Below, piece after piece: positions 1 through 64,000 of a DNA stretch of 64,000 nucleotides. Where the stretch lies: NCBI GenBank assembly GCA_030524425.1, contig JAUNGN010000002.1, positions 1-64,000 of the forward strand, read 5' to 3'. The DNA comes from Clostridia bacterium (GTDB taxonomy: Bacteria; Bacillota; Clostridia; Lachnospirales; CAG-274). The notes beneath the pieces were generated by a model. It was given only the letters and a program-made list of their open reading frames with translations, searched no databases and was not told where the DNA came from. The translations under genes and the position numbers were made by a program. Positions within the stretch are counted from its first letter, which is position 1. Every line of letters starts with the position of its first letter.

Positions 1-9
1 ACAAAAGTT

Positions 10-38
10 AGTATATCACAAGTTCCTATTCCTGTCAA
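10..38 (-). promoter_or_regulatory. Sigma-A-type promoter reading out of the window to the left
   Basis: On the minus strand a TTGACA box (33-38) and a TATACT box (10-15) are separated by 17 bases. Transcription would leave the window leftwards, so the gene it serves is not visible. Confidence 0.7.
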
Positions 39-69
39 CAACTTTTTTAATTTTTAATTATTTTTTTTA

Positions 70-243
70 TTAAATAAATTGATTAACACTATCAGAGTAA
101 GTATAATTAATTTCTTCAAGCTTAGAAGTTATTTCTTCCTCCATTACATTGTACTGATTACAAAATTCACTTAAACTTCTGTAATTATCCCTAAGCTGAG
201 TATTTACAAAGCTTAAGAGAATTACAGGATCCTTGGGTATCAT
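70..243 (-). CDS. DUF4250 family small protein
   Basis: This 57-residue protein begins MIPKDPVILLSFVNTQLRD, which I recognise as the DUF4250 pattern of short uncharacterised Clostridia proteins. The middle reads SLSEFCNQYN and is followed by an acidic helix. No catalytic motif or membrane segment is visible. Its ATG overlaps the TAA of the upstream DUF5662 gene by one base (TAATG), so the two are very probably translationally coupled and co-transcribed. The function is unknown. Confidence 0.8.
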   Translation of the reverse strand: MIPKDPVILLSFVNTQLRDNYRSLSEFCNQYNVMEEEITSKLEEINYTYSDSVNQFI

Positions 244-785
244 TATTTTTTACTCTCCTTTATTAATTTTCTGATAAATGCAAAGGTATAGTCTTCGCCT
301 TTTTCCGAAAGCATAGTAAGTAAATATTCAATTAATTTGGCTGTGTCGGGATGAATCCGTCTTACCTTTTTCTTATTGTTATAATAATTTAAAGCATAAC
401 TGTCATTATATTTATCCTTGCCATATATCTTGCTTGCAGCCACTCTGTCGCAAAACATTTCCACAACATATTTTACAGGCATTGGAACAGGTTCAAGCTG
501 ATGAGTTTCCACGGAATAATCAGTCCAGTATTCAAAATGATGCTTATTTCTGCCTTTATGATGCATCCATGCAAGGGAATACCTATTTTCTTCTCTTGCT
601 GCTTCATTTGGACTTCTTCTTCCCTGATAATATCTTATACCCTCAATAAATTCTGTCGGACTGTATTTTGATAAATCATGAAATAAACCCTGAAAGCCTA
701 TACCTGCTTTAAAGCAATGATATATGACCTTATGTCTATGACTTGTAATGGTTATAAAATGATATATAAAATTGCGTATTGACAT
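243..785 (-). CDS. DUF5662 family protein
   Basis: This 180-residue protein resembles the DUF5662 family, which is common in Clostridia and has no established function. Conserved-looking stretches are GLFHDLSKYSPTEF near residue 40 and WMHHKGRNKHHFEYW near residue 75; the His/Asp pattern hints at metal binding, which is inference. An in-frame ATG lies 14 codons further upstream, but AGGAGG sits just before the internal ATG at 785, so that start is preferred. It is coupled to the DUF4250 gene. The promoter was not identified; transcription may partly read through from the surface-protein gene upstream. Confidence 0.75.
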   Translation of the reverse strand: MSIRNFIYHFITITSHRHKVIYHCFKAGIGFQGLFHDLSKYSPTEFIEGIRYYQGRRSPNEAAREENRYSLAWMHHKGRNKHHFEYWTDYSVETHQLEPVPMPVKYVVEMFCDRVAASKIYGKDKYNDSYALNYYNNKKKVRRIHPDTAKLIEYLLTMLSEKGEDYTFAFIRKLIKESKK

Positions 786-817
786 ACTTCCTCCTGTTTC
801 AATTAAATAAAATAAGA

Positions 818-836
818 GGGTTCTCAAAGAGAACCC
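818..836 (-). terminator. Intrinsic terminator of the S-layer-like gene
   Basis: An 8-bp stem GGGTTCTC/GAGAACCC with a 3-base loop lies about 45 bases past the stop codon of the minus-strand gene. On the minus strand it is followed by a T-rich tract. Confidence 0.75.
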
Positions 837-881
837 CCTATTTATTTGAAATAATATTTAAAACTCTATTGAGATTAATTA

Positions 882-3551
882 TTACTCAGCCTCTGTAGCA
901 GCTTCAGTAGTTGCTTCTGCAGTAGTAGCCTCAGTAGTTTCCTCAGCTACAGTAGTAGCCTCAGTTTCTTCAACGTCTACTGTATCAACAGCTGACTTTG
1001 CTAACTGACCATTGTAGATAGCTGTTCTAGTTTCAGCATCCCAAGATACAGGTACACCAAGTGCCTGACCTAAAGCTCTGAAAGGAACGAACATTCTGCC
1101 GTCAACGATTTCAGCTACAACGCCGTTGTCCATAGTGATACCAACACCATCAACAGTCATTGTTGCACTGCCAGCCTGGAACTGAATAATCTTCTGACCA
1201 GAACCTGCAGCATAGAAGATAGTTGCAGTCTTAGTATTAGCATCCCAAGCAATCTTGCTAGAGTTATCAGCATCGTTTGCGTTAGCCTGGTCAACACCAA
1301 GAGCTAAAGTAACGAATCTTAATGGAACCATAGTAGAGTTAGATGAAGTCTGGATATAAGCAGCAACGTCCATATCTACAGTCTTGCCGTCCATCTTGAT
1401 AGACTTCTCACCAATAGTAACTTCAACAACACCATCAAGAGTAGTTGTATCAGTAACTACCTCTAAGTAGTTCTTGAATTCAAAACCGTCTTCCTCGAAT
1501 AAGTCGAAATCAGCATACTGTTCGTAATCATCTTCAAATGAACCGTTCTTCTTAGTAGGAAGGTTGCCCTCTTCTGCAGTAATTGTAGACTTCTGATCTA
1601 CATTTTCCTGATAGTTGTTAACAATTGCGTCACCGCCTACAGTAATGCTGTAGCTGCCGTAAGGGATAGATCTAGTTGTACCAACTGCAACACCTGTAAT
1701 AGTGATTGTAGAAGGTGCAGAATAAGACTCAGAATCGATAGTGAATGAAATCTTACCATTCTTTACCTTGAAAGTCTTAACCTCAAGCTCACCGTCAACC
1801 TTAATATCTGTATCAGCATCATCAAATGCTAAATCAGCTGAATAAGTATCATCAAGAGTAATCTCTACAGACTTGCCATCTTCAAGAGCACCGTAAGTGT
1901 TCTCAGTAATCTTGATATCAGCAGTCTCAACAGCCTTGTAACCAATGTTAGACTTAGTAGTAGCAGCCTCAACTGTTACAGGAGTAACAACCTTAGCAAC
2001 AACTAAATCAGATAATGTATCAGCATCTAAACCGGCACCAGATACAGAAACAGTTACATCACCAGAGAAATCGATAGAAGTAGATAATGTTAACTTAATA
2101 TCGAAGTATGAAGACTCATTTTCGTTAATGTTCATGCTCTGAGAAGAGATAGAATCAAATCTTAAAGTAGTACCATCATCAACAATCTTACCAGTGCTGA
2201 ACTTATCCATGTACTTAGTCTTAGTAATCTCGTAACCAACAATCTTAACACCCTCAGGAACAGAGAATTCAAGCTTTCTGCCAGTTAACCAAGTACCAGG
2301 AGTAGTCTCACCAAATTCGAACTCAGCAGTCTCAAAATCATCTGTGTCTGCATCTGCATCAAATGGAGTTCTACCAGCAAAGATAGTTGTAGGTTCTTCA
2401 AGAGCCTTTAACATAAAGCCGTAATCCTGTCTCTCACCAACCTTAATAGTCTGAGTAGTGATACCAGAATCACCTGAAATAGTTACATTAATGTCACCGT
2501 AAGTATCATCATCCTTAGCCTCAGCCTTGAAGCCCTTAATAATGATAGAAGATGTCTTAGAAGTAACAAATGGAGACTCGCTCTTATCAGGTAATGTGAA
2601 CTCTAAAGTTCTCTTATCAATCTTCCAGCCATTCTTGTTGTCGCTGCTGTACTTACCAACACTAACAAACTTATTGCAGTTAACACCGGCAACAATATCT
2701 CCATCGCTGTTGTCAGACCACTCATAGTTACCGTTAAGCTTAACCTTAATAGTCTGACCATCAAATGTACCAGCTAAATCTTCCTTAATAGTAATATCAG
2801 GAACACTGTAAATTTCATCAGAAGTTGTGTTTACATCAGAAGAAACTACAGAAGCAGTAGTAGAACCGTCAGAATCTGTAACAGTTGCTACTGTATGAGA
2901 TGTAGCTGAAATAGTAGAATCATTATCATCAATGCTTACTGTAACAGCACCCTCTTCACTGCCATCAGTAACGATAGGAAGAGCGATGTCATAGTAAGGA
3001 GTACCCTGAGTTACATCAGAGTTGTTCTGATTAACCTTATCATCATTGATTGGGTATAATAAAACTTCGATTTCGTTAGCGTTGATATACTTGAAGCCGT
3101 AAGGAAGCTTTCTAGAGTTCTCGCCACCTACATATTCCTTAAGAACATCAACAGGGTCTCTGCCGTCAGCAACAAGTGCATCGTAAGTAGTCTTAGTCTT
3201 CTCAGTTCTGAAGATGAATGGAGCTGATTCACATAAGTTTTCATTAAACTTACCGTTTTCAACCTTTAAGATGATTGAATCACCCTGCTTAACCTCAGAA
3301 GTAGGTCTAACCTGTAATGTAATAGCAGAAGCTGCAGAAATTACATTATCGTTAACCTTCTCGCTAGAAGAATCATAGTTGCTGAATACAACATCAATGC
3401 TACGGTCATCAATATTAGTAAGTAATACTTCATCATCACTAAGTGTAGTATTAGACTTACTTAATGTGTTTGTAGAATTAGCCATTGCGTTCATTGGAAG
3501 CATAGCAACTGTCATAGCTGCAGCTAACACAAGTGCAATTTTTCTTTTCAT
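882..3551 (-). CDS. Secreted S-layer-like protein with a stalk (copper-amine-oxidase-N-type) domain
   Basis: This 889-residue exported protein has a signal peptide (MKRKIALVLAAAMTVAML, cleavage near residue 25) and a long Ser/Thr/Asp-rich beta-type body with no recognised enzyme motif. A stalk domain at about residues 706-845 contains two internal repeats, ending in VPLRFV and RMFVPFRALGQALG. A Thr/Glu/Ala-rich tail follows, reversing the linker-then-stalk order of the other three stalk proteins here. The start is chosen because AAGGAGG precedes this ATG and the signal peptide begins there. A near-consensus promoter and a strong terminator suggest high, stand-alone expression, which fits a major surface-layer protein. 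That role is inferred; there is no SLH domain or LPXTG motif. Confidence 0.7.
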   Translation of the reverse strand: MKRKIALVLAAAMTVAMLPMNAMANSTNTLSKSNTTLSDDEVLLTNIDDRSIDVVFSNYDSSSEKVNDNVISAASAITLQVRPTSEVKQGDSIILKVENGKFNENLCESAPFIFRTEKTKTTYDALVADGRDPVDVLKEYVGGENSRKLPYGFKYINANEIEVLLYPINDDKVNQNNSDVTQGTPYYDIALPIVTDGSEEGAVTVSIDDNDSTISATSHTVATVTDSDGSTTASVVSSDVNTTSDEIYSVPDITIKEDLAGTFDGQTIKVKLNGNYEWSDNSDGDIVAGVNCNKFVSVGKYSSDNKNGWKIDKRTLEFTLPDKSESPFVTSKTSSIIIKGFKAEAKDDDTYGDINVTISGDSGITTQTIKVGERQDYGFMLKALEEPTTIFAGRTPFDADADTDDFETAEFEFGETTPGTWLTGRKLEFSVPEGVKIVGYEITKTKYMDKFSTGKIVDDGTTLRFDSISSQSMNINENESSYFDIKLTLSTSIDFSGDVTVSVSGAGLDADTLSDLVVAKVVTPVTVEAATTKSNIGYKAVETADIKITENTYGALEDGKSVEITLDDTYSADLAFDDADTDIKVDGELEVKTFKVKNGKISFTIDSESYSAPSTITITGVAVGTTRSIPYGSYSITVGGDAIVNNYQENVDQKSTITAEEGNLPTKKNGSFEDDYEQYADFDLFEEDGFEFKNYLEVVTDTTTLDGVVEVTIGEKSIKMDGKTVDMDVAAYIQTSSNSTMVPLRFVTLALGVDQANANDADNSSKIAWDANTKTATIFYAAGSGQKIIQFQAGSATMTVDGVGITMDNGVVAEIVDGRMFVPFRALGQALGVPVSWDAETRTAIYNGQLAKSAVDTVDVEETEATTVAEETTEATTAEATTEAATEAE

Positions 3552-3618
3552 TGTTTTTTCCTCCTTATGAAAAATAAATGTGTAGAGGCTTAGCATATTT
3601 TGCCTCATTTACAAAAGT

Positions 3619-3647
3619 ATTATAGCATTACACACTCGACTAGTCAA
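3619..3647 (-). promoter_or_regulatory. Strong promoter of the S-layer-like gene
   Basis: On the minus strand TTGACT (3642-3647) and TATAAT (3619-3624) are 17 bases apart. The expected start of transcription near 3612 leaves a leader of about 60 bases before the start codon. Confidence 0.85.
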
Positions 3648-3977
3648 CAAATTTTTTTAAATGTAATATTACTGTAACATTTGTTTATCGACCACCAGGT
3701 GTCTTGCTTGATACATAATATATCACCTTTTGAGAAGAAAATCAAGGGGTTTCGGGTAACTGTAAATTGACTGTAATATTTGAGATATTTAAGTAATAAG
3801 GTAAAATGTTTACGAAATATTACGAAATTTTTTTGAAACAGTAAACAGTGTTTCTTCTATATTAAAGAATAAAAATTAACTTAAGCATAATTAAAATAAA
3901 AAATAATTTATAAATGTCACACTTTGTCACTTTATATATGCTATGCTCCTATTGAACACAGAAAGGAGGTGAAATTG
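3648..3977. other. AT-rich spacer before the phage cluster
   Basis: This non-coding stretch lies between the divergent S-layer-like gene and the portal gene. I see no RNA gene, attachment site or tRNA remnant. Candidate plus-strand promoters are weak, for example TTGACT followed at 17 bases by TAAGTA near 3769-3797. None is convincing for the structural operon, so it may depend on a dedicated activator. Confidence 0.4.
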
Positions 3978-5486
3978 ATGTTTGATTTTCAATATCCCAA
4001 TTCACAAATGCCTAAAATAAACTTTCTTATAAAAAAAGGCGGAGAAAATATAATAAGAAGTGACCGGTTTATATTAAATACAATAAAGGAATTCAGATGT
4101 TCAAAAAAAAGATATGAAATGCTTTTAGGGGATGCCTACTACAAAGGAGCACATGACATATTGAAAAGAAAGAGAAGCTGTATAGGTGAGGACGGCACAA
4201 TCATAGAAATTAACAATCTGCCTAACAACAGAATTGTAGATAACCAATATAAAAAGCTTGTTACTCAAAAGGTTAATTATTTATTGGGGAAAAGCTTTAC
4301 CATTGATGCGGACAGAGAATATTCAAATTTACTTAAAAATATTTTTAACAGTAAATTCGTAAAATTACTGAGAAATGTGTGTCAGGACAGCATTAACTGC
4401 GGAATAGGCTGGATATATATTTACTATGATGAGGAAGGGAATATTAACTTTAAAAAATTAAACCCATGGGAGGTGGCAGCCGGCTGGTCCGATGCAGAAC
4501 ATACCAAGCTGGATTATGCAATAAGATTTTATGAAAGTATAGAATATGAAGGAGAAAACAGAAAAATAAAAGAAAAGGCTGAAGTCTTTGACAATATTGG
4601 TATAAGAAGATACGAAATTGATAAAGGAAGACTCATACCTGACGGAATTAAATGGAAAACACCTTACTTCTATTACAAAAACAACAGGCTTAGCTGGTCA
4701 AAAATTCCCCTTATACCTTTTAAATATAATGAGGAAACCCCTCTTATTAAAAATGTAAAAACACTGCAGGACGGTCTTAACCTAATAATAAGCAACTTTC
4801 AAAACGCAATGGAGGAAGATCCGAGAAATACAATACTTGTTCTTAAAAACTACGACGGAGAAAATCTTGGTGAATTCAGAGAAAACTTAGCCACCTACGG
4901 AGCAGTAAAGGTAAGGACAATTGACGGCACAGACGGAGGGGTAGAAACACTCAGCATAAATGTAAACAGCGAAAATTACAAAAGTCTTATTGAAATATTT
5001 AAAAAAGCAATAATTGAAAACGGCATGGGATATGATGCCAAAAGTGAAAAGCTCAACGGAAATCCAAATATGATGAATATACTGAGTATGTATTCCGACA
5101 TAGATATTGACTCAATAGGCATGGAAAACGAATACAGAGATGCTGTTGAAAATATTATATGGTTTATAAATTCCCATTTGTGCAACACGGGAAAAGGCAA
5201 TTTTTTTAATGAAGATGTAAAAATTATATTTAATAAAAACATTCTCATTAACGAAAGTGAGCTTATAGATAACTGTATTAAATCCCTTAATGTAATAAGT
5301 GAGGAAACGGTAATTGCAAAGCATCCATGGGTAGAAGACAGTGTTAAGGAATTAAAAAGAATAAAAAAATCAAAGGAGAAACAATATGAAGAAAAGACTA
5401 ATGGAAATGGGAATAAGCGCGGAAATTGCCGGCGAGGCAGTAAATCTCTTCAACAGGGAAACAACCAAACTGAAGGACAGTCATAA
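3978..5486 (+). CDS. Phage portal protein (SPP1 gp6-like)
   Basis: The 502-residue product is the expected size for SPP1-type portals, which form the dodecameric ring at the capsid vertex through which DNA is pumped. The segment DSINCGIGWIYIYYDEEG near residue 137 and the downstream NPWEVAAGW stretch match the portal core; a helical segment follows and the C-terminus is basic and low in complexity. AAAGGAGGTG precedes the ATG at 3978; an upstream in-frame ATG at 3924 has no ribosome-binding site. The last 101 bases overlap the scaffold gene in another frame. No small-terminase gene precedes it, and the large terminase is about 9.4 kb downstream. Confidence 0.85.
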   Translation: MFDFQYPNSQMPKINFLIKKGGENIIRSDRFILNTIKEFRCSKKRYEMLLGDAYYKGAHDILKRKRSCIGEDGTIIEINNLPNNRIVDNQYKKLVTQKVNYLLGKSFTIDADREYSNLLKNIFNSKFVKLLRNVCQDSINCGIGWIYIYYDEEGNINFKKLNPWEVAAGWSDAEHTKLDYAIRFYESIEYEGENRKIKEKAEVFDNIGIRRYEIDKGRLIPDGIKWKTPYFYYKNNRLSWSKIPLIPFKYNEETPLIKNVKTLQDGLNLIISNFQNAMEEDPRNTILVLKNYDGENLGEFRENLATYGAVKVRTIDGTDGGVETLSINVNSENYKSLIEIFKKAIIENGMGYDAKSEKLNGNPNMMNILSMYSDIDIDSIGMENEYRDAVENIIWFINSHLCNTGKGNFFNEDVKIIFNKNILINESELIDNCIKSLNVISEETVIAKHPWVEDSVKELKRIKKSKEKQYEEKTNGNGNKRGNCRRGSKSLQQGNNQTEGQS

Positions 5487-5799
5487 AAACGAAATTTATA
5501 ACATTAAGCTTGAAAATGCCATTGAAAGAGCTATATCAAAATCAGGTGCAAAAACCAATAAAGCCGTAAAAGCAATGCTTAACATGGAGGAAATAAGTCT
5601 TAATGACAAGGGAGAGCTGTCAGGTGCTGAGGAACAGCTTAAAAATCTTGCTGAAAATGAAGATACAAAATACCTTTTTAATACCGGTGAAGAAATTTCT
5701 TTTAAAGGTGTAAGGATAGGAAACAGCGAAGACAGGGAGATAAATCCCAAGGATATGAATTACGATGAACTGTGTGCTTATTTAGAAAATAAAGAATAA
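5386..5799 (+). CDS. Phage scaffold / minor structural GP20-like protein
   Basis: This 137-residue, highly charged and mostly helical protein resembles the GP20-type scaffolding family, which guides assembly of the capsid shell. The segment AISKSGAKTNKAVKAMLNME matches the conserved family core, and the acidic C-terminus is typical. Translation starts at an ATG behind AAAGGAG inside the end of the portal gene. The position between portal and major capsid genes is standard. A separate head-maturation protease is not visible, so scaffold removal would have to happen some other way. Confidence 0.75.
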   Translation: MKKRLMEMGISAEIAGEAVNLFNRETTKLKDSHKNEIYNIKLENAIERAISKSGAKTNKAVKAMLNMEEISLNDKGELSGAEEQLKNLAENEDTKYLFNTGEEISFKGVRIGNSEDREINPKDMNYDELCAYLENKE

Positions 5800-5893
5800 T
5801 TATAAAATAACAGACAAATAATTATTTGCTTAAAATTAAGGGGACGGCGGGCGGGCTTAATATATATGAAAAAAACAAAAGGAGGAAATATAA

Positions 5894-6940
5894 ATGGCAA
5901 AATTCGACAGTAAAACTTTTAATCCGCAAGCCTTTGGCATATATGTGGATAAAATACCACAGTTAAAGAAAAATGAACTTATTAAAAGCCGTGCATTAAG
6001 AGGCAGCAGTGAAATAAGAAACGCTTTCAGCTCACAGTCAGGCACAGCCTATGCAATATTGCCAATGTTTGGCTTGCTGGACGGTGACGTACTTAATTAC
6101 GACGGTCAGACAGACATTACGGCAACAAAAACAAATACCTATGAAAGAGGTGTTGTAGTAGTGGGAAGAGCAAAGGCATGGGTAGAATCAGACTTTGCTG
6201 AGGACATTACGGGAGGTGCCGGCTTTATGGACAGTGTGGCAGCTCAGGTAGCAGAATACTTTGACGAAGTAGACCAGGATACATTACTTGCCATACTTGA
6301 AGGTATATACAATATGACAGGTGATGAAAACCTTGCCTTTGTAAATGAACATACCTATGACATTACATCGGATGGTGATGGTATGGTAGAACCTGCTACA
6401 TTAAATAAGGCAATACAAAAAGCGGGAGGTGACAACAAAAACAAGTTTACTCTTGCAATTATGCACTCTGAAGTTGCAACAAACCTAGAAAATTTAAATC
6501 TTCTTACATACCTTAAGCAAACAGATGCAAAGGGTATTCAAAGAGATCTGACTCTTGCAAGCTGGAACGGACGTACTGTATTAATTGATGATTCCATGCC
6601 TGTAAGTGAAGATAAAGACGGTAAAAGTGTATACACCACATATATTCTCGGTGAAGGTGCTTTTGACTATGAAAACATAGGCGCCAAAGTTCCTTATGAA
6701 ATGGACAGGAACCCGTCAGTAAAGGGAGGTCAGGATACTTTATATGCAAGACAAAGAAAATGCTTTGCACCCTTTGGTATCAGCTATACAAAGACCAATC
6801 AGGCTACTCTTTCCCCAACTAATGAGGAGCTAAAGGACGGCAGCAACTGGTCACTTGTAAATGACGGCAGTGCTGAGCCTAAATATATTAATCACAGATC
6901 TATTCCTATTGCCAGAATAATATCAAAGGGCAGACTATGA
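5894..6940 (+). CDS. Phage major capsid protein
   Basis: The 348-residue protein has the size and layout of HK97-fold coat proteins, whose copies build the head shell. After a short N-terminal arm (SRALRGSSEIRNAFSSQSG), the segments TYERGVVVVGRAKAWVESDF and TLAIMHSEVATNLENLNL are typical of Firmicutes coat proteins. A strong AAAGGAGG site precedes the ATG. The TGA overlaps the ATG of the next gene (ATGA), showing coupling. It follows the scaffold gene after a 94-base gap with a G-rich stretch of unknown role. Confidence 0.85.
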   Translation: MAKFDSKTFNPQAFGIYVDKIPQLKKNELIKSRALRGSSEIRNAFSSQSGTAYAILPMFGLLDGDVLNYDGQTDITATKTNTYERGVVVVGRAKAWVESDFAEDITGGAGFMDSVAAQVAEYFDEVDQDTLLAILEGIYNMTGDENLAFVNEHTYDITSDGDGMVEPATLNKAIQKAGGDNKNKFTLAIMHSEVATNLENLNLLTYLKQTDAKGIQRDLTLASWNGRTVLIDDSMPVSEDKDGKSVYTTYILGEGAFDYENIGAKVPYEMDRNPSVKGGQDTLYARQRKCFAPFGISYTKTNQATLSPTNEELKDGSNWSLVNDGSAEPKYINHRSIPIARIISKGRL

Positions 6941-7314
6941 TAAACAGTGATGATGTTGCCTTAAGACTTAAAAGCTTAGGCTACACTGTTTCTGATGAAG
7001 ATGCAGATTCTATTGATTATTGTATAAACGAAAGCGAGGAATATATATGTAATTTCTGCAATATAAAACACATTCCCCTTGAACTTTACAATACGGCAGT
7101 TGATATGAGCTGCGGCAGCTTCCTGAAAATAAAAAACTCAATGAACGAGCTTGAAAACTATAATCTGGGCGGAGCTATAGAAAGCATAACAGAGGGAGAT
7201 ATTTCTATAAGCTATACTAACGGTATAAGCAGAGATGTGCTCTTTGAAGAGCTTATTAAAAGATTAAGCAATAAGGACAGTCAATTAATTGGCTTTAGAA
7301 AAATAAAATGGTAA
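6937..7314 (+). CDS. Head-tail connector protein (gp6/YqbG-like)
   Basis: This 125-residue helical protein looks like the YqbG/gp6-type connector that docks below the portal. Supporting features are its size, the EEYICNFCNIKHIP segment near residue 35 and a long central helix. It sits directly after the capsid gene, with a 4-base overlap at its start, and overlaps the next gene by 7 bases. The assignment rests mainly on family pattern and gene order. Confidence 0.65.
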   Translation: MINSDDVALRLKSLGYTVSDEDADSIDYCINESEEYICNFCNIKHIPLELYNTAVDMSCGSFLKIKNSMNELENYNLGGAIESITEGDISISYTNGISRDVLFEELIKRLSNKDSQLIGFRKIKW

Positions 7315-7679
7315 ATATCACAAAAGATATTGAAAGACTTTACTGCGACACCTGTAATATATATGAATACAAGGAATTTACTGAAGGCAGTGTGACCAAA
7401 CACAAAGAAGAACTTAAACACAAAAATATAAAATGCAGAATTTCCTTTTCAACAGACAGGATTTTTAACAGACTCAGTCCGGGAGAAGAAAAAGAAGATT
7501 TTTTAAAGCTCAAACAAAACATAAAGCTATTTTTACCTTCAAAAATTGAGGTTAAGGCAGGAAGCAAAATAGAAGTAACTCATCAGGGACAGACAATGGT
7601 ATTTGTAAACAGCTCAATGGGAGCTGTTTACAAAAGCCACACTGAAATATTACTGGATAACAATAAGGAGTGGGCATAA
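7308..7679 (+). CDS. Head-tail joining protein (YqbH/XkdH-like)
   Basis: The 123-residue protein begins with a Cys-containing DTCNIYEYKEF strand and ends in a beta-rich half (GSKIEVTHQGQTMVFV). This matches the YqbH/XkdH type of stopper or adaptor protein, which closes the head-tail interface. It overlaps the connector gene and is followed immediately by the tail-terminator gene. Spacing is typical of a translationally coupled phage operon. No enzymatic motif is present. Confidence 0.6.
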   Translation: MVNITKDIERLYCDTCNIYEYKEFTEGSVTKHKEELKHKNIKCRISFSTDRIFNRLSPGEEKEDFLKLKQNIKLFLPSKIEVKAGSKIEVTHQGQTMVFVNSSMGAVYKSHTEILLDNNKEWA

Positions 7680-8096
7680 ATGATTAATAAAATAATATCA
7701 GCAATTGCTGATGATATAAAAAGTAAATTCGGGAATATAAAAATATACACTGAAAAGGTAAAGCAGGGCTATGAATCGCCTTGCTTTTCCATAATATGCA
7801 AAAAGGCTGACAGCGGTATTTACAGAGGCAGCAGATACAGAATGACTGCCGAAATTGAAATACACTATTACAATAATAAACAAAGAGAAAACTGTAATGA
7901 TACAATGCTTAGTCTTTTTGACATTATAAATTATGTAAATTTAGATGGTTTTCCCATAAGAGCATGCCAAATGTCAATGGAAACAGATAGTGACTGCTGT
8001 ATATTTAAGGCAGGATACGACTTTTTTTATTATATTGAAAATAATGAAGAAAAAGAGCTTATGGGAGAATATAAGGATAAAGTTAAAATCGGATAA
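7680..8096 (+). CDS. Tail terminator / completion protein
   Basis: This 138-residue alpha/beta protein has the pattern of tail-terminator proteins that cap the finished tail and join it to the head. It has an N-terminal helix (INKIISAIADDIKSKF), a YRMTAEIEIHYY strand in the middle and a C-terminal FKAGYDFFYYI strand. It begins one base after the previous stop codon. Position between head-tail joining and sheath genes agrees with the call. Exact family membership was not verifiable here. Confidence 0.6.
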   Translation: MINKIISAIADDIKSKFGNIKIYTEKVKQGYESPCFSIICKKADSGIYRGSRYRMTAEIEIHYYNNKQRENCNDTMLSLFDIINYVNLDGFPIRACQMSMETDSDCCIFKAGYDFFYYIENNEEKELMGEYKDKVKIG

Positions 8097-8113
8097 TATA
8101 AGGGGGAATTTAA

Positions 8114-8272
8114 ATGGATGAAAATAAATTTACAAAGGAGCAGTTAAAAAAATCCGATACATTTAAGGAATATGTTGATATAATTAATGCCTTTTTAAAA
8201 GACGGAGAAAGCTACTCAATTGATGAAACAAAGGAAATTATACAAAATTTTCTGAATAAGGGGGGTGAATAA
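8114..8272 (+). CDS. Small phage protein upstream of the sheath gene
   Basis: A 52-residue acidic protein starts at an ATG behind AGGGGGAA and ends three bases before the sheath start codon. It is mostly helical (KKSDTFKEYVDIINAFLKDG). Small proteins of about this size often precede sheath genes in xkd-like clusters, but I do not recognise a named family and its role is unknown. Confidence 0.6.
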   Translation: MDENKFTKEQLKKSDTFKEYVDIINAFLKDGESYSIDETKEIIQNFLNKGGE

Positions 8273-8274
8273 AT

Positions 8275-9573
8275 ATGTTAGGCGGAGGAAACTTTGTAAC
8301 ACAAAACAAAATACTGCCGGGAAGCTACATTAACTTTGTGTCCTCTGATATGGGAGTAAACGTATTCGGAGAGAGAGGAGTAGTAGCCCTGGGATGTGTT
8401 CTTGACTGGGCAGATTCCGGAATAACGGAAATAACAAAGGAGGATTTTATAAACAATTCAAAAGCTATACTTGGATATGAATACACAAATTACAGACTCA
8501 TTGATATTAGAGAGGTATTTAAAAATGCTAAGAAACTGCTGCTTTACAATATCTGTCAGACAGATCAAAGCAGAGCAAGCTGTGACTACTGTACAGCCAA
8601 CAAATGGGGCTCAAGAGGCAACAGCCTCATGGTATCAATATCAACAAATGTGGATAACAATCAAAAAAAGGATGTAAACCTGTATCTGGATAAAACTCTT
8701 GTTTTTTCTCAGACAGTTTCAAGTGCAATTGAATTAAAAAACAACAGCTATGTTTCATGGAAAACAAGTGCTGACCTTACAAACACTGCAGGTACATACC
8801 TGACAAACGGCAAAAACGGCAGTGTAACAGGTGATAATATATCCACGTTTCTAAAGCTTCTTGAAAGCCGCAGCTTTAATGCAGTAGGTATTGTATATGA
8901 CAGCATTCCCTTTGAAGAGCTTCTTATTGAATATACAAAAAGAATGAGAGATGAAGTCGGTAAGAAATTTCAATGTGTAACATCTTCTGCAAAAGGAGAT
9001 TATGAAGGAAATGTTTATGTTTCAGCCATTGTAGATGAAGATGATTATCATCATATTATTCCATGGGTAACAGGTGCAATAGGCTCCTGTGCCATAAACA
9101 AATCTCTTACAAATACAATATATAACGGTGAATATACACTTGTATGCAGAGAAACTCAGGCATCATTGGAATCTTCAGTTAAAAACGGTGTTTTTAAATT
9201 TCATAATGTAAACGGTGAAGCAAGAGTTCTCCTTGATATTAACGCACTGACAACCACAACTGCAGAAAAGGGAGAAGATTTTAAAGACAATCAGACGGTA
9301 AGACTTTGTGACCAGATTGCAATGGATACTGCTGAAATTTTTAACAGCTACTATTTAGGCAAGGTGCCTAATGATTCGGCCGGCAGAAACTCTCTGTGGT
9401 GTGATATTGTAAAACATCATCAGACTCTTAAGGATATAAGGGCAATTGATGATTTTGATGAAAACAATATTACCGTAAAAAGGGGAGAAAGCAAAAGAAG
9501 TGTTGTAATAACTGACTGCATTACACCTGCTAATGCCATGACTCAACTGTATATGACAGTAACTATAGAATAA
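8275..9573 (+). CDS. Contractile tail sheath protein (XkdK-like)
   Basis: The 432-residue protein is a tail sheath, which forms the contractile outer tube of myovirus-like tails. The N-terminus GGGNFVTQNKILPGSYINF is the characteristic sheath start in Firmicutes phages; the middle carries the YDSIPFEELLIEYTKRMRDE segment and the C-terminus ends in strands that would link neighbouring subunits. Its length matches PBSX XkdK (about 460 residues) closely. It is preceded by GGGGGTG and directly followed by the tube gene, as in all contractile systems. Confidence 0.9.
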   Translation: MLGGGNFVTQNKILPGSYINFVSSDMGVNVFGERGVVALGCVLDWADSGITEITKEDFINNSKAILGYEYTNYRLIDIREVFKNAKKLLLYNICQTDQSRASCDYCTANKWGSRGNSLMVSISTNVDNNQKKDVNLYLDKTLVFSQTVSSAIELKNNSYVSWKTSADLTNTAGTYLTNGKNGSVTGDNISTFLKLLESRSFNAVGIVYDSIPFEELLIEYTKRMRDEVGKKFQCVTSSAKGDYEGNVYVSAIVDEDDYHHIIPWVTGAIGSCAINKSLTNTIYNGEYTLVCRETQASLESSVKNGVFKFHNVNGEARVLLDINALTTTTAEKGEDFKDNQTVRLCDQIAMDTAEIFNSYYLGKVPNDSAGRNSLWCDIVKHHQTLKDIRAIDDFDENNITVKRGESKRSVVITDCITPANAMTQLYMTVTIE

Positions 9574-9585
9574 GGAGGTAACAAA

Positions 9586-10059
9586 ATGGCAAATTCAATA
9601 ATGAATGCAAAGGATTCCTTAAGTGCCAAGCTTGCAGAATGCTATGTAACAATAAATAACAACCGGTACAATTTTATGCAGGCTATAAATCTTGAGGCAT
9701 CAATGGAAAAAAATAAGGTACAGGTTCCGATTTTAGGAAGAACCGCAAAAGGCAACAAATCCAGCGGCTGGATTGGAAAGGGGAAAGCAAAATTTCACTA
9801 CAATACAAGTGTATTCAGACGTCTTTTAAGAGATTACAAAAACACGGGTGAGGATGTTTACTTTGATATACAAATTATAAATGAAGACCCTGCAAGCGCC
9901 GCAGGCAGACAGTCTGTTGTATTAATTGACTGCAACCTTGATGGAGGTATACTTGCAAAATTTGATGCTGAAGGCTCCTTCCTCGATGAGGAAATGACCT
10001 TTACCTTTGAAGACTTTAAGCTGGTTGAAGAATTTGAGCAGCTTAATGGTATGCTGTAA
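9586..10059 (+). CDS. Tail tube protein (XkdM-like)
   Basis: The 157-residue product matches the XkdM tube family in size, strand pattern and place after the sheath gene. Supporting segments are QAINLEASMEKNKVQVPILG near residue 27 and the C-terminal ILAKFDAEGSFLDEEMTFTF. Tube subunits stack inside the sheath and form the DNA or effector channel. AAGGAGGT precedes the ATG. Confidence 0.85.
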   Translation: MANSIMNAKDSLSAKLAECYVTINNNRYNFMQAINLEASMEKNKVQVPILGRTAKGNKSSGWIGKGKAKFHYNTSVFRRLLRDYKNTGEDVYFDIQIINEDPASAAGRQSVVLIDCNLDGGILAKFDAEGSFLDEEMTFTFEDFKLVEEFEQLNGML

Positions 10060-10071
10060 GGAGCTGATAAA

Positions 10072-10464
10072 ATGACACCTGAGGTTAAAATACTTAATAC
10101 CGGCTATTCTGTAAGCGAGGAAACCTCTGATACATATAAAATGAACATGGAGTCCCTTAATATAGAGGGACTCTGCAGTCAGAATAAGGCTATGGAACAG
10201 GCTATATACAAACTTATAATGACTGAGAACAATACCTATGTGATATATGATAAAAGCTATGGTATAAAGCTTAAGGATTTATACGGCAAGTCTGTAAGCT
10301 ATGTGGCAGCTATGATAAAATTAAGACTTGAAGAGGCATTTAAACAGGACAGCAGGATAAGGAGAATTGAAAACTTTGCTGTAAGTACAGGCAAAAGCAA
10401 AATAATACTTGAATTCAGTGTTGTTACCATATATGGAACAATTGATATTAAACAGGAAATATGA
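10072..10464 (+). CDS. Baseplate wedge protein (DUF2634/XkdS, gp25-like)
   Basis: This 130-residue protein carries AMEQAIYKLIMTENNTYVIY followed by a SYGIKLKDL segment, the hallmark of the DUF2634/XkdS group, which is related to the gp25-type wedge that starts sheath assembly. In PBSX-type phages this gene follows the hub genes; here it directly follows the tube gene, so the tape-measure, XkdP, XkdQ and XkdR positions have been skipped. An AAGGAG site precedes the ATG. Confidence 0.8.
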   Translation: MTPEVKILNTGYSVSEETSDTYKMNMESLNIEGLCSQNKAMEQAIYKLIMTENNTYVIYDKSYGIKLKDLYGKSVSYVAAMIKLRLEEAFKQDSRIRRIENFAVSTGKSKIILEFSVVTIYGTIDIKQEI

Positions 10465-10476
10465 GGAGGTGTTATC

Positions 10477-11526
10477 TTGTTTGAAGAAATGACTTATGAA
10501 TATATTTTAAAGAGAGCCTTGTCAAGAATTTCCTCAAATGTGGACAAAAGACAGGGTTCTGTTATTTTTGACGCTGTTGCACCTGCATGTGCAGAGCTTG
10601 CACAAATATATATCTCTCTTGAAAATGTACTGGAGGCTTCCTTTGCCGATACGGCACCAAGAGAATATCTTATACTAAGAGCAAAAGAAACAGGTATCAA
10701 GCCTTATGATGCCACCTTTTCAGTATGCAGAGGAATATTTAACATAGAAATACCTATAGGCACAAGATTTAATATAGATAAAATAAATTTTAAGGTAACC
10801 GAAAAAATAAACGACAATGAATACAAGCTCCAATGTGAAACAGCAGGCTCAGAAGGAAATAAGCATTTAGGAACTCTTGTTCCCATTGACTACATACAGG
10901 GTTTGTCAACTGCAGAATTAACAGAAGTAATAATACCCGGAGAAGATGAAGAAAGTACCGAGGATTTCAGGCAAAGATATTTTGAGGAAGTACAAAGCGA
11001 GGCTTTTGGAGGTAATGCCTCAAGCTATAAAACATGGGTTAAAGAAATGGAAGGTGTAGGTATGGCAAAGGCTGAAAGAGGAAGCAAGGGAGGCTATGTA
11101 AATGTATACATTACTACCCCCGACCTTTCTGCACCTTCAGAAGAACTTTTAAAAAGTATAAAAGAAAAGCTTGACCCAAAGGAACAGGAGGGACTGGGTG
11201 CAGGCATAGCTCCCATCGGACATATAGTAACGGTAAAGGCCGCAGAAGCTTTTAATATCTCTGTCAGTGTAACTTTAAGCCTTAATGAAGATTACACAAT
11301 TGAGGGAATAAAATCAACCATTATGGAAAAGCTCAAATCCTACATAAACAATGTAAATAAAAAATGGGAAAATGAAAGCATTAAAATTTATTCAGCCCAG
11401 CTTTTAGTGGAAATACTTAATATTTCAGGCATTAATAACATATCCCTTCTTACAATAAACGGAGGAAGCTATATAAACGTACCCTCAAACAGTCTTGCAG
11501 AAATTTCATCTCTGGAGGTGAAATAA
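10477..11526 (+). CDS. Baseplate J-like protein (XkdT)
   Basis: The 349-residue protein matches the baseplate J family, which forms the wedge ring of contractile tails. It contains RQGSVIFDAVAPACAELAQ near residue 22 and the conserved GEDEESTEDFRQRYFEEVQ motif near residue 150, followed by FGGNASSYKTWV. Translation begins at a TTG behind GAGGAGGTG. The gene is spaced tightly between the gp25-like and YmfQ-like genes, the usual order in baseplate operons. Confidence 0.9.
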   Translation: MFEEMTYEYILKRALSRISSNVDKRQGSVIFDAVAPACAELAQIYISLENVLEASFADTAPREYLILRAKETGIKPYDATFSVCRGIFNIEIPIGTRFNIDKINFKVTEKINDNEYKLQCETAGSEGNKHLGTLVPIDYIQGLSTAELTEVIIPGEDEESTEDFRQRYFEEVQSEAFGGNASSYKTWVKEMEGVGMAKAERGSKGGYVNVYITTPDLSAPSEELLKSIKEKLDPKEQEGLGAGIAPIGHIVTVKAAEAFNISVSVTLSLNEDYTIEGIKSTIMEKLKSYINNVNKKWENESIKIYSAQLLVEILNISGINNISLLTINGGSYINVPSNSLAEISSLEVK

Positions 11527-11527
11527 A

Positions 11528-12052
11528 ATGCTTATAAATTACTTACCTCCATTTATGCAGGAATACAGAGAAATAAGAGAGATATGCACAAGTGAGGATT
11601 ACGAAATAAAAGAACTTCAAAATTACAAAAACAAAATACAAAAGGAACTTTTCCTTGAAACAGCAACAGACTACGGTATTAAAAGAACAGAATCAAATCT
11701 TGGAATAACTGCATCTGACGGTGAAAGTATGGAGTACAGAAAATTCAGAATAAAATCAATTTTAATAGGTACACATTATTCATTAATTGAAGCATTAAAC
11801 AGTCTTATACCTAACGGTGAATATACATTAAACTTTGACATTAATACCCTTACCCTTACACTGAGAATACCACTGTCAAATAAAATGTATTTAAATTCAG
11901 TAAGTGAAATGCTTGACAAAACTGTTCCCCTTAATATTGCAGTAAGCTGCAGTATACTTTATACATCTCATAGCAATGCGGGTAAATATACCCATTCTGA
12001 GCTTAAGGAATTTACACACAAATTTATAAAGGAGGATTTACATGAACAATAA
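11528..12052 (+). CDS. Baseplate protein (YmfQ/DUF2313, XkdU-like)
   Basis: This 174-residue protein begins INYLPPFMQEYREI, the typical start of YmfQ/DUF2313 proteins that link the baseplate to the tail fibre. A later YRKFRIKSILIGTHYSLIE segment supports the family. It starts one base after the J gene stop, behind GGAGGTG, and its end overlaps the fibre gene by 11 bases. Confidence 0.8.
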   Translation: MLINYLPPFMQEYREIREICTSEDYEIKELQNYKNKIQKELFLETATDYGIKRTESNLGITASDGESMEYRKFRIKSILIGTHYSLIEALNSLIPNGEYTLNFDINTLTLTLRIPLSNKMYLNSVSEMLDKTVPLNIAVSCSILYTSHSNAGKYTHSELKEFTHKFIKEDLHEQ

Positions 12053-12842
12053 TTATAATTTAACTTATCCAAGTGAAAACGATTACTATGATATAAATGT
12101 TTTTAACAATAATTTCAGCAAACTGGCAGACGGAATTGATGAAGCTAAAGCAGGAGGCTATTCAGGTGAAATAATAATAGCGGCATATAATTCCACAAAT
12201 CCGTTAAAAAACTGTGCAGACTACAAGTGTACTCAGGCTGACTGTACTTCAATATTAAATGCTGCAGTTTCAAAGGCTGACAATAAGGGGAAAATCGTTC
12301 TTCTTGACGGTGATTATTATTTGGAAAATATCTGGACAATAAATAAAAGCCTGCATATAACGGGAATGGGGAAATTTTTTACAAAAATACATGAAGGAGA
12401 TAACAGTATAAAGCCTAATATTCTAAGAATAACGGGAAGCGAAGTTTTAATAGACAATATAGGATTTGAAATAAACGGAAATACAGGCAATTCAAATTTA
12501 ATTTCCATAGGCAATGACAAAATTGAAATTAATTCCTGCTATTTTTATTTACCCTATAATTTAAACTCTGTGGACAGCGCCGCACCAATAGTATTTGAAT
12601 GTCAGTTTGTTTATTCATCAATTAAAAACTGTTTTTTTGAAAAATACAAGGATGACAGATATGTTATAAGAGCTGAGGACACATATGTAATAGGTACTAT
12701 AAGCGGTAACTTTGTAAGAATAATTGACACCAATACTCAAATTGCCGTTCCTGTGAATTTGCAAAGTGCCCAAAGCTATGAACAAATTGACTTTGGAAGT
12801 CAAAAGACAACAGTTTATTTAAAGGGAATATTAATGAAATAA
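12042..12842 (+). CDS. Tail fibre with a beta-helix-like body
   Basis: The 266-residue protein has a short N-terminal anchor (YNLTYPSENDYYDINVFNNN) like those that attach clostridial phage fibres to the baseplate. A body rich in short repeated strands follows (SLHITGMGKFF, NILRITGSEVLIDNIGFEIN), suggesting a right-handed beta-helix of the pectate-lyase type. Its short length suggests a compact receptor-binding spike. Receptor specificity cannot be read from sequence. No chaperone gene follows; the next gene is the tail-assembly chaperone, an unusual neighbour. Confidence 0.7.
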   Translation: MNNNYNLTYPSENDYYDINVFNNNFSKLADGIDEAKAGGYSGEIIIAAYNSTNPLKNCADYKCTQADCTSILNAAVSKADNKGKIVLLDGDYYLENIWTINKSLHITGMGKFFTKIHEGDNSIKPNILRITGSEVLIDNIGFEINGNTGNSNLISIGNDKIEINSCYFYLPYNLNSVDSAAPIVFECQFVYSSIKNCFFEKYKDDRYVIRAEDTYVIGTISGNFVRIIDTNTQIAVPVNLQSAQSYEQIDFGSQKTTVYLKGILMK

Positions 12843-12856
12843 AAAGGAGGAATAAA

Positions 12857-13264
12857 ATGACAGCTTACGATTTATTTTTTAAGAAAAACAGAAAGGAAAA
12901 GGAATGTTATTTTTCAGAAGTATGCAAGGACATAAAAGATGAAAACGGCAATATCATAAAGTGGAAATTAAGACCTCTTGAAACTTCAGAGGAAGAAGAA
13001 ATAAGAGAAGAAGCAATGGAAAATGAAAAGGGTAAACTCAAACTAAATATGAAAAAGTACCTTGAAAAGCTTATTACTGCCTCTGTTGTATATCCAAACC
13101 TTTATAATGCTGATCTCCAGGACAGCTACAACACAAAAACTCCCGAAGAGCTTTTAAAGCAAATTGTAAATACACCGGGAGAATATTCCGCACTTGCAAA
13201 ACTTGTACAGGAAAAAAACGGATTTAACAGCTTAAAGGAGAGTATTGAAGAAGCAAAAAATTAA
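12857..13264 (+). CDS. Tail-assembly chaperone, short form (XkdN/gpG-like)
   Basis: This 135-residue charged protein matches the XkdN-type chaperones that in phages coat the tape-measure protein before the tube forms. The segment KWKLRPLETSEEEEIREEA near residue 36 and TASVVYPNLYNADLQDSY near residue 75 are family-like. An AAAAGGAGG site precedes the ATG. The stop follows a slippery heptamer, and an extension lies in the -1 frame (see the frameshift entry). No tape-measure gene follows, which is unusual because that protein is the expected client. Confidence 0.85.
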   Translation: MTAYDLFFKKNRKEKECYFSEVCKDIKDENGNIIKWKLRPLETSEEEEIREEAMENEKGKLKLNMKKYLEKLITASVVYPNLYNADLQDSYNTKTPEELLKQIVNTPGEYSALAKLVQEKNGFNSLKESIEEAKN

Positions 13265-13407
13265 TAAGAGAGGGTGACCTGTACAGTAATCTTACCTGCT
13301 ACTGTATACATAATTTTCACTGGCCGCCCTCTCTTATTTTAAATATGAGTCAGGAGGAAAGAGCCTTTGTTATAGCTTCAATAGATATTAAAAAGGGCGG
13401 TGATTAA
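12857..13407 (+). CDS. Tail-assembly chaperone, frameshifted long form (gpGT-like)
   Basis: A -1 ribosomal slip at A_AAA_AAT (13255-13261) would bypass the TAA at 13262-13264 and add 48 residues, giving about 183 in all. The extension reads LIREGDLYSNLTCY, then HNFHWPPSLILNMS, and ends SIDIKKGGD before TAA at 13405-13407. The His-Trp-Pro-Pro and leucine pattern resembles the T domain that joins the chaperone to the tube in lambda and many Firmicutes phages. The -1 frame is closed upstream by TGA at 13246, so the extension cannot be an independent long gene. The frameshift itself is inferred. Confidence 0.75.
13255..13261 (+). promoter_or_regulatory. Slippery heptamer for -1 frameshifting
   Basis: The heptamer A_AAA_AAT obeys the X_XXY_YYZ rule in the chaperone frame and stands directly before the TAA stop. 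It is the only such site at the required place. Confidence 0.75.
13263..13338 (+). promoter_or_regulatory. Stem-loop downstream of the slippery site
   Basis: A 12-bp perfect stem pairs 13263-13274 with 13327-13338; its G-rich part is GAGAGGG/CCCTCTC. A second 7-bp stem inside the loop pairs TACAGTA (13282-13288) with TACTGTA (13300-13306). The G-C-rich part of the main stem starts about 6 bases past the heptamer, the usual spacing for a structure that stimulates frameshifting. Confidence 0.65.
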
Positions 13408-14710
13408 AATAAACTATGATGAACTTACAAACCTTGTAAAGGAATATAACGATAAAAAAAATGCCTGTAAGCCCACAACTCATTATATGAAAGACTTTAT
13501 AGGAGAAGGATATGATGATTTTTGGAAATTTAAGGGCAGATACAGAGTCTGCAAAGGCTCAAGAGCCAGCAAAAAAAGCAAAACTTCTGCCCTTAATTTT
13601 ATTGTAAGGCTTATACAATATCCCATGGCAAATTTACTTGTGGTAAGAAAGGTATATAATACACTGAAAGACAGCTGTTATACAGAGCTTTGCTGGGCAA
13701 TAAAAAGACTTCAGCTTGATAAATACTTTTTATGCAAGACAAGTCCTCTTGAAATTACTTACCTTGTGACAGGACAAAAAATTTATTTCAGAGGACTTGA
13801 TGACCCTTTAAAAATAACATCAATTACAGTAGATGTAGGCTGTCTTTGCTGGATGTGGCTTGAAGAGGCCTACGAAATTAATGATGAAAATGATTTTAAT
13901 ATGCTTGATGAAAGTATAAGAGGAACTGTGCCTGAGGGGCTTTTTAAACAAATTACAATTACCTTAAATCCATGGAATGAAAGACACTGGATAAAAAAAA
14001 GATTCTTTGATACTGAGGATAAGGATATTCTTGCCAAAACCACAAATTACCTTTGCAACGAATGGCTTGATGAAGCCGACTTAAAGGTTTTTGAAAACAT
14101 GAAAAAATCAAATCCCAGAAGATATCAGGTTGCAGGTCTTGGCAACTGGGGCATTACAGAAGGTCTGATATATGAAAACTGGAGAGAAGAGGATTTTGAC
14201 ATCAATACTATAAGGCATAAATATACTCTAAAATCCGTATTTGGCCTTGACTTCGGATATACAAATGACGAAACTGCTCTTTTTTGCGGTCTTTGTGATG
14301 AGGAAAACAAAAAATTATATGTATTTGATGAAATATATAAAAAGGGAATGAGTAATGAAGAAATTTATACTGAAATTGTTAAAAAAGGCTATCAAAAAGA
14401 AAGAATAAGAGCAGACTGCTCAGAACCTAAAAGCATAGACAGACTTATAAGTCTGGGAATCAGCAATATAAGAAGCTGCAGAAAGGGAAAAGACAGTATC
14501 AATAACGGAATTGATTATATTCAGGGCTTTGAAATTATTATATCATGTAAATGCCGAGGATTTCTGAAAGAAATAAGCAACTATAGCTGGGAAACTGATA
14601 AAAACGGCAGAAGAACCAACGTTCCCTGTGATAAGTTTAATCATCTTATGGATGCTATGAGATATGCTATGGAGGAAATAATTAAAGGCAATAATTTCAG
14701 CTTTAATTAA
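13400..14710 (+). CDS. Terminase large subunit (Terminase_3/PBSX type)
   Basis: The 436-residue motor protein packages DNA into the head and cuts it. It has a deviant Walker A motif KGSRASKKSKTS near residue 51, Walker B LCWMWLEEA near 149, and a nuclease domain with GLDFGYTNDE near 281, ADCSEPKS near 336 and HLMDAMRYA near 415. ATPase and nuclease signatures therefore both look complete. The GTG start overlaps the end of the frameshifted chaperone, so coupling is likely although the Shine-Dalgarno spacing is short. Placement after the chaperone instead of ahead of the portal is very unusual, and no small subunit is visible. Confidence 0.88.
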   Translation: MIKINYDELTNLVKEYNDKKNACKPTTHYMKDFIGEGYDDFWKFKGRYRVCKGSRASKKSKTSALNFIVRLIQYPMANLLVVRKVYNTLKDSCYTELCWAIKRLQLDKYFLCKTSPLEITYLVTGQKIYFRGLDDPLKITSITVDVGCLCWMWLEEAYEINDENDFNMLDESIRGTVPEGLFKQITITLNPWNERHWIKKRFFDTEDKDILAKTTNYLCNEWLDEADLKVFENMKKSNPRRYQVAGLGNWGITEGLIYENWREEDFDINTIRHKYTLKSVFGLDFGYTNDETALFCGLCDEENKKLYVFDEIYKKGMSNEEIYTEIVKKGYQKERIRADCSEPKSIDRLISLGISNIRSCRKGKDSINNGIDYIQGFEIIISCKCRGFLKEISNYSWETDKNGRRTNVPCDKFNHLMDAMRYAMEEIIKGNNFSFN

Positions 14711-14761
14711 TTTACAGTAAATTAATATTAAAATCCTATAATAAAGATTGGAGGTGAAGAA

Positions 14762-15718
14762 ATGACAGAACTTCTTATAGAAGGTGTTAAAGGAATATTT
14801 TCCCCGACTCTTTGCGAAGAAATAACATTATATACTGAAAGATGGAGTATGGGAGAGCTTAAATTCAAGGTATTAAAGGAAGGCTCAATAGATTTTAAGG
14901 AGGGCAATGCCGTAAGCCTTAAGGTTAATAACAAAAATATGTTTTATGGATATGTTTTCAGCAAAAGCAGAACTAAAGAGGGTATAATTTCAGTTACCTG
15001 CTATGATCAGCTCAGATATCTTAAAAACAAGGATACCTATACCTATACAAACAAAAAAGCAAGTGAAGTTATTAAAATGATTTGCGATGATTATAATATT
15101 AAAACAGGCATAATTGAAGATACTTTATACACAATCCCTATGAGAATTGAGGATAACTCTTCTCTTTTTGACATTATATATACTGCAATGGAAATAACAA
15201 TGCTTAACAGCGGAAATGACTTTGTATTATATGATGATTACGGCAAAATTAATTTAAGAAATACAAATAACCTAAAAACCAATCTGTTAATAGATAAGGA
15301 AAGTGTAATTGACTTCGTATATAAAACAACAATAGACAAAAATGTATACAATAAAATAAAGCTGCTCCATAAAAAAGACACCAAATATATTCATATACAT
15401 AATGAATATATGGCTCAGGATGACAAAAGTATTAAAGAATGGGGTATTTTACAATATTTCAGCCATATTGATGAAGAAACAGACGGAAATACAACTGCAA
15501 AATATCTTTTAAATAAATATAAGCATAAAAACAGAAGGCTTATAATAACTACCTTTGATAATCTTTATATAAGGGCTGGTGCATCAGTTTATGTAAATTT
15601 AGACATTGGTGATTTTATTATAAATGAAGAAATGAAGGTTTATAGCTGCAAACATATCTTCAGGGATAAAGAACACATTATGGAGCTGGACGTAAGAGGA
15701 GGAATTTTAAATGAATGA
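14762..15718 (+). CDS. Baseplate hub protein (XkdQ/YqbQ, gp27-like)
   Basis: This 318-residue protein looks like the XkdQ hub family, structurally related to gp27/gpD-type hubs at the tip of the tube. The N-terminal strands (YTERWSMGELKFKVLKEG), the NAVSLKVNNKNMFYGYVFS segment and the KASEVIKMICDDYNI helix fit that pattern. GGAGGTGAAG precedes the ATG, and its end overlaps the DUF2577 gene by 8 bases. In related phages it follows tape-measure and XkdP genes, both missing here. Confidence 0.8.
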   Translation: MTELLIEGVKGIFSPTLCEEITLYTERWSMGELKFKVLKEGSIDFKEGNAVSLKVNNKNMFYGYVFSKSRTKEGIISVTCYDQLRYLKNKDTYTYTNKKASEVIKMICDDYNIKTGIIEDTLYTIPMRIEDNSSLFDIIYTAMEITMLNSGNDFVLYDDYGKINLRNTNNLKTNLLIDKESVIDFVYKTTIDKNVYNKIKLLHKKDTKYIHIHNEYMAQDDKSIKEWGILQYFSHIDEETDGNTTAKYLLNKYKHKNRRLIITTFDNLYIRAGASVYVNLDIGDFIINEEMKVYSCKHIFRDKEHIMELDVRGGILNE

Positions 15719-15965
15719 TATTCCCGCATTAATTAAAGATATTGCCAAAGCAGCAATAGAACAGGAAAAGCCTGTTGCTGTTGTAACAGGCAGAATAATT
15801 GATAATGTAAATTTTAAAATAGAAACAGAACAAAAAATGATACTTAATAAAGATTTTATTATTTTTCCTCAAAGATATGCCAATAAAAGCTGGAAGGAAA
15901 ATGATTCCGTTATTCTTTTAAGGTGTGACGGAGGGCAAAAATATTTGCTTTTGGATTTAATATAA
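15711..15965 (+). CDS. DUF2577 baseplate protein (XkdR-like)
   Basis: The 84-residue protein matches the DUF2577/XkdR family by size, place after XkdQ and the OB-like strand pattern (PVAVVTGRIIDNVNFKIE, then NDSVILLRCDGGQKYLLLD). It is thought to be a baseplate component; its biochemical role is not established. An AGAGGAGG site lies inside the end of the hub gene. It is the last gene of the structural cluster. No holin or amidase follows; a convergent sugar-transport gene begins after a terminator. Confidence 0.75.
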   Translation: MNDIPALIKDIAKAAIEQEKPVAVVTGRIIDNVNFKIETEQKMILNKDFIIFPQRYANKSWKENDSVILLRCDGGQKYLLLDLI

Positions 15966-16004
15966 ATTTATAAATATAGTATAGATAAACCATACAATTA
16001 AAAA

Positions 16005-16024
16005 CCCCTCTCAGCAGAGAGGGG
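16005..16024 (-). terminator. Terminator between the phage cluster and the ABC gene
   Basis: The stem CCCCTCTC/GAGAGGGG with loop AGCA is followed on the minus strand by a T run, so it ends the ABC ATPase transcript. It may also slow transcription arriving from the phage cluster. Confidence 0.8.
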
Positions 16025-16039
16025 GAAATTTAAACCTAA

Positions 16040-17152
16040 TTAATTACAAATAGTTAATTCTGTAGCCTTGTCAAATACATGAATTCTATTTACATCCAAT
16101 GCAACCTTAATATTGTCGCCAACCTTAGCAGTACTTCTTGAATCAACTCTTGCAGTAACATTCTGACCTGCAATAACCAAGAATAAGTTAGTTTCAGCAC
16201 CAAGCAACTCAGTAACTTCAACATTGGCATTAACAATACTTTCAGCAGAAGTACTTAAGAATATATCCTCATCATGTACATCTTCAGGTCTGATACCGAT
16301 AATAACTTCCTTACCTACATATCCGCCATCAATTAAAGCCTTAGTCTTATGCTCAGGTAACTTAATAGCATATTCGCCAAAGTTTACTGTTACATCAGAG
16401 CCGTTTTTAGCTACAGCAGCGTTAATAAAGTTCATCTGAGGAGAACCGATGAAACCTGCTACGAATAAGTTTTCAGGCTTGTTGTAAAGATTCTGAGGAG
16501 TATCAACCTGCTGAATAACACCGTCTTTTAAAACTACGATACGAGTACCAAGAGTCATAGCCTCTGTCTGGTCATGTGTAACGTAAATAAAAGTAGTCTG
16601 TAATCTCTGATGAAGCTTTGAAATCTCACTTCTCATCTGTACTCTTAACTTAGCATCAAGGTTAGAAAGAGGCTCATCCATAAGGAATACCTTAGGAGAA
16701 CGCACAATAGCACGACCCATTGCAACTCTCTGTCTCTGACCACCTGAAAGAGCCTTAGGCTTTCTGTCCAATAAATGATCAATATCAAGAATCTTAGCAG
16801 CTTCTCTTACCTTTTTATCAATTTCAGCCTTAGGAACCTTTCTAAGCTTAAGAGCAAATGCCATATTATCATAAACAGTCATGTGCGGATAAAGAGCATA
16901 GTTCTGGAAAACCATTGCAATATCTCTGTTCTTAGGGTCAACAGTATTACAAAGCTTATCACCAATCCATAACTCACCGCTTGAAATATCCTCAAGACCT
17001 GCAATCATTCTAAGTGTAGTAGACTTACCGCATCCGGAAGGACCAACGAAAATGATGAATTCCTTATCGGCAATATCAAGATTAAAATTTTTTACAGCTA
17101 CAAATCCGTTAGGATACTTCTTAACAATATTCTTTAACTTAAGTTCTGCCAT
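16040..17152 (-). CDS. msmX: Sugar ABC transporter ATPase (MsmX/UgpC-like)
   Basis: The 370-residue ATP-binding subunit powers carbohydrate import and is probably shared by several sugar transporters, as known for MsmX. Visible are Walker A GPSGCGKST near residue 37, signature LSGGQRQRV near 135, Walker B VFLMDEPLSNLD and the H-loop YVTHDQTEAM. A C-terminal OB/TOBE-type regulatory domain covers about residues 235-370. The start at 17152 follows AAGGAGG; an upstream ATG at 17191 is less likely. No permease or binding-protein gene is adjacent, which supports a multi-system role, for example pectin-derived oligosaccharides (inference). Confidence 0.85.
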   Translation of the reverse strand: MAELKLKNIVKKYPNGFVAVKNFNLDIADKEFIIFVGPSGCGKSTTLRMIAGLEDISSGELWIGDKLCNTVDPKNRDIAMVFQNYALYPHMTVYDNMAFALKLRKVPKAEIDKKVREAAKILDIDHLLDRKPKALSGGQRQRVAMGRAIVRSPKVFLMDEPLSNLDAKLRVQMRSEISKLHQRLQTTFIYVTHDQTEAMTLGTRIVVLKDGVIQQVDTPQNLYNKPENLFVAGFIGSPQMNFINAAVAKNGSDVTVNFGEYAIKLPEHKTKALIDGGYVGKEVIIGIRPEDVHDEDIFLSTSAESIVNANVEVTELLGAETNLFLVIAGQNVTARVDSRSTAKVGDNIKVALDVNRIHVFDKATELTICN

Positions 17153-17500
17153 TATTTTATTCCTCCTTATTTTGGACTGTTGTGTCCTCACATCTTGATA
17201 TTATAATAAACTATTTTCATAAAACTCTCTATATTATATTTACACAAATTAACAAAAATATTTTTATGCAATTCGCCAATTTAAATTAATCTTTTGTTTA
17301 AATTTATAAATTTCACTGCATTTTAATACAATTTTTATAATGAAAAAGCTTTAAAATAGGTAATATTAAACAAATTCTTTAATAAAAAGTAAACTTTACC
17401 AACATTCAATAAAAAAAAGTACATAATTTTGTACACTAAATACATTGAATTAATTATTTTTTGTTATAAACAGGGCAATTTTATTTTAATAAACTTAATA
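17153..17500. other. AT-rich intergenic stretch with a likely -10 box
   Basis: A TATAAT box on the minus strand (17200-17205) is well placed to start the ABC ATPase transcript, but no good -35 box accompanies it. Upstream are only A/T runs. I see no RNA gene or repeat. Confidence 0.4.
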
Positions 17501-17974
17501 TCATAAATCAAATTCTCCCTGTTTTTTAAGTTCCTGATAGATTTTTTCAAGAGCAGCATTATGCCACCTTTGACAATGTCTTTTGCACATTTCAAAGGGT
17601 AAATTAACAGGCATAAGATCCCATGAAATATTTTTAACATACCTTGCCCTTAAAATATATTGTTCTACATATGAAAATCCATCTACAATATCATCAATTT
17701 TCTTTTTGCTTTCCATATTGGACTTTATAAGTCTGTTAAGTTTTTCAATTCTGCCTTCGCAAAGCCTTACATTTTTTTCAAAGGCCTCCTCGACGGGCCG
17801 TCTTATTCTGTTGCTTTTAGGCATGCCATCAATGCATACCGATTTAATATCCGTCATATTGCGATACATTATTTTTATATCTTCCAGTTCACTTTTTTCA
17901 ACAGAAATTATATATTTATAGCTGCCCCATACATAGAGCATATTTTTAATTTTACTTCTTTCATTTTTGGTCAA
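17501..17974 (-). CDS. Phage-type ArpU/RinA-like (DUF1492) regulator
   Basis: The roughly 157-residue protein is helical; its C-terminal segment EQYILRARYVKNISWDLMPV followed by NLPFEMCKRHCQRWHNAALE looks like a sigma-region-4-type helix-turn-helix as in ArpU, RinA and DUF1492 proteins. Those activate late packaging and structural genes in Gram-positive phages. GGAGAGGTGA is well spaced for a TTG start at 17974; a GTG at 17983 overlaps that site and is the alternative. It lies just beyond the ABC gene from the structural cluster, so it may be that cluster's activator. This link is inference. Confidence 0.6.
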   Translation of the reverse strand: MTKNERSKIKNMLYVWGSYKYIISVEKSELEDIKIMYRNMTDIKSVCIDGMPKSNRIRRPVEEAFEKNVRLCEGRIEKLNRLIKSNMESKKKIDDIVDGFSYVEQYILRARYVKNISWDLMPVNLPFEMCKRHCQRWHNAALEKIYQELKKQGEFDL

Positions 17975-18103
17975 TATATTCACCTCTCCATAATACTATA
18001 TATAATTTATAAATTAAGCTATTTTTTACCTATATATATAATAACATTAGAACATTTGTTTGTCAATATTTAGAACAAATTTTCTTATATTTTTATAAAA
18101 AAA

Positions 18104-18129
18104 AGATACCTTTTTGACAAAAGGTATCT
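18104..18129 (-). terminator. Terminator of the serS-DUF896-AI-2E unit
   Basis: The stem AGATACCTTTT/AAAAGGTATCT is followed on the minus strand by a long T run, right after the transporter gene. Confidence 0.85.
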
Positions 18130-18140
18130 AAAAACAACTA

Positions 18141-19301
18141 TTAGTTAATATATTTATCTATATTTATGCAATTTTTAACAATTCTTTTATTAACCCATTT
18201 TCTAAACAATGTGTATAGCACTGAAGAAAGAGGAATAAACAAAAGCATACCTGTTATACCAAATAAATTGCCGCCTATTGTAACTGCAACCAATACCCAT
18301 ATGGAAGGCAAGCCTACGGAATTTCCTACCACATGGGGATAAATTAAGTTTCCTTCTATTTGCTGAATTATAAGAAAAACAGCAATAAATATAAGTGATT
18401 GCAAAGGATTAATCATCAGTATTAAAAGTGCTGAAATAATACATCCTATAAAAGCTCCCACAATAGGTATTAAGGCTGTAAAGGCTATAAGTACACCTAT
18501 CAATAAGCTGTATGGCATACGTAATATTGACAGAACTATAAAAAACATTGTTCCCAGTATACAGGCTTCAAGACACTGACCTGTTACAAAATTTGAAAAG
18601 GTTTTATAGCTTAATTTTGCCACATCCAATACTTTTTCTCCAATTTTTTCAGGAATTACGGAAAACATTATTTTTATAGCCTGCACTGACAATTTTTCTT
18701 TCTGCAAAAGAATATAAAGAGCAAATATAAAGCCTATTATAATATTTACAGTGGTACTGAATATAGTAGAAACTACACCAATTGTAGAATTCAGCATACT
18801 TCCTCCGCTTTTTAAAAAATTACCTACATAATTTAATATTGTTTTCCAATCAATATTTACAAGCCTTTCAATAATATTTACGGCCTCATCACTTTTTATT
18901 ACAGACTGAAAAAATTCTATGGCATCGGGGACAAAGGCATAAATATTATTGCCTATACTGTAAAATGTCTTTACAAGCTGAGGCACTACTATATTTATAA
19001 CAGCTGAAATAACTATAATAACTAATATTATTGATATTATTAAGCTTACAGGCCTTGATACAGACTTTTTAATTTCTTTTTTTATAATTTTTTTATCTTC
19101 AAAAAGCATTTTTTCAATTGCTTTCATAGGTATATTTAAAACAAAAGCAATAACACCGCCGATAATAAAAGGTACGGAAATACTGAATAATATACCAATA
19201 TAACGTAAAATTACATCTATATTCTGAAAAGCAGTATATACAGCCACAGCAAAAACTATAATCAAAAGAGTTTTTACGGTATTATATTTATCAAAATTCA
19301 A
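18141..19301 (-). CDS. AI-2E/PerM family transporter
   Basis: This 386-residue membrane protein has about eight predicted hydrophobic segments in the AI-2E (PerM, UPF0118) layout: two N-terminal helices, a soluble central part (residues about 85-150), then further helices. The conserved ALIPIVGAFIGCIISALL stretch and the following QQIEGNLIYPHVVGNSVGL signature are clear. Family members are exporters or ion exchangers of varied substrate, so the cargo is unknown. Translation begins at TTG behind AGGAGGG. It lies 11 bases after the DUF896 gene and shares a terminator, so it belongs to the serS transcription unit. Confidence 0.85.
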   Translation of the reverse strand: MNFDKYNTVKTLLIIVFAVAVYTAFQNIDVILRYIGILFSISVPFIIGGVIAFVLNIPMKAIEKMLFEDKKIIKKEIKKSVSRPVSLIISIILVIIVISAVINIVVPQLVKTFYSIGNNIYAFVPDAIEFFQSVIKSDEAVNIIERLVNIDWKTILNYVGNFLKSGGSMLNSTIGVVSTIFSTTVNIIIGFIFALYILLQKEKLSVQAIKIMFSVIPEKIGEKVLDVAKLSYKTFSNFVTGQCLEACILGTMFFIVLSILRMPYSLLIGVLIAFTALIPIVGAFIGCIISALLILMINPLQSLIFIAVFLIIQQIEGNLIYPHVVGNSVGLPSIWVLVAVTIGGNLFGITGMLLFIPLSSVLYTLFRKWVNKRIVKNCINIDKYIN

Positions 19302-19312
19302 AATGTACCCTC

Positions 19313-19531
19313 CTAATTATTTTTCTTTCTCTGAATTTTAACTTCATTGCCATTTTCATCAAGAGTATACATATTATCAAGATAATTTTTCTTAAAACCT
19401 TCTTTAAAAAGCTTTATATATTCCTTTCTTAATTCAGCTCTTATTTTTTCCTCCTCAGCCGTAAGACCGATAGTTTTAGCCTTATGAGCAAGGTGATTTA
19501 TGTTTTTTATCAGCTCATCCATTCTACTCAT
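19313..19531 (-). CDS. DUF896 (YnzC/UPF0291) protein
   Basis: The 72-residue protein matches the DUF896 family: RMDELIKNINHLAHKAKTIG followed by LTAEEEKIRAELRKEYI. Family members form small three-helix bundles; the B. subtilis relative is in the SOS regulon, but the function is unsettled. An AAGGAGGT site precedes the ATG. It lies 14 bases downstream of serS. I see no LexA box here, and transcription probably comes from the serS T-box promoter. Confidence 0.85.
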   Translation of the reverse strand: MSRMDELIKNINHLAHKAKTIGLTAEEEKIRAELRKEYIKLFKEGFKKNYLDNMYTLDENGNEVKIQRKKNN

Positions 19532-19545
19532 TATATTAAACCTCC

Positions 19546-20832
19546 TTATTTAGAAGGTGTAATTATAGTTTTGCCGCCCATATATGGCTGCAATGCCTTA
19601 GGAATATTAACTGAACCATCTTCATTCAAATTATTTTCAAGGAAAGCAATTAACATTCTTGGAGGTGCAACGCAGGTATTATTAAGTGTATGAGCAAAAT
19701 ATTTACCCTTTTCACCATGTACTCTTATTTTTAATCTTCTTGCCTGTGCATCGCCTAAATTAGAACAGCTTCCTACCTCAAAATACTTTTTCTGTCTTGG
19801 TGACCATGCTTCAACATCAATAGACTTAACCTTTAAATCAGCTAAATCGCCTGAACAGCACTCAAGAGTTCTTACGGGAATATCAAGAGTTCTAAAGAAA
19901 TCTACAGTATTCTGCCAAAGCTTATTAAACCACATAGGACTATCCTCAGGCTGACAAACTACAATCATTTCCTGCTTTTCAAACTGGTGAATTCTGTAAA
20001 CGCCTCTTTCCTCTATACCATGAGCACCTTTTTCCTTTCTGAAGCAAGGTGAAAAGCTTGTTAATGTCTGAGGCAAATCTTCATCCTTTAAAATAGTATC
20101 AATAAATTTACCAATCATTGAATGCTCGCTTGTACCTATTAAAAACAAGTCCTCACCCTCGATTTTATACATCATTGAATCCATTTCGGCAAATGACATA
20201 ACTCCTGTCACTACATTACTTCTAATCATATAAGGAGGAATACAGTAAGTAAAGCCTCTGTCTATCATAAAATCTCTTGCATAAGCAGTAACAGCAGAAT
20301 GCAGTCTTGCAATATCACCCATTAAATAATAAAAACCATTACCTGCCACCTTTCCTGCAGAATCAAGATCTATACCGTTAAATCTTTTCATAATATCAGT
20401 ATGATAAGGTATTTCAAAATCAGGTACTACAGGTTCACCATATTTTTCAACTTCAACATTTTCACTGTCATCCTTGCCGATAGGCACACTTGGATCAATT
20501 ATATTGGGAATAACCATCATTATTTCAGTTATTTCCTTTTGAAGTGACTGCTCCTGTTCTTCTAAAACAGTAAGTCTTTCACCCTGACTGTTTACTTCGG
20601 CTTTAACAGCCTCAGCCTCATCCTTTTTACCCTGACCCATTAATGCACCTATTTGTTTTGAAAGCTTTTTTCTTTCGGCTCTTAAACTATCGGCCTCCTG
20701 CTGTGCTGCTCTTGCCCTTTTATCAAGTTCAATAACTTTATCAACCAGCTCAATCTTATGGTCCTGAAACTTCTTTTTAATATTTTCCTTTACTGCATCA
20801 GAATTTTCTCTTAAAAACTTAATATCAATCAT
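19546..20832 (-). CDS. serS: Seryl-tRNA synthetase
   Basis: The 428-residue class II synthetase charges tRNA-Ser. Residues about 1-110 form the long antiparallel coiled-coil arm (RARAAQQEADSLRAERKKLS). The catalytic core has motif 2 FRKEKGAHGIEERGVYRIHQ near residue 265 and motif 3 around PPRMLIAFLENN near 395. The GTSEHSMIG stretch is the Thr-Glu active-site region. Length is normal. Motif 3 is preceded by HTLNNTCVAPP, which differs from the commoner HTLNGS form but agrees with a divergent clostridial type. A T-box leader directly upstream shows control by uncharged tRNA. Confidence 0.95.
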   Translation of the reverse strand: MIDIKFLRENSDAVKENIKKKFQDHKIELVDKVIELDKRARAAQQEADSLRAERKKLSKQIGALMGQGKKDEAEAVKAEVNSQGERLTVLEEQEQSLQKEITEIMMVIPNIIDPSVPIGKDDSENVEVEKYGEPVVPDFEIPYHTDIMKRFNGIDLDSAGKVAGNGFYYLMGDIARLHSAVTAYARDFMIDRGFTYCIPPYMIRSNVVTGVMSFAEMDSMMYKIEGEDLFLIGTSEHSMIGKFIDTILKDEDLPQTLTSFSPCFRKEKGAHGIEERGVYRIHQFEKQEMIVVCQPEDSPMWFNKLWQNTVDFFRTLDIPVRTLECCSGDLADLKVKSIDVEAWSPRQKKYFEVGSCSNLGDAQARRLKIRVHGEKGKYFAHTLNNTCVAPPRMLIAFLENNLNEDGSVNIPKALQPYMGGKTIITPSK

Positions 20833-21115
20833 TTCTATTCCTCCGTTAAAATAATAATAAAAAAAATCCCATAGTTTAAACCATGGGACGAATATACCGT
20901 GTTGCCACCCAAATTGTAACCTGTTTAAAACAAGTTACCTCTCTGTAAGCTGTAGAGGGCTTACCCTTCTGATTTTCATCAAAAATACCTGCTATGCTTG
21001 AAAGGTGGAGGGCTAACTTCAACAGTTATCTCGCACCACCCGATAACTCTCTTAATATCTACATTAGCTTAGTCTTTCTCAAAGGTATTATTTACTTATT
21101 TATATTTACTCTATA
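20833..21115 (-). promoter_or_regulatory. T-box riboswitch leader of serS
   Basis: The leader carries the conserved T-box sequence GGGTGGCAACACGG (20897-20910), which pairs with the acceptor end of uncharged tRNA. A terminator at 20868-20887 competes with the antiterminator. The stem I region lies at about 20990-21100 and includes the distal-loop-like GGTGCGAG. A possible serine specifier AGC is at 21012-21014, though it could instead belong to a helix, so the specifier is not firmly assigned. Identity as a serine T-box follows mainly from the downstream gene. Confidence 0.9.
20868..20887 (-). terminator. Conditional terminator of the T-box leader
   Basis: The stem CCCATGG/CTATGGG (with a wobble) is followed by eight T on the minus strand. 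Its 5' side overlaps the region just past the T-box sequence, as needed for the antitermination switch. Confidence 0.85.
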
Positions 21116-21143
21116 ATTATAACACATTTCAAAGTAAATGCAA
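21116..21143 (-). promoter_or_regulatory. Promoter of the serS unit
   Basis: On the minus strand TTGCAT (21138-21143) and TATAAT (21116-21121) are 16 bases apart, placing the transcript start at the beginning of the T-box leader. Confidence 0.7.
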
Positions 21144-21172
21144 GTATTTTTTTATGAAGTGTTGATTAATAT

Positions 21173-21979
21173 TTATAACACAAATTTTTTAATAACTTCC
21201 GCTACTGCACCTTCATTATTACTATTTTCCGTAATGTAATCAGCATATTTTTTAACACCGTTTTCACCATTAATACAGCATACACCTATACCTGCTGAAA
21301 TTATCATTGACAGGTCATTATAGTTATCTCCTATTGCAATAGTATCTTCCATATTAACATTTAATATTTTAGAAAGCTCTTCAATTCCCCTTCCCTTGTC
21401 AATGCCAAGAGGATTAAATTCATATAAATTTACGGCTGAAAAAAAAGTAGTCATTAATTTATCCATTTTCTGATTAAATACTTCTGCTTCAACTTTTTTA
21501 AGTTCTTCATTATCTCCTATTATAATTACCTTAGATACAGGCTGTTCAGCTATTTCTTCAATATTGCTCACAATATTAGTATTTACCATATTTCTTTTAG
21601 CATACATATTTATTCTTTCCGTAGGTTTATCATACCATAAAAGTTCATCTCTGTATGCCATAATATCTACATTGAAATTTCTGCAAAGCTTTATAGCCTT
21701 AAGAGCTAAATCACCCGGAACTAAATGCTCTATTAATTTTTCATTTGTATCAGTTCTGTAAACATAAGCACCATTAAATGCTATTGCATAATTTTTTATC
21801 TTATTAAATCCAAAAATTCTGTTAAAATAATCTATACTCATATTGGAACGACCACTGCATATTACAAATTTGCAATTTTTGTTTATTGCCTTATTTATAT
21901 ATTCCATATTTACAGAAGGAATTTCCTTGTTATCATCCAATAAAGTACCGTCTAAATCACAAAATATTATTTTGTACAC
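21173..21979 (-). CDS. Cof-type HAD hydrolase
   Basis: The 268-residue phosphatase of the HAD superfamily (Cof/YidA group) has the catalytic motif FCDLDGTLLDDN at residues 5-16, a Ser motif VICSGRS near 37-43 and motif IV AIGDNYNDLSMI near 214. The C2-type cap lies between about residues 85 and 190. Such enzymes dephosphorylate sugar phosphates, FMN or PLP; the substrate is not predictable. It starts with GTG behind GGAGGG. It is separated from parB by a terminator and a parS site. Confidence 0.85.
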   Translation of the reverse strand: MYKIIFCDLDGTLLDDNKEIPSVNMEYINKAINKNCKFVICSGRSNMSIDYFNRIFGFNKIKNYAIAFNGAYVYRTDTNEKLIEHLVPGDLALKAIKLCRNFNVDIMAYRDELLWYDKPTERINMYAKRNMVNTNIVSNIEEIAEQPVSKVIIIGDNEELKKVEAEVFNQKMDKLMTTFFSAVNLYEFNPLGIDKGRGIEELSKILNVNMEDTIAIGDNYNDLSMIISAGIGVCCINGENGVKKYADYITENSNNEGAVAEVIKKFVL

Positions 21980-21994
21980 AATTAACCCTCCAAT

Positions 21995-22010
21995 TGTTTC
22001 ACGTGAAACA
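21995..22010. promoter_or_regulatory. parS: parS site 1
   Basis: A perfect TGTTTCACGTGAAACA palindrome, the classical chromosomal parS sequence bound by ParB, lies between parB and the HAD gene. Confidence 0.95.
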
Positions 22011-22019
22011 TTAAAAATT

Positions 22020-22044
22020 CAGCATAGGCAATTTACCTATGCTG
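22020..22044 (-). terminator. Terminator of parA-parB
   Basis: The 9-bp stem CAGCATAGG/CCTATGCTG with a 7-base loop is followed by a T run on the minus strand. Its arms equal the outer arms of the RAYT-associated palindromes found at 50.5 and 55-56 kb. Confidence 0.8.
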
Positions 22045-22050
22045 ATGTAT

Positions 22051-22947
22051 TTAATATATCATTTTTTCCTTTATCATGCCTACTATTCTATCTAAATCAT
22101 CAATAGAAGAATATTCTATTTCTATTTTTCCGTTACCCTTATTTTTATTGTTCTTAATATTAACCTTAGTACCAAATATAGATTTTAATTCATTTGAAAT
22201 TCTAAGACATTCTCTTGCAACTTCAGAATTAACACTAACCTTTTCGGCAGTATTTGTTTCTTCCTTTGGTTTATTTATATTTTCAATGGCTGTCTTAACA
22301 AGTTCTTCAGTTTGTCTTACACTTAAGCCGTCATCAATTATTTTTTCCGCTAAATCAAACTGCAGTTCTTTATCTTCTATACCGAGTAATGTTCTTCCAT
22401 GACCGTTAGAAATTTTACCTTCCTTAACAAAAGTTTGAACTCTCAAATCAAGATTAACCAATCTCATGGCATTTGCAACTGCTGAACGGCTTTTTCCAAC
22501 TTTTTTTGCTATTTCATCCTGACTTAAATTAAATTCTTCACTGAATTTAACATATGTATAAGCTTCTTCCATTGGATTTAAGTCTTCTCTCTGCACATTT
22601 TCTATAAGAGCAGCTTCAAGAGTTTTTAAATCATCATATTCCTTAATAATAACAGGTACCTTTCTTAAGGCAGCCATTCTTGCTGCTCTCCATCTTCTTT
22701 CACCTGCAACTATTTCATAAAACTCTCCTGATTTCTTTACAACCAATGGCTGAATAATGCCTATTTCTTCAATTGAATCTGCTAATTCTCTTAAAGAATT
22801 TTCATCAAAATTAGTTCTTGGCTGATTTTTATTGGGATTTATTTTATTTATATCAACTTCATGTATTTTATTGCCTGATGCTTCTATATCATTAGATGAC
22901 ATTAAAGCACCTAAACCCATACCTAAGCCCTTCTTTGGTGTTGCCAT
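22051..22947 (-). CDS. parB: Chromosome-partitioning protein ParB
   Basis: The 298-residue ParB is a CTPase clamp that loads at parS and spreads to organise the origin region. The N-terminal domain carries the signature GERRWRAARMAALRKVP near residue 82; the central helix-turn-helix includes NLSQDEIAKKVGKSRSAVAN near 135; the C-terminus forms a dimerisation domain. Length is normal. It follows parA with a 4-base gap behind a GGAGG site, and three parS sites flank the pair. The ATG start yields the usual MATPKKGLGMGLGALM beginning. Confidence 0.95.
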   Translation of the reverse strand: MATPKKGLGMGLGALMSSNDIEASGNKIHEVDINKINPNKNQPRTNFDENSLRELADSIEEIGIIQPLVVKKSGEFYEIVAGERRWRAARMAALRKVPVIIKEYDDLKTLEAALIENVQREDLNPMEEAYTYVKFSEEFNLSQDEIAKKVGKSRSAVANAMRLVNLDLRVQTFVKEGKISNGHGRTLLGIEDKELQFDLAEKIIDDGLSVRQTEELVKTAIENINKPKEETNTAEKVSVNSEVARECLRISNELKSIFGTKVNIKNNKNKGNGKIEIEYSSIDDLDRIVGMIKEKMIY

Positions 22948-22951
22948 AACC

Positions 22952-23728
22952 TTATTCCTCCTTAGCTATAATACCTTCTGCAAGTAATTCATATGCTTCT
23001 GCACCTTTATTTTTTCTGTCATAAAGATTAATTGGTAAACCATGACTGGGTGCTTCACTTAATCTTACTGTTCTTGGCACTATACACTTAAATAAATTTG
23101 AACCTAAATAATTGGTAACCTCCTCAACTACCTGCATAGATAAATTAGTTCTCGCATCATACATAGTAAATACTACTCCTTCAATTTCAATAATAGGATT
23201 TAGTTTTTCCTTGACTAAATTGTAGGTATGTAAAAACTGACTAAGTCCTTCTAATGCTAAAAATTCACATTGAAGAGGTATAAGTACGGAATTTGCACAA
23301 GTCATAGCATTTAATGTAAGAATGTTTAATGAAGGAGGACAGTCAATAAGAATATAATTATATTTTTCTCTCAAATTATTATCATCAACTATATTCTTAA
23401 GTATGTATTCTCTTCTGTCAAAATTAATAAGTTCTATTTCTGCACCTGAAAGCTGAATATCAGTTGCCAGCACATCTATTTTAAAATCGTCATAGCTTGT
23501 ACTTTCTACAACGTCATCAAATTCCATATTTCCTGTCAATACATCATAAAAAGTACCTCTTACATTGTTTTTATCAATACCAAGTCCTGTAGTTGTATTA
23601 CCCTGGGGGTCAGAATCAATAACCAGTACACTTCTGTCCATTTCTGCCAAATAAGCTGCCAAATTAATTGTAGTAGTTGTTTTACCTACTCCGCCCTTTT
23701 GGTTAGCTATAGCAATAACCTTACCCAT
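22952..23728 (-). CDS. parA: Chromosome-partitioning ATPase ParA (Soj)
   Basis: The 258-residue deviant Walker ATPase begins MGKVIAIANQKGGVGKTTTT, with the signature lysine of ParA proteins in KGGVGKTT. Further motifs are DSDPQGNTTTG and the switch-type segment YILIDCPPSLN. It works with ParB in origin segregation and, in B. subtilis, controls DnaA. The start at 23728 follows AAAGGAAG; earlier in-frame ATGs lie within parS palindromes and are artefacts. Confidence 0.95.
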   Translation of the reverse strand: MGKVIAIANQKGGVGKTTTTINLAAYLAEMDRSVLVIDSDPQGNTTTGLGIDKNNVRGTFYDVLTGNMEFDDVVESTSYDDFKIDVLATDIQLSGAEIELINFDRREYILKNIVDDNNLREKYNYILIDCPPSLNILTLNAMTCANSVLIPLQCEFLALEGLSQFLHTYNLVKEKLNPIIEIEGVVFTMYDARTNLSMQVVEEVTNYLGSNLFKCIVPRTVRLSEAPSHGLPINLYDRKNKGAEAYELLAEGIIAKEE

Positions 23729-23750
23729 ATATAACTTCCTTTCTATTAAT

Positions 23751-23766
23751 TGTTTCACGTGAAACA
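23751..23766. promoter_or_regulatory. parS: parS site 2
   Basis: A second perfect TGTTTCACGTGAAACA palindrome sits 22 bases upstream of the parA start codon, where ParB binding could also affect parA expression. Confidence 0.95.
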
Positions 23767-23807
23767 TCTTATCCTTATTACACATTAATAATAGTATAAC
23801 ACAAAAT

Positions 23808-23823
23808 TGTTTCACGTGAAACA
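23808..23823. promoter_or_regulatory. parS: parS site 3
   Basis: A third perfect copy lies 41 bases from site 2, so ParB would meet two clustered sites ahead of parA. Confidence 0.95.
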
Positions 23824-23917
23824 TTAAAACAAAAAAATATTACACAAAAATAAGTCGAATTTTTGTGTAACATTTTTACTATTTTAAATATATAATTTTA
23901 AACTAAATTTTATTAAA

Positions 23918-25612
23918 TTACATTTGCTCCGGAGCCTTAATACCAAGCAAATCCAATCCTGCTGCCAATATGTCCCTAACAGCAAATACTATTGCAAGTC
24001 TTGCCATTTTTACATCTTCTTCACTGTTCATAATGTTATTTTCATTATAAAATTTATTAAATGCCTTACAAACTTCTATAATCTGTCTTGCAACAATATA
24101 TGGTTCATTTTTTTCAGCCGCTTCTTTAATTTTATCAGGAAAATCATTAATTGCTTTACACACATTAAAGCTTGTATCATCACAAAGAATACTGTAATCT
24201 ATATTATCTTCAATTTTTTCAATTCCTGCTTTTTTAATAATGCTTGAAGCTCTTGCATGAGTATACTGTGCATAAGGTCCTGTTTCACCATCAAAGTTAA
24301 GCATTCTGTCAAAGTCAAATACAACATTTTTAATTCTGCTGTTGAATAAATCATCAAAAATTATAGCACCAATTCCAACTTCCTCTGCTACTTTATCCTT
24401 ATTTTCAAGATTAGGATTTTTTTCCTCAATAATATTCTTAGTCTTTTCAACAGACATATTAAGAATATCTTCCATAAGAACTACATGACCCTTTCTTGTA
24501 CTGAGTTTTCCGTCACCTAAACTCACAAGACCAAAAGGAGTGTGTACCAAATCCTTAGCCCAATCATAACCCATTAACTCAATTACCTTAAACCACTGTG
24601 CAAAATGAAGATTTTGGTCAAGAGCAGTTACGTATATACACTTATCAAAATCATAAGTATTTTTTCTGTATATTGCTGCTGAAATATCTCTTGTAGGATA
24701 AAGAGTTCCTCCGTCACTTCTTAAAATAAGGCATGGAGGCATTTTATATTCCTCTAAATCAACAATCTGAGCACCCTGACTTTCGGTAAGCAGATTTTTT
24801 TCTTTAATTTCTTCAACTACTGCCTCCATTTTATCGTTATAAAAGCTTTCACCTGCATAGCTGTCAAAGGTAATTCCAAGCCTGTTATAAATTCTGTTAA
24901 ATTCCTTCATACTGATTTCACAAAACCATTTCCAAAGACTTAAGGCTTCATCATCACCCTCCTGCATTTTAACAAGCCATGTTCTGGCTTCATCATTTAA
25001 TTCAGGTTTATTTTCAGCTTCTTCATGAAATTTTACATATATTCTTGAAAGCTCTTTTATATCATCTCTTTCTACTGCTTCTTTATCGCCCCAAAGCTTA
25101 TAAGCTACAATTAATTTTCCAAACTGAGTACCCCAGTCACCTAAATGATTTATACCTACTACTTTATAGCCAAGTGCCTTATATATTTTATATAAACTGT
25201 TTCCTATAGCAGTTGACCTTAAATGACCTATATGAAAAGGCTTGGCAATATTAGGTGAAGAATAGTCAATAACAATAGTCTTTCCATTACCTAAATCCGA
25301 ATTAATATATTCCCTGCCCTTTTTATTAATATTGCTTAAAACATTTTCTGCAAATACAGACTTATCCACATAAAAATTAATATATGCATTAACTGCCTGA
25401 ATATCAGCTGTAAAGGAAGGTTTTTCAATTTTCTCCGCTATATCTGAAGCTATCATTTGAGGAGATTTTCTCAATATTTTAGCAAGCTTAAAACAGGGAA
25501 AAGCATAATCTCCCATACCCTGCTTTGGAATTTCAATAGAATCTTTAACATCATTTATATCCAAATCTGCAGCCTTTGCTATAGCCTCAGAAATACCTTT
25601 AATAAAATCCAT
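23918..25612 (-). CDS. argS: Arginyl-tRNA synthetase
   Basis: The 564-residue class I synthetase charges tRNA-Arg. It has the Add-1 tRNA-binding N-terminal domain (residues about 1-100), the HIGH motif in SSPNIAKPFHIGHLRS near residue 120, the KMSKS-equivalent GKLSTRKGHVV near 365, and a DALR anticodon-binding C-terminus with the YAQYTHARASSII helix. Length is standard. It is the first gene left of the strand switch and has its own promoter. No T-box is visible in its short leader. Confidence 0.95.
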   Translation of the reverse strand: MDFIKGISEAIAKAADLDINDVKDSIEIPKQGMGDYAFPCFKLAKILRKSPQMIASDIAEKIEKPSFTADIQAVNAYINFYVDKSVFAENVLSNINKKGREYINSDLGNGKTIVIDYSSPNIAKPFHIGHLRSTAIGNSLYKIYKALGYKVVGINHLGDWGTQFGKLIVAYKLWGDKEAVERDDIKELSRIYVKFHEEAENKPELNDEARTWLVKMQEGDDEALSLWKWFCEISMKEFNRIYNRLGITFDSYAGESFYNDKMEAVVEEIKEKNLLTESQGAQIVDLEEYKMPPCLILRSDGGTLYPTRDISAAIYRKNTYDFDKCIYVTALDQNLHFAQWFKVIELMGYDWAKDLVHTPFGLVSLGDGKLSTRKGHVVLMEDILNMSVEKTKNIIEEKNPNLENKDKVAEEVGIGAIIFDDLFNSRIKNVVFDFDRMLNFDGETGPYAQYTHARASSIIKKAGIEKIEDNIDYSILCDDTSFNVCKAINDFPDKIKEAAEKNEPYIVARQIIEVCKAFNKFYNENNIMNSEEDVKMARLAIVFAVRDILAAGLDLLGIKAPEQM

Positions 25613-25659
25613 AATATATATCTCCTTATTACTTAAATTTTACCCAATTTTACTCTATG

Positions 25660-25688
25660 ATTATACCATTTTTGACCATATTTTTCAA
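25660..25688 (-). promoter_or_regulatory. Promoter of argS
   Basis: On the minus strand TTGAAA (25683-25688) and TATAAT (25660-25665) are 17 bases apart and about 50 bases ahead of argS. Confidence 0.75.
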
Positions 25689-25752
25689 TATATATTTACA
25701 TAAGTTAATAAATCTGTTAAACTTATTATATATTCACGGAGGATAAAAGAAA

Positions 25753-26514
25753 ATGAAAATAATAGACTTTCACACTCATCCCTTTATATACAAAAAAAAT
25801 AATACCTGCTTTTATAACAATACAGTAAGCTGTGATAATTTTAAAGAAATACTTGAAAAATCGGGAATAAATCAAATTTGCGGTTCTGTTATTTATAAAA
25901 CAGAAAGCTTTAATGATATAAAAAAATTAAACAGAGAGGCTTTGAAAATAAGAGAAAAATGGGGAGAATTTTATATTCCCGGTATTCATATTCACCCTCA
26001 TTATATTGATGAATCCATAACGGAGCTTAGTTATATGGCAAATAAAGGTGTAAAACTTGTAGGAGAACTTGTTCCTTATTTTAACGGATGGAAAAATTAT
26101 TATGATTCTGACATTCACCCAATTTACGAAGAAATTGATTCTCTTAATATGATTGTATCTCTTCATACTGATTTATCTGTTGATATGAAATTACTTGAGG
26201 AAGCTGTAAAAACATTTAAAAATATACAATTTGTTGCTGCACATCCTCATCAGAAAGAACATTATAATAAGCATATAGAATTATTAAATAAATACGATAA
26301 CTATAATTTAGACTTAAGCGGAACAGGCCTTTTCAGGTTTGGCATGCTTAAAAATCTTGTAAGCTCGGCAGGCTCTGAAAAAATACTTTTTGGTACTGAT
26401 TTTCCTATCTGTAATCCTAAGATGTATATTGAAGCAGTTCTGTTTGAGGATTTAAAGGATAATGAAATTGAAAATATAATGTTCAGAAACGCTGAAAGAC
26501 TTCTTAATATATAA
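25753..26514 (+). CDS. Amidohydrolase family protein (Amidohydro_2)
   Basis: The 253-residue TIM-barrel protein carries metal-binding HxH in IIDFHTHPF at the start, GIHIHPHY near residue 80, AAHPHQKEH near 163 and LFGTDFPICN near 214, the pattern of small metal-dependent amidohydrolases or decarboxylases. Its substrate is unknown. A CGGAGG site precedes the ATG. It is the first plus-strand gene right of the switch and shares the short divergent region with argS. It is not part of the replication genes proper. Confidence 0.75.
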   Translation: MKIIDFHTHPFIYKKNNTCFYNNTVSCDNFKEILEKSGINQICGSVIYKTESFNDIKKLNREALKIREKWGEFYIPGIHIHPHYIDESITELSYMANKGVKLVGELVPYFNGWKNYYDSDIHPIYEEIDSLNMIVSLHTDLSVDMKLLEEAVKTFKNIQFVAAHPHQKEHYNKHIELLNKYDNYNLDLSGTGLFRFGMLKNLVSSAGSEKILFGTDFPICNPKMYIEAVLFEDLKDNEIENIMFRNAERLLNI

Positions 26515-26604
26515 AATTATAAAATATTTATATTTAAATAAGTAGAAAAAATTCCTGATTTATGTTATAATAATAATGTTCGCCTAAGCACAATTTAATA
26601 TAAC

Positions 26605-26693
26605 TTATCAACATTTTGCGGAAAAGTATGCAGATAACCTGTTAATTATACACATTTTTCAGCTTAAAATAACTGTATTTACAATTATCCACA
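26605..26693 (+). promoter_or_regulatory. oriC: DnaA-box cluster upstream of dnaA (probable oriC part)
   Basis: One perfect DnaA box TTATCCACA (26685-26693) and two one-mismatch boxes, TTATCAACA (26605-26613) and TTATACACA (26646-26654), repeat at about 40-base spacing. AT-rich DNA follows up to dnaA. This matches the upstream half of a bipartite Firmicutes origin and could also support dnaA autoregulation. Confidence 0.7.
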
Positions 26694-26766
26694 ATAGTTG
26701 ATAATTTTTTTAAATATATTATATATGTATATAAATTAAATACTAAAAGAAAGGAGAATTTATTAT

Positions 26767-28101
26767 ATGTCAAATATTGAAATATATTGGCAGAAAATAA
26801 CCGACCTGCTTAAGCAGGAAATGAATGAAATTACATTTGACACCTTTATTTCTCCCATAATTCCTGTAAAATATACTGACAGCCTTTTTGTAGGCTCAAT
26901 AAATATGTCTGTTGTAGCTTATAAGGATATAATAAAGAAGAAATATTCAGATAAAATAAATAAAGCACTTACCGAGGTTTTCAGCAGACCTATGTCCTTT
27001 GTATTTGATGATGAAATTTCAGATACTAAAACTAAGGAAGAGCCTGTTGAATCCATAGCCTCTGTTCAAAGAGAAAACGGACTTATAACAAATTATTTAT
27101 TTAACAATTATATTGTAGGTTCATCAAATAATATAGCCTATGCGGCAGCCGTTGCCGTTGCCGACAATCCCGGTGAGGATGATATGTATAACCCCCTTTT
27201 CCTTTACGGAGGAGTAGGTCTTGGAAAAACCCACCTTATGCACGCTATAGGCAATCACGTTACGGCATGTAATCCTGATGCAAAGGTTCTTTATGTTTCA
27301 TGTGAAAAGTTTACGACAGAGCTTGTAGAAGCAATAAGAGATAAAAAAACAATTGAGTTTAAGGAAAGATACAGACAGCTTGACCTTTTGCTTATTGATG
27401 ATGTTCAGTTTCTTTCAGGCAAGGAAGCGGCACAGGAGGAATTTTTTCATACATTTAATGCCCTCTTTGACGCTAAAAAGCAAATTGTAATGTGCTCCGA
27501 CAGAAAGCCTTCCGAAATACAGACTCTTACAGACAGACTTATATCAAGAATGTCAAAAGGTCTTATATTTGATATTAAAGCACCTGATTTTGAAACCAGA
27601 ACAGCCATACTTGCAAAAAAAGCTGAAAGCAAGAATATTAAAATTCCAAATGAAATTTTACAATACATAGCCTATACAATTACCTCCAACATAAGAGAAA
27701 TGGAGGGAGCTTTAAACAAAATTGTTATTTATGCCAAATTTAATAACAGAGTTATAGATATGGAGCTTGCAGAAGAGGTTATGAAAGATGTTATAAAGGA
27801 TAATAAGGCTAATATAACTGTTTCATACATACAGGAAACTGTGGCGGATTTTTATAAGGTTTCCGTTGAGGAGCTTTTGTCAAAAAGAAGGACAAAGCCT
27901 CTTACAACCTACAGACATATTGCCATGTATCTCTGCAGAAAGCTTCTTGAGGACAGCCTTGAGGAAATAGGAGAAAAATTCGGCGGAAGAGACCACTCAA
28001 CAGTTATGAACGGCTGTGACAAGGTTTGCAAGCTAATGGAAAGCAATGATGAAAGAGTTGCCGAAATTAAGAGTATTGAAAAAAGAATAGTGGGAAATTA
28101 A
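26767..28101 (+). CDS. dnaA: Chromosomal replication initiator DnaA
   Basis: The 444-residue AAA+ initiator opens oriC. An N-terminal helicase-loading domain (about 1-85) and variable linker lead to Walker A GGVGLGKTHLMHAIGN near residue 148, Walker B LLLIDDVQFLSGK near 211 and sensor motifs. The C-terminal DnaA-box-binding domain has the signature GGRDHSTVMNGCDKV near 410. Length is typical. GAAAGGAG precedes the ATG. dnaN, yaaA and recF follow as in the conserved origin cluster. Confidence 0.97.
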   Translation: MSNIEIYWQKITDLLKQEMNEITFDTFISPIIPVKYTDSLFVGSINMSVVAYKDIIKKKYSDKINKALTEVFSRPMSFVFDDEISDTKTKEEPVESIASVQRENGLITNYLFNNYIVGSSNNIAYAAAVAVADNPGEDDMYNPLFLYGGVGLGKTHLMHAIGNHVTACNPDAKVLYVSCEKFTTELVEAIRDKKTIEFKERYRQLDLLLIDDVQFLSGKEAAQEEFFHTFNALFDAKKQIVMCSDRKPSEIQTLTDRLISRMSKGLIFDIKAPDFETRTAILAKKAESKNIKIPNEILQYIAYTITSNIREMEGALNKIVIYAKFNNRVIDMELAEEVMKDVIKDNKANITVSYIQETVADFYKVSVEELLSKRRTKPLTTYRHIAMYLCRKLLEDSLEEIGEKFGGRDHSTVMNGCDKVCKLMESNDERVAEIKSIEKRIVGN

Positions 28102-28397
28102 AAAATTTCTTCCTATTTAATGTATTTTATTTTTATCCACATATTTTGTGGACAAGTTAATAATTATGTGTTTATAAATGTTTATAAAAAATAAATTTTG
28201 TTAATACTTAAATCAGGTATTTTTGCTGCTGTGAATTTCTGTAAATAAGTTTTCTGTTTTTACACAGGGTATGTTAATATTTTTTTACTGTATTTATCAC
28301 TGTTTAATTGACTTTTCAACAAATTCACAGCCCCTACTACAACAACAATTTTATATATTATAATATATATATATATTTTTTATTAAGGAGATATATT
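28102..28397 (+). promoter_or_regulatory. oriC: dnaA-dnaN spacer with DnaA boxes
   Basis: A perfect box TTATCCACA (28133-28141) and an inverted one-mismatch box TGTGGACAA (28147-28155) face each other in AT-rich DNA. With the upstream cluster this suggests a bipartite oriC, with unwinding probably in this spacer. No terminator hairpin was seen after dnaA. Confidence 0.65.
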
Positions 28398-29510
28398 ATG
28401 CATATAGAATGTAATAAAAACAATTTGATTAATGCCATAAATATTGTTTTAAAAGCAGTTACCACACGCTCAACAATGGAAATACTTTCCTGTATTTTAC
28501 TGGTAGCTGACAGAGAGGGCTTCAGACTTATAGGCAATGATTTAAAGCTCAGTATAGAAACATCAAATATAGAATCAGAGGTTTATGAAAAGGGAAGCGT
28601 TGCAATTGATGCAAAACTTTTCTCTGATATTATAAGAAATCTGCCTACAGAATATGTCAGCATTAAGGTTGATGATAATTTTAACTCTACAATTACATCA
28701 GGCAAGTCAGTATTTAAAATTAAAGGCCTTGACGGTGAGCAGTTTCCAAAGCCTGAAGCCTTAAACAGAAATATAGGTGAAACTGAAATTGGTTCTTTAT
28801 CCTTAAAAAATATGATTAAACAAACCATATTTTCGGTTGCTGTTGAAGATAACAGGCCAATACTTACAGGCGAACTTTTAAAATTTGATGAAAACGAATT
28901 ACATATTGTTGCAATAGACGGCTACAGAGTAAGCTGGAGAAAGTCACCTGTAGAATATTCAAGCTATACGGAACTTGTTGTCCCTGCCAAGACACTTAAT
29001 GAAATATGCCGTCTTTTGCCGGATGATGATGAAGTAAGGGTCAAAATAATATTTTCGTCAATGCATATTATGTTTATTTTTGATAAGTGTACGGTTGTGT
29101 CAAGACTTCTTGACGGTGATTACCTTAATTATGAAAATTTATTTTCAAGTGAATCTCCTCTTGAGCTTACGGTAAATACGGAGGAACTTCTTACAGCTCT
29201 TTCAAGAGCTACAATTATTTCAGATAATAATAAAAAGACTGAAATAACTCTTACCATAGGTGACAGATTTATGAATATAAATACAAATACATCTATAGGT
29301 ACTCTTAATGAGGATGTTGCCATTAACATTGAAAAAGGAGAGGATCTTGTCATACGTTTTAATGCAAGATATTTAATAGATGTTCTTAATGCAGTTGATG
29401 AGGAATATGTAAAGCTGCATTTTAATACAAATAAATCTCCGTGTATTGCCACAGGCGTAACCGGTGACAGCTTTAAATATTTAGTTTTACCTATTAATCC
29501 AAGAGGTTAA
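28398..29510 (+). CDS. dnaN: DNA polymerase III beta clamp
   Basis: The 370-residue sliding clamp has three repeated clamp folds and begins MHIECNKNNLINAINIVLKA. The C-terminal end FKYLVLPINPRG is the usual clamp finish, with hydrophobic residues near the protein-binding pocket. The start at 28398 follows AAGGAGATATATT; a longer in-frame start 30 codons upstream is in AT-rich spacer and unlikely. It ring-clamps polymerase and repair proteins to DNA. Followed 16 bases later by yaaA. Confidence 0.95.
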   Translation: MHIECNKNNLINAINIVLKAVTTRSTMEILSCILLVADREGFRLIGNDLKLSIETSNIESEVYEKGSVAIDAKLFSDIIRNLPTEYVSIKVDDNFNSTITSGKSVFKIKGLDGEQFPKPEALNRNIGETEIGSLSLKNMIKQTIFSVAVEDNRPILTGELLKFDENELHIVAIDGYRVSWRKSPVEYSSYTELVVPAKTLNEICRLLPDDDEVRVKIIFSSMHIMFIFDKCTVVSRLLDGDYLNYENLFSSESPLELTVNTEELLTALSRATIISDNNKKTEITLTIGDRFMNINTNTSIGTLNEDVAINIEKGEDLVIRFNARYLIDVLNAVDEEYVKLHFNTNKSPCIATGVTGDSFKYLVLPINPRG

Positions 29511-29526
29511 AAAAGGAGCGGTAAAT

Positions 29527-29757
29527 ATGGAATATATCAAAATTCATACGGATTTTATAAAATTACAGCAGGCATTAAAGCTTGCCAATGTTGTGGGTCA
29601 GGGGTCTGATGCAAAGATTATTATTCAAGACGGACTTGTTAAGGTCAACGGTGAAATTTGCACAATGAGAGGTAAAAAATGCGTTGCAGGTGATATTATT
29701 GCCGTAAGCGGTGAGCTTTATGATAATGGACAGGAGTTTGTTTTTGAAGTAAAATAA
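29527..29757 (+). CDS. yaaA: S4-domain RNA-binding protein YaaA
   Basis: This 76-residue protein is almost entirely an S4 domain (FIKLQQALKLANVVGQGSDA, then VKVNGEICTMRGKKCVAGD). In Firmicutes it lies between dnaN and recF; the B. subtilis relative is linked to ribosome assembly. AAAAGGAG precedes the ATG. Context and length are standard. Confidence 0.9.
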   Translation: MEYIKIHTDFIKLQQALKLANVVGQGSDAKIIIQDGLVKVNGEICTMRGKKCVAGDIIAVSGELYDNGQEFVFEVK

Positions 29758-29777
29758 TTGTTTGATTGAACAAAATT

Positions 29778-30842
29778 ATGATAATAAAAAACATTTCATT
29801 ACTGGATTACAGAAATATAAAAAAATTAAATATAGATTTATCACCTGATGTCAATGTATTTTACGGAGATAATGCCCAGGGAAAAACAAATATACTTGAG
29901 TCAATGTATATGTGTGCAACAGGCAGAAGCCAGCGTACTCATATTTCAAAAGAGCTTATACGTTTTGGCTGTGACGGTGCCCATATTCAGCTTACGGTAA
30001 TTAAAGACAGCTATAAGGACAAAATTAATATACATATTAAGCCAAATAACAAAAAGGGTATAGCAATTAATAATTTACCTGTAAAGAATGTTAATGAGCT
30101 TTTTGGTACAGTAAATATTATATTATTTTCTCCGGAAGATTTAATGCTTGTTAAGGAGGGTCCTTCCAACAGAAGAAAGTATATTGATATTGAACTTTGT
30201 CAGTTAAGCAGATTATATGCAAATAATTTAAGCAGATATTACAGAATTTTAAAGGACAGGAATCTTCTTTTAAAGAAAAATCCGGATAAGCTGACTCTTG
30301 AAGCTTATGATACGGAGCTTGCCCAGTACGGCTCCAGAATAATAAAGGACAGAAAAATATTTATTGAGGATTTAAACTGCAGGGCAAATAAGGTTCACAG
30401 TGATATTACATCATGTAAGGAATGTCTTGAAGTAAGGTATGTGCCCAATGTTGACGGGGAAAATTTTTTAAAAAAACTGGAAGCATCAAGAGATAAGGAT
30501 ATTTATTACGGCACTACATCTGCAGGTATTCACAAGGACGATTTAATATTTAACATAAATGGAATTAATGCCAGAGATTTCGGATCACAGGGTCAGCAAA
30601 GAACAATTTGTCTTTCCTTAAAGCTTGCAGAAGTTGAAATAGTTAAAAACAAAACAGGTTATAAGCCTGTTTTACTTCTTGATGATGTGCTGTCGGAGCT
30701 TGACAGAAGCAGGCAATTGTATATTCTTCATTCAATTAAGGGAGTTCAGACAATTATTACGTCTACGGGCATTGAGGATATAAAGGAAAATGTGGGAGAT
30801 GTTAAGTTTTTTTATGTAAAAAACGGAATGGTTACGGAGTAA
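29778..30842 (+). CDS. recF: Recombination/replication repair protein RecF
   Basis: The 354-residue SMC-like ATPase loads RecA at gaps. Walker A is GDNAQGKTNILESMYM near residue 30, the signature is FGSQGQQRTICLSLKLAE near 270 and Walker B is LLLDDVLSELDRS near 300. The ATG at 29778 gives the usual MIIKNISLLDYRNI beginning; a TTG 12 bases upstream is an alternative and neither has a clear ribosome-binding site, suggesting coupling to yaaA. Normally gyrB follows closely; here about 870 bases of repeats intervene. Confidence 0.95.
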   Translation: MIIKNISLLDYRNIKKLNIDLSPDVNVFYGDNAQGKTNILESMYMCATGRSQRTHISKELIRFGCDGAHIQLTVIKDSYKDKINIHIKPNNKKGIAINNLPVKNVNELFGTVNIILFSPEDLMLVKEGPSNRRKYIDIELCQLSRLYANNLSRYYRILKDRNLLLKKNPDKLTLEAYDTELAQYGSRIIKDRKIFIEDLNCRANKVHSDITSCKECLEVRYVPNVDGENFLKKLEASRDKDIYYGTTSAGIHKDDLIFNINGINARDFGSQGQQRTICLSLKLAEVEIVKNKTGYKPVLLLDDVLSELDRSRQLYILHSIKGVQTIITSTGIEDIKENVGDVKFFYVKNGMVTE

Positions 30843-30954
30843 AATTAAAGGGCTGTAAATAATAGATAATATTACAGAAAGTTAAAATTTACTGCGCTTA
30901 AGGGAGTCAAGAAGGTAATCTTTTAGTTCAGCTGTTAAAAATATAAAATTACTT

Positions 30955-31567
30955 GCCTCCCTTTTAAGGGAGGTGTCTGCGGAGCAGACGGAGGGTTTTA
31001 AGGTTTTCGGGTTTTAGGATTTAAGGTTTTTCAGTTTTTAATATTATATATATTTAGAATAAAAAACCCTCAGTCAGCCTGTGGCTGACAGCTCCCTTAA
31101 AAAGGGAGCCAAGAAGGTAATCTTTTTAGTTCAGCTGTTAATAAAGTAAAATTTCCTGCCTCCCTTTTAAGGGAGGTGTCTGCGGAGCAGACGGAGGGTT
31201 TTAAGGTTTTCGGGTTTTAGGATTTAAGGTTTTTCAGTTTTTAATATTATATATATTTAGAATAAAAAACCCTCAGTCAGCCTGTGGCTGACAGCTCCCT
31301 TAAAAAGGGAGCCAAGAAGGTAATCTTTTTAGTTCAGCTGTTAATAAAGTAAAATTTCCTGCCTCCCTTTTAAGGGAGGTGTCTGCGGAACAGACGGAAG
31401 GTTTTAAGGTTTTCGTGTTTAGGGTTTTTAAGGTTTAAAGAGTTTAACATTATATATATATTTATATTTAGAATAAAAAACCCTCAGTCAGCCTGTGGCA
31501 GACAGCTCCCTTAAAAAGGGAGCCAAGAAGGTAATCTTTTTAGTTCAGCTGTTAATAAAGTAAAATT
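30955..31567 (+). repeat. Three-copy tandem array of a 203-base hairpin unit
   Basis: Units begin at 30955, 31158 and 31361, an exact 203-base period. Each unit has a left hairpin block with arms CCTCCCTT/AAGGGAGG and GTCTGC/GCAGAC, an AT-rich middle, and a right block with TCAGCC/GGCTGA and CTCCCTT/AAGGGAG followed by CAAGAAGG. Left and right blocks are imperfect inverted versions of each other. Copies 1 and 2 are nearly identical; copy 3 has changes that break both small stems and an altered middle, so it is decaying. Confidence 0.95.
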
Positions 31568-31661
31568 CCGCAAAGCTCTTTGCTGGTCCAAAGAATATAA
31601 CTGCCTTGGCTGACGCCTAGGCAACTTATTAAATAAAATCCTTTCATTTTCCTTTAAATTA

Positions 31662-31670
31662 TGTTATAAT
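31662..31670 (+). promoter_or_regulatory. Extended -10 promoter of gyrB
   Basis: TGTTATAAT forms an extended -10 element 47 bases ahead of the gyrB start; the -35 region TTTCAT is poor. It gives gyrB its own transcription after the repeat array. Confidence 0.65.
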
Positions 31671-31716
31671 GGATTTAGAATTAAGGGTACTGTACCCCTA
31701 CGAAGGAGTTAAAAAA

Positions 31717-33627
31717 ATGTCACAGCAGGAATATAACGAAAATCAAATACAAATATTAGAGGGTCTTGAGGCTGTCAGAAAACGTCCCGGTATGTATATC
31801 GGTTCAACCTCAGCAAGAGGTCTGCATCATTGTGTTTATGAAATTGTAGATAATTCAGTTGATGAGGCTCTTGCAGGTTTTTGCAGTCATATAGAAATAA
31901 CGGTGCATGAGGATAACACTGTTTCAGTCAGAGATAACGGCAGAGGTATACCTGTAGGCATACATCCTCAAAAGGGCATTCCTGCTGTTGAGGTTGTATT
32001 TACAATACTTCATGCAGGAGGTAAATTCGGCGGAGGCGGTTATAAGGTATCAGGAGGTCTTCACGGTGTAGGTGCATCAGTTGTTAATGCTCTGAGTGAA
32101 TGGCTTGTGGTAGATATTTATCACGAGGGTCAGATTTATGAACAAAGATATGAAAGAGGAAATGTAATTCATCCTCTTAAAATTACAGGTACCTGCTCTC
32201 CGGAAGAAACAGGTACTTATATAAGATTTAAGCCTGATGCCGAAATTTTTGAGGAAACAATTTTTGATATTGAAACTTTAAGGCATCATTTGCAGGAAAC
32301 AGCCTTTCTTACAAAGGGACTTAAAATAACACTTACAGATTTAAGACCCGAAGAAAATCTTGAATTTGTTTATCATTATATGGGTGGTATTAAGGAATTT
32401 GTTGAAAATATTAATTCATCTAAAACACCTATGTACGAAGAAATATTCTATTGTGAAGGAATTTATAATAATATTGCGGTAGAAGTGGCATTTCAGCATA
32501 GTGACAGCTTTAATGAAGTTAATTATTCTTATGTAAATAATATAAATACCATTGACGGCGGTACACATATTCAGGGATTCAGAACTGCCCTTACAAAAAC
32601 CATTAATGATTATGGCAGGAAATTTGGACTTTTAAAGGCAAGTGACAAAAATCTTTCAGGTGAAGATATAAGAGAAGGTATGACATCTATTGTCAGTGTT
32701 AAGATTGAGGACCCCCAGTTTGAGGGACAGACAAAGGGTAAGCTTGGTACAAGCGATGCCTCTCCGGCAGTAGCAAATGTTCTTTCGGAAAATCTTACTT
32801 ATTTCCTTGAGGAAAATCCTAATGTAGGTAAATTAATACTTGAAAAGTCACTTCTTGCATCACGTGCAAGGGAAGCTGCCAAAAAGGCAAGAGAGCTTGT
32901 AAGACGTAAGGATGTTTTGGAAAGCGGTAAATTACCGGGTAAATTAACGGATTGCTCAGAAAAGGATCCCACAAACTGCGAAATTTATATTGTAGAGGGT
33001 AATTCTGCGGGAGGGTCTGCCGTTAAGGCAAGAGATGCAAAAACTCAGGCTATACTTCCTTTGAGAGGTAAAATTTTAAATGTAGAAAAGGCAAGACTTG
33101 ACAGAATTTTAGGAAATGAGGAAATAAAGTCCATGATTACTGCCTTTGGCACAGGTATTCATGAGGATTTTAATATTGAAAAGCTGAGATATCACAAAAT
33201 TGTACTTATGACAGATGCCGATGTTGACGGTGCTCATATTACAACTCTTCTTTTAACCTTTATATTCAGATTTATGCCTCAGCTTATTGAAAAGGGATAT
33301 GTATATCTTGCACAGCCCCCTCTTTATAAATTGGAAAAGGGTAAGAAAATAGTATATGCTTATTCTGATGAAGAAAGGGATAATGCTATTGCTGAAATGG
33401 GTGCAGAAGGCATGAAGCCTATTCAGAGATATAAGGGTCTTGGTGAAATGGATGCTTCTCAGCTTTGGGAAACTACCATGGATCCCGAAAAGCGTATTTT
33501 GATTAAAGTTACCATTGAGGATGCAAGACTTGCAGATGAAATATTTGATAAACTTATGGGTGACAATGTTGAGCCAAGACGTGAGTTTATTCAGCAGGAA
33601 GCAAAATATGCAACATTGGATGTATAA
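31717..33627 (+). CDS. gyrB: DNA gyrase subunit B
   Basis: The 636-residue ATPase subunit supplies energy for negative supercoiling. The GHKL domain has [13 protein letters not shown] near residue 44 and [13 protein letters not shown] near 75; the TOPRIM domain has [14 protein letters not shown] near 428 and [16 protein letters not shown] near 500. Length and ends are normal. AAGGAG precedes the ATG at 31717. Hairpin-repeat arrays of opposite orientation flank the gene on both sides, and gyrA is about 890 bases downstream instead of adjacent. Confidence 0.97.
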
Positions 33628-34140
33628 AATATAAAACCCAAAAACCCGAAAACCTTCCGTCTGCTCCGCAGACACCTCCCTTAAAAGGGAGGCAGGAAAA
33701 AAATTATTTTATTAACAGCTGAATTAAAAAGAATACCTTCTTGGCTCCCTTAAAGGGTATAGCAGGAAAATTTATTTTATTGAAAGCTGAATTAAAAGAA
33801 TGGCTTCTTGGCTCCCTTTTTAAGGGAGCTGTCAGCCATAGGCTGACTGAGGGTTTTAAATGCTGAAAAAAAAGGGTGAAAAAAACCCGAAAACCCAAGA
33901 AACCCAAAACCTTCCGTCTGCTCCGCAGACACCTCCCTTAAAAGGGAGGCAGGAAAAATTTATTTTATTAACAGCTGAATTAAAAAGAATACCTTCTTGG
34001 CTCCCTTGAAAGGTATGGCAGGAAAAATTTATTTTATTAACAGCTGAACTAAAAAGAATACCTTCTTGGCTCCCTTTTTAAGGGAGCTGTCAGCCATAGG
34101 CTGACTGAGGGTTTTAAAATTTTAATATAAAGGTGATTTA
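33628..34140. other. Repeat-filled gap between gyrB and the DUF559 gene
   Basis: Almost the whole stretch consists of two copies of the hairpin repeat (33652-34116), followed by the AAAGGTGA ribosome-binding site of the DUF559 gene. No terminator of ordinary form is seen after gyrB, although the repeats could act as one. Confidence 0.8.
33652..34116 (-). repeat. Two-copy hairpin-repeat array, inverted relative to the recF-gyrB array
   Basis: Copies begin with CCTTCCGTCTGCTCCGCAG at 33652 and 33909 and end after GGCTGACTGAGGGTTTT near 33857 and 34115. Each contains the two hairpin blocks of the recF-gyrB units in reverse orientation, plus an extra degenerate block (GGCTCCCTTAAAGGGTATAG at 33742 and a sibling at 34000) between them. 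Spacer bases differ from the upstream array while stem bases are kept. Confidence 0.9.
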
Positions 34141-34503
34141 ATGCTGAAATATAAAAGTGAAAATAAAAAATTTGCACGAAATTTGCGTAAAAATTCTACA
34201 CCTTGGGAAAGAAAGCTTTGGTATTTATTTTTAAAAGATTATAAAATAAGATTCAACAGACAAAAACCAATAGGTAATTATATAGTTGATTTTTATTGCA
34301 GCAAAGCAGGAATTATAATAGAGCTTGATGGTAGTCAGCATTATTCAGACCGTCAAATTATTTATGACAAAGAAAGAACAGATTATTTCAAATCCTTAAA
34401 CCTAAAAGTAATAAGAATAATAAATTCAGATATTGATTTTAAATTCAGAGAGGTTTGTAATTACATCGAAAATGAGATAAATAAAAGGATTGATAAAAAT
34501 TAG
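34141..34503 (+). CDS. DUF559 endonuclease-like protein
   Basis: The 120-residue protein matches the DUF559 group of the PD-(D/E)XK, Vsr-like nuclease fold. It opens with NLRKNSTPWERKLWYLF, and the probable catalytic residues are in IVDFYCSKAGIIIELDGSQH near residue 50-70. Its cellular role is not established. It begins directly after an array of hairpin repeats behind AAAGGTGA and ends 12 bases before gyrA, so it has been inserted into the normally contiguous gyrB-gyrA pair. The association suggests a selfish or repeat-processing unit, an inference. Confidence 0.8.
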   Translation: MLKYKSENKKFARNLRKNSTPWERKLWYLFLKDYKIRFNRQKPIGNYIVDFYCSKAGIIIELDGSQHYSDRQIIYDKERTDYFKSLNLKVIRIINSDIDFKFREVCNYIENEINKRIDKN

Positions 34504-34515
34504 AGGTAATATATT

Positions 34516-36996
34516 ATGGACGAAAATAATAAAACACAATATGATAAAATAGTCACTGCGGAAATTTCACAGACTATGAAATCTTCTTATATTGACTATG
34601 CAATGAGTGTTATTGTTGCCAGAGCCCTGCCCGATGTAAGAGATGGTTTAAAGCCTGTTCACAGAAGGATATTATATTCAATGAATGAAATGGGTCTTGC
34701 GCCTAATAAGGCTCATAAAAAATCAGCCAGAATTACAGGTGATACAATGGGTAAGTATCATCCTCACGGTGATGCGGCAATATATGATGCTCTTGTAAGA
34801 TTAGCTCAGGATTTCTCAATGAGGTATCCTCTTGTAGACGGACACGGAAATTTTGGTTCAATTGACGGATACCCCGCTGCGGCCGCCAGATATACGGAAG
34901 CAAGGCTTGCAAAAATAAGTCTTGAAATGCTTGCTGATATTGATAAGGATACGGTTGATTTTATACCTAATTATGACGGTGATTTTCTTGAGCCTACTGT
35001 TTTGCCGTCAAGAATACCAAATCTTCTTGTTAACGGTTCAAGCGGTATTGCAGTTGGTATGGCAACTAATATACCTCCTCATAATCTTTCGGAAATTATA
35101 GACGGACTTGTTAAAATAATAGATAACAGAATTTTAGAAAAAAGAGATACCGATATTGACGAGCTTTGCAGTATTATTAAGGGTCCCGATTTTCCAACAG
35201 GAGGCAATATACTTGGCAAGGCAGGTATTTTAAGTGCCTACAGAACAGGAAGAGGTAAGCTTAAATTAAGAGCACAGGCTGAAATTATAACAAAGCCTAA
35301 CGGCAGGGAAGAAATACTTATTACTGAAATTCCTTATCAGGTTAATAAGTCAAGAATGATTGAAGGAATTGCAGAGCTTGTTAAGGATAAGAGAATTGAA
35401 GGAATTTCAGGTATTCAGGACAGCACAAATGACAGAAACGGCATTCACATTTTAATTGAGGTTAAAAAGGATGCATCTGCCGAAATTGTGCTTAATAATC
35501 TTTATAAATATTCTCAGCTTCAGGAAAATTACAGCATTAATTTCCTTGCTATTGTTGACGGAATTCCTAAGGTTCTTAATATTAAGGAAATGCTTGAGCA
35601 TTATCTTAAATTCCAGGAAGAGGTTGTAACAAGAAGAACTAAGTTCGACCTTAAAAAGGCTCTTGAAAGAATGCATATTTTAGAAGGATTTATAAGAGCT
35701 CTTGATAATATAGATGAGGTTATTTCAATTTTAAGAGGCTCCCGTACTACTGCTGAGGCTAAGACAAGGCTTATTGAGCGTTTCGGCTTTACTGATATTC
35801 AGGTTAATGCCATATGCGAAATGAGATTCAGAAGTCTTGTAGGTATGGAAAGAGAAAAGCTTGAAAATGAATATGCAGAGCTTACCGGACTTACCGAGGA
35901 ATGGAAGGCTATTCTTGCAGATGAAAATAAGCTTTTTGAAGTTATTAAAAATGAAATGCTTGAAACCAAGAGAAAATATGGTGATGAAAGACGCACAAGG
36001 CTTGTTGACGATATGGGCGAAATTGATATGGAGGATATTATTTCCGATGATATGTCAGTAATAACAATGACACATCTTAATTATGTTAAGAGAATTCCTC
36101 TTGATACCTATAAATCTCAGCATAGAGGAGGTAAAGGTATTATAGGACTTCAGATGCGTGATGAGGATTGTGTTCAAAGGCTGTTTGTAAGCTCAAATCA
36201 CAGCTATATTTTATTCTTTACAAATAAGGGTAAGGTTTACAGAAAGAAAACATGGGAAATACCTGAAGCAGGCAGGAATGCAAAGGGTACACCTATTGTT
36301 AATCTTCTGGAGCTTGATAAGGATGAAAGTATTTCCGCTGTTATACCTGCTAAGAGCTTTAATGAAAATGAATATCTTGTTATGGTTACAAAGCAGGGTA
36401 TTATTAAGAAAACTTCTGCCGGATTTTATAATAATATAAGGCGAGGAGGACTTATTGCACTTAATTTAAAGGATAATGATGAGCTTATTTCAATATTTAT
36501 TACAACGGGCAATGAGGATGTATTTATTGCTACAAGAAATGGCATAAGTATAAGATTTAAGGATAGAGATGTGCGTCCTATGGGCAGAACTGCCACAGGT
36601 GTTAAGGCTATTAATCTTAGTGATGATGACTTTGTTATAGGCGCTGATGCTGTTTCAGAGGACAGCAAGGTACTTCTTGTTACGGATTATGGCTTTGGCA
36701 AGTGCACTGTTCCCGAAAATTACAGAATACAGTCAAGAGGCGGTAAGGGTCTTAAAACCTATAAAATAACCGAAAAGACAGGTGCCGTAAGAAGCCTTGC
36801 CATTGTTAAGGACAGTGAAGAGCTTATTATGGTAACAAGTGAAGGTGTTGTTATAAGAATTAAGGTTAAGGATATTTCAACAGTAGGAAGAATTGCACAG
36901 GGTGTTAAGCTTGTTCAGCTCAATGACGGTGTTACGGTTATAGGTATGGATAAGATTGACGAGGAATATGTAGATTCTGATGACAAGGAAGAATAA
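34516..36996 (+). CDS. gyrA: DNA gyrase subunit A
   Basis: The 826-residue subunit cuts and rejoins DNA. The catalytic tyrosine lies in [14 protein letters not shown] near residue 122, preceded by [20 protein letters not shown]; the resistance-associated positions in [15 protein letters not shown] read Asp-Ala-Ala as in sensitive-type enzymes. The C-terminal wrapping domain carries the GyrA box form QHRGGKGI near 536, with His in the second place instead of the commoner Arg. Length is normal. AGAGGTAA precedes the ATG, and the gene probably depends on transcription through the repeats and DUF559 gene. Confidence 0.96.
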
Positions 36997-37007
36997 TAAG
37001 ACTGAAT

Positions 37008-37040
37008 TTAAAGCATGGGGGATAATTCCCCATGCTTTAA
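37008..37040 (+). terminator. Hairpin after gyrA, probable terminator
   Basis: A 13-bp perfect stem TTAAAGCATGGGG/CCCCATGCTTTAA with a 7-base loop lies 12 bases past the stop. The expected T run is missing, so termination strength is uncertain. Confidence 0.5.
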
Positions 37041-37109
37041 AAATAGCATATATAGTATCAGTACTTAATAATAACCACTATATATAGTAGTAATGTCGAA
37101 ATTTTTTAA

Positions 37110-37138
37110 TTGATAATGACATATTTTTTTGATACAAT
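37110..37138 (+). promoter_or_regulatory. Promoter of the 81-residue gene
   Basis: TTGATA (37110-37115) and TACAAT (37133-37138) are 17 bases apart, just ahead of the small gene. Confidence 0.65.
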
Positions 37139-37161
37139 ATAATAAGCAAAGGGTGGTTAAT

Positions 37162-37407
37162 TTGAATTTCATTAATGATTTCAGTCTTATGTATGTGGAA
37201 GACTTTAAGCTGTGCATCAGTATGCTGAAGGATGAATATAATTCTTCTCTTATTGGTATACTGAAAAGAAATGAAAAAATAATTGAATATTGTGAAACGA
37301 TTAATATTTCCAATTGTGGTATGGCTTTAAAGCTTTATGATATTATAAAGACAAATCAGGTGTTTCCAAGCCACTTTTATTATGTAATGGATGATATTTT
37401 TATTTAA
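37162..37407 (+). CDS. Hypothetical 81-residue protein
   Basis: A small protein reading MNFINDFSLMYVEDFKLCIS starts at a TTG behind AAAGGGTGG and has its own promoter. It is mixed helix/strand with several Tyr, Phe and Cys residues and no membrane segment. I do not recognise the family. It stands alone between gyrA and the tRNA cluster. An ATG 11 codons upstream would place the start inside the promoter region and is rejected. Confidence 0.55.
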   Translation: MNFINDFSLMYVEDFKLCISMLKDEYNSSLIGILKRNEKIIEYCETINISNCGMALKLYDIIKTNQVFPSHFYYVMDDIFI

Positions 37408-37439
37408 TTTATTTAATTAAAAAAAAATAAAAAAAATGC

Positions 37440-37468
37440 TTGACAAATGTAAACATTTACTGTATACT
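37440..37468 (+). promoter_or_regulatory. Promoter of the first tRNA group
   Basis: Consensus TTGACA (37440-37445) and TATACT (37463-37468) with 17-base spacing lie about 50 bases ahead of tRNA-Asp. Confidence 0.85.
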
Positions 37469-37520
37469 ATTATTTGTCGCTGGTACTTAATAAGTAAGTA
37501 CCCAATATATTAATATATAT

Positions 37521-37597
37521 GGCTCGGTAGCTCAGCTGGTTAGAGCGCTGGCCTGTCACGCCAGAGGTCGAGGGTTCGAGCCCCTTCCGAGTCGCCA
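37521..37597 (+). tRNA. tRNA-Asp (GTC)
   Basis: A full cloverleaf with acceptor GGCTCGG/CCGAGTC (one G-T pair), anticodon GTC in the loop CTGTCAC, and the T-loop GGTTCGAGCCC. It is the only tRNA of the cluster whose CCA end is encoded (37595-37597). Confidence 0.97.
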
Positions 37598-37602
37598 TAT
37601 AT

Positions 37603-37675
37603 GGGAGCATAGCTCAGCTGGGAGAGCATCTGCCTTACAAGCAGGGGGTCACAGGTTCGAGCCCTGTTGTTCCCA
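37603..37675 (+). tRNA. tRNA-Val (TAC)
   Basis: Acceptor GGGAGCA/TGTTCCC, anticodon TAC in TTACAAG context, T-arm ACAGGTTCGAGCCCTGT and discriminator A. No CCA is encoded. It begins 5 bases after tRNA-Asp. Confidence 0.95.
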
Positions 37676-37706
37676 TTTTTATACATTGTTTCCCGGCAAT
37701 GTATTT

Positions 37707-37792
37707 GCCCGGGTGGCGGAACTGGCAGACGCACAGGACTTAAAATCCTGCGGGAGTTAAATCCCGTACCGGTTCGATTCCGGTTCCGGGCA
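37707..37792 (+). tRNA. tRNA-Leu (TAA)
   Basis: An 86-base class II tRNA with acceptor GCCCGGG/TCCGGGC, anticodon TAA in ACTTAAAAT, and a long variable arm (CGGGAGTTAAATCCCG). Discriminator A; no encoded CCA. Confidence 0.95.
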
Positions 37793-37863
37793 GTTTATAA
37801 AGGAGGGTTTCGATTTATTCGGGGCTCTCTTTTAAGTTTTATAGTAAAAATATAAAATTTTCC

Positions 37864-37892
37864 TTGACAAATATATTTAGCTGTGATAGAAT
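37864..37892 (+). promoter_or_regulatory. Promoter of the second tRNA group
   Basis: TTGACA (37864-37869) and TAGAAT (37887-37892) at 17-base spacing lie ahead of tRNA-Asn. Confidence 0.8.
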
Positions 37893-37919
37893 ATATTTGT
37901 TGGTGACAACTGACACTAA

Positions 37920-37991
37920 TCCTCGATAGCTCAGTGGTAGAGCAATCGGCTGTTAACCGATGGGTCGTAGGTTCGAGCCCTACTCGGGGAG
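37920..37991 (+). tRNA. tRNA-Asn (GTT)
   Basis: Acceptor TCCTCGA/TCGGGGA, anticodon GTT in CTGTTAACC, T-arm GTAGGTTCGAGCCCTAC and discriminator G. No CCA is encoded. Confidence 0.95.
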
Positions 37992-38006
37992 TTTTATTTT
38001 TTTTAC

Positions 38007-38078
38007 GGCTCGTTGGTCAAGCGGCTAAGACGCGGCCCTCTCACGGCTGAAACAGGGGTTCGATTCCCCTACGAGTCA
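38007..38078 (+). tRNA. tRNA-Glu (CTC)
   Basis: Acceptor GGCTCGT/ACGAGTC, anticodon CTC in the loop CTCTCAC, T-arm AGGGGTTCGATTCCCCT and discriminator A. It reads GAG codons; the TTC isoacceptor must lie elsewhere. Confidence 0.93.
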
Positions 38079-38109
38079 TTCTTCTGTTTTTTCAGAAGTG
38101 TTTAAATAG

Positions 38110-38181
38110 GGCGACATAGCCAAGTGGCTAAGGCATCGGACTGCAACTCCGCGATCCCCAGTTCAAATCTGGGTGTCGCCT
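38110..38181 (+). tRNA. tRNA-Cys (GCA)
   Basis: Acceptor GGCGACA/TGTCGCC, anticodon GCA in CTGCAAC, and discriminator T, the U73 identity base for cysteine. No CCA is encoded. Confidence 0.96.
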
Positions 38182-38190
38182 TAAAGCAAA

Positions 38191-38217
38191 AAATTCACTC
38201 ACTGAGTGAATTTTTTT
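38191..38217 (+). terminator. Terminator of the tRNA cluster
   Basis: The stem AAATTCACTC/GAGTGAATTT with a 3-base loop ends in a T run immediately after tRNA-Cys. Confidence 0.9.
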
Positions 38218-38275
38218 GCTTTATGGAATATTTTAAATTAAATATGAAATTAATTAATAATTCATAAACACTTTA

Positions 38276-38304
38276 TTGACATACTCTCCCAATTGTTGTA
38301 TTAT
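38276..38304 (+). promoter_or_regulatory. Promoter of the signal peptidase gene
   Basis: TTGACA (38276-38281) and TATTAT (38299-38304) at 17-base spacing lie 36 bases ahead of the start codon. Confidence 0.75.
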
Positions 38305-38339
38305 AAGTATAATCCGTGAGATTGGAGGAAAAATAGTGT

Positions 38340-39005
38340 ATGAATAATGATAAGTATGAAAATAATATGGATGAGGAAAAGGAAAAGCCAAGCATTATTA
38401 AAGAAATTATGAGCTGGATAATGACCTTTGCTTTTGCAATAATATTTGCTTTTTTTATAACTAAATTTATTATTGTTAATGCTGTTATACCTTCAGCATC
38501 TATGGAAACCACTATTATGACAGGTGACAGAATAATAGCCAACAGAGTTGAATATTATTTGCAGGATCCGGAAAGATATGATATAGCGGTTTTTAAATTT
38601 CCTGACAGTACGGATACACTATATATTAAAAGAGTCATAGGTATGCCCGGAGACAAAGTTAAAATAAGTGATAATCAAATTTATATTAACGACAGCACCG
38701 AAGCCCTGGAGGACAGCTTTATTAATGGCAAAATGAGCACTGACAATGCTGTTTATAATGTCCCTGAAAAGGGTGATAATATATATGATTATAGGGAATT
38801 TATTAAGGATCAGGCTCTTTACGATAAGGACGGAGACGGTTTATTTGATGAAGACTGTTATTTTATGATGGGAGATAACAGAAACAATTCTGCCGATTCA
38901 AGAGTTTGGAATAATAAATTTGTTCCTAAGTCCTTAATGCAGGGTAAGGCAGTTTTCAGATATTATCCTGTTAATAAAATGAAGGTTATTAAAAATGATT
39001 TTTAA
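38340..39005 (+). CDS. lepB: Type I signal peptidase
   Basis: The 221-residue membrane protease removes signal peptides from exported proteins. A charged N-terminus leads into one membrane helix (about residues 25-48). The catalytic Ser is in PSASMETTIMTGDRIIANR near residue 57, the catalytic Lys in YIKRVIGMPGDKV near 97, and box E is MMGDNRNNSADSRVW near 178. This single-helix form is the Gram-positive SipS type. GGAGG lies slightly far (about 12 bases) from the ATG. The DUF1858 gene follows 23 bases later. Confidence 0.95.
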   Translation: MNNDKYENNMDEEKEKPSIIKEIMSWIMTFAFAIIFAFFITKFIIVNAVIPSASMETTIMTGDRIIANRVEYYLQDPERYDIAVFKFPDSTDTLYIKRVIGMPGDKVKISDNQIYINDSTEALEDSFINGKMSTDNAVYNVPEKGDNIYDYREFIKDQALYDKDGDGLFDEDCYFMMGDNRNNSADSRVWNNKFVPKSLMQGKAVFRYYPVNKMKVIKNDF

Positions 39006-39028
39006 TTAAATATAAAGGAGAATATATT

Positions 39029-39235
39029 ATGGCACAGACAGTTACTAAGGATATAATTATCGGTGATTTAATTTTAATTGACAGAGGTATTATACCTATT
39101 CTCATGAATGCAGGTATGCATTGCATAGGCTGCCCTTCTTCTCAGGGAGAAACTCTTGAAGAGGCATGCATGGTTCATGGTATGGATACGGAAGCTTTAT
39201 TAAAGGATATTAATGACTATTTAGCTTCTAAATAA
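39029..39235 (+). CDS. DUF1858 domain protein
   Basis: This 68-residue protein consists of a DUF1858 domain, with VTKDIIIGDLILIDRG followed by the conserved Cys pair in MHCIGCPSSQGETLEEACM. The CxxC motif suggests redox or metal binding; the family is often fused to or found near hybrid-cluster and iron-sulfur proteins, but the role is unknown. AAAGGAG precedes the ATG. It shares a terminator with lepB upstream. Confidence 0.85.
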   Translation: MAQTVTKDIIIGDLILIDRGIIPILMNAGMHCIGCPSSQGETLEEACMVHGMDTEALLKDINDYLASK

Positions 39236-39273
39236 TTAATTTGTTACAAAGTATTTATAGCATACACAAAAGG

Positions 39274-39308
39274 TGGGCCGGAGTTTTTTACTTCGGTTCA
39301 TTTTTTTT
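39274..39308 (+). terminator. Terminator after the DUF1858 gene
   Basis: The stem TGGGCCGGAG/CTTCGGTTCA pairs completely when G-U pairs are allowed and is followed by eight T. Confidence 0.8.
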
Positions 39309-39390
39309 AGGATTAAATAAAATACAGGCCTTGATATTGTTTATACTAATAAATATTATTTTTAATTCTGCAAAAAAAATAAAATTTCCC

Positions 39391-39419
39391 TTGACAATCA
39401 TTCATATATATGGTACTAT
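39391..39419 (+). promoter_or_regulatory. Promoter of the rpmG-secE-nusG-rplK-rplA operon
   Basis: TTGACA (39391-39396) and TACTAT (39414-39419) at 17-base spacing. Confidence 0.8.
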
Positions 39420-39581
39420 GATAAAGACGCGTATCGTCTTTTTTTTGTGTGGAATTTTACACACACCCGAACTTTTGCCAAAGCAAAAGCAGCACTTTTT
39501 GTGTTGTCGGATTTATCTTTCCGATTCAGATAAGACAAATTTAAAAACAAAATTTAATTATTCAAGAAAGAGGTGGAAGTC
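39420..39581 (+). promoter_or_regulatory. Leader of the rpmG operon with a 5' hairpin
   Basis: The expected transcript begins almost at a hairpin AGACG/CGTCT followed by eight T (39425-39447), which resembles a terminator but lies too close to the promoter for ordinary termination. Further small dyads (TTTTGC/GCAAAA; CGGA/TCCG) follow before the AAAGAGGTGG ribosome-binding site. It may regulate ribosomal-protein expression. Confidence 0.45.
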
Positions 39582-39731
39582 TTGAGAACAAGAATTACAT
39601 TGGCTTGTACAGAGTGTAAGCAGAGAAATTATGACACTATGAAGGACAAGAAAGTACATCCTGACAGAATGGAAACTAAGAAGTATTGCAAGTTTTGTAA
39701 AACACATACTTTACACAGAGAAACTAAGTAA
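39582..39731 (+). CDS. rpmG: Ribosomal protein bL33
   Basis: The 49-residue protein starts at a TTG behind GAAAGAGGTGG and reads [20 protein letters not shown]. It has both zinc-type CxxC pairs (CTEC and CKFC), so it is the C+ form. It lies first in the secE-nusG-rplK-rplA operon, the usual place in Clostridia. It joins the large ribosomal subunit near the E site. Confidence 0.95.
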
Positions 39732-39801
39732 TCCGATTTGCTTATAAAACAAAAGAAATATTGTTTTTATTGCATTTTACCTCACGAAAGGGGAAGTCAG
39801 A

Positions 39802-40005
39802 ATGGAAAAAAAGAAATTTGATTTTTCCGCTTGGGTTAAGGTACATGTTGCTGAATTTAAGCGTATTATTTGGCCAAGCAAGGATGAAATCATTAAGGAA
39901 ACCCTCTCAGTTATTGCAATTTCATTAATTTTTGGTGCTATTGTTATAGGATTTGACTATATTGTAGAATTTGGTTACAACGCATTGGTAAGTTTATTAG
40001 GTTAA
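39802..40005 (+). CDS. secE: Protein translocase subunit SecE
   Basis: The 67-residue membrane protein is the single-helix Gram-positive SecE form. The amphipathic stretch VAEFKRIIWPSKDEIIKETL is the family signature, followed by one membrane helix (about 38-60). It clamps SecY in the export channel. GAAAGGGGAAG precedes the ATG; nusG begins 18 bases later. Confidence 0.95.
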   Translation: MEKKKFDFSAWVKVHVAEFKRIIWPSKDEIIKETLSVIAISLIFGAIVIGFDYIVEFGYNALVSLLG

Positions 40006-40023
40006 TGAAGTGAGGTTATAACA

Positions 40024-40563
40024 ATGTCAGAGGAACTTTCAAATCAGCTCAGATGGTATGTAATCCATACTTATTCAGGCTATGAAAACAAAGTTAAAAC
40101 CAATATTGAAAAGCTTGTCGAAAACGGAGGTCTGGAAGAATACATTCAGGAAATTTCAGTACCTATGGAAGAGGCAGTTGAAATCAAAAATGGTGTTAAG
40201 AAGACAGTGCAGAGAAAGAAATTTCCCGGCTATGTACTTCTTAAAATGATAATGAATGACGATACATGGTACGTTGTCAGAAACACCAGAGGTGTTACTA
40301 GCTTCGTAGGCCCCGGAAGTAAGCCTGTTCCTCTTACAGATGCAGAGGTTATGGCTATGGGTCTTGAAAGCGTCGATATTACTGATATTGATATTGCAGT
40401 TGGTGACAGTGTTGTTGTTACAGCAGGTGCTTTTGCAGAAAATGTCGGTACAGTTAAGGAAATTAACATAACAAAAAAGACAGTTACGGTTGCAATTTCC
40501 TTATTTGGTCGTGAGACTCCAATGGAACTGGACTTTACACAGGTTCAGCCATTAGTAAAGTAA
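40024..40563 (+). CDS. nusG: Transcription elongation/antitermination factor NusG
   Basis: The 179-residue factor couples RNA polymerase to ribosomes and modulates pausing. The NGN domain starts RWYVIHTYSGYENKVKTNIE, has KKFPGYVLLKMIMNDDTWYV in the middle and ends in TRGVTSFVGPGSKPVPL. The C-terminal KOW motif is GDSVVVTAGAFAENVGTVKE near residue 128. Length is typical. A structured spacer follows before rplK. Confidence 0.96.
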   Translation: MSEELSNQLRWYVIHTYSGYENKVKTNIEKLVENGGLEEYIQEISVPMEEAVEIKNGVKKTVQRKKFPGYVLLKMIMNDDTWYVVRNTRGVTSFVGPGSKPVPLTDAEVMAMGLESVDITDIDIAVGDSVVVTAGAFAENVGTVKEINITKKTVTVAISLFGRETPMELDFTQVQPLVK

Positions 40564-40578
40564 ACTGATGTTTAAATT

Positions 40579-40631
40579 GAGGATAATATCCTCAGTGGGA
40601 GGGAAAATCCCATTATCCCGCTAATTACCAC
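40579..40631 (+). promoter_or_regulatory. Structured spacer before rplK (candidate L1 target)
   Basis: A perfect dyad GAGGATAATATCCTC (40579-40593) is followed by the motif GTGGGAGGGAAAATCCC ... TTACCAC (40595-40631). The same GTGGGAGGG ... TTACCAC motif recurs between rplK and rplA, suggesting a regulatory RNA element. Binding by ribosomal protein L1 is inferred. Confidence 0.5.
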
Positions 40632-40651
40632 ATTATAGGAGGTGCCTTAAA

Positions 40652-41077
40652 ATGGCAAAAAAGGTTGAAGGTTTTATTAAGTTACAGATTGCTGCTGGTA
40701 AGGCTACACCAGCACCACCGGTTGGTCCTGCTTTAGGTCAGCATGGTGTTAATATTATGGGCTTCTGTAAGGAGTTCAATGAAAGAACTGCTAAGGACGC
40801 AGGTCTTATTATTCCGGTTGTTATTACAGTATATCAGGACAAGAGCTTTACATTTATTACTAAGACTCCTCCTGCAGCCGTTCTTTTAAAGAAGGCTTGT
40901 AAGATTGAGTCAGGTTCAGGTGTTCCTAACAAGACTAAGGTTGCTACTATTTCAAGAGCTGAGGTTCAGAAGATTGCAGAATTAAAGATGCAGGATTTAA
41001 CTGCAGCTAGTATTGATGCTGCTATCAGTATGGTTGCCGGTACTGCAAGAAGTATGGGTATTGTTGTTGAGGACTAA
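40652..41077 (+). CDS. rplK: Ribosomal protein uL11
   Basis: The 141-residue protein has the typical start [20 protein letters not shown] and the [19 protein letters not shown] segment. Its C-terminal domain, with [20 protein letters not shown], binds 23S rRNA at the GTPase-associated centre. AGGAGGTG precedes the ATG. The spacers on both sides carry the same structured motif. Confidence 0.97.
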
Positions 41078-41088
41078 TTGTTAATTGC

Positions 41089-41117
41089 GTGGGAGGGAAT
41101 ACTCCCGATATTACCAC
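41089..41117 (+). promoter_or_regulatory. Second copy of the GTGGGAGGG-TTACCAC motif
   Basis: The rplK-rplA spacer repeats the motif with GTGGGAGGGAATACTCCC ... TTACCAC, followed by the rplA ribosome-binding site AAGGAGG. Location is consistent with translational autoregulation by L1. Confidence 0.5.
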
Positions 41118-41133
41118 TTAAGGAGGAACTATT

Positions 41134-41829
41134 GTGAAAAGAGGAAAGAAATATCTCGAAAAGAGTAAGCTTATTAATAAGGCTAATTTATATGATGTAA
41201 GTGAGGCTTGTGCTTTAATTCCACAGGTTAGCACAGCTAAGTTTGATGAAACTGTTGAAGCTCATATCCGTTTAGGTGTAGACAGCCGTCATGCTGACCA
41301 GCAGGTTAGAGGTGCTGTTGTTCTCCCTCATGGTACAGGTAAGACTGTAAGAGTTCTTGTATTTGCCAAGAATGCTAAGGCTGATGAGGCTCAGGCTGCA
41401 GGTGCAGATTATGTAGGTGCTGAGGATTTAGTTGCTAAGATTCAGCAGGAAAACTGGTTTGACTTTGACGTAGTTGTAGCAACTCCTGATATGATGGGTC
41501 TTGTTGGTAGAATTGGTAGAGTTTTAGGTCCTAAGGGCTTAATGCCTAACCCAAAGGCAGGTACTGTAACTATGGATGTAGCTAAGGCTATTGAGGAAAT
41601 TAAGGCAGGTAAAATTGAATACAGACTTGATAAGACAAATATTATCCATGTACCTGTAGGTAAGGTTTCTTTCGGTGCTGAAAAGCTTCAGGAAAACTTC
41701 CAGACTCTTATGAGTGCTATTATCAAGGCTAAGCCATCTGCTGCTAAGGGTACTTACTTAAAGTCAGTTGTTCTTACAACTACCATGGGTCCCGGTGTAA
41801 AGGTTAATGCTGCTAAGCTTTCAGAATAA
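41134..41829 (+). CDS. rplA: Ribosomal protein uL1
   Basis: The 231-residue protein forms the mobile L1 stalk at the E site and is often a translational repressor of its own operon. The signature is [20 protein letters not shown], followed by [12 protein letters not shown] near residue 125-155. It starts with GTG behind AAGGAGG. A strong terminator follows, so rplJ-rplL-rpoB are not continued here, unlike the usual order. Confidence 0.97.
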
Positions 41830-41856
41830 ATTTGAATAATTAAATTTGTCAGATAT

Positions 41857-41887
41857 AAAAAGGACTGTGTTTTCAGTCCTTTTTTTT
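41857..41887 (+). terminator. Terminator after rplA
   Basis: AGGACTG/CAGTCCT with a 6-base loop and a T run ends the ribosomal operon. Confidence 0.9.
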
Positions 41888-41903
41888 GTACCATAATTAA
41901 TTC

Positions 41904-41932
41904 TTGACAATAATCCGAAATCATAGTATAAT
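41904..41932 (+). promoter_or_regulatory. Promoter of the MarR gene
   Basis: TTGACA (41904-41909) and TATAAT (41927-41932) at perfect 17-base spacing. Confidence 0.85.
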
Positions 41933-41940
41933 AAGCTTTG

Positions 41941-41952
41941 TCCGAAAACGGA
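41941..41952. promoter_or_regulatory. Dyad downstream of the -10 box, possible MarR operator
   Basis: TCCGAAAACGGA lies at the expected transcript start; a related half-site, ATCCGAAAT, falls in the promoter spacer. This layout suits autorepression by the MarR protein, which is inference. Confidence 0.45.
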
Positions 41953-41972
41953 TTTTAGAGGGAGGTTGAAAT

Positions 41973-42449
41973 ATGGATAATAATATTAGTGAGCAAATGA
42001 CAGAGTTTAACAAGATTTATAAAACAATTGACGAAGCTTATCACAGCTACGCTAAAAGCTGTAATTTGTCAAATACTTCCTTATGGATACTATATTCCGT
42101 ATGGGAAAACAATGAGGCATATACACAAAAGGAGCTTTGTGAAGTATGGTCATACAGCAGACAAACTGTTAATTCTTCTCTTAAAAGTCTGGAGGGACAG
42201 GGATTTATTCAGCTTTTACATGAGCTTGACAACAAGAAAAACAAACAAATTATTTTGACAAAAAGAGGAAAAGAGCTTGCGGAAAAAATTGTTGTTCCCT
42301 TAATGGAGGCAGAGAAAAACTCCTTTGCAAGTTTAAGTAATGAGGAAAGATGTGTTTTTTTAAAGCTTATGAAAAAGCATGCCGAATTATTTGGAAAAGA
42401 AGTAAACAAAATAGTAAATAAGTCATCGGAGGATATATCATCGCAATGA
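41973..42449 (+). CDS. MarR family transcriptional regulator
   Basis: The 158-residue protein has the winged-helix layout of MarR regulators: EAYTQKELCEVWSYSRQTVN near residue 48 is the helix-turn-helix, SLKSLEGQGFIQL its end, and NKKNKQIILTKRGKELAEKI the wing. Terminal helices would dimerise. GAGGGAGG precedes the ATG. A terminator follows, then a kinase-like gene and a MATE exporter, so it may regulate that exporter as well as itself (inference). Confidence 0.88.
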   Translation: MDNNISEQMTEFNKIYKTIDEAYHSYAKSCNLSNTSLWILYSVWENNEAYTQKELCEVWSYSRQTVNSSLKSLEGQGFIQLLHELDNKKNKQIILTKRGKELAEKIVVPLMEAEKNSFASLSNEERCVFLKLMKKHAELFGKEVNKIVNKSSEDISSQ

Positions 42450-42470
42450 TATGGTCGAGGAAGATGTCGG

Positions 42471-42510
42471 GTGCGCCCGGTTATTATGAATAACCGGACG
42501 CATTTTTTTT
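42471..42510 (+). terminator. Terminator after the MarR gene
   Basis: A long hairpin centred on CCGGTTATT/AATAACCGG, extended by TGCG/CGCA, ends in a run of T. Confidence 0.85.
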
Positions 42511-42529
42511 ATTCGGGAGGAGATATAAA

Positions 42530-43153
42530 ATGAAAATTATTACAATAAGCCGTGAATTTGGAAGCGGAGGACGTGAATTCGGAAAAAGACTGGCAGATAT
42601 TTTAGGCTATGCCTATTATGACAGAGAAATAATAAATGCTATAGCTGAAAATAGGGAATTAAATGAAGGGTATATTGAAAAAATTCTTGAAAACGGATTA
42701 TTAAACAATTATCCTTTAAAATTCGGGCGTACATTTTCATACGGCACGGTTATGGCACAGCATAATATGACAAAAATTCTTGTTGAACAGCAGAAGGTTA
42801 TTAAAGATATTGCATCAAAAAGTAATTGCATTATTGTTGGAAGAAGTGCCAATATTATATTAAGAAAATATAATCCCTTAAATTTATTTGTATATGCAGA
42901 TATAAAATCTAAAATAGAGAGATGCCGTAAGTATGGAGATGATAAAGAATTATTAAGTGAAAAAGAATTAATAAAAAAAATAAAGCAGGTGGATAAAGGA
43001 AGAGCAAGGCATCAGGAACTGCTTACCGATATTAAGTGGGGTAATAAGGAAGGCTATGACTTGTGCATAAATACAACAGGTCTGGAAATAAAAGAGCTTG
43101 CACCTGTAATTGCAGAATATGCAAAATACAGACTTGGAGGTAATTATAAATGA
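42530..43153 (+). CDS. Cytidylate kinase-like protein
   Basis: The 207-residue P-loop protein begins MKIITISREFGSGGREFGKR, the typical start of the Cytidylate_kin2 family with P-loop GSGGREFGKR. It also has GRSANIILRKY near residue 103. The family is homologous to CMP kinases, but substrate and role are unproven and a genuine cmk normally has a different length and lid. GGGAGGAG precedes the ATG. Its end overlaps the MATE gene (ATGA), so the two are co-translated. Confidence 0.8.
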   Translation: MKIITISREFGSGGREFGKRLADILGYAYYDREIINAIAENRELNEGYIEKILENGLLNNYPLKFGRTFSYGTVMAQHNMTKILVEQQKVIKDIASKSNCIIVGRSANIILRKYNPLNLFVYADIKSKIERCRKYGDDKELLSEKELIKKIKQVDKGRARHQELLTDIKWGNKEGYDLCINTTGLEIKELAPVIAEYAKYRLGGNYK

Positions 43154-44481
43154 GAATACAGTTATCGGAGCATTTTTCATATAAAAAGCTATTGAGATTT
43201 GTATTGCCGTCAATTATAATGATGATATTTACATCAATATACAGTGTGGTAGACGGAGTATTTGTATCTAACTTTGTTGGAAAAACGGCATTTGCAGCAG
43301 TAAATCTTATTATGCCCGTAACAATGGGTATGAGTGTTATAGGATTTATGCTTGGTACTGGAGGAAGTGCCATTGTATCCAAAACTCTTGGCGAAGGCAA
43401 CAGAAAAAAAGCAAATCAGTATTTTACAATGATAGTAATGGCAACTATTATAGGGGGTCTGTTTTTCACTGTTATAGGTTTAATATATATTCGTCCTATT
43501 GCAATAGGAATAGGAGCTACGGAAAATATGCTGGAGGATTGTGTGTTATACGGCAGAATTTTAATGGGAGCAGAAACAGCCTTTATGCTCCAGAATCTGT
43601 TCCAGAGCTTTTTTGTTACTGCGGAAAAACCTCAAATAGGTCTTGGTATGACTGTTTTGGCAGGCTTAACCAATATAATACTTGACACACTTTTTATAGC
43701 AGTGTTTAAATGGGGTATTGCCGGTGCTGCCATTGCTACTGCCGCCAGTCAGTTCATAGGCGGTATTGTTCCCATTTTTTACTTTATAAGGAAAAATGAC
43801 AGTATACTTCAGCTTACAAGGACCAATATAAGCTTTAAAATACTATTAAAGGCTTGTACAAACGGTTCATCTGAGCTTATGACTAATCTTTCTTCATCTG
43901 TAGTAAATATACTGTATAATTTTCAGCTTATGAAAATAGCGGGAGAAGATGGTGTTGCAGCTTATGGAGTAATTATGTATGTTAATTTTATATTTATGGC
44001 AATATATATAGGCTATTCAATAGGAAGTGCTCCTATTATTGGTTATCATTACGGTGCCGCAAATTATGATGAGCTTAAAAATTTATTAAAAAAGAGTCTT
44101 ATGATAGTAGGAGGATTTGGCTTTGTTTTAACATTTACAGCAATTTTATTATCTTCACCATTGTCAAAAATTTTTGTAGGCTATAATTTTGATTTATATG
44201 AAATGACTAAGCATGGATTCAGATTGTATTCATTATCATTTTTAGTAAGCGGTTTTAATGTCTTTGGTTCAGCCTTTTTTACGGCACTTAATAATAGTGT
44301 GATTTCTGCCGCAATTTCATTTTTAAGAACACTTTTATTTCAGGTTACGGTTGTTTTTATACTTCCTTTAATATTGGGTCTTAACGGTATATGGCTTACA
44401 GTGTCAGCTGCTGAATTGCTTACGGTTGTTATTACGGTTATATTTTTTATTAAAAATAAAAATAAATATCAATATGCTTAA
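43150..44481 (+). CDS. MATE family multidrug exporter
   Basis: The 443-residue membrane protein has about twelve hydrophobic helices in two related halves, as in MATE Na+ or H+ antiporters. Supporting segments are IYSVVDGVFVSNFVGKTAFA near residue 25, GTGGSAIVSKTLGEGN near 66 and the second-half SIGSAPIIGYHYGAANYDEL near 292. Export of drugs or metabolites is likely; the substrate is unknown. It follows the kinase-like gene with a 4-base overlap and faces a convergent terminator. Confidence 0.88.
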   Translation: MRIQLSEHFSYKKLLRFVLPSIIMMIFTSIYSVVDGVFVSNFVGKTAFAAVNLIMPVTMGMSVIGFMLGTGGSAIVSKTLGEGNRKKANQYFTMIVMATIIGGLFFTVIGLIYIRPIAIGIGATENMLEDCVLYGRILMGAETAFMLQNLFQSFFVTAEKPQIGLGMTVLAGLTNIILDTLFIAVFKWGIAGAAIATAASQFIGGIVPIFYFIRKNDSILQLTRTNISFKILLKACTNGSSELMTNLSSSVVNILYNFQLMKIAGEDGVAAYGVIMYVNFIFMAIYIGYSIGSAPIIGYHYGAANYDELKNLLKKSLMIVGGFGFVLTFTAILLSSPLSKIFVGYNFDLYEMTKHGFRLYSLSFLVSGFNVFGSAFFTALNNSVISAAISFLRTLLFQVTVVFILPLILGLNGIWLTVSAAELLTVVITVIFFIKNKNKYQYA

Positions 44482-44539
44482 ATTCAATATAAGATTAAAG
44501 GGAATTTGATAAGAATATTTTGCAGTTAAAAAAAGTGCA

Positions 44540-44559
44540 GCGGGGGAATTATCCCCCGC
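44540..44559 (-). terminator. Convergent terminator between MATE and Cys-rich genes
   Basis: GCGGGGG/CCCCCGC with a 6-base loop is followed on the minus strand by TGCACTTTTTTT. It clearly ends the minus-strand transcript and may act on the MATE transcript as well. Confidence 0.75.
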
Positions 44560-44569
44560 AAATTAAAAA

Positions 44570-44755
44570 TTAGCACTTAGAGTCGCAAAGACCAAAGTTG
44601 CCGTTGCCGCAGCAGCAGAAAAGAATAACTAAAATGATAATCCATGAACAATCATTACCGCAGCCAAATAAATTGCCTATGCCGTTGTTACCGCAGCAGC
44701 AGAATAATAAAATAACGATGATCCATAAAAAACTATTGTTATTGTTGCAACCCAT
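44570..44755 (-). CDS. Small Cys-rich repeat protein (CCCGN type)
   Basis: The 61-residue protein consists of two near-repeats of a hydrophobic segment ending in FCCCGN: FLWIIVILLFCCCGNNGIGN and WIIILVILFCCCGNGN. It resembles the short high-cysteine proteins of Clostridia that databases call chorion-class HCB proteins, whose function is unknown. GGAGGTAA precedes the ATG. It is single-gene and flanked by a terminator. Possible roles include a membrane or spore-coat component (inference). Confidence 0.75.
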   Translation of the reverse strand: MGCNNNNSFLWIIVILLFCCCGNNGIGNLFGCGNDCSWIIILVILFCCCGNGNFGLCDSKC

Positions 44756-44864
44756 AAATAAGTTACCTCCAAAATTAAATACAATATAATCTATGCAGAT
44801 TTTAAAATTTATTGCACGTCCATATAAAAATTTATTAATATAAATTAATGTTTATACTTCCCTA

Positions 44865-44893
44865 TTGAAAAAATCCTCATTTTATGTTAAAAT
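44865..44893 (+). promoter_or_regulatory. Promoter of nadC-nadA-proC
   Basis: TTGAAA (44865-44870) and TAAAAT (44888-44893) at 17-base spacing, with a TGT extension ahead of the -10 box. Confidence 0.7.
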
Positions 44894-44897
44894 TTCT

Positions 44898-44911
44898 ACA
44901 ATTATAATTGT
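44898..44911. promoter_or_regulatory. Palindrome at the nadC transcript start, possible operator
   Basis: The perfect 14-base palindrome ACAATTATAATTGT covers the expected start of transcription. A repressor of NAD synthesis would fit there, but the regulator is not identified. Confidence 0.45.
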
Positions 44912-44932
44912 TTCCGTAAAGGAGGATACAAA

Positions 44933-45778
44933 ATGAATAAGCTGATTGCTAAAGAATTAATTGAAGTTTTTTTAAAGGAAGATGTCGGCACGGGGGATTT
45001 ATCCACAAGCCTTGTGTTTGATGAGGATATAAGAGGTGAAGGATATTTTCTGGCTAAGGATGACGGAATTGTTTGCGGTACGGATATTATTGATTTGACT
45101 TATTCTTTTTTCAGCGATGATTACAGTATTACCCTTTATAAAAAGGATGGAGATATTGTTAAAAGGGGTGAGCATATAGCTAAGGCTGAGGGTAAGGCAT
45201 CCACTTTGCTGACTGCAGAAAGAGTTGTGCTTAATTTAATGCAGCTTATGAGCGGTATTGCAACTATGGGTAACAGGCTTGTCACTGCTCTTGATGATTC
45301 ATCCATTAAGATAGTTGATACAAGAAAGACTCATCCGGGACTTAGAATGTTTGAAAAATATGCTGTTACCTGCGGAGGCTGTTACAATCACCGTTATGCA
45401 CTTTATGACGGTGTTATGCTTAAGGATAATCATATTGCCTTTGCAGGAGGAATTACCAAAGCAGTAAATAAGGTAAAATCACAGCTTGGTCATATGGTTA
45501 AAGTAGAGGTTGAAACCGAAACAAGAGAACAGGTTATTGAGGCAGTTAATGCAGGAGCTGATGTTATTATGTTTGATAACAGAACTCCTGATGAAATTAA
45601 GGAGCTTCAAAAGCTTGTACCATCTCATATTGTTACGGAAGCATCAGGCGGAATTACTCTTGATACAATTGGAAGCTTTAAGGGCTGCGGAGTAAATATT
45701 ATATCGGCAGGTTCACTTACAAACGGAGTTAAGCCGCTGGATATTAGCTTTTTAAGCAAGGAGGCAATTAAAAAATGA
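44933..45778 (+). CDS. nadC: Quinolinate phosphoribosyltransferase
   Basis: The 281-residue enzyme turns quinolinate and PRPP into nicotinate mononucleotide in de novo NAD synthesis. Key segments are EDVGTGDLSTSLVF near residue 17, DTRKTHPGLRMFEKYAVTCG near 125 and HRYALYDGVMLKDNHI near 150. The phosphate-binding C-terminal EASGGITLD is intact. AAGGAGG precedes the ATG, and its end overlaps nadA by 4 bases. The nadB gene normally seen with nadA and nadC is not in the window. Confidence 0.95.
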   Translation: MNKLIAKELIEVFLKEDVGTGDLSTSLVFDEDIRGEGYFLAKDDGIVCGTDIIDLTYSFFSDDYSITLYKKDGDIVKRGEHIAKAEGKASTLLTAERVVLNLMQLMSGIATMGNRLVTALDDSSIKIVDTRKTHPGLRMFEKYAVTCGGCYNHRYALYDGVMLKDNHIAFAGGITKAVNKVKSQLGHMVKVEVETETREQVIEAVNAGADVIMFDNRTPDEIKELQKLVPSHIVTEASGGITLDTIGSFKGCGVNIISAGSLTNGVKPLDISFLSKEAIKK

Positions 45779-46803
45779 TAAACAGAATTAAGGAAATAAA
45801 AAATCAGTTAGGGGAGGATTTGTTAATTCTTGCCCATCATTATCAGAGAGATGAAATTGTTCAGCTTGCAGATGCAGTTGGTGACAGCTTAAAGCTGGCT
45901 CAGATAGCCGAAGAAAATAAAAAGGCAAAATATATTGTTTTCTGTGGTGTTCATTTTATGGCAGAAACTGCGGATATACTTTCAGAGGATTATCAGAGAG
46001 TATTCCTGCCTGCTCCAACATCAGGCTGTCCTATGGCTGATATGGCGGACAGAGAAAGTGCTGAAAAGGCATGGGATATTATTACCGGGGAGCTGGGTGA
46101 CAGTATTTGCCCTATTACATATATTAATTCAAAAGCTGAAGTTAAGGCCTTCTGCGGTGTTCATGAGGGTACTGCAGTTACATCGGGCAATGCTGAAAAG
46201 GTTGTTAAATGGGGCCTTGGCGTAAAGGATAAAATTCTTTTTCTACCTGATCAGAATTTAGGCAAGAATACTGCAGTTTCTTTAGGTGTTGACGAAAAAT
46301 ATATGGCTCTTTACGACCAAAATACGGAAAAATTAATTTATAGCTGTGAACCTTCTCAGGTTAAAATGATACTTTGGAACGGATATTGCCATGTTCATCA
46401 CAAAATTACTCCCCAAAAGGTTGAAGAGGCAAGAAAGGCAAATCCCCATGCCAAAATTATTGTTCATCCCGAATGTCCTCATGAGGTTGTTAAAATGTGT
46501 GACGGTGCAGGCTCCACAACATATTTGATTAAGGCTGTTGAAAATAGTGATGCAGGGTCTAAGTGGATTGTTGGTACTGAATTTAATTTGGTCAGGAGAT
46601 TAAGAGAAAGGTTTACTGACAGGGATATTAAGATTCTTGATACGGGAAGTATATGTACAAATATGAATAAAACTTCTCTTGAAAATCTTTGTGAAACCCT
46701 TGAGGAAATTTTAAAGGGTGATTACAGAAAGCAGATTACAGTAGATGAGAAAACTGCCAGGGAGGCTGTTATGTCCCTTAACACAATGCTTTCATTAAGC
46801 TAA
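45775..46803 (+). CDS. nadA: Quinolinate synthase
   Basis: The 342-residue iron-sulfur enzyme condenses iminoaspartate with dihydroxyacetone phosphate. LILAHHYQRDEIVQLADAVG lies near residue 17; likely cluster cysteines are in VFCGVHFMAETADIL near 60, in HPECPHEVVKMCDG near 238 and in DTGSICTNMNKTSL near 290. The ATG overlaps nadC. GGAGG-like AAGGAGG lies inside nadC. Iminoaspartate must come from a nadB or aspartate dehydrogenase gene elsewhere. Confidence 0.95.
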   Translation: MINRIKEIKNQLGEDLLILAHHYQRDEIVQLADAVGDSLKLAQIAEENKKAKYIVFCGVHFMAETADILSEDYQRVFLPAPTSGCPMADMADRESAEKAWDIITGELGDSICPITYINSKAEVKAFCGVHEGTAVTSGNAEKVVKWGLGVKDKILFLPDQNLGKNTAVSLGVDEKYMALYDQNTEKLIYSCEPSQVKMILWNGYCHVHHKITPQKVEEARKANPHAKIIVHPECPHEVVKMCDGAGSTTYLIKAVENSDAGSKWIVGTEFNLVRRLRERFTDRDIKILDTGSICTNMNKTSLENLCETLEEILKGDYRKQITVDEKTAREAVMSLNTMLSLS

Positions 46804-46819
46804 GGAGGATTATTAAGGT

Positions 46820-47623
46820 ATGAAGTTAGGATTTATAGGTGCAGGAAATATGGGAGGAGCCATTATAAGAGGCTTTATTAAAAGCGGTAAGGTAAAGGCT
46901 GAAAATATAGCTGTAAGCAGAAAAAACAAAACTGCTCTTTCCGGTATGGTGTCTGAGCTTGGTATAGTTCCCTGTGAAAGCTCCGAGGAGATTGTCAGTA
47001 AATGTGATGTGCTCTTTATGGCTGTAAAGCCTGTTATGTTTAAAGGTGTTATTGATGAAATTAAGTTCAGCGTTAAAGAAAATATGCCTCTTATAGTGTC
47101 TATGGCTGCAGGCCTTACTACTGAAAGTATAAGAGATATGTTTGGCTTTGATTTAAAAATTGTGAGAATAATGCCTAATATTAATGCAGAAATATTAATG
47201 TCTGCAACATCGGTATGTAAAAATGAAACGGCATCTGACGAGGATTTAGACCTTATTAAGGATTTATTTTCTTCAATTGGTTTTGCTGCAGAGGTAGCAG
47301 AATCCCAATTTCCTGTTTTTAGTGCTATTGCAGGCTGTTCTCCGGCTTATGTTTATATGTTTATAGATGCTCTTGCAAGAGGTGCTCAGAAAATGGGTAT
47401 GAATAAAAAGCAGGCTCTTGAAATTGCTGCCGCTGCTGTTGCAGGCAGTGCCAATATGTTTATTAAAAGCGGGGAGCATCCTCAGGCTCTTGTGGATAAG
47501 GTTTGTTCTCCGGGAGGTACTACCATTGAGGGTCTTTGTACTCTTGAGGAATATAAGTTTACTTCAGGTATTGTAAAAGCTGTTGAAAATATTGTAAATA
47601 AGGATAAATCTCTTAACAAGTAG
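46820..47623 (+). CDS. proC: Pyrroline-5-carboxylate reductase
   Basis: The 267-residue enzyme performs the last step of proline synthesis using NAD(P)H. The Rossmann motif is GFIGAGNMGGAIIRGF at residue 4, and the family signature spans SPAYVYMFIDALARGAQKMG near 174 and SPGGTTIEGL near 231. AAGGAGG lies 16 bases after nadA, so it belongs to the same operon and its use of NAD(P) links it to the upstream genes only loosely. Confidence 0.95.
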   Translation: MKLGFIGAGNMGGAIIRGFIKSGKVKAENIAVSRKNKTALSGMVSELGIVPCESSEEIVSKCDVLFMAVKPVMFKGVIDEIKFSVKENMPLIVSMAAGLTTESIRDMFGFDLKIVRIMPNINAEILMSATSVCKNETASDEDLDLIKDLFSSIGFAAEVAESQFPVFSAIAGCSPAYVYMFIDALARGAQKMGMNKKQALEIAAAAVAGSANMFIKSGEHPQALVDKVCSPGGTTIEGLCTLEEYKFTSGIVKAVENIVNKDKSLNK

Positions 47624-47628
47624 TAAAA

Positions 47629-47675
47629 AGGCTTTATATTGAATTTAAATCTTCAATATAAAGCCTCTTTTTATT
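47629..47675. terminator. Bidirectional terminator between proC and the RseC-like gene
   Basis: The 14-bp perfect stem AGGCTTTATATTGA/TCAATATAAAGCCT with T-rich flanks serves both converging genes. Confidence 0.85.
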
Positions 47676-48105
47676 TTAAAACTTTTACAGCCTTTGGCAC
47701 ATAATTACCCCTTTTAAACCTATCTTCCTGAGTGTGAATAATAAGGTATGTAATTACCACAAGAAAAAGGCCTGCAGCTATACCTGTAAGCTCACTGTTT
47801 TTAATGCCAAAGTTAACTGCACCGTAGTAACCTCCGAAAATGCCTGCCATAAAGGCAATAAAGGGAATACCGTACATTATAAGTGTTGCTTTCATAAAGT
47901 CTGCATTGTCAAGAACAACGTCAACTTTATTGCCGACAACGGCATTGCACATATTTTCTGCTTTTATTATCATATCTTCTTTTTTCATACCGGCAGAGCA
48001 GGCTCTGCATTTTGCACAGGCTTCTGTTCTCTGCATTTTTACTATAAGGCGGTTATTTTCTTTACCAATAACCTCCCCCACTTCGCCTAAAATTTTATAA
48101 TCCAT
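47671..48105 (-). CDS. RseC/SoxR-reducing-type membrane protein
   Basis: The 144-residue protein has an N-terminal soluble domain with four cysteines in EACAKCRACSAGMKKED and CNAVVGNKVDV (residues about 28-60), then two membrane helices (about 72-95 and 105-127), the RseC/MucC layout. Relatives occur with Rnf or SoxR-reducing systems and may bind iron-sulfur; here no rnf genes are adjacent. AAGGAGAT precedes the ATG. Confidence 0.85.
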   Translation of the reverse strand: MDYKILGEVGEVIGKENNRLIVKMQRTEACAKCRACSAGMKKEDMIIKAENMCNAVVGNKVDVVLDNADFMKATLIMYGIPFIAFMAGIFGGYYGAVNFGIKNSELTGIAAGLFLVVITYLIIHTQEDRFKRGNYVPKAVKVLK

Positions 48106-48180
48106 ATTTATATCTCCTTAATTATGTTTTAACAATAAGAGTATTATTGTAAGCTGTTTTGATTTTCTTTCTTATTATAT

Positions 48181-48210
48181 ATTATATCAAAAATCTGTCT
48201 GTGGCAACAA
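48181..48210 (-). promoter_or_regulatory. Promoter of the RseC-like gene
   Basis: On the minus strand TTGTTG (48205-48210) and TATAAT (48181-48186) are 18 bases apart. Confidence 0.6.
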
Positions 48211-48264
48211 AAAATTTACGATATTTTTTATTTGTGTTTTTAAATTTAAATAAAGGTCTGAATC

Positions 48265-48293
48265 TTGACACTTTTTTTTGATAGTGTTATACT
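48265..48293 (+). promoter_or_regulatory. Promoter of the chromate-transporter pair
   Basis: TTGACA (48265-48270) and TATACT (48288-48293) at 17-base spacing. Confidence 0.85.
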
Positions 48294-48342
48294 AAATGTG
48301 TTTTTCTGTAAAAATATAACATATTGTAAGGGGGAGATAGAA

Positions 48343-48900
48343 TTGAAAGAATTATTAAAGCTTTATTTATTATTTGTTAAAATGGGAAGTGTGTGCTTCG
48401 GCGGAGGTTATGCAATGCTGCCTATACTTGAAAGGGAGCTTGTTACAAACAGAGGCTGGTGTACAAAGGAGGAGCTTATTGATTACTATGCAATAGGTCA
48501 GTGTACTCCCGGTGTAATAGCCGTAAATACTTCTACATTTATAGGTCATAAGTTAAAGGGTATACCGGGAGGTATAGTAGCTACATTAGGCTTTGTTACT
48601 CCCTCAATTGTTATTATTTCACTTATTGCAACAATTTTGCAGTATATAACTGATTTGCCTGTTGTGACATATGCATTTGGAGGTATCAGAATTTGTGTAT
48701 GTGTGCTTATAATAAGTGCAACGGTTAAGCTTTGGAAAAGTGCAATTACAAATAAAACCGGAATAGGTATATTTTTAGTTGTATTCCTTTTATCTGCAAT
48801 ATGGGATATAAGTCCTGTTGTAGTTGTAATTTCTGCAGGGCTGTTTGGTTTTATTTACAGAACTGTTGCTGAAAAAATGGCAGGAGGTAAAAACAAATGA
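48343..48900 (+). CDS. Chromate transporter, first subunit (short ChrA)
   Basis: The 185-residue protein is a half-size ChrA domain with about five or six helices. The motif FVKMGSVCFGGGYAMLPILE near residue 10 and ALGQCTPG-like YAIGQCTPGVIAVNTSTFIG near 46 are family signatures. Half-size proteins work as heterodimers with a partner, here the next gene. Translation starts at TTG behind GGGGGAG; a longer reading overlaps the promoter and is rejected. The real substrate may be chromate or another anion. Confidence 0.85.
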   Translation: MKELLKLYLLFVKMGSVCFGGGYAMLPILERELVTNRGWCTKEELIDYYAIGQCTPGVIAVNTSTFIGHKLKGIPGGIVATLGFVTPSIVIISLIATILQYITDLPVVTYAFGGIRICVCVLIISATVKLWKSAITNKTGIGIFLVVFLLSAIWDISPVVVVISAGLFGFIYRTVAEKMAGGKNK

Positions 48901-49463
48901 TATATTTGCATTTAATATATGAATTTTTTAAGATAGGTTTATTTGCTATTGGAGGCGGTCTGGCAACCCTCCCCTTTTTGCAGAATTTGTCATATAAATA
49001 TCCGGAGTGGTATTCAATACAGGATTTAATGAATATGGTGGCAGTTTCCGAATCTACACCGGGACCTATGGGAGTTAATATGTCTACTTATGTGGGTTTT
49101 ACAACAGGGGGTATATTTGGAGGTATATGTTCTACATTGGGTCTTGTTGCACCATCTGTTATTATAATTATTATTGTGGCTTCAATTTTTAATAAATTTA
49201 AAAACAGTCCTGTTGTGGATAAGGTTTTCTCAGGTATAAGGCCTGCTTCAATGGGACTTATTGCGGCAGCAGGTTTTCTTGTAATGAAGGAGGCGCTTTT
49301 TAATATTCCTTTATTTAAAGAAAGCGGTGCTTTTATGGATTTATTTAAATTTAAGTCTATATTATTCGGCATTGTTTTGTATATTGCCTTTGTTAAATTT
49401 AATAAACACCCTATATTTTATATTGCATTGGCGGCAGCTGCAGGCATTATAGTTAAGTTTTAA
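48897..49463 (+). CDS. Chromate transporter, second subunit (short ChrA)
   Basis: The 188-residue partner has the same half-domain layout: FFKIGLFAIGGGLATLPFLQ near residue 9 and SESTPGPMGVNMSTYVGF near 49. The ATG overlaps the previous stop (ATGA), so subunits are made in equal amounts. Helix content matches the first subunit in the inverted topology expected of such pairs. No terminator hairpin is obvious after it; an origin-like AT-rich stretch follows. Confidence 0.85.
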   Translation: MIYLHLIYEFFKIGLFAIGGGLATLPFLQNLSYKYPEWYSIQDLMNMVAVSESTPGPMGVNMSTYVGFTTGGIFGGICSTLGLVAPSVIIIIIVASIFNKFKNSPVVDKVFSGIRPASMGLIAAAGFLVMKEALFNIPLFKESGAFMDLFKFKSILFGIVLYIAFVKFNKHPIFYIALAAAAGIIVKF

Positions 49464-49916
49464 TAAGTTATAGGGGAGTTGTGAATTAATTTTTACAATA
49501 TTTTTGTACAATTTTTACAAAATTGTTAAGCTAATGTAAAATTATGTAAAATAATAAAAAAATTAAGCTGTGGACATTTTAGCATGAATGTGGATAACTT
49601 TTAAAATTACCCACTTCACAAATTAGCATAAATAGGTTATTAACAAAGTTTTCCCACTTATCCACAAATGTTATTATATAGTTTTTAACAATTACAGGTA
49701 TACAAAACAAAGTTATCCACAAAATACAATTAAGCTAAAAAATTAACTGTAATTGGCTTAACAAGAGGATTTTACAATTTTGTGAAAATTTATTATAAAA
49801 AAAATTTAAACCTATATTTAAAAAAAATATTAATTTAATAAAGGATATTTCCTTTTTATGGAGAATATAAATAGTAAGAAGATTATTCTTCTATTTATTA
49901 CAAAGGAGTTGGTGTT
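49464..49916. other. AT-rich intergenic stretch with a DnaA-box cluster
   Basis: Apart from the DnaA boxes (described separately) this stretch has repeated poly-A/T runs, a near-repeat TAAGCTAA/TTAAGCT and probable hpf promoter elements that I cannot define with certainty. No gene was seen. Confidence 0.6.
49568..49721. promoter_or_regulatory. Cluster of DnaA boxes away from dnaA
   Basis: Three perfect DnaA boxes occur within 133 bases: TGTGGATAA (49589-49597, inverted), TTATCCACA (49658-49666) and TTATCCACA (49713-49721). A weaker TGTGGACAT starts at 49568. Very AT-rich DNA lies on the right side. This is denser in perfect boxes than the region near dnaA 22 kb away. Confidence 0.8.
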
Positions 49917-50462
49917 ATGCGTTATTCATTTATTGGTAAGAATTTTGAAGTAACTGACAATTTCAGTAATAAGATTACTGCAAAGCTTAACAGAATAGCC
50001 AAACTCTTTCCTCAAGAGTCAGAGGCTAATGTAGTTTTGACAGAAACTAAGCTTGATAAAAAAATTGATGTTACAGTAAGCCTTCCTAATAAGAGAATTA
50101 TTAAGGCTGAAGTAACAGAGGATGATTTTATGGCGGCTGTTGATGAGGCTGTGGATATTCTTGAAAGACAAATGGTGAAATATAAAAATAAGCTCCATGA
50201 CAGAGCAAAGAAAAGTCCTGCTTTTGCTGATGAGCTGAATGCCATTGCTCTTGATGAGGATGAATACACAGAGGATGATTCAATAAATATTGTTAAGTCC
50301 AAGAGATTTTTTGTTAAGCCTATGGATGCTGAAGAGGCTTGTATGGAAATGGAAATGATGGGACATAATTTCTTTGTTTTCAGAAATGCTGAAACTGATG
50401 AAATTAATGTGGTTTATAAGCGTAAGGACGGCGCTTATGGTCTTATTGAGCCTGAAATTTAA
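49917..50462 (+). CDS. hpf: Ribosome hibernation promoting factor, long form
   Basis: The 181-residue protein joins the sigma-54-modulation/HPF N-domain (residues about 1-100, MRYSFIGKNFEVTDNFSNKI) to a C-terminal dimerisation domain (VKSKRFFVKPMDAEEACMEM near 122, then NFFVFRNAETDEINVVY). Long HPF pairs ribosomes into inactive 100S dimers in stationary phase. AAAGGAGTTGG precedes the ATG. It lies right after the DnaA-box cluster. Confidence 0.94.
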   Translation: MRYSFIGKNFEVTDNFSNKITAKLNRIAKLFPQESEANVVLTETKLDKKIDVTVSLPNKRIIKAEVTEDDFMAAVDEAVDILERQMVKYKNKLHDRAKKSPAFADELNAIALDEDEYTEDDSINIVKSKRFFVKPMDAEEACMEMEMMGHNFFVFRNAETDEINVVYKRKDGAYGLIEPEI

Positions 50463-50495
50463 GTTTAAAATCTTTTCAATGTTTTTTCTTATATT

Positions 50496-50525
50496 AAGGG
50501 AACGGGAAACCGCTCCCTTTTTTAT
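50496..50525 (+). terminator. Terminator of hpf
   Basis: The stem AAGGGAACGG/CCGCTCCCTT (one mismatch) with loop GAAA is followed by T-rich DNA. Confidence 0.8.
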
Positions 50526-50534
50526 TTGTAACTC

Positions 50535-50565
50535 AACAGCATAGGGGACTGTCCCCTATGCTGTT
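50535..50565. repeat. REP-like palindrome, copy 1
   Basis: Perfect 14-bp arms AACAGCATAGGGGA/TCCCCTATGCTGTT around the loop CTG. It is identical in its arms to copies flanking the RAYT gene about 5 kb away. Confidence 0.95.
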
Positions 50566-50728
50566 GTTTATTGTAATATAAAAAAATATTTATATTGTAT
50601 ATTTTTGAAAAAAGCTGTGTCCGTGCACTATGGCTTAAAATCTTATTTTTTTATTTGTAATATTTTGCACAAAAAATAAAAAAAATTTTGTATAACCTGA
50701 TAAAATTTTCAATTAAAGGGTTAAACTG

Positions 50729-50757
50729 TTGATTATAAATTTGAAATGGGATATAAT
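50729..50757 (+). promoter_or_regulatory. Promoter of the pectinesterase gene
   Basis: TTGATT (50729-50734) and TATAAT (50752-50757) at 17-base spacing, about 54 bases ahead of the start codon. Confidence 0.75.
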
Positions 50758-50810
50758 GAAATAAATGTGAATAAGCTGATTTTCACGTAATAAATATAAG
50801 GAGGAATTAT

Positions 50811-53800
50811 ATGAAAATAAGTTCAAAAAAGACCTTAAGCCGGGTATTATCATTTGTTATGCTGGTATCGGCAATGTGTACAAACTTAATAGCGGCTAAT
50901 GCAGGGTCAGGTTCAATAGACTCGGAAGGTGTTGCTTCAGGGGGAGGAGCAGATATTGTTGAAACAGGAAGCAGTATCGGCGGAAATGTTATAAGTGTCT
51001 GGGATTTCGGCGGTGTAGAAGAAAGTGATACATCTCTTTACACTAATTATATTACAAAGGATTTCCTAGATAATTTTGAAGCTGTAGGATTGGGTACAGG
51101 TAAATTTAATGCAGGTACTTTTGATTTAGGGGGAGGATTATCTCTTTCAACCATTAAAGATGACCGTTTGTATTATGACGGTGTAAGAAACTATGGAGAT
51201 AATGCAAAGGCTTCAGCCGTATATTCAGATGGATATGCCGCAAACGGTATGTGGTATTCAAACGGCACAGGCGGTGAAAACAGAAGATTTTTCCTTATTG
51301 ACAATGTAACTGCAGGTACTGAAATAAAGGTTTATACCGGCTGTTCAAATTCAAGCGATGATATGGTTAATTTGACATATATGGGCACAGAGGGTACTCA
51401 GACTGAGGAAATTATCTTGCCTAAGGGAGTACAGGATATAGTTAAATTTATTGCAAAGTATAACGGCTCATATAAGGTATGGTTTAATGCAGCAGGCGGT
51501 AAGCCTGTGGTTAACAGGATTGTTAAGACTCCGTCTGTTCCTGTTACTGCAGAAGTTAATACTAATTCACTTCCTGTAGAGGGCTTTGGAGTAAGCTTTA
51601 AAAATGACTCTTCGGGAGATGTTATTAAGGCAGAGGTTACAGGCAATTCTGCCGCAGCCCTTTTAACTCCCGGCTATACTTATACAGCGTCATTAACGGG
51701 AGCAACGGGCTATGGCTTTACTAATGAAAGCAGGAAGGTTGAAATTACAAATGATGACTTAAAGGCAGGAAGCAAGTCTGTAAATATGGATGTTGAAATT
51801 AAGGAAACTTATAAATTAAGCGGCAGCGTTACAGGTTTTAACGAAGCTTATGACTTATCAAAGCTTGTTATAAAATTAATTCCTGATGCCGATTCCATGG
51901 CGGATACAGTTACAGCGTCATTAAATGAGGATTTAAGTTTTGAGGCTGTTCTTGAGCCTGATGTTAATTATAGTGTAAGCCTTGAAGGTGTTAATGATTA
52001 TGAAGTTGTTAAAGGCGGTTCAGTTAACAGCTCTGTTCCTGTTACTCAGAATATAGAGGTTGCCTTAAAGGAACTTTATAATGTTACGGGCAAACTTACA
52101 GGCGGTGCAGATGTTACTGAAATTGCTTTTGTAAATGTTGATGACAATTATTCTTATGCAGGTACTGTAAATTCAGACGGAACCTATACTGTTAAATTAA
52201 GAGCAGGCTCTTATGCAGTTCAGGCTGTTGCTGACGGATATAAGACATCAGGTCACATTGTAGTAAATAATAAGGATACGGTTAAGGATATTTTATTTGT
52301 TTCTCTTACTCCTGTTGTTCCGTCAGTTGATACTTCTGTAAGAGATATTTATGTGGGATGTGAGGGTCAGGTAAATAACTTTGAAACCATAGGTGAGGCT
52401 TTGGAGGCAGCTAAGGTTATGAATCCTCAGACTGAGGATGAAAGAGTGACTGTTCACATAGCTCCGGGTATTTACAGAGAACAGCTTATGGTTGAAACTC
52501 CTTATGTTACCTTTGTTCCAAGCGGTAATGGTGAGGTTAAGTTAACATGGTATTATGGTATAGGATACAGATACTATTCTGTTGACAGCACAGGATATTT
52601 TAATATAGAAAATGCTTTTGATAAATATTCTAAGGACACGGAGGCTGCCAAGTGGGGCGTTGGTACTTATGTTAAAAATACAGCCAAAGGCTTTAAGGCT
52701 GAAAACATTACATTTGAAGCTTCATTTAATAAATATATTACTGATGAAGAAATTACCGACGGTGTATCTGCAACAGGTGCCCTCCCTGAAAGAAACTATG
52801 CCTTGGATGTAACAAGTAAGGCTGCTACTGAAAGAAGTACGGCACTTATAGTTGAGGCTGATCAGTCAGAGTTTAAGAATTGTAAGATGATTGGTTCTCA
52901 GGATACTCTTTATATGGGTAATGATACTCATACATATTATAAGAATTGTATGATTGAGGGTAATACTGATTATATATTTGGATCAGGTAATGCTGTATTT
53001 GACGGCTGTGAATTACGTTTCTGCGGTTACAGCGACACAGGTACGGGCGGATATATTACGGCAGGCCGTTCAAATGACATTGATGGCTATATGGGTTATT
53101 TATTCAGAGCATGTACCGTAACAAACAAGGAGGGTATGGAGCATGCATCAGGTTACTTCGGCAGACCTTGGGATGCAGGTGCGGATATTACTTTCTTAAA
53201 TACTGCTTTAGAAAATGCTGATGCTATTACGGCTGAGGGCTGGACTTCAATGTCAGGTGTAGCTCCTGACGTCGCTAAATTTAAGGAATATGGTACTATG
53301 CTTGCTGACGGTACTCCTGTTGATACAACAGGCAGAGTAACAGGTGTTATGACAGATGACCAGGCTAAGGCTATAGATGCCAAGGCATATTTCGGCGGAT
53401 GGACTCCTTCATACTATACAGAGGATACATTGCCGGTTGAATTTACCGCAGACCCGTATTTCTCTACTGACGGTGATGTATTGCTGCCTGCTACGGGCAA
53501 TACGTTTACAGTTAAGTATTCCTTAGGTGTTAATGATGATAATGATGCATCAAAGATTACTTATGCTTTAGTTAAGGATGGAAATGAAACTGTTATTAAG
53601 TCAACTACTGCTGCTGCAAATAAGGGTGTTAAGATAACCAATGATATGATTGGCAGTTTTTTAAAGGTTACGGTTACTCCTTGTACAATTTTAGGTAATG
53701 TAGGTAATTCCAAGTCTGTAATCACAGAAAAGGAAATTACATTAGGTTCCGGCTCTGTTGATACAGAAAGACCAAACGGAAAGGCTGTTATATTCTTAGC

Positions 53801-55421
53801 AGGTGATTCTACTGTAAAGGATTATTCAGCAGGTGCTATCAATAATTCAGGTGCTAACAGAGCTGAAGGCTCCTGGGGTGAATTTCTCGGCAGATTTGTA
53901 AATGATAATTATGAAGTAATGGACTATGCCGAGGGAGGCAGAAGTTCAAGAACATTTATGGACGGCACTAAGGATGACGGAAGTGATAAGTACCTTGATA
54001 AGATTAAGGATCAGATGATGGCAGGTGACTACTTATTTATTCAGTTTGGTCACAATGACAGTTCTGAAAGCTATAAGGACAGATATGTTGCTGTAGGCAC
54101 TCCTGATGAAAATGGTGTTTATCCATATACTGCCCCTTCTTCTGACGGTGCAGGTGACGGTTCATTTAAGTGGTACTTACAGCAGTATGCAGACGCAGCT
54201 AAGGCAGCGGGAGCTACTCCCGTTATGGTTACTCCTGTTTCAAGAAGGTACTTTAATGCTGACGGTACAATCAGGTCACATCATGGTGATAATGATGAGT
54301 ATGTAACTGCTGTTAAGCAGGTTGCAGAGGAAAATGGTATACTTTGTTTTGACCTTTACAGCTGGACTAAGGAAATGTATGAAAATGCTTACAAGGCTGA
54401 CGGAGTTAACGGTGAATCAAGTCTTGCTTACAGATTATTTGCTGCAGGAGAAAAGACTCATCATTCTAAGTTAGGCGGTTTTGCTATTGCTGCAGATTTA
54501 GCTGAGATGATCAAGAACTCTGATTTAGGCTTTGCAAATGCTATTACGGCTCCTTCATCTATGTATATTACTGATAATGATAATGCTGTAGAATTCATTA
54601 TAGATAACAGCGGTGTATTTACAGGCTATGGCAGAAATGACAGCGGTGTATTTGATACAAATGTTTCTTGTGAATATTGGAACAGTTATATAAATGATGC
54701 TTTAAATAAGCTTAAGACTTCTCCTGAAATACCTACAGAAACATCTACAGAAGTAACAACAGCTCATGCAGAAACATCTACAGAGGTAACAACGGCCGCT
54801 GCAGAAACATCTACAGAAGCAATAACAGCTCCTGTAGAAACATCTACAGAAGCAACGACATCAGCCCCTGTAAAAACAAATTCTACAGGCAGCAGCGGTG
54901 CAGGTGCTTCAAGTCTTAAGGTAACAAATTATTTAAATACCGAAAATACTGAGCCTGAAACAGAAACAAGTGCTGATTCTGACTCAGTTAAAGATAATGA
55001 GATTCTTCCTTATGTTGAGGTATCTATCGGCAGTAAGGACATTGTTATAAATGGTCAGACTTATACTATGGACACAGCTCCGTATATTCAGGCGGAATCT
55101 AATTCAACATTAGTTCCGTTGAGATTTGTGGCTATTGCTATTAGCGGAGGTAATGTTGAAAAGGCTGACAGCAGTGATATGATATTGTGGAATGCTGATA
55201 CTAAGCAGGCTGTAATAAAGAAAAATAACATTACTGCTGTGTTTACCGCAAATAGCAATATTGTTACAATTAATGGTGCAGATGTTCCTATGGATAATAA
55301 TGTTAAGGCTGAAATCAGGGATAACAGAATGTTTGTACCGTTCAGAGCTGTTGGTGAGGCTTTAAAGGCTGATGTTTCATGGGATGGAACAACTAAAACA
55401 GCTTATTATAATAAGAAATAG
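50811..55421 (+). CDS. Secreted pectin methylesterase / rhamnogalacturonan acetylesterase fusion with stalk domain
   Basis: This 1536-residue exported enzyme has a signal peptide (about 1-30), an N-terminal beta module, and two carboxypeptidase-regulatory-like repeats (about 240-500). A pectinesterase beta-helix spans about 508-875, with catalytic-type GNTDYIFGSGNAVF near 716 and GRPWDAG near 785. An SGNH esterase of the rhamnogalacturonan-acetylesterase kind starts AVIFLAGDSTVKDYS near 991, with FGHNDS near 1079 and HHSKLGG near 1216. A Thr/Glu linker with ETSTE repeats (about 1305-1355) leads to a C-terminal stalk domain (about 1402-1535). It would remove methyl and acetyl groups from pectin at the cell surface. 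Confidence 0.88.
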   Translation: MKISSKKTLSRVLSFVMLVSAMCTNLIAANAGSGSIDSEGVASGGGADIVETGSSIGGNVISVWDFGGVEESDTSLYTNYITKDFLDNFEAVGLGTGKFNAGTFDLGGGLSLSTIKDDRLYYDGVRNYGDNAKASAVYSDGYAANGMWYSNGTGGENRRFFLIDNVTAGTEIKVYTGCSNSSDDMVNLTYMGTEGTQTEEIILPKGVQDIVKFIAKYNGSYKVWFNAAGGKPVVNRIVKTPSVPVTAEVNTNSLPVEGFGVSFKNDSSGDVIKAEVTGNSAAALLTPGYTYTASLTGATGYGFTNESRKVEITNDDLKAGSKSVNMDVEIKETYKLSGSVTGFNEAYDLSKLVIKLIPDADSMADTVTASLNEDLSFEAVLEPDVNYSVSLEGVNDYEVVKGGSVNSSVPVTQNIEVALKELYNVTGKLTGGADVTEIAFVNVDDNYSYAGTVNSDGTYTVKLRAGSYAVQAVADGYKTSGHIVVNNKDTVKDILFVSLTPVVPSVDTSVRDIYVGCEGQVNNFETIGEALEAAKVMNPQTEDERVTVHIAPGIYREQLMVETPYVTFVPSGNGEVKLTWYYGIGYRYYSVDSTGYFNIENAFDKYSKDTEAAKWGVGTYVKNTAKGFKAENITFEASFNKYITDEEITDGVSATGALPERNYALDVTSKAATERSTALIVEADQSEFKNCKMIGSQDTLYMGNDTHTYYKNCMIEGNTDYIFGSGNAVFDGCELRFCGYSDTGTGGYITAGRSNDIDGYMGYLFRACTVTNKEGMEHASGYFGRPWDAGADITFLNTALENADAITAEGWTSMSGVAPDVAKFKEYGTMLADGTPVDTTGRVTGVMTDDQAKAIDAKAYFGGWTPSYYTEDTLPVEFTADPYFSTDGDVLLPATGNTFTVKYSLGVNDDNDASKITYALVKDGNETVIKSTTAAANKGVKITNDMIGSFLKVTVTPCTILGNVGNSKSVITEKEITLGSGSVDTERPNGKAVIFLAGDSTVKDYSAGAINNSGANRAEGSWGEFLGRFVNDNYEVMDYAEGGRSSRTFMDGTKDDGSDKYLDKIKDQMMAGDYLFIQFGHNDSSESYKDRYVAVGTPDENGVYPYTAPSSDGAGDGSFKWYLQQYADAAKAAGATPVMVTPVSRRYFNADGTIRSHHGDNDEYVTAVKQVAEENGILCFDLYSWTKEMYENAYKADGVNGESSLAYRLFAAGEKTHHSKLGGFAIAADLAEMIKNSDLGFANAITAPSSMYITDNDNAVEFIIDNSGVFTGYGRNDSGVFDTNVSCEYWNSYINDALNKLKTSPEIPTETSTEVTTAHAETSTEVTTAAAETSTEAITAPVETSTEATTSAPVKTNSTGSSGAGASSLKVTNYLNTENTEPETETSADSDSVKDNEILPYVEVSIGSKDIVINGQTYTMDTAPYIQAESNSTLVPLRFVAIAISGGNVEKADSSDMILWNADTKQAVIKKNNITAVFTANSNIVTINGADVPMDNNVKAEIRDNRMFVPFRAVGEALKADVSWDGTTKTAYYNKK

Positions 55422-55450
55422 CCATAAAATAATTTTATAATGATAAAATA

Positions 55451-55477
55451 AAGGCTTCGGATTTTCCGGAGCCTTTA
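55451..55477 (+). terminator. Terminator of the esterase gene
   Basis: AAAGGCTTCGG/CCGGAGCCTTT with a G-T pair and a 5-base loop, ending in T-rich DNA. Confidence 0.75.
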
Positions 55478-55489
55478 TTCAGATTGCTC

Positions 55490-55520
55490 AACAACATAGG
55501 GGACAGTCCCCCATGCTGTT
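55490..55520. repeat. REP-like palindrome, copy 2 (degenerate)
   Basis: Arms AACAACATAGGGGA/TCCCCCATGCTGTT differ from the perfect form at two positions, one in each arm. Confidence 0.85.
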
Positions 55521-55526
55521 AAATTT

Positions 55527-55570
55527 CTTGGCGCCCCTATAGGGGAGCTGTCACGAAGTGACTGAGGGGT
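55527..55570 (+). repeat. Solo hairpin element of the gyrB-repeat family
   Basis: CTTGG is followed by a CCCCTATAGGGG dyad, AGCT, GTCAC/GTGAC with loop GAA, and TGAGGGG. The order is the same as the B block of the gyrB arrays (CTTGGCTCCC ... TGAGGG) but both stem sequences are changed in a paired manner. Confidence 0.7.
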
Positions 55571-55622
55571 AATAGCAAATGCCTGCATTTGTGTATTAAG
55601 CAAGATAAATTGTCCGTAAAAA

Positions 55623-55653
55623 AAACAGCATAGGGGACAGTCCCCTATGCTGT
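55623..55653. repeat. REP-like palindrome, copy 3
   Basis: Perfect arms AACAGCATAGGGGA/TCCCCTATGCTGTT, loop CAG. The TAG stop codon of the RAYT gene lies inside it. Confidence 0.95.
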
Positions 55654-56391
55654 TATTGCTTTCTCTAAAGTATACCTTTTAATTTTCGTAAGTTTTATTA
55701 TTTGATTTTTTGATACTCCCGACTTTAAACATTTTTTTATAACCTTACACTTCAAATTATCAGGTAATTTATTCAAATCAAATAAATTTGTGGAATTCAA
55801 ATTTTTAAGTATAATTTTAGCAGCCTCTTCATCTGTAACCCTTACAATTCTTTCGGATATATCTAAACATTTGTCCTCATTTACTTCGGAATTAAATTCA
55901 ATAAACTGTTTTTTGCTCATCATTCCCATTATTAAGTCTTTATCAACTAAATCGCTGTTATAAATATAATGTTTAAAACTGGACCACTTATAGTCATCCA
56001 CCTTCTCCGCCATATATGCCTTAACGGGATTCTGATGAATATATCTGATTGCAGTAAGTAAATACCGGTCATCCTCAACAGGCTCACTTAAAAATCTGTC
56101 CTGAAAAAGATGTCCTACTCTTCCATATTTGGTGTTAAACCATTGGGCATAATTTCCTCCTAAACGCCCCATAGCTTCACTTATGTTTTCAACCCTTATA
56201 AGCAGGTGAATATGATTTGTCATAAGACAGTAGGCGTATATTTTCATATCAAAGGATTTTTTACAATCTGAAAGAATCCACAAAAACTTTTTATAGTCAT
56301 AATCCTCAATAAAAATATTCTGCTGACCTACTCCCCGCCATATAACATGATAAATATTTGTGCTGCTTTTAATCCTATTGTGTCTAGCCAT
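55645..56391 (-). CDS. REP-associated tyrosine transposase-like protein (Y1_Tnp/RAYT)
   Basis: The 248-residue protein has the Y1 transposase fold. HUH histidines lie in AYCLMTNHIHLLIRVEN near residue 58, and the catalytic tyrosine is probably in TAIRYIHQNPVKAYM near 115, preceded by GHLFQDRFLSEPVEDDRY. A C-terminal helix-turn-helix (KSGVSKNQIIKLTKIKRYTL) may recognise the palindrome. The start at 56391 follows AAGGTGG; a longer frame runs into the palindrome and is rejected. The stop codon lies inside a flanking palindrome. RAYTs move or maintain REP sequences; activity here is inferred. Confidence 0.9.
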   Translation of the reverse strand: MARHNRIKSSTNIYHVIWRGVGQQNIFIEDYDYKKFLWILSDCKKSFDMKIYAYCLMTNHIHLLIRVENISEAMGRLGGNYAQWFNTKYGRVGHLFQDRFLSEPVEDDRYLLTAIRYIHQNPVKAYMAEKVDDYKWSSFKHYIYNSDLVDKDLIMGMMSKKQFIEFNSEVNEDKCLDISERIVRVTDEEAAKIILKNLNSTNLFDLNKLPDNLKCKVIKKCLKSGVSKNQIIKLTKIKRYTLEKAITA

Positions 56392-56408
56392 ATTATAACC
56401 ACCTTTTC

Positions 56409-56431
56409 GACATAGGGGACAGTCCCCATTG
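56409..56431. repeat. REP-like palindrome, copy 4 (degenerate)
   Basis: A CATAGGGGACAGTCCCCATT core with incomplete outer arms lies just upstream of the RAYT start. Confidence 0.75.
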
Positions 56432-56443
56432 TTGCTCAAAAAA

Positions 56444-56474
56444 AACAGCATAGGGGACTGTCCCCTATGCTGTT
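56444..56474. repeat. REP-like palindrome, copy 5, also terminator of serA
   Basis: Perfect arms with loop CTG. It directly follows the minus-strand serA gene and has T runs on the correct side, so it probably serves as that gene's terminator. Confidence 0.9.
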
Positions 56475-56477
56475 TTT

Positions 56478-57611
56478 TTATTTTATAACTCTTATACCAA
56501 GAACACCGTCAACGGCCTCAACCTTAGCCGTATCAGCACTCTTAACATCAGCTATTGTATAACCATAGTTACCTCTTGTCTTAGCATTAAACTGGCAGGC
56601 ACCGCTTATAGCATTCTTAACAGCGTCCATAGCATCAGCCTTTGAAAGAACACAAATTCTTTCACAGCCTGCAATCATAGGAGCAGAAACAGCAGGATAA
56701 TTAACAGAATTAATAATATTACCCTTTTCAAGGTATTCCATCATTTCCTCAGCAGCCATAGCAGCACAGTTATCCTCAGCTTCAGGAGTAGATGCACCCA
56801 AATGAGGAAGAGTAATAATGCCTTCAACTCCCACAGTTTTTTCATTAGGGAAGTCTGTTGCATAGTAGCTTACCTTACCGCTTTCAAGGCCTGCCTTAAC
56901 CGCATCGGCATCAACAAGCTCATTTCTTGCAAAGTTAAGGATTCTTACGCCGTCCTTACACTTAGCAAGGCTTTCAGCATTAATCATATTGGTAGTTTCA
57001 TTAGTTGCAGGAACATGAACTGTAATATAATCAGCTTCAGCATAAATATCATCAAGATTAGGAGTAAATTTAACACTGCTGTCAAGGGCAAGTGCATTCT
57101 TAATTGAGAAATAAGGGTCATAACCTATAACCTTCATGCCAAGAGCGGCAGCAGCGTTGGCAACAAGCACACCAATTGCGCCAAGACCAACTACACCTAA
57201 TGTCTTTCCCGTAATTTCAGGACCTGCAAAGTCAGCCTTGCCCTTTTCAACCTTAGCGGCAATGCCTTCTTCACCTGCAAGGCTCTGTGCCCACTTGTAA
57301 GCACCTGTAATATTTCTGCTTGTTAATAAAAGTCCTGTCAAAACAAGCTCCTTAACTGCATTGGCATTAGCTCCCGGAGTATTGAAAACAACAATACCCT
57401 TATCGGCACACTTGTCTAAAGGAATGTTGTTTACACCTGCACCGCATCTTGCAACAGCCTTTAAGCTGTCAGGAAGCTCCATATCGTGCATCTTAAAGCT
57501 TCTTAATAAAATAGCATCAGGATTAGCCATTTCATCGGATATATTGTAGTTATCGGTAAGCTTTGCAAGACCTGCTTTAGAAATCTTATTTAAAGTTAAT
57601 ACATTATACAT
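56478..57611 (-). CDS. serA: D-3-phosphoglycerate dehydrogenase
   Basis: The 377-residue enzyme starts serine synthesis by oxidising 3-phosphoglycerate. The NAD-binding Rossmann motif is GVVGLGAIGVLVANAAAALG near residue 140, catalytic-type arginine and glutamate lie in ILNFARNELVDADAV near 228 and LPHLGASTPEAEDN near 268. A short ACT-like tail (TIADVKSADTAKVEAVDGVL) ends the protein, more compact than long SerA forms. AAAGGTGATAATAAA precedes the ATG at 57611; an upstream in-frame ATG at 57629 overlaps that region. It follows serC. Confidence 0.9.
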   Translation of the reverse strand: MYNVLTLNKISKAGLAKLTDNYNISDEMANPDAILLRSFKMHDMELPDSLKAVARCGAGVNNIPLDKCADKGIVVFNTPGANANAVKELVLTGLLLTSRNITGAYKWAQSLAGEEGIAAKVEKGKADFAGPEITGKTLGVVGLGAIGVLVANAAAALGMKVIGYDPYFSIKNALALDSSVKFTPNLDDIYAEADYITVHVPATNETTNMINAESLAKCKDGVRILNFARNELVDADAVKAGLESGKVSYYATDFPNEKTVGVEGIITLPHLGASTPEAEDNCAAMAAEEMMEYLEKGNIINSVNYPAVSAPMIAGCERICVLSKADAMDAVKNAISGACQFNAKTRGNYGYTIADVKSADTAKVEAVDGVLGIRVIK

Positions 57612-57643
57612 TTTATTATCACCTTTCATTTTTTAATTTAAAC

Positions 57644-57668
57644 AAGGCCGGCTGTTAAAGCCGACCTT
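57644..57668 (-). other. Hairpin between serC and serA
   Basis: AAGGCCGGCT/AGCCGACCTT with one mismatch forms a stable stem 12 bases past serC. It lacks a strong T run and may trim or partly terminate the serC-serA transcript. Confidence 0.5.
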
Positions 57669-57680
57669 ATATTACACTAA

Positions 57681-58760
57681 TTACTTGTTTTCTGTTTCAA
57701 ACTTCTTCATAAACTCAACAAGAGACTTAACACCTTCAACAGGCATTGCATTGTAAATACTTGCTCTCATACCGCCTACAGTTCTGTGTCCCTTAAGATT
57801 TACAAAACCGTTTGCAGTGGCTTCCTTAATAAACTTAGCATTAAGGTCATCATCATCAGTTACAAAAGGAACATTCATTAAACTTCTGTCCTTAGGAACA
57901 ACAGTTCCTCTGAACATCATGGAGTTATCAAGGAAGTCATAAAGAATAGCAGCCTTTTCTTCATTAACTTTCTGCATTTCCTTAACACCGCCCATTTTCT
58001 TTAGCCACTTGAAAACAAGACCTGCTATATAAATAGCGTAGCAAGGAGGTGTGTTATAAAGAGAAGAAGCATCGGCATGTACCTTATAATCAAGCATTGT
58101 AGGACAGTCAGCCTTAGCCTTACCTATTAAGTCCTCTCTCACAGCCGCTACAGTAACACCTGCAGGACCGATATTCTTCTGAGCACCTGCAAAAACAAGA
58201 CCAAACTTTGTAATATCAATTTCCTCTGACATAATCATGCTTGAAAGGTCAGCTACAAGAGGAACATTGCCTGTGTCAGGTAACTCGGTATATCTTGTAC
58301 CATAAATTGTATTGTTATATGTAATATAGAAATAGTCAGCATCAGGATTAAACTTGGACTTATCCAAAGCAGGGATATAGTTAAACACCTTATCCTCTGA
58401 GGAAGCCACCACATTAACTGTACCGAATTTCTTAGCCTCCTGCATTGCCTTCTTAGACCACTGTCCTGTGTTTACCAAATCGCAGGTACCCTTAACCATA
58501 AGGTTTAAAGGAATCATGGCAAACTGAGTCGAGCCGCCGCCCTGTAAAAACATAACTTTGTAATTTTCAGGTATGTGCATAAGCTCTCTTAAATCTGCCT
58601 CAGCCTCTTTAATAATGTCATCAAACCACTTTGAACGGTGACTCATTTCCATAACAGACATACCTGAACCATTAAAGTTAAGCATATCCTTCTGAGCCTG
58701 TTCAAGTACTTCAATAGGAAGCATTGACGGACCTGCTGAGAAATTGTAAACTCTTTCCAT
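57681..58760 (-). CDS. serC: Phosphoserine aminotransferase
   Basis: The 359-residue PLP enzyme makes phosphoserine. It begins MERVYNFSAGPSMLPIEVLE; the substrate segment MSHRSKWFDDII is near residue 41, and the PLP lysine is in FAGAQKNIGPAGVTV near 193. GGAGG is spaced 9 bases from the ATG at 58760, while an ATG three codons upstream abuts it, so 58760 is chosen. With serA it gives two of the three serine-synthesis steps; a serB-type phosphatase is not next to them. Confidence 0.94.
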   Translation of the reverse strand: MERVYNFSAGPSMLPIEVLEQAQKDMLNFNGSGMSVMEMSHRSKWFDDIIKEAEADLRELMHIPENYKVMFLQGGGSTQFAMIPLNLMVKGTCDLVNTGQWSKKAMQEAKKFGTVNVVASSEDKVFNYIPALDKSKFNPDADYFYITYNNTIYGTRYTELPDTGNVPLVADLSSMIMSEEIDITKFGLVFAGAQKNIGPAGVTVAAVREDLIGKAKADCPTMLDYKVHADASSLYNTPPCYAIYIAGLVFKWLKKMGGVKEMQKVNEEKAAILYDFLDNSMMFRGTVVPKDRSLMNVPFVTDDDDLNAKFIKEATANGFVNLKGHRTVGGMRASIYNAMPVEGVKSLVEFMKKFETENK

Positions 58761-59073
58761 TTCTTTCATCCTCCATTATTTTAAAACAGTCATAAAACAA
58801 CTTTATGTATTATCAAAGCTGTCTGATAAATATTACCTTTTAATTTATTGGGGGCAGGGTTTATTTTGCAAGGAAAATAATGCCTGTCATAATAAAAGGC
58901 TTTATAATTATACTGAAAACAAAGGGAAATAAACTCATTTTGTTTTTTCGTATAAATTGTATTATAATACAAAATACGGTACAATGTCAATAGTGAATTC
59001 CACAATTCAAGGACAAATGTTTTTATGACACAGTACTTTCAAAATATTTTTATGGAAATCTGAATATTATAAT
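58761..59073. other. Spacer with long serC leader
   Basis: The minus-strand promoter at 58961-58990 leaves a leader of about 190 bases before serC. I could not match it to a known riboswitch or T-box: no T-box sequence is present. The rest is AT-rich, upstream of the end of the pectate lyase gene. Confidence 0.5.
58961..58990 (-). promoter_or_regulatory. Promoter of serC-serA
   Basis: On the minus strand TTGACA (58985-58990) and TATAAT (58961-58966) are 18 bases apart. Confidence 0.75.
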
Positions 59074-61119
59074 TTAAAATACAGTACTGAAAATATTTGA
59101 AGCAATTACCCTGTTGCTGTCTGCATAATTAATAAGTCTTAAGGCGGCAGCCCTTATATCATCTTCCTTAGCTGAACCGTCATTTATTGCAATAGTCACA
59201 CCGCTTGATGCGGCGGGCTTATTGTTTCCCGATGCTCCTGACCAGCCAAATACATTGGTCCACTTATAGGCTGTATACTTTGCAAGATGATAGTTAATTT
59301 TATTGCCGAAAGAAATACAGCTATCAGCCCATATTTTTGCTGCCGAATTATTCTGGTCAAAGCCGTTAGCTCCATGGTCAAAGGCTATACAGTTAGTCAT
59401 ATATCTTTCGGAATTTGATTCTGTAGTAACACTTCCAAGCTTAAATCCGTTAGGATTGCCCTGCCAGTAATCAGAGCTTGCAATGGATGATGCATTTAAA
59501 GCTCCCTTGGCAGTAGGAATTGTTCCGAATATTGTATCAAGTTTACCGTAATATGTATCTGAAGATGATGTTTTGGAACACAATGTACCGTTGTTATACT
59601 GAGTGACAAAATCATCATACTTATCAGGATATACTGCCTTATATCTCATTATAAAAGGTAAATTTTCATCAAGAGGCAAACCATTTATATAATCAGTATA
59701 GCCAAAGCAGTTTGCGGCAGAGCCGTTGCTCCAGCACATACAGTTTGTATAATCAATTCTGTAAGTCCAATGGCTGCCGTCTGTAAAGTTTTGTTTCTCT
59801 TCGGGATAATCATAGCTGTCCCATCCGTCGTCTGCATTTTCCCATGCATAGCAGTCAATACAAACATTCTTGTTTGCATCAATAACGGCAGTGTCAGCAG
59901 TTGATACAGGCCCTGCACTCAGCTTTATGGCAAAACCGTCGGCATTGCCTCCCAATGTAAATACATCGCAGTTTCTGTAGCTGTAAACACATTTCAGTGT
60001 ATTTGCACAGGCGCCTCCCGTAACCTGAATACCGCTGTCATTGTTATATCTTACAATACAGTTTTCAATAAGGTTGCCTTTTGCTCCCGTACCCTTAATC
60101 TGTATACCGTTATCATGAGCCTTTTCAATAACAAGGTTTTTAACCACATTATCGGCACTGTTTATTCTTAAGCCTACATCACTGTCAGAAGATGATTCGT
60201 TAACAATATCCCTGCCTGCCATATTTTCAAAATTAAGGACGGGAAAAACACCGTTTTCATCGGGAACACCAATAACAGACTGATTTCCCTTCAGCTGAAT
60301 TCTTTCCTCCATATCAATGTCATTCATTACATAGACTTTAACTCCGGAATCGGAAAGAGCTGCTGCCAGTTCACTGTAATCCGTAACTTCAATACCGTCG
60401 GAGGTGTCTATGACCTGAACTGTTGTAGTTTCGCTTGTAGGCTCATAAATATTATTCAAAATCCAGCCTGCATCCCTCACATCAATTATGCCGTCATTAT
60501 TTCCGTTGGCAGCAGACAGTTTAACTTCATCTTTTATGATTTCACTGCCTGTTAAATATCTTAGCAGCAAAGCAGCATCATATTTGTTTACATTGCCGTC
60601 ACCGTCAATATCCCCCTTAATATTGTTAATATTATTATAAGCAACACCAATTGACTTAATACTTATACCTCCCCCCTTGGGAGTAATTGTAATTTCCTCG
60701 CCATATCCGCTGTAGCTTACGCTTTCCGTATTTTCTCCCGACATAGGAGCAGTTATATCGCTGCCCAGCTTATTTCCGCTGCTGTCAGTTACAACTGCAT
60801 AACGGTCCGTTGAGGTATTGTTGCTTTTAAGTTTTAATGTAATTGTGCAGGGACCTGCTGCTTTAAAGGATACCTTGTTTGCGGAGCCTTGAAGCTTTAA
60901 ATATGTACCGTCAAAATTAACGGTTTTTTCACCGTTAGCGCAAATAACAAGATTATTCCATTCAAAATCAGCGGAATGAGTTGTTCTGTCACTGTTTGAT
61001 GACATTGTCCATGTAATATTTTTGGTAATAACCGTTGCTGAATAAGCCTTTGCAGTCACAGTACTTATACACATTACCAAAGATACTGCAAAAGCTGACA
61101 GTTTTTTAACTGCATTCAT
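59074..61119 (-). CDS. Secreted dockerin-containing pectate lyase (PL9-like)
   Basis: The 681-residue exported protein has a signal peptide (about 1-27), an N-terminal beta-sandwich possibly binding carbohydrate (about 30-155), a type I dockerin (about 168-224), and a right-handed beta-helix (about 235-681). The dockerin has two calcium-type repeats, GDIDGDGNVNKYDAALLLRY and GNNDGIIDVRDAGWILNNI. The beta-helix contains LGGNADGFAIKLSAG and WENADDGWDSYDYP, which match PL9-type pectate lyases. The dockerin should bind a cohesin elsewhere, pointing to a cellulosome-like complex; no cohesin is in the window. AAGGAGGT precedes the ATG. Confidence 0.85.
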   Translation of the reverse strand: MNAVKKLSAFAVSLVMCISTVTAKAYSATVITKNITWTMSSNSDRTTHSADFEWNNLVICANGEKTVNFDGTYLKLQGSANKVSFKAAGPCTITLKLKSNNTSTDRYAVVTDSSGNKLGSDITAPMSGENTESVSYSGYGEEITITPKGGGISIKSIGVAYNNINNIKGDIDGDGNVNKYDAALLLRYLTGSEIIKDEVKLSAANGNNDGIIDVRDAGWILNNIYEPTSETTTVQVIDTSDGIEVTDYSELAAALSDSGVKVYVMNDIDMEERIQLKGNQSVIGVPDENGVFPVLNFENMAGRDIVNESSSDSDVGLRINSADNVVKNLVIEKAHDNGIQIKGTGAKGNLIENCIVRYNNDSGIQVTGGACANTLKCVYSYRNCDVFTLGGNADGFAIKLSAGPVSTADTAVIDANKNVCIDCYAWENADDGWDSYDYPEEKQNFTDGSHWTYRIDYTNCMCWSNGSAANCFGYTDYINGLPLDENLPFIMRYKAVYPDKYDDFVTQYNNGTLCSKTSSSDTYYGKLDTIFGTIPTAKGALNASSIASSDYWQGNPNGFKLGSVTTESNSERYMTNCIAFDHGANGFDQNNSAAKIWADSCISFGNKINYHLAKYTAYKWTNVFGWSGASGNNKPAASSGVTIAINDGSAKEDDIRAAALRLINYADSNRVIASNIFSTVF

Positions 61120-61247
61120 AAGTATACCTCCTTATTATTTATAAATTAATTTTAATATATTTAATATAATTTGTAAAGTAAATGTAAACAAATTTAATAA
61201 ATTTCATTTAATAATCTATCATTTATGTTACATATTGAACAAAATTA

Positions 61248-61276
61248 TTGAATTAAACCGGGGAATATATTATACT
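61248..61276 (+). promoter_or_regulatory. Promoter of the foldase-like lipoprotein gene
   Basis: TTGAAT (61248-61253) and TATACT (61271-61276) at 17-base spacing. Confidence 0.7.
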
Positions 61277-61307
61277 TAAAGAGATTATACAAAGGTGGAG
61301 ATGTCTT

Positions 61308-62258
61308 ATGAAAAAATTAATAATATTTATACTGGCATTGGTGCTTACAGGCTGTATGGGTTCAAAGGATTATGTGGTAAAAATAGGTAAAGACAAAATA
61401 AGCCGTGGTGAATATCTTGTTTACCTTATGGAGCAAAAAAAGAATTTTGAAAATCAGGGGGGCAGTGATATCTGGGAGGCTGATTTTGACGGTGTAAGTG
61501 CCGAGGAGATTGCAAAACAAAACGCTGTCAATACCCTTGTCATGGTTAAAACTGCCGTAAAACAGACTAAGGAGCTTGGCATTACACTGACTGAGGATGA
61601 TGAAAAAAAGGCTGAGGCTCAGACTGAGGAGCTTCTTAATGATTTTAAGCAGGAGGATCTTAAAAATCTTGACCTTAACAGGGACAAGATTTATAAAATT
61701 ATGGAAGAGGTTGCATTGCAGAATAAGGTATATGCATATGTAACAGACAGCTATGCCATAAATGAGGCTGAGTTTAAAGAGTATCTTACTCAATATTATG
61801 AGGAGCATAAGGCTGAGTTTACAAGCTATAAAATAAAGGAAATTTTTCTTCAGCCCGATATTGAGGGTACAGAAAACAGGGATAAAATAAATTCTGTCTT
61901 TAACAGTATAAAAAACGGCACATCCTTTGATGAGGCTCTTTCAGAAATTTCGCCTGAAATCAGTTCAGATGCTGTTGAGCTTGATTCAAGCCTTTATACG
62001 GAAAATACATTGCAGCAGATATATTCTCACAATAAAGGGGATTGTTTCCTTGTTGAGGATACTGACGGATATCATATTTTTGAAATTGCTGATATTGTGA
62101 ACAGCTCAATTGAAAGTATTGAACCTCAGATAAGAGAGCAATATACAAATGATAAAAAACAGGCTATATATCAGGCACAAAATGACAGCTGGCAGGGGGA
62201 TATAACTGTTGAAAAAAATGACGAGGTGTGGAATAATATAAGTATAGTTAAAGAATAA
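61308..62258 (+). CDS. PrsA/SurA-like foldase lipoprotein
   Basis: The 316-residue lipoprotein has a signal with lipobox LTGC at residues 13-16, so Cys16 is the lipid-modified residue. A SurA-N-like helical region (about 25-165) is followed by a parvulin-like PPIase part (about 170-265), with IKEIFLQPDIEG and NKGDCFLVEDTDGYHIFEIA. A helical tail follows. It probably helps secreted proteins fold outside the membrane, which fits the neighbouring exported enzymes. The PPIase domain is short and may be inactive. GGTGGAG precedes the ATG. Confidence 0.75.
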   Translation: MKKLIIFILALVLTGCMGSKDYVVKIGKDKISRGEYLVYLMEQKKNFENQGGSDIWEADFDGVSAEEIAKQNAVNTLVMVKTAVKQTKELGITLTEDDEKKAEAQTEELLNDFKQEDLKNLDLNRDKIYKIMEEVALQNKVYAYVTDSYAINEAEFKEYLTQYYEEHKAEFTSYKIKEIFLQPDIEGTENRDKINSVFNSIKNGTSFDEALSEISPEISSDAVELDSSLYTENTLQQIYSHNKGDCFLVEDTDGYHIFEIADIVNSSIESIEPQIREQYTNDKKQAIYQAQNDSWQGDITVEKNDEVWNNISIVKE

Positions 62259-62310
62259 TTATAGAATAATTCAATTTCGGTCAGTTAAAAATTAGTTTTT
62301 TGACTGCCTA

Positions 62311-62338
62311 AAAGGGGTGCTGTATTCAGCACCCCTTT
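62311..62338. terminator. Bidirectional terminator
   Basis: A 12-bp perfect stem AAAGGGGTGCTG/CAGCACCCCTTT with loop TATT lies between converging genes. Confidence 0.85.
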
Positions 62339-62350
62339 AATCAGCTTAAT

Positions 62351-63421
62351 TTAGTTAAATACCGCAGTTTTGGTTTCTCCTATCCAGTTTACTTCTGCAC
62401 CAAGCTCTTCTCCCAGTGCTCTGAAAGGCACGAACATTCTGCCGTTACTTATTTCGGCACAAATACCGCCTTCAATTAATTTTTCATCACCGTTTACAAT
62501 CATTACATCAGAGCCTGCCTTAAAGGAAATACTTTTACCCCTGTAATTAATAACGGCAGTTTTTGTATCACCGTCCCAGGATATAATATTTACACTGCCA
62601 TTACCGCTATAGCCGTCAGCAAGAGCAATACTTACTGCCCTTAAGGGAATAAGTGTTGAGCCTGTACCGGCCTGTATATAGGGAGCTGCGTCAATTATCT
62701 GCTTTATTCCGTTTACTGTCATAACCGGACTGCCTATGGAAACCTCCACCTTATTATAAACAAGGGTCTTTTCCTCTGTAGTAATTTCTGTAGTGTTTTC
62801 TTTTGTAACAGCTTCGGTTGTTTCTGTGTTTATATTACCTTCATTAAATATGTAATTGCCGTAGCTTAATGAACGGTCGTTTGTCTTGCCTGTTATTTTA
62901 AGTCTGACAGGACCGTTTTCCTTTACATAAACAGGTAAAGGAATAGAGTAATAGGGTTCGTCGGCGGAATTGTTAAATTTGGCAAGAGATCTGTCAGCGT
63001 ATTCACTTGGAATATTACACAAGTCAACTCTTATATTATAATTATCAAGCCTTGTGATTTTATAGGGAACCTGTGATATAATTCTGTCTGTCATGGCGTC
63101 ATAAAAGCCGTCTTTTCCATTCCATTTATAATTCTTGTAGCCTTTATACTGATAACCTGTCCCTCTGCCGTTATAGCCGATTTCTTCGGAATTGCCTGTG
63201 CCATTAATAACATTAGCGGAAAATACAGCTGCATTTTCAAATTCAATCTCAATATAGGCACCTGTTGCAACCTCATTGTTAGGTTCTATAATAAGGCTTG
63301 CAGAAACTGCCTGACCTGCAGTCTTTACTGTGCCTGTTTCCTTAATTGTATTTCTGGAGCCTGCATAGACGGCTGTTGACATTGTTAATATAATTGCTAA
63401 GGTTAAAAATAGTCTTTTCAT
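62351..63421 (-). CDS. Secreted stalk-domain protein related to the S-layer-like protein
   Basis: The 356-residue exported protein has a signal peptide (about 1-20), an N-terminal region (about 25-195), a Thr/Glu linker (TTEAVTKENTTEITTEEKT near 203), and a C-terminal stalk domain (about 225-356) with STLIPLRAVSIAL and RMFVPFRALGEELGA. The N-terminal part includes YYSIPLPVYV, which resembles YYDIALPIV in the S-layer-like protein at 0.9-3.6 kb, so it may be a short paralogue. GAGGG precedes the ATG. No enzyme motif is seen. Confidence 0.7.
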   Translation of the reverse strand: MKRLFLTLAIILTMSTAVYAGSRNTIKETGTVKTAGQAVSASLIIEPNNEVATGAYIEIEFENAAVFSANVINGTGNSEEIGYNGRGTGYQYKGYKNYKWNGKDGFYDAMTDRIISQVPYKITRLDNYNIRVDLCNIPSEYADRSLAKFNNSADEPYYSIPLPVYVKENGPVRLKITGKTNDRSLSYGNYIFNEGNINTETTEAVTKENTTEITTEEKTLVYNKVEVSIGSPVMTVNGIKQIIDAAPYIQAGTGSTLIPLRAVSIALADGYSGNGSVNIISWDGDTKTAVINYRGKSISFKAGSDVMIVNGDEKLIEGGICAEISNGRMFVPFRALGEELGAEVNWIGETKTAVFN

Positions 63422-63454
63422 TAAATATACCCTCTTAAAAATATACTGTTTAAA

Positions 63455-64000
63455 TTAATTAAAATATGCAGTTTTGCTTTCGCTGTCCCAGCTCACCTTT
63501 GCACCAAAAGCCTCGCCTAATGCTCTGAAAGGTACAAACATTCTGCTGTTTGTTATTTCAGCCTTTACACCGTTAGCCATATTAAAGGCATTGCCGTTAA
63601 TATAAGCTGTATTGGAGCCTGCAGTAAATTCAATTACATTATTGTTATAGCTTATTACGGCAGTTTTACTTTCAGCGTTCCATTCCACACAATCCTCATT
63701 GCCTATAATTCCCTGGCTTACAGCTCTTAAAGGAATCATAGTTGAGCTTGATTCCTTCTGTATGTAAGCAGGTACATCAATGGCAGCAGCTTTATTGTTT
63801 ACAACAATATTGTTTGCACCGATTTGCACCTGTACCTTGTTGTTAAGCGTATTTTCGGTATTATTGTTTTTATCTTCTTCCGTTGTGGTTTCGGTAGTGG
63901 TTTCGGTTACGTCAGTCGTTGCGGCAGCTGCAAGACTGCTGTTTATTCCTTTGCTTCCCGTACTGCTTATAGAGCTTCCGTTGCCGTCAATTTCAACATC
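63455..64000 (-). CDS. Stalk-domain protein, C-terminal part (5' end outside the window)
   Basis: The reading frame is open from the window edge, so only the last 181 residues are seen. A Ser/Gly-rich segment is followed by a TTDVTETTTETTTEEDK linker, then a stalk domain (about the last 130 residues) with STMIPLRAVSQGI and RMFVPFRALGEAFGA. By analogy with the esterase at 50.8-55.4 kb, a large extracellular enzyme or binding module probably lies upstream. A GTG at 63829 is an internal codon, not a credible start. Confidence 0.8.
   Translation of the reverse strand, partial: DVEIDGNGSSISSTGSKGINSSLAAAATTDVTETTTETTTEEDKNNNTENTLNNKVQVQIGANNIVVNNKAAAIDVPAYIQKESSSTMIPLRAVSQGIIGNEDCVEWNAESKTAVISYNNNVIEFTAGSNTAYINGNAFNMANGVKAEITNSRMFVPFRALGEAFGAKVSWDSESKTAYFN

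What the first reader, a model, noticed from the sequence alone, without database searches (positions are those of the whole stretch)
33652..34503. DUF559 nuclease gene plus hairpin-repeat array inserted between gyrB and gyrA
Seen: gyrB and gyrA, usually adjacent, are separated by two hairpin-repeat units and a DUF559 gene that begins right after the repeats and ends 12 bases before gyrA. Known: DUF559 proteins have a Vsr-like nuclease fold. Inferred: nuclease and hairpins may form one selfish or repeat-spreading unit, analogous to but distinct from RAYT/REP.
Basis: partly seen in the sequence, partly recalled or inferred. Interest (0 to 1): 0.66.

Follow-up and report, generated by a model that had tools for sequence, protein, structure and literature searches.

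The report
Nuclease gene paired with hairpin repeats
A tiny DNA-cutting-enzyme gene and a cluster of hairpin-forming repeats have jumped together into the gap between two essential bacterial genes, and the same gene-plus-hairpin pairing recurs across several bacterial phyla, which points to an undescribed kind of miniature mobile DNA.

Summary
Most relatives have 6-30 nt between gyrB and gyrA. Here an 875-nt insert (33628-34502) holds four REP-like double hairpins (two inverted pairs) and an intact 120-aa DUF559 gene; G005 (same genus, 95% identical GyrB segment) has the empty site. This is the genome's only DUF559 gene, and all ten strong repeat copies lie within 3.2 kb of it. The pairing is general: in Clostridia-rich loci 63/76 DUF559 genes have a REP-type hairpin within 100 bp, against 43/503 control ORFs (p=3e-42). 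It also occurs in Chloroflexota, Alphaproteobacteria and Deinococcota. Genomes with DUF559 carry more such hairpins. Near-identical gene+hairpin units of about 0.5-0.66 kb sit in unrelated flanks, ending near the hairpins' outer edges. Hairpin type follows DUF559 protein relatedness, even within one contig. The protein is under purifying selection in relatives. Its predicted fold matches Vsr and the EDxHD homing endonuclease I-Bth0305I, not RAYTs. Best reading: a RAYT/REPIN-like selfish pairing built on an unrelated nuclease. Co-mobility is shown by comparison; that the nuclease cuts and spreads the hairpins is inferred. No prior description was found in the papers searched.

The parts
33628..34502 (+). 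whole insertion in the gyrB-gyrA junction (875 nt): two REPIN-like pairs plus DUF559 gene
   Evidence: empty site TAA|GAGGTAATATATTATG in G005; gaps of 6-30 nt in most other relatives
34141..34503 (+). DUF559 (PF04480) Vsr/EDxHD-like nuclease gene, 120 aa; E23, D50, E61, H67, D76, R79 all present
   Evidence: AlphaFold model pLDDT 90, VIA Z 16.4 to 3hrl, 13.7 to I-Bth0305I, 11.2 to Vsr
33645..33695 (-). double-hairpin REP unit A1 (CCTCCC hairpin, GTCTGC hairpin, GGAAGG tag)
33809..33861 (+). double-hairpin REP unit B1 (GCTCCC hairpin, GTCAGCC hairpin, TGAGGGTTTT tag), inverted partner of A1
33902..33952 (-). double-hairpin REP unit A2
34067..34119 (+). double-hairpin REP unit B2, tag facing the DUF559 start codon
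33699..33797 (+). spacer of pair 1, itself about 68-nt direct repeats with a degenerate half hairpin
   Evidence: families D1/D2
33955..34054 (+). spacer of pair 2, same 69-nt direct repeats
30953..31003 (+). second array, REP unit A
31059..31111 (-). second array, REP unit B
31156..31206 (+). second array, REP unit A
31262..31314 (-). second array, REP unit B
31359..31409 (+). second array, REP unit A
31473..31525 (-). second array, REP unit B; array lies in the recF-gyrB gap, which is 111 nt and array-free in G005
31669..33627 (+). gyrB, left flank of the insertion
34516..36996 (+). gyrA, right flank of the insertion

Best explanation
The insert is one instance of a widespread gene-plus-hairpin selfish pairing. 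A free-standing DUF559 nuclease (Vsr/EDxHD fold) travels with, and is matched to, REP-like double hairpins; gene-less inverted pairs of the same hairpins act as non-autonomous REPIN/MITE-like derivatives. Shown here: the insertion, the association, co-mobility of gene and hairpins, gene-specific hairpin types and purifying selection. Inferred: the nuclease recognises its cognate hairpin (as a single-strand hairpin or cruciform), nicks or cuts at or near the hairpin end, and host repair or replication then copies the REP pair, with or without the gene, into a new intergenic site.
For: Clean 875-nt insertion against an empty site. Only DUF559 in the genome, with all 10 strong repeats within 3.2 kb of it. 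REP-type hairpin within 100 bp: 63/76 DUF559 vs 43/503 control ORFs, p=3e-42; on both sides 35/76 vs 6/503. Same pattern in Chloroflexota and plasmid-collection loci: density 5.5/kb near vs 0.66/kb far. Genome-level co-occurrence. Units of about 580-660 bp, 89-97% identical, in unrelated flanks, two in one assembly. Identity falls to the ~0.25 random level a few bases outside the hairpins in 12 loci. Hairpin type follows the protein tree: 19 changes vs 41 shuffled, 0/200; two genes 2 kb apart on one contig (L108) have different hairpins matching their own clades. dN/dS mostly 0.04-0.1. Fold. G005, G006, G013 and G015 have DUF559 and a hairpin excess but no detected Y1 transposase, so a RAYT is not needed.
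Against: No biochemistry. No clear target-site duplication at the window's junctions. In the window the gene is not bracketed by a hairpin on its 3' side. Some genomes have the hairpins without DUF559 (G022, G025, G029, G031, G039, G047), and some DUF559 genes have no hairpin (L016, L112, L274, L298, L268). Caulobacter VsrA, a DUF559 protein, is proposed to be a mismatch-repair enzyme (PMC12907096). The protein has no extra DNA-binding domain and no known strand-transfer activity.
Confidence: 0.62

Rival explanations
1. Homing-like element: the nuclease cuts empty allelic or ectopic target sites and spreads by gene conversion; the hairpins only protect the occupied site or serve as recombination homology.
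For: Closest solved structures after 3hrl include the EDxHD homing endonuclease I-Bth0305I. Insertions between operon genes leave both neighbours intact (gyrB-gyrA; Deinococcus paaD-paaZ; Sphingomonas pnt genes).
Against: Gene+hairpin units sit in many unrelated flanks, not one conserved homing site. I-Bth0305I reads a ~60-bp site with extra DNA-binding domains (PMC3943268), which this 120-aa protein lacks.
Confidence: 0.18
2. Host repair nuclease (Vsr-like) of no mobile nature; the hairpins merely cluster near it or regulate its transcript.
For: Caulobacter VsrA is a DUF559 protein proposed to act in very-short-patch repair (PMC12907096). E. coli DUF559 (L268) has no hairpins nearby. Hairpins at ORF ends could act as attenuators or terminators.
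Against: Sharp element boundaries in non-homologous flanks, patchy distribution, clean insertion vs empty site, gene-specific hairpin types.
Confidence: 0.12
3. A RAYT/Y1 tyrosine transposase acting in trans spreads the hairpins, and DUF559 is a passenger.
For: A RAYT-like Y1 gene (55645-56451, -) lies in the same window.
Against: That gene has its own different palindrome (GGGGACAGTCCCC) on both sides. Y1 loci in relatives otherwise lack CTCCC hairpins (1/15, that being its own palindrome, vs DUF559 10/21). Several genomes with DUF559 and a hairpin excess have no detected Y1 gene.
Confidence: 0.06

Closest known systems
RAYT/REP(IN) system (REPtrons; TnpA_REP)
   Same: single small nuclease gene near inverted pairs of tagged palindromic repeats; gene-less repeat pairs dispersed in the genome; mostly one or few gene copies; gene-specific repeats
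   Different: RAYTs are HUH/Y1 tyrosine enzymes with GTAG-tagged single hairpins; here a Vsr/EDxHD-fold metal nuclease with double hairpins ending in GAGGG-like tags
CGTC-tagged REPs (Di Nocera 2013, PMC3733652), described as lacking a dedicated transposase
   Same: palindromic REPs, mostly paired head to head, common in Alphaproteobacteria; unit A here happens to begin CCGTC
   Different: the classical core as I recall it (ATTGCGAG) is not enriched near DUF559; these are CTCCC-type double hairpins
EDxHD homing endonucleases (I-Bth0305I)
   Same: catalytic fold and conserved residues (Z 13.7)
   Different: no intron or intein, no fixed homing site, no extra DNA-binding domains
Vsr / Caulobacter VsrA (DUF559)
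   Same: same fold (Z 11.2); VsrA is itself DUF559
   Different: not shown to be mobile or hairpin-associated; proposed mismatch-repair role
MITEs / miniature insertion sequences
   Same: inverted terminal structures, gene-less derivatives, clean empty sites
   Different: no DDE, HUH or serine transposase; unit about 0.5 kb with a nuclease as its only gene; no clear target-site duplication

Membership tests
DUF559 (PF04480) | profile match above the curated cut-off over nearly the whole domain | tested here: met
   96 bits vs cut-off 20.6, profile 3-108/109
DUF559 (PF04480) | conserved acidic/His catalytic residues | tested here: met
   E23, D50, E61, H67, D76, R79 invariant in 18 homologues including this one
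Vsr/EDxHD nuclease fold | structural match to solved members | tested here: met
   3hrl Z 16.4, 3r3p Z 13.7, 1cw0 Z 11.2
RAYT / TnpA_REP | Y1 transposase HUH domain with catalytic tyrosine | tested here: not met
   Pfam finds only DUF559 and MTES_1575; predicted fold matches Vsr/EDxHD nucleases
RAYT / TnpA_REP | GTAG tag at one end of the repeat | tested here: not met
   repeat tags are GGA(G/A)GG / TGAGGG
RAYT / TnpA_REP | cleavage of cognate single-strand REP | not testable with these tools
   needs biochemistry
REP/REPIN-like repeats (general) | short palindromes in inverted pairs, intergenic, multi-copy | tested here: met
   10 strong and 8 weaker copies in this genome, 51 model matches in G005; pair folds with z -6.6
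CGTC-tagged REP | CGTC tag, 8-9 bp stem with 4-5 nt loop and CCA tail | tested here: not met
   A units carry CCGTC but have two hairpins and no CCA tail; core ATTGCGAG not enriched near DUF559
Transposable element | same unit in non-homologous flanks with sharp ends, empty site in relatives | tested here: met
Transposable element | target-site duplication | tested here: inconclusive
   window junctions TAA / TTA, at most 3 nt with one mismatch
Homing endonuclease element | insertion at one conserved recognition site | tested here: not met
   unrelated flanks in 12 related copies

The most novel reading that the evidence does not exclude
Free-standing DUF559 proteins are the enzymes of a previously undescribed, multi-phylum class of miniature mobile elements: double-hairpin ends plus a PD-(D/E)XK-like (Vsr/EDxHD) nuclease as sole gene, which generated many of the CTCCC..GGGAG-type palindromic repeats of bacteria by cutting hairpins or cruciforms, a mechanism independent of HUH, DDE and serine/tyrosine transposases.
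Probability: 0.45. Interest if true: 0.88.

Novelty: new variant of a known kind. Interest (0 to 1): 0.76.

Why it matters
Palindromic intergenic repeats fill many bacterial genomes, and only the GTAG class has a known associated enzyme; a 2013 survey closed by noting that another class lacks one. A specific nuclease family tied to a further large class across phyla would explain where those repeats come from, turn an unannotated family (DUF559) into a testable mobile-element or domesticated-transposase system, and give a second, independent evolution of the RAYT/REPIN arrangement. It also warns that a DUF559 gene next to an operon gene should be read as an insertion, not as a functional partner.

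Tried and rejected
A looser pattern, CTYCC..GGRAG, in 24 other genomes was too permissive: clear excess in some (G118, G119, G120, G129, G139), none in GC-rich ones. CGTC-REP core near DUF559: not enriched, so the idea that DUF559 is the missing enzyme of classical CGTC REPs has no support here. Rfam: only tRNAs, so the hairpins are not a known RNA family. PADLOC, NCBIfam and PHROGs: only weak partial matches to defence or homing nucleases, so a defence-gene reading was not pursued. Syntenic indels between close genomes gave one REP composite inserted with outward tags (L246, 299 nt) but no clear target-site duplication. GIY-YIG as a control family yielded few usable small ORFs (n=6). Literature: 14 papers mention DUF559, none ties it to repeats as far as the searches show; bioRxiv and subscription journals are not covered. 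Weak points kept in mind: anchors on the hairpin motif, so the first ~7 bases inside match by construction; the tree has few strongly supported branches; DUF559+ genomes are not phylogenetically independent.

Full report
WHAT IS THERE. Between gyrB (ends 33627) and gyrA (starts 34516) lie 888 nt. They hold four double hairpins in two inverted pairs and a 120-aa ORF, 34141-34503. The ORF is DUF559/PF04480 (E=1e-27). Each hairpin unit is CTCCCTT..AAGGGAG followed by GTC(T/A)GC..GC(A/T)GAC and a GGA(G/A)GG or TGAGGG tag. As ssDNA each unit folds into two stems (z about -5) and a whole pair into one larger structure (z -6.6).

IT IS AN INSERTION. In G005, a same-genus genome with a 95% identical GyrB segment, the junction reads GATGTATAA|GAGGTAATATATTATG; in this window the same two halves flank 875 nt (33628-34502), and the DUF559 stop codon borrows the G of the old gyrA leader. 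Most relatives whose junction was read have gaps of 6-30 nt; a few have longer unrelated ones. The recF-gyrB gap is 111 nt in G005, with no array. No clear target-site duplication is visible.

REPEATS AND GENE KEEP COMPANY. In the 2.62-Mb genome this is the only DUF559 gene, and all ten strong repeat copies lie in these two arrays; eight weaker sister copies are dispersed on other contigs inside ~300-bp composites. Among 116 related genomes, 16 have a full-length DUF559; 14 of these 16 also have model matches, against 11 of the other 100. Excess CTCCC..GGGAG hairpins over the reversed-pattern control have median 47 with DUF559 and 0 without (p=1.5e-8); within the family 57.5 vs 3 (p=9e-6). These genomes are related, so the p-values are indicative.

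THE PAIRING IS GENERAL. A scan of genome contigs gave 79 loci, mostly Clostridia with some Chloroflexota, one Planctomycetia and one Anaerovibrio. A REP-type hairpin lies within 100 bp of the ORF in 63/76, against 43/503 other ORFs of the same contigs (p=3e-42); hairpins on both sides 35/76 vs 6/503. Many genes scored as negative have hairpins with a mismatch or longer loop; truly bare genes are few (L016, L112, L274, L298, L268). In plasmid-collection loci (Azospirillum, Sinorhizobium, Sphingobium, Qipengyuania, Deinococcus, Picosynechococcus and others) and in 30 Chloroflexota loci, hairpin density is 5.5/kb within 150 bp and 0.66/kb beyond 500 bp. Long or fused DUF559 homologues in viral contigs and relatives mostly lack the hairpins. 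In the relatives, DUF559 genes show a REP-type hairpin within 100 bp in 10/21, Y1 genes in 1/15 (its own palindrome), GIY-YIG genes in 0/6.

THEY MOVE AS A UNIT. All-against-all comparison of loci finds short blocks of high identity in otherwise unrelated DNA: L135 and L136 (one assembly, 97% over 659 bp) and L130, L141, L146 (89-94% over about 580-627 bp), with L116 and L134 more distant. The block holds a conserved promoter-like stretch, the ORF and an inverted hairpin pair overlapping the ORF's end. In another clade the ORF is bracketed by one double hairpin on each side; across 12 loci the identity falls from 0.8-1.0 inside to about 0.25 outside, a few bases beyond the hairpins (the first bases inside match by construction because the motif was the anchor). 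One syntenic pair shows a 299-nt hairpin composite present in one genome and absent in the other.

HAIRPIN TYPE FOLLOWS THE PROTEIN. With five hairpin classes on a tree of 74 DUF559 proteins, 19 changes are needed against 41 for shuffled labels (0/200 as low). Near-copies contribute, and few branches are strongly supported. But two genes about 2 kb apart on contig L108 have different hairpins, each matching its own clade, and Dehalococcoidia, Anaerolineaceae and Oscillospiraceae members with CTTCCCC hairpins fall together. This is what a cognate gene-repeat pair predicts and what chance clustering in repeat-rich gaps does not.

THE PROTEIN. Invariant E23, D50, E61, H67, D76, R79; model pLDDT 90; best solved matches Neisseria 3hrl, I-Bth0305I and Vsr. 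dN/dS is 0.035-0.10 in most of 18 scored pairs, one 0.2, so it is a maintained protein. It is not a RAYT. The window has a RAYT-like Y1 gene of its own (55645-56451) with a different palindrome, and several genomes with DUF559 and a hairpin excess have no detected Y1 gene.

MECHANISM. Shown: insertion, association, co-mobility, gene-specific hairpins, selection on the protein. Inferred: the nuclease recognises its hairpin as ssDNA or cruciform, nicks or cuts at its end, and host repair or replication copies the pair, with or without the gene, elsewhere. A homing-type variant (cut the empty site, convert it) is the main rival; a pure repair role may hold for hairpin-free, vertically inherited members such as E. 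coli YcjD and perhaps Caulobacter VsrA (PMC12907096).

AGAINST WHAT IS KNOWN. It works like RAYT/REPIN systems (PMC3116915, PMC2817692, PMC8266576) but fails their defining features (Y1/HUH enzyme, GTAG tag), so it is not filed there. The 2013 survey of tagged REPs (PMC3733652) reports that its CGTC class lacks a transposase; the core of that class is not enriched near DUF559, so no claim is made for it. No held paper was found that links DUF559 to repeats; preprints and subscription journals were not covered.

VERDICT. Real, general and, as far as the held literature shows, undescribed; the enzymatic step is the open and directly testable part.

Noticed in passing
window 55624-56479: A RAYT-like Y1 tyrosine transposase gene (55645-56451, -; NF047646 E=8e-18, below its cut-off) flanked on both sides by a different long palindrome, AACAGCATAGGGGACAGTCCCCTATGCTGTT, like the TIR-type elements of PMC3733652: a second hairpin-associated nuclease in the same window.
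   Followed up: partly
window 55530-55590: A degenerate half of the dispersed composite repeat (GGCGCCCCTATAGGGGAGCTGTCACGAAGTGACTGAGGGGT..GCAAATGC) lies next to the Y1 gene.
   Followed up: no
L071-L078 (G000 contigs 11, 22, 25, 43, 60, 68): Eight dispersed ~300-nt composite repeats in the window's genome hold a sister-type hairpin pair inside a longer conserved sequence; part of that sequence also occurs without the hairpins (L235), so it may be a separate non-autonomous element.
   Followed up: partly
L019, L129 upstream of the DUF559 ORF: Tandem arrays of short partial-repeat units (e.g. ACCGGAGGGGTCACGT) instead of hairpins directly upstream of DUF559 genes.
   Followed up: no
L267 (Sphingomonas), L261 (Deinococcus): DUF559 genes sit inside operons between subunits of one enzyme or pathway (transhydrogenase; phenylacetate degradation), as between gyrB and gyrA here.
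   Followed up: no
G022, G025, G029, G031, G039, G047: Genomes with a clear excess of the hairpins but no full-length DUF559 found: possible orphan repeats after loss of the gene, or incomplete assemblies.
   Followed up: no
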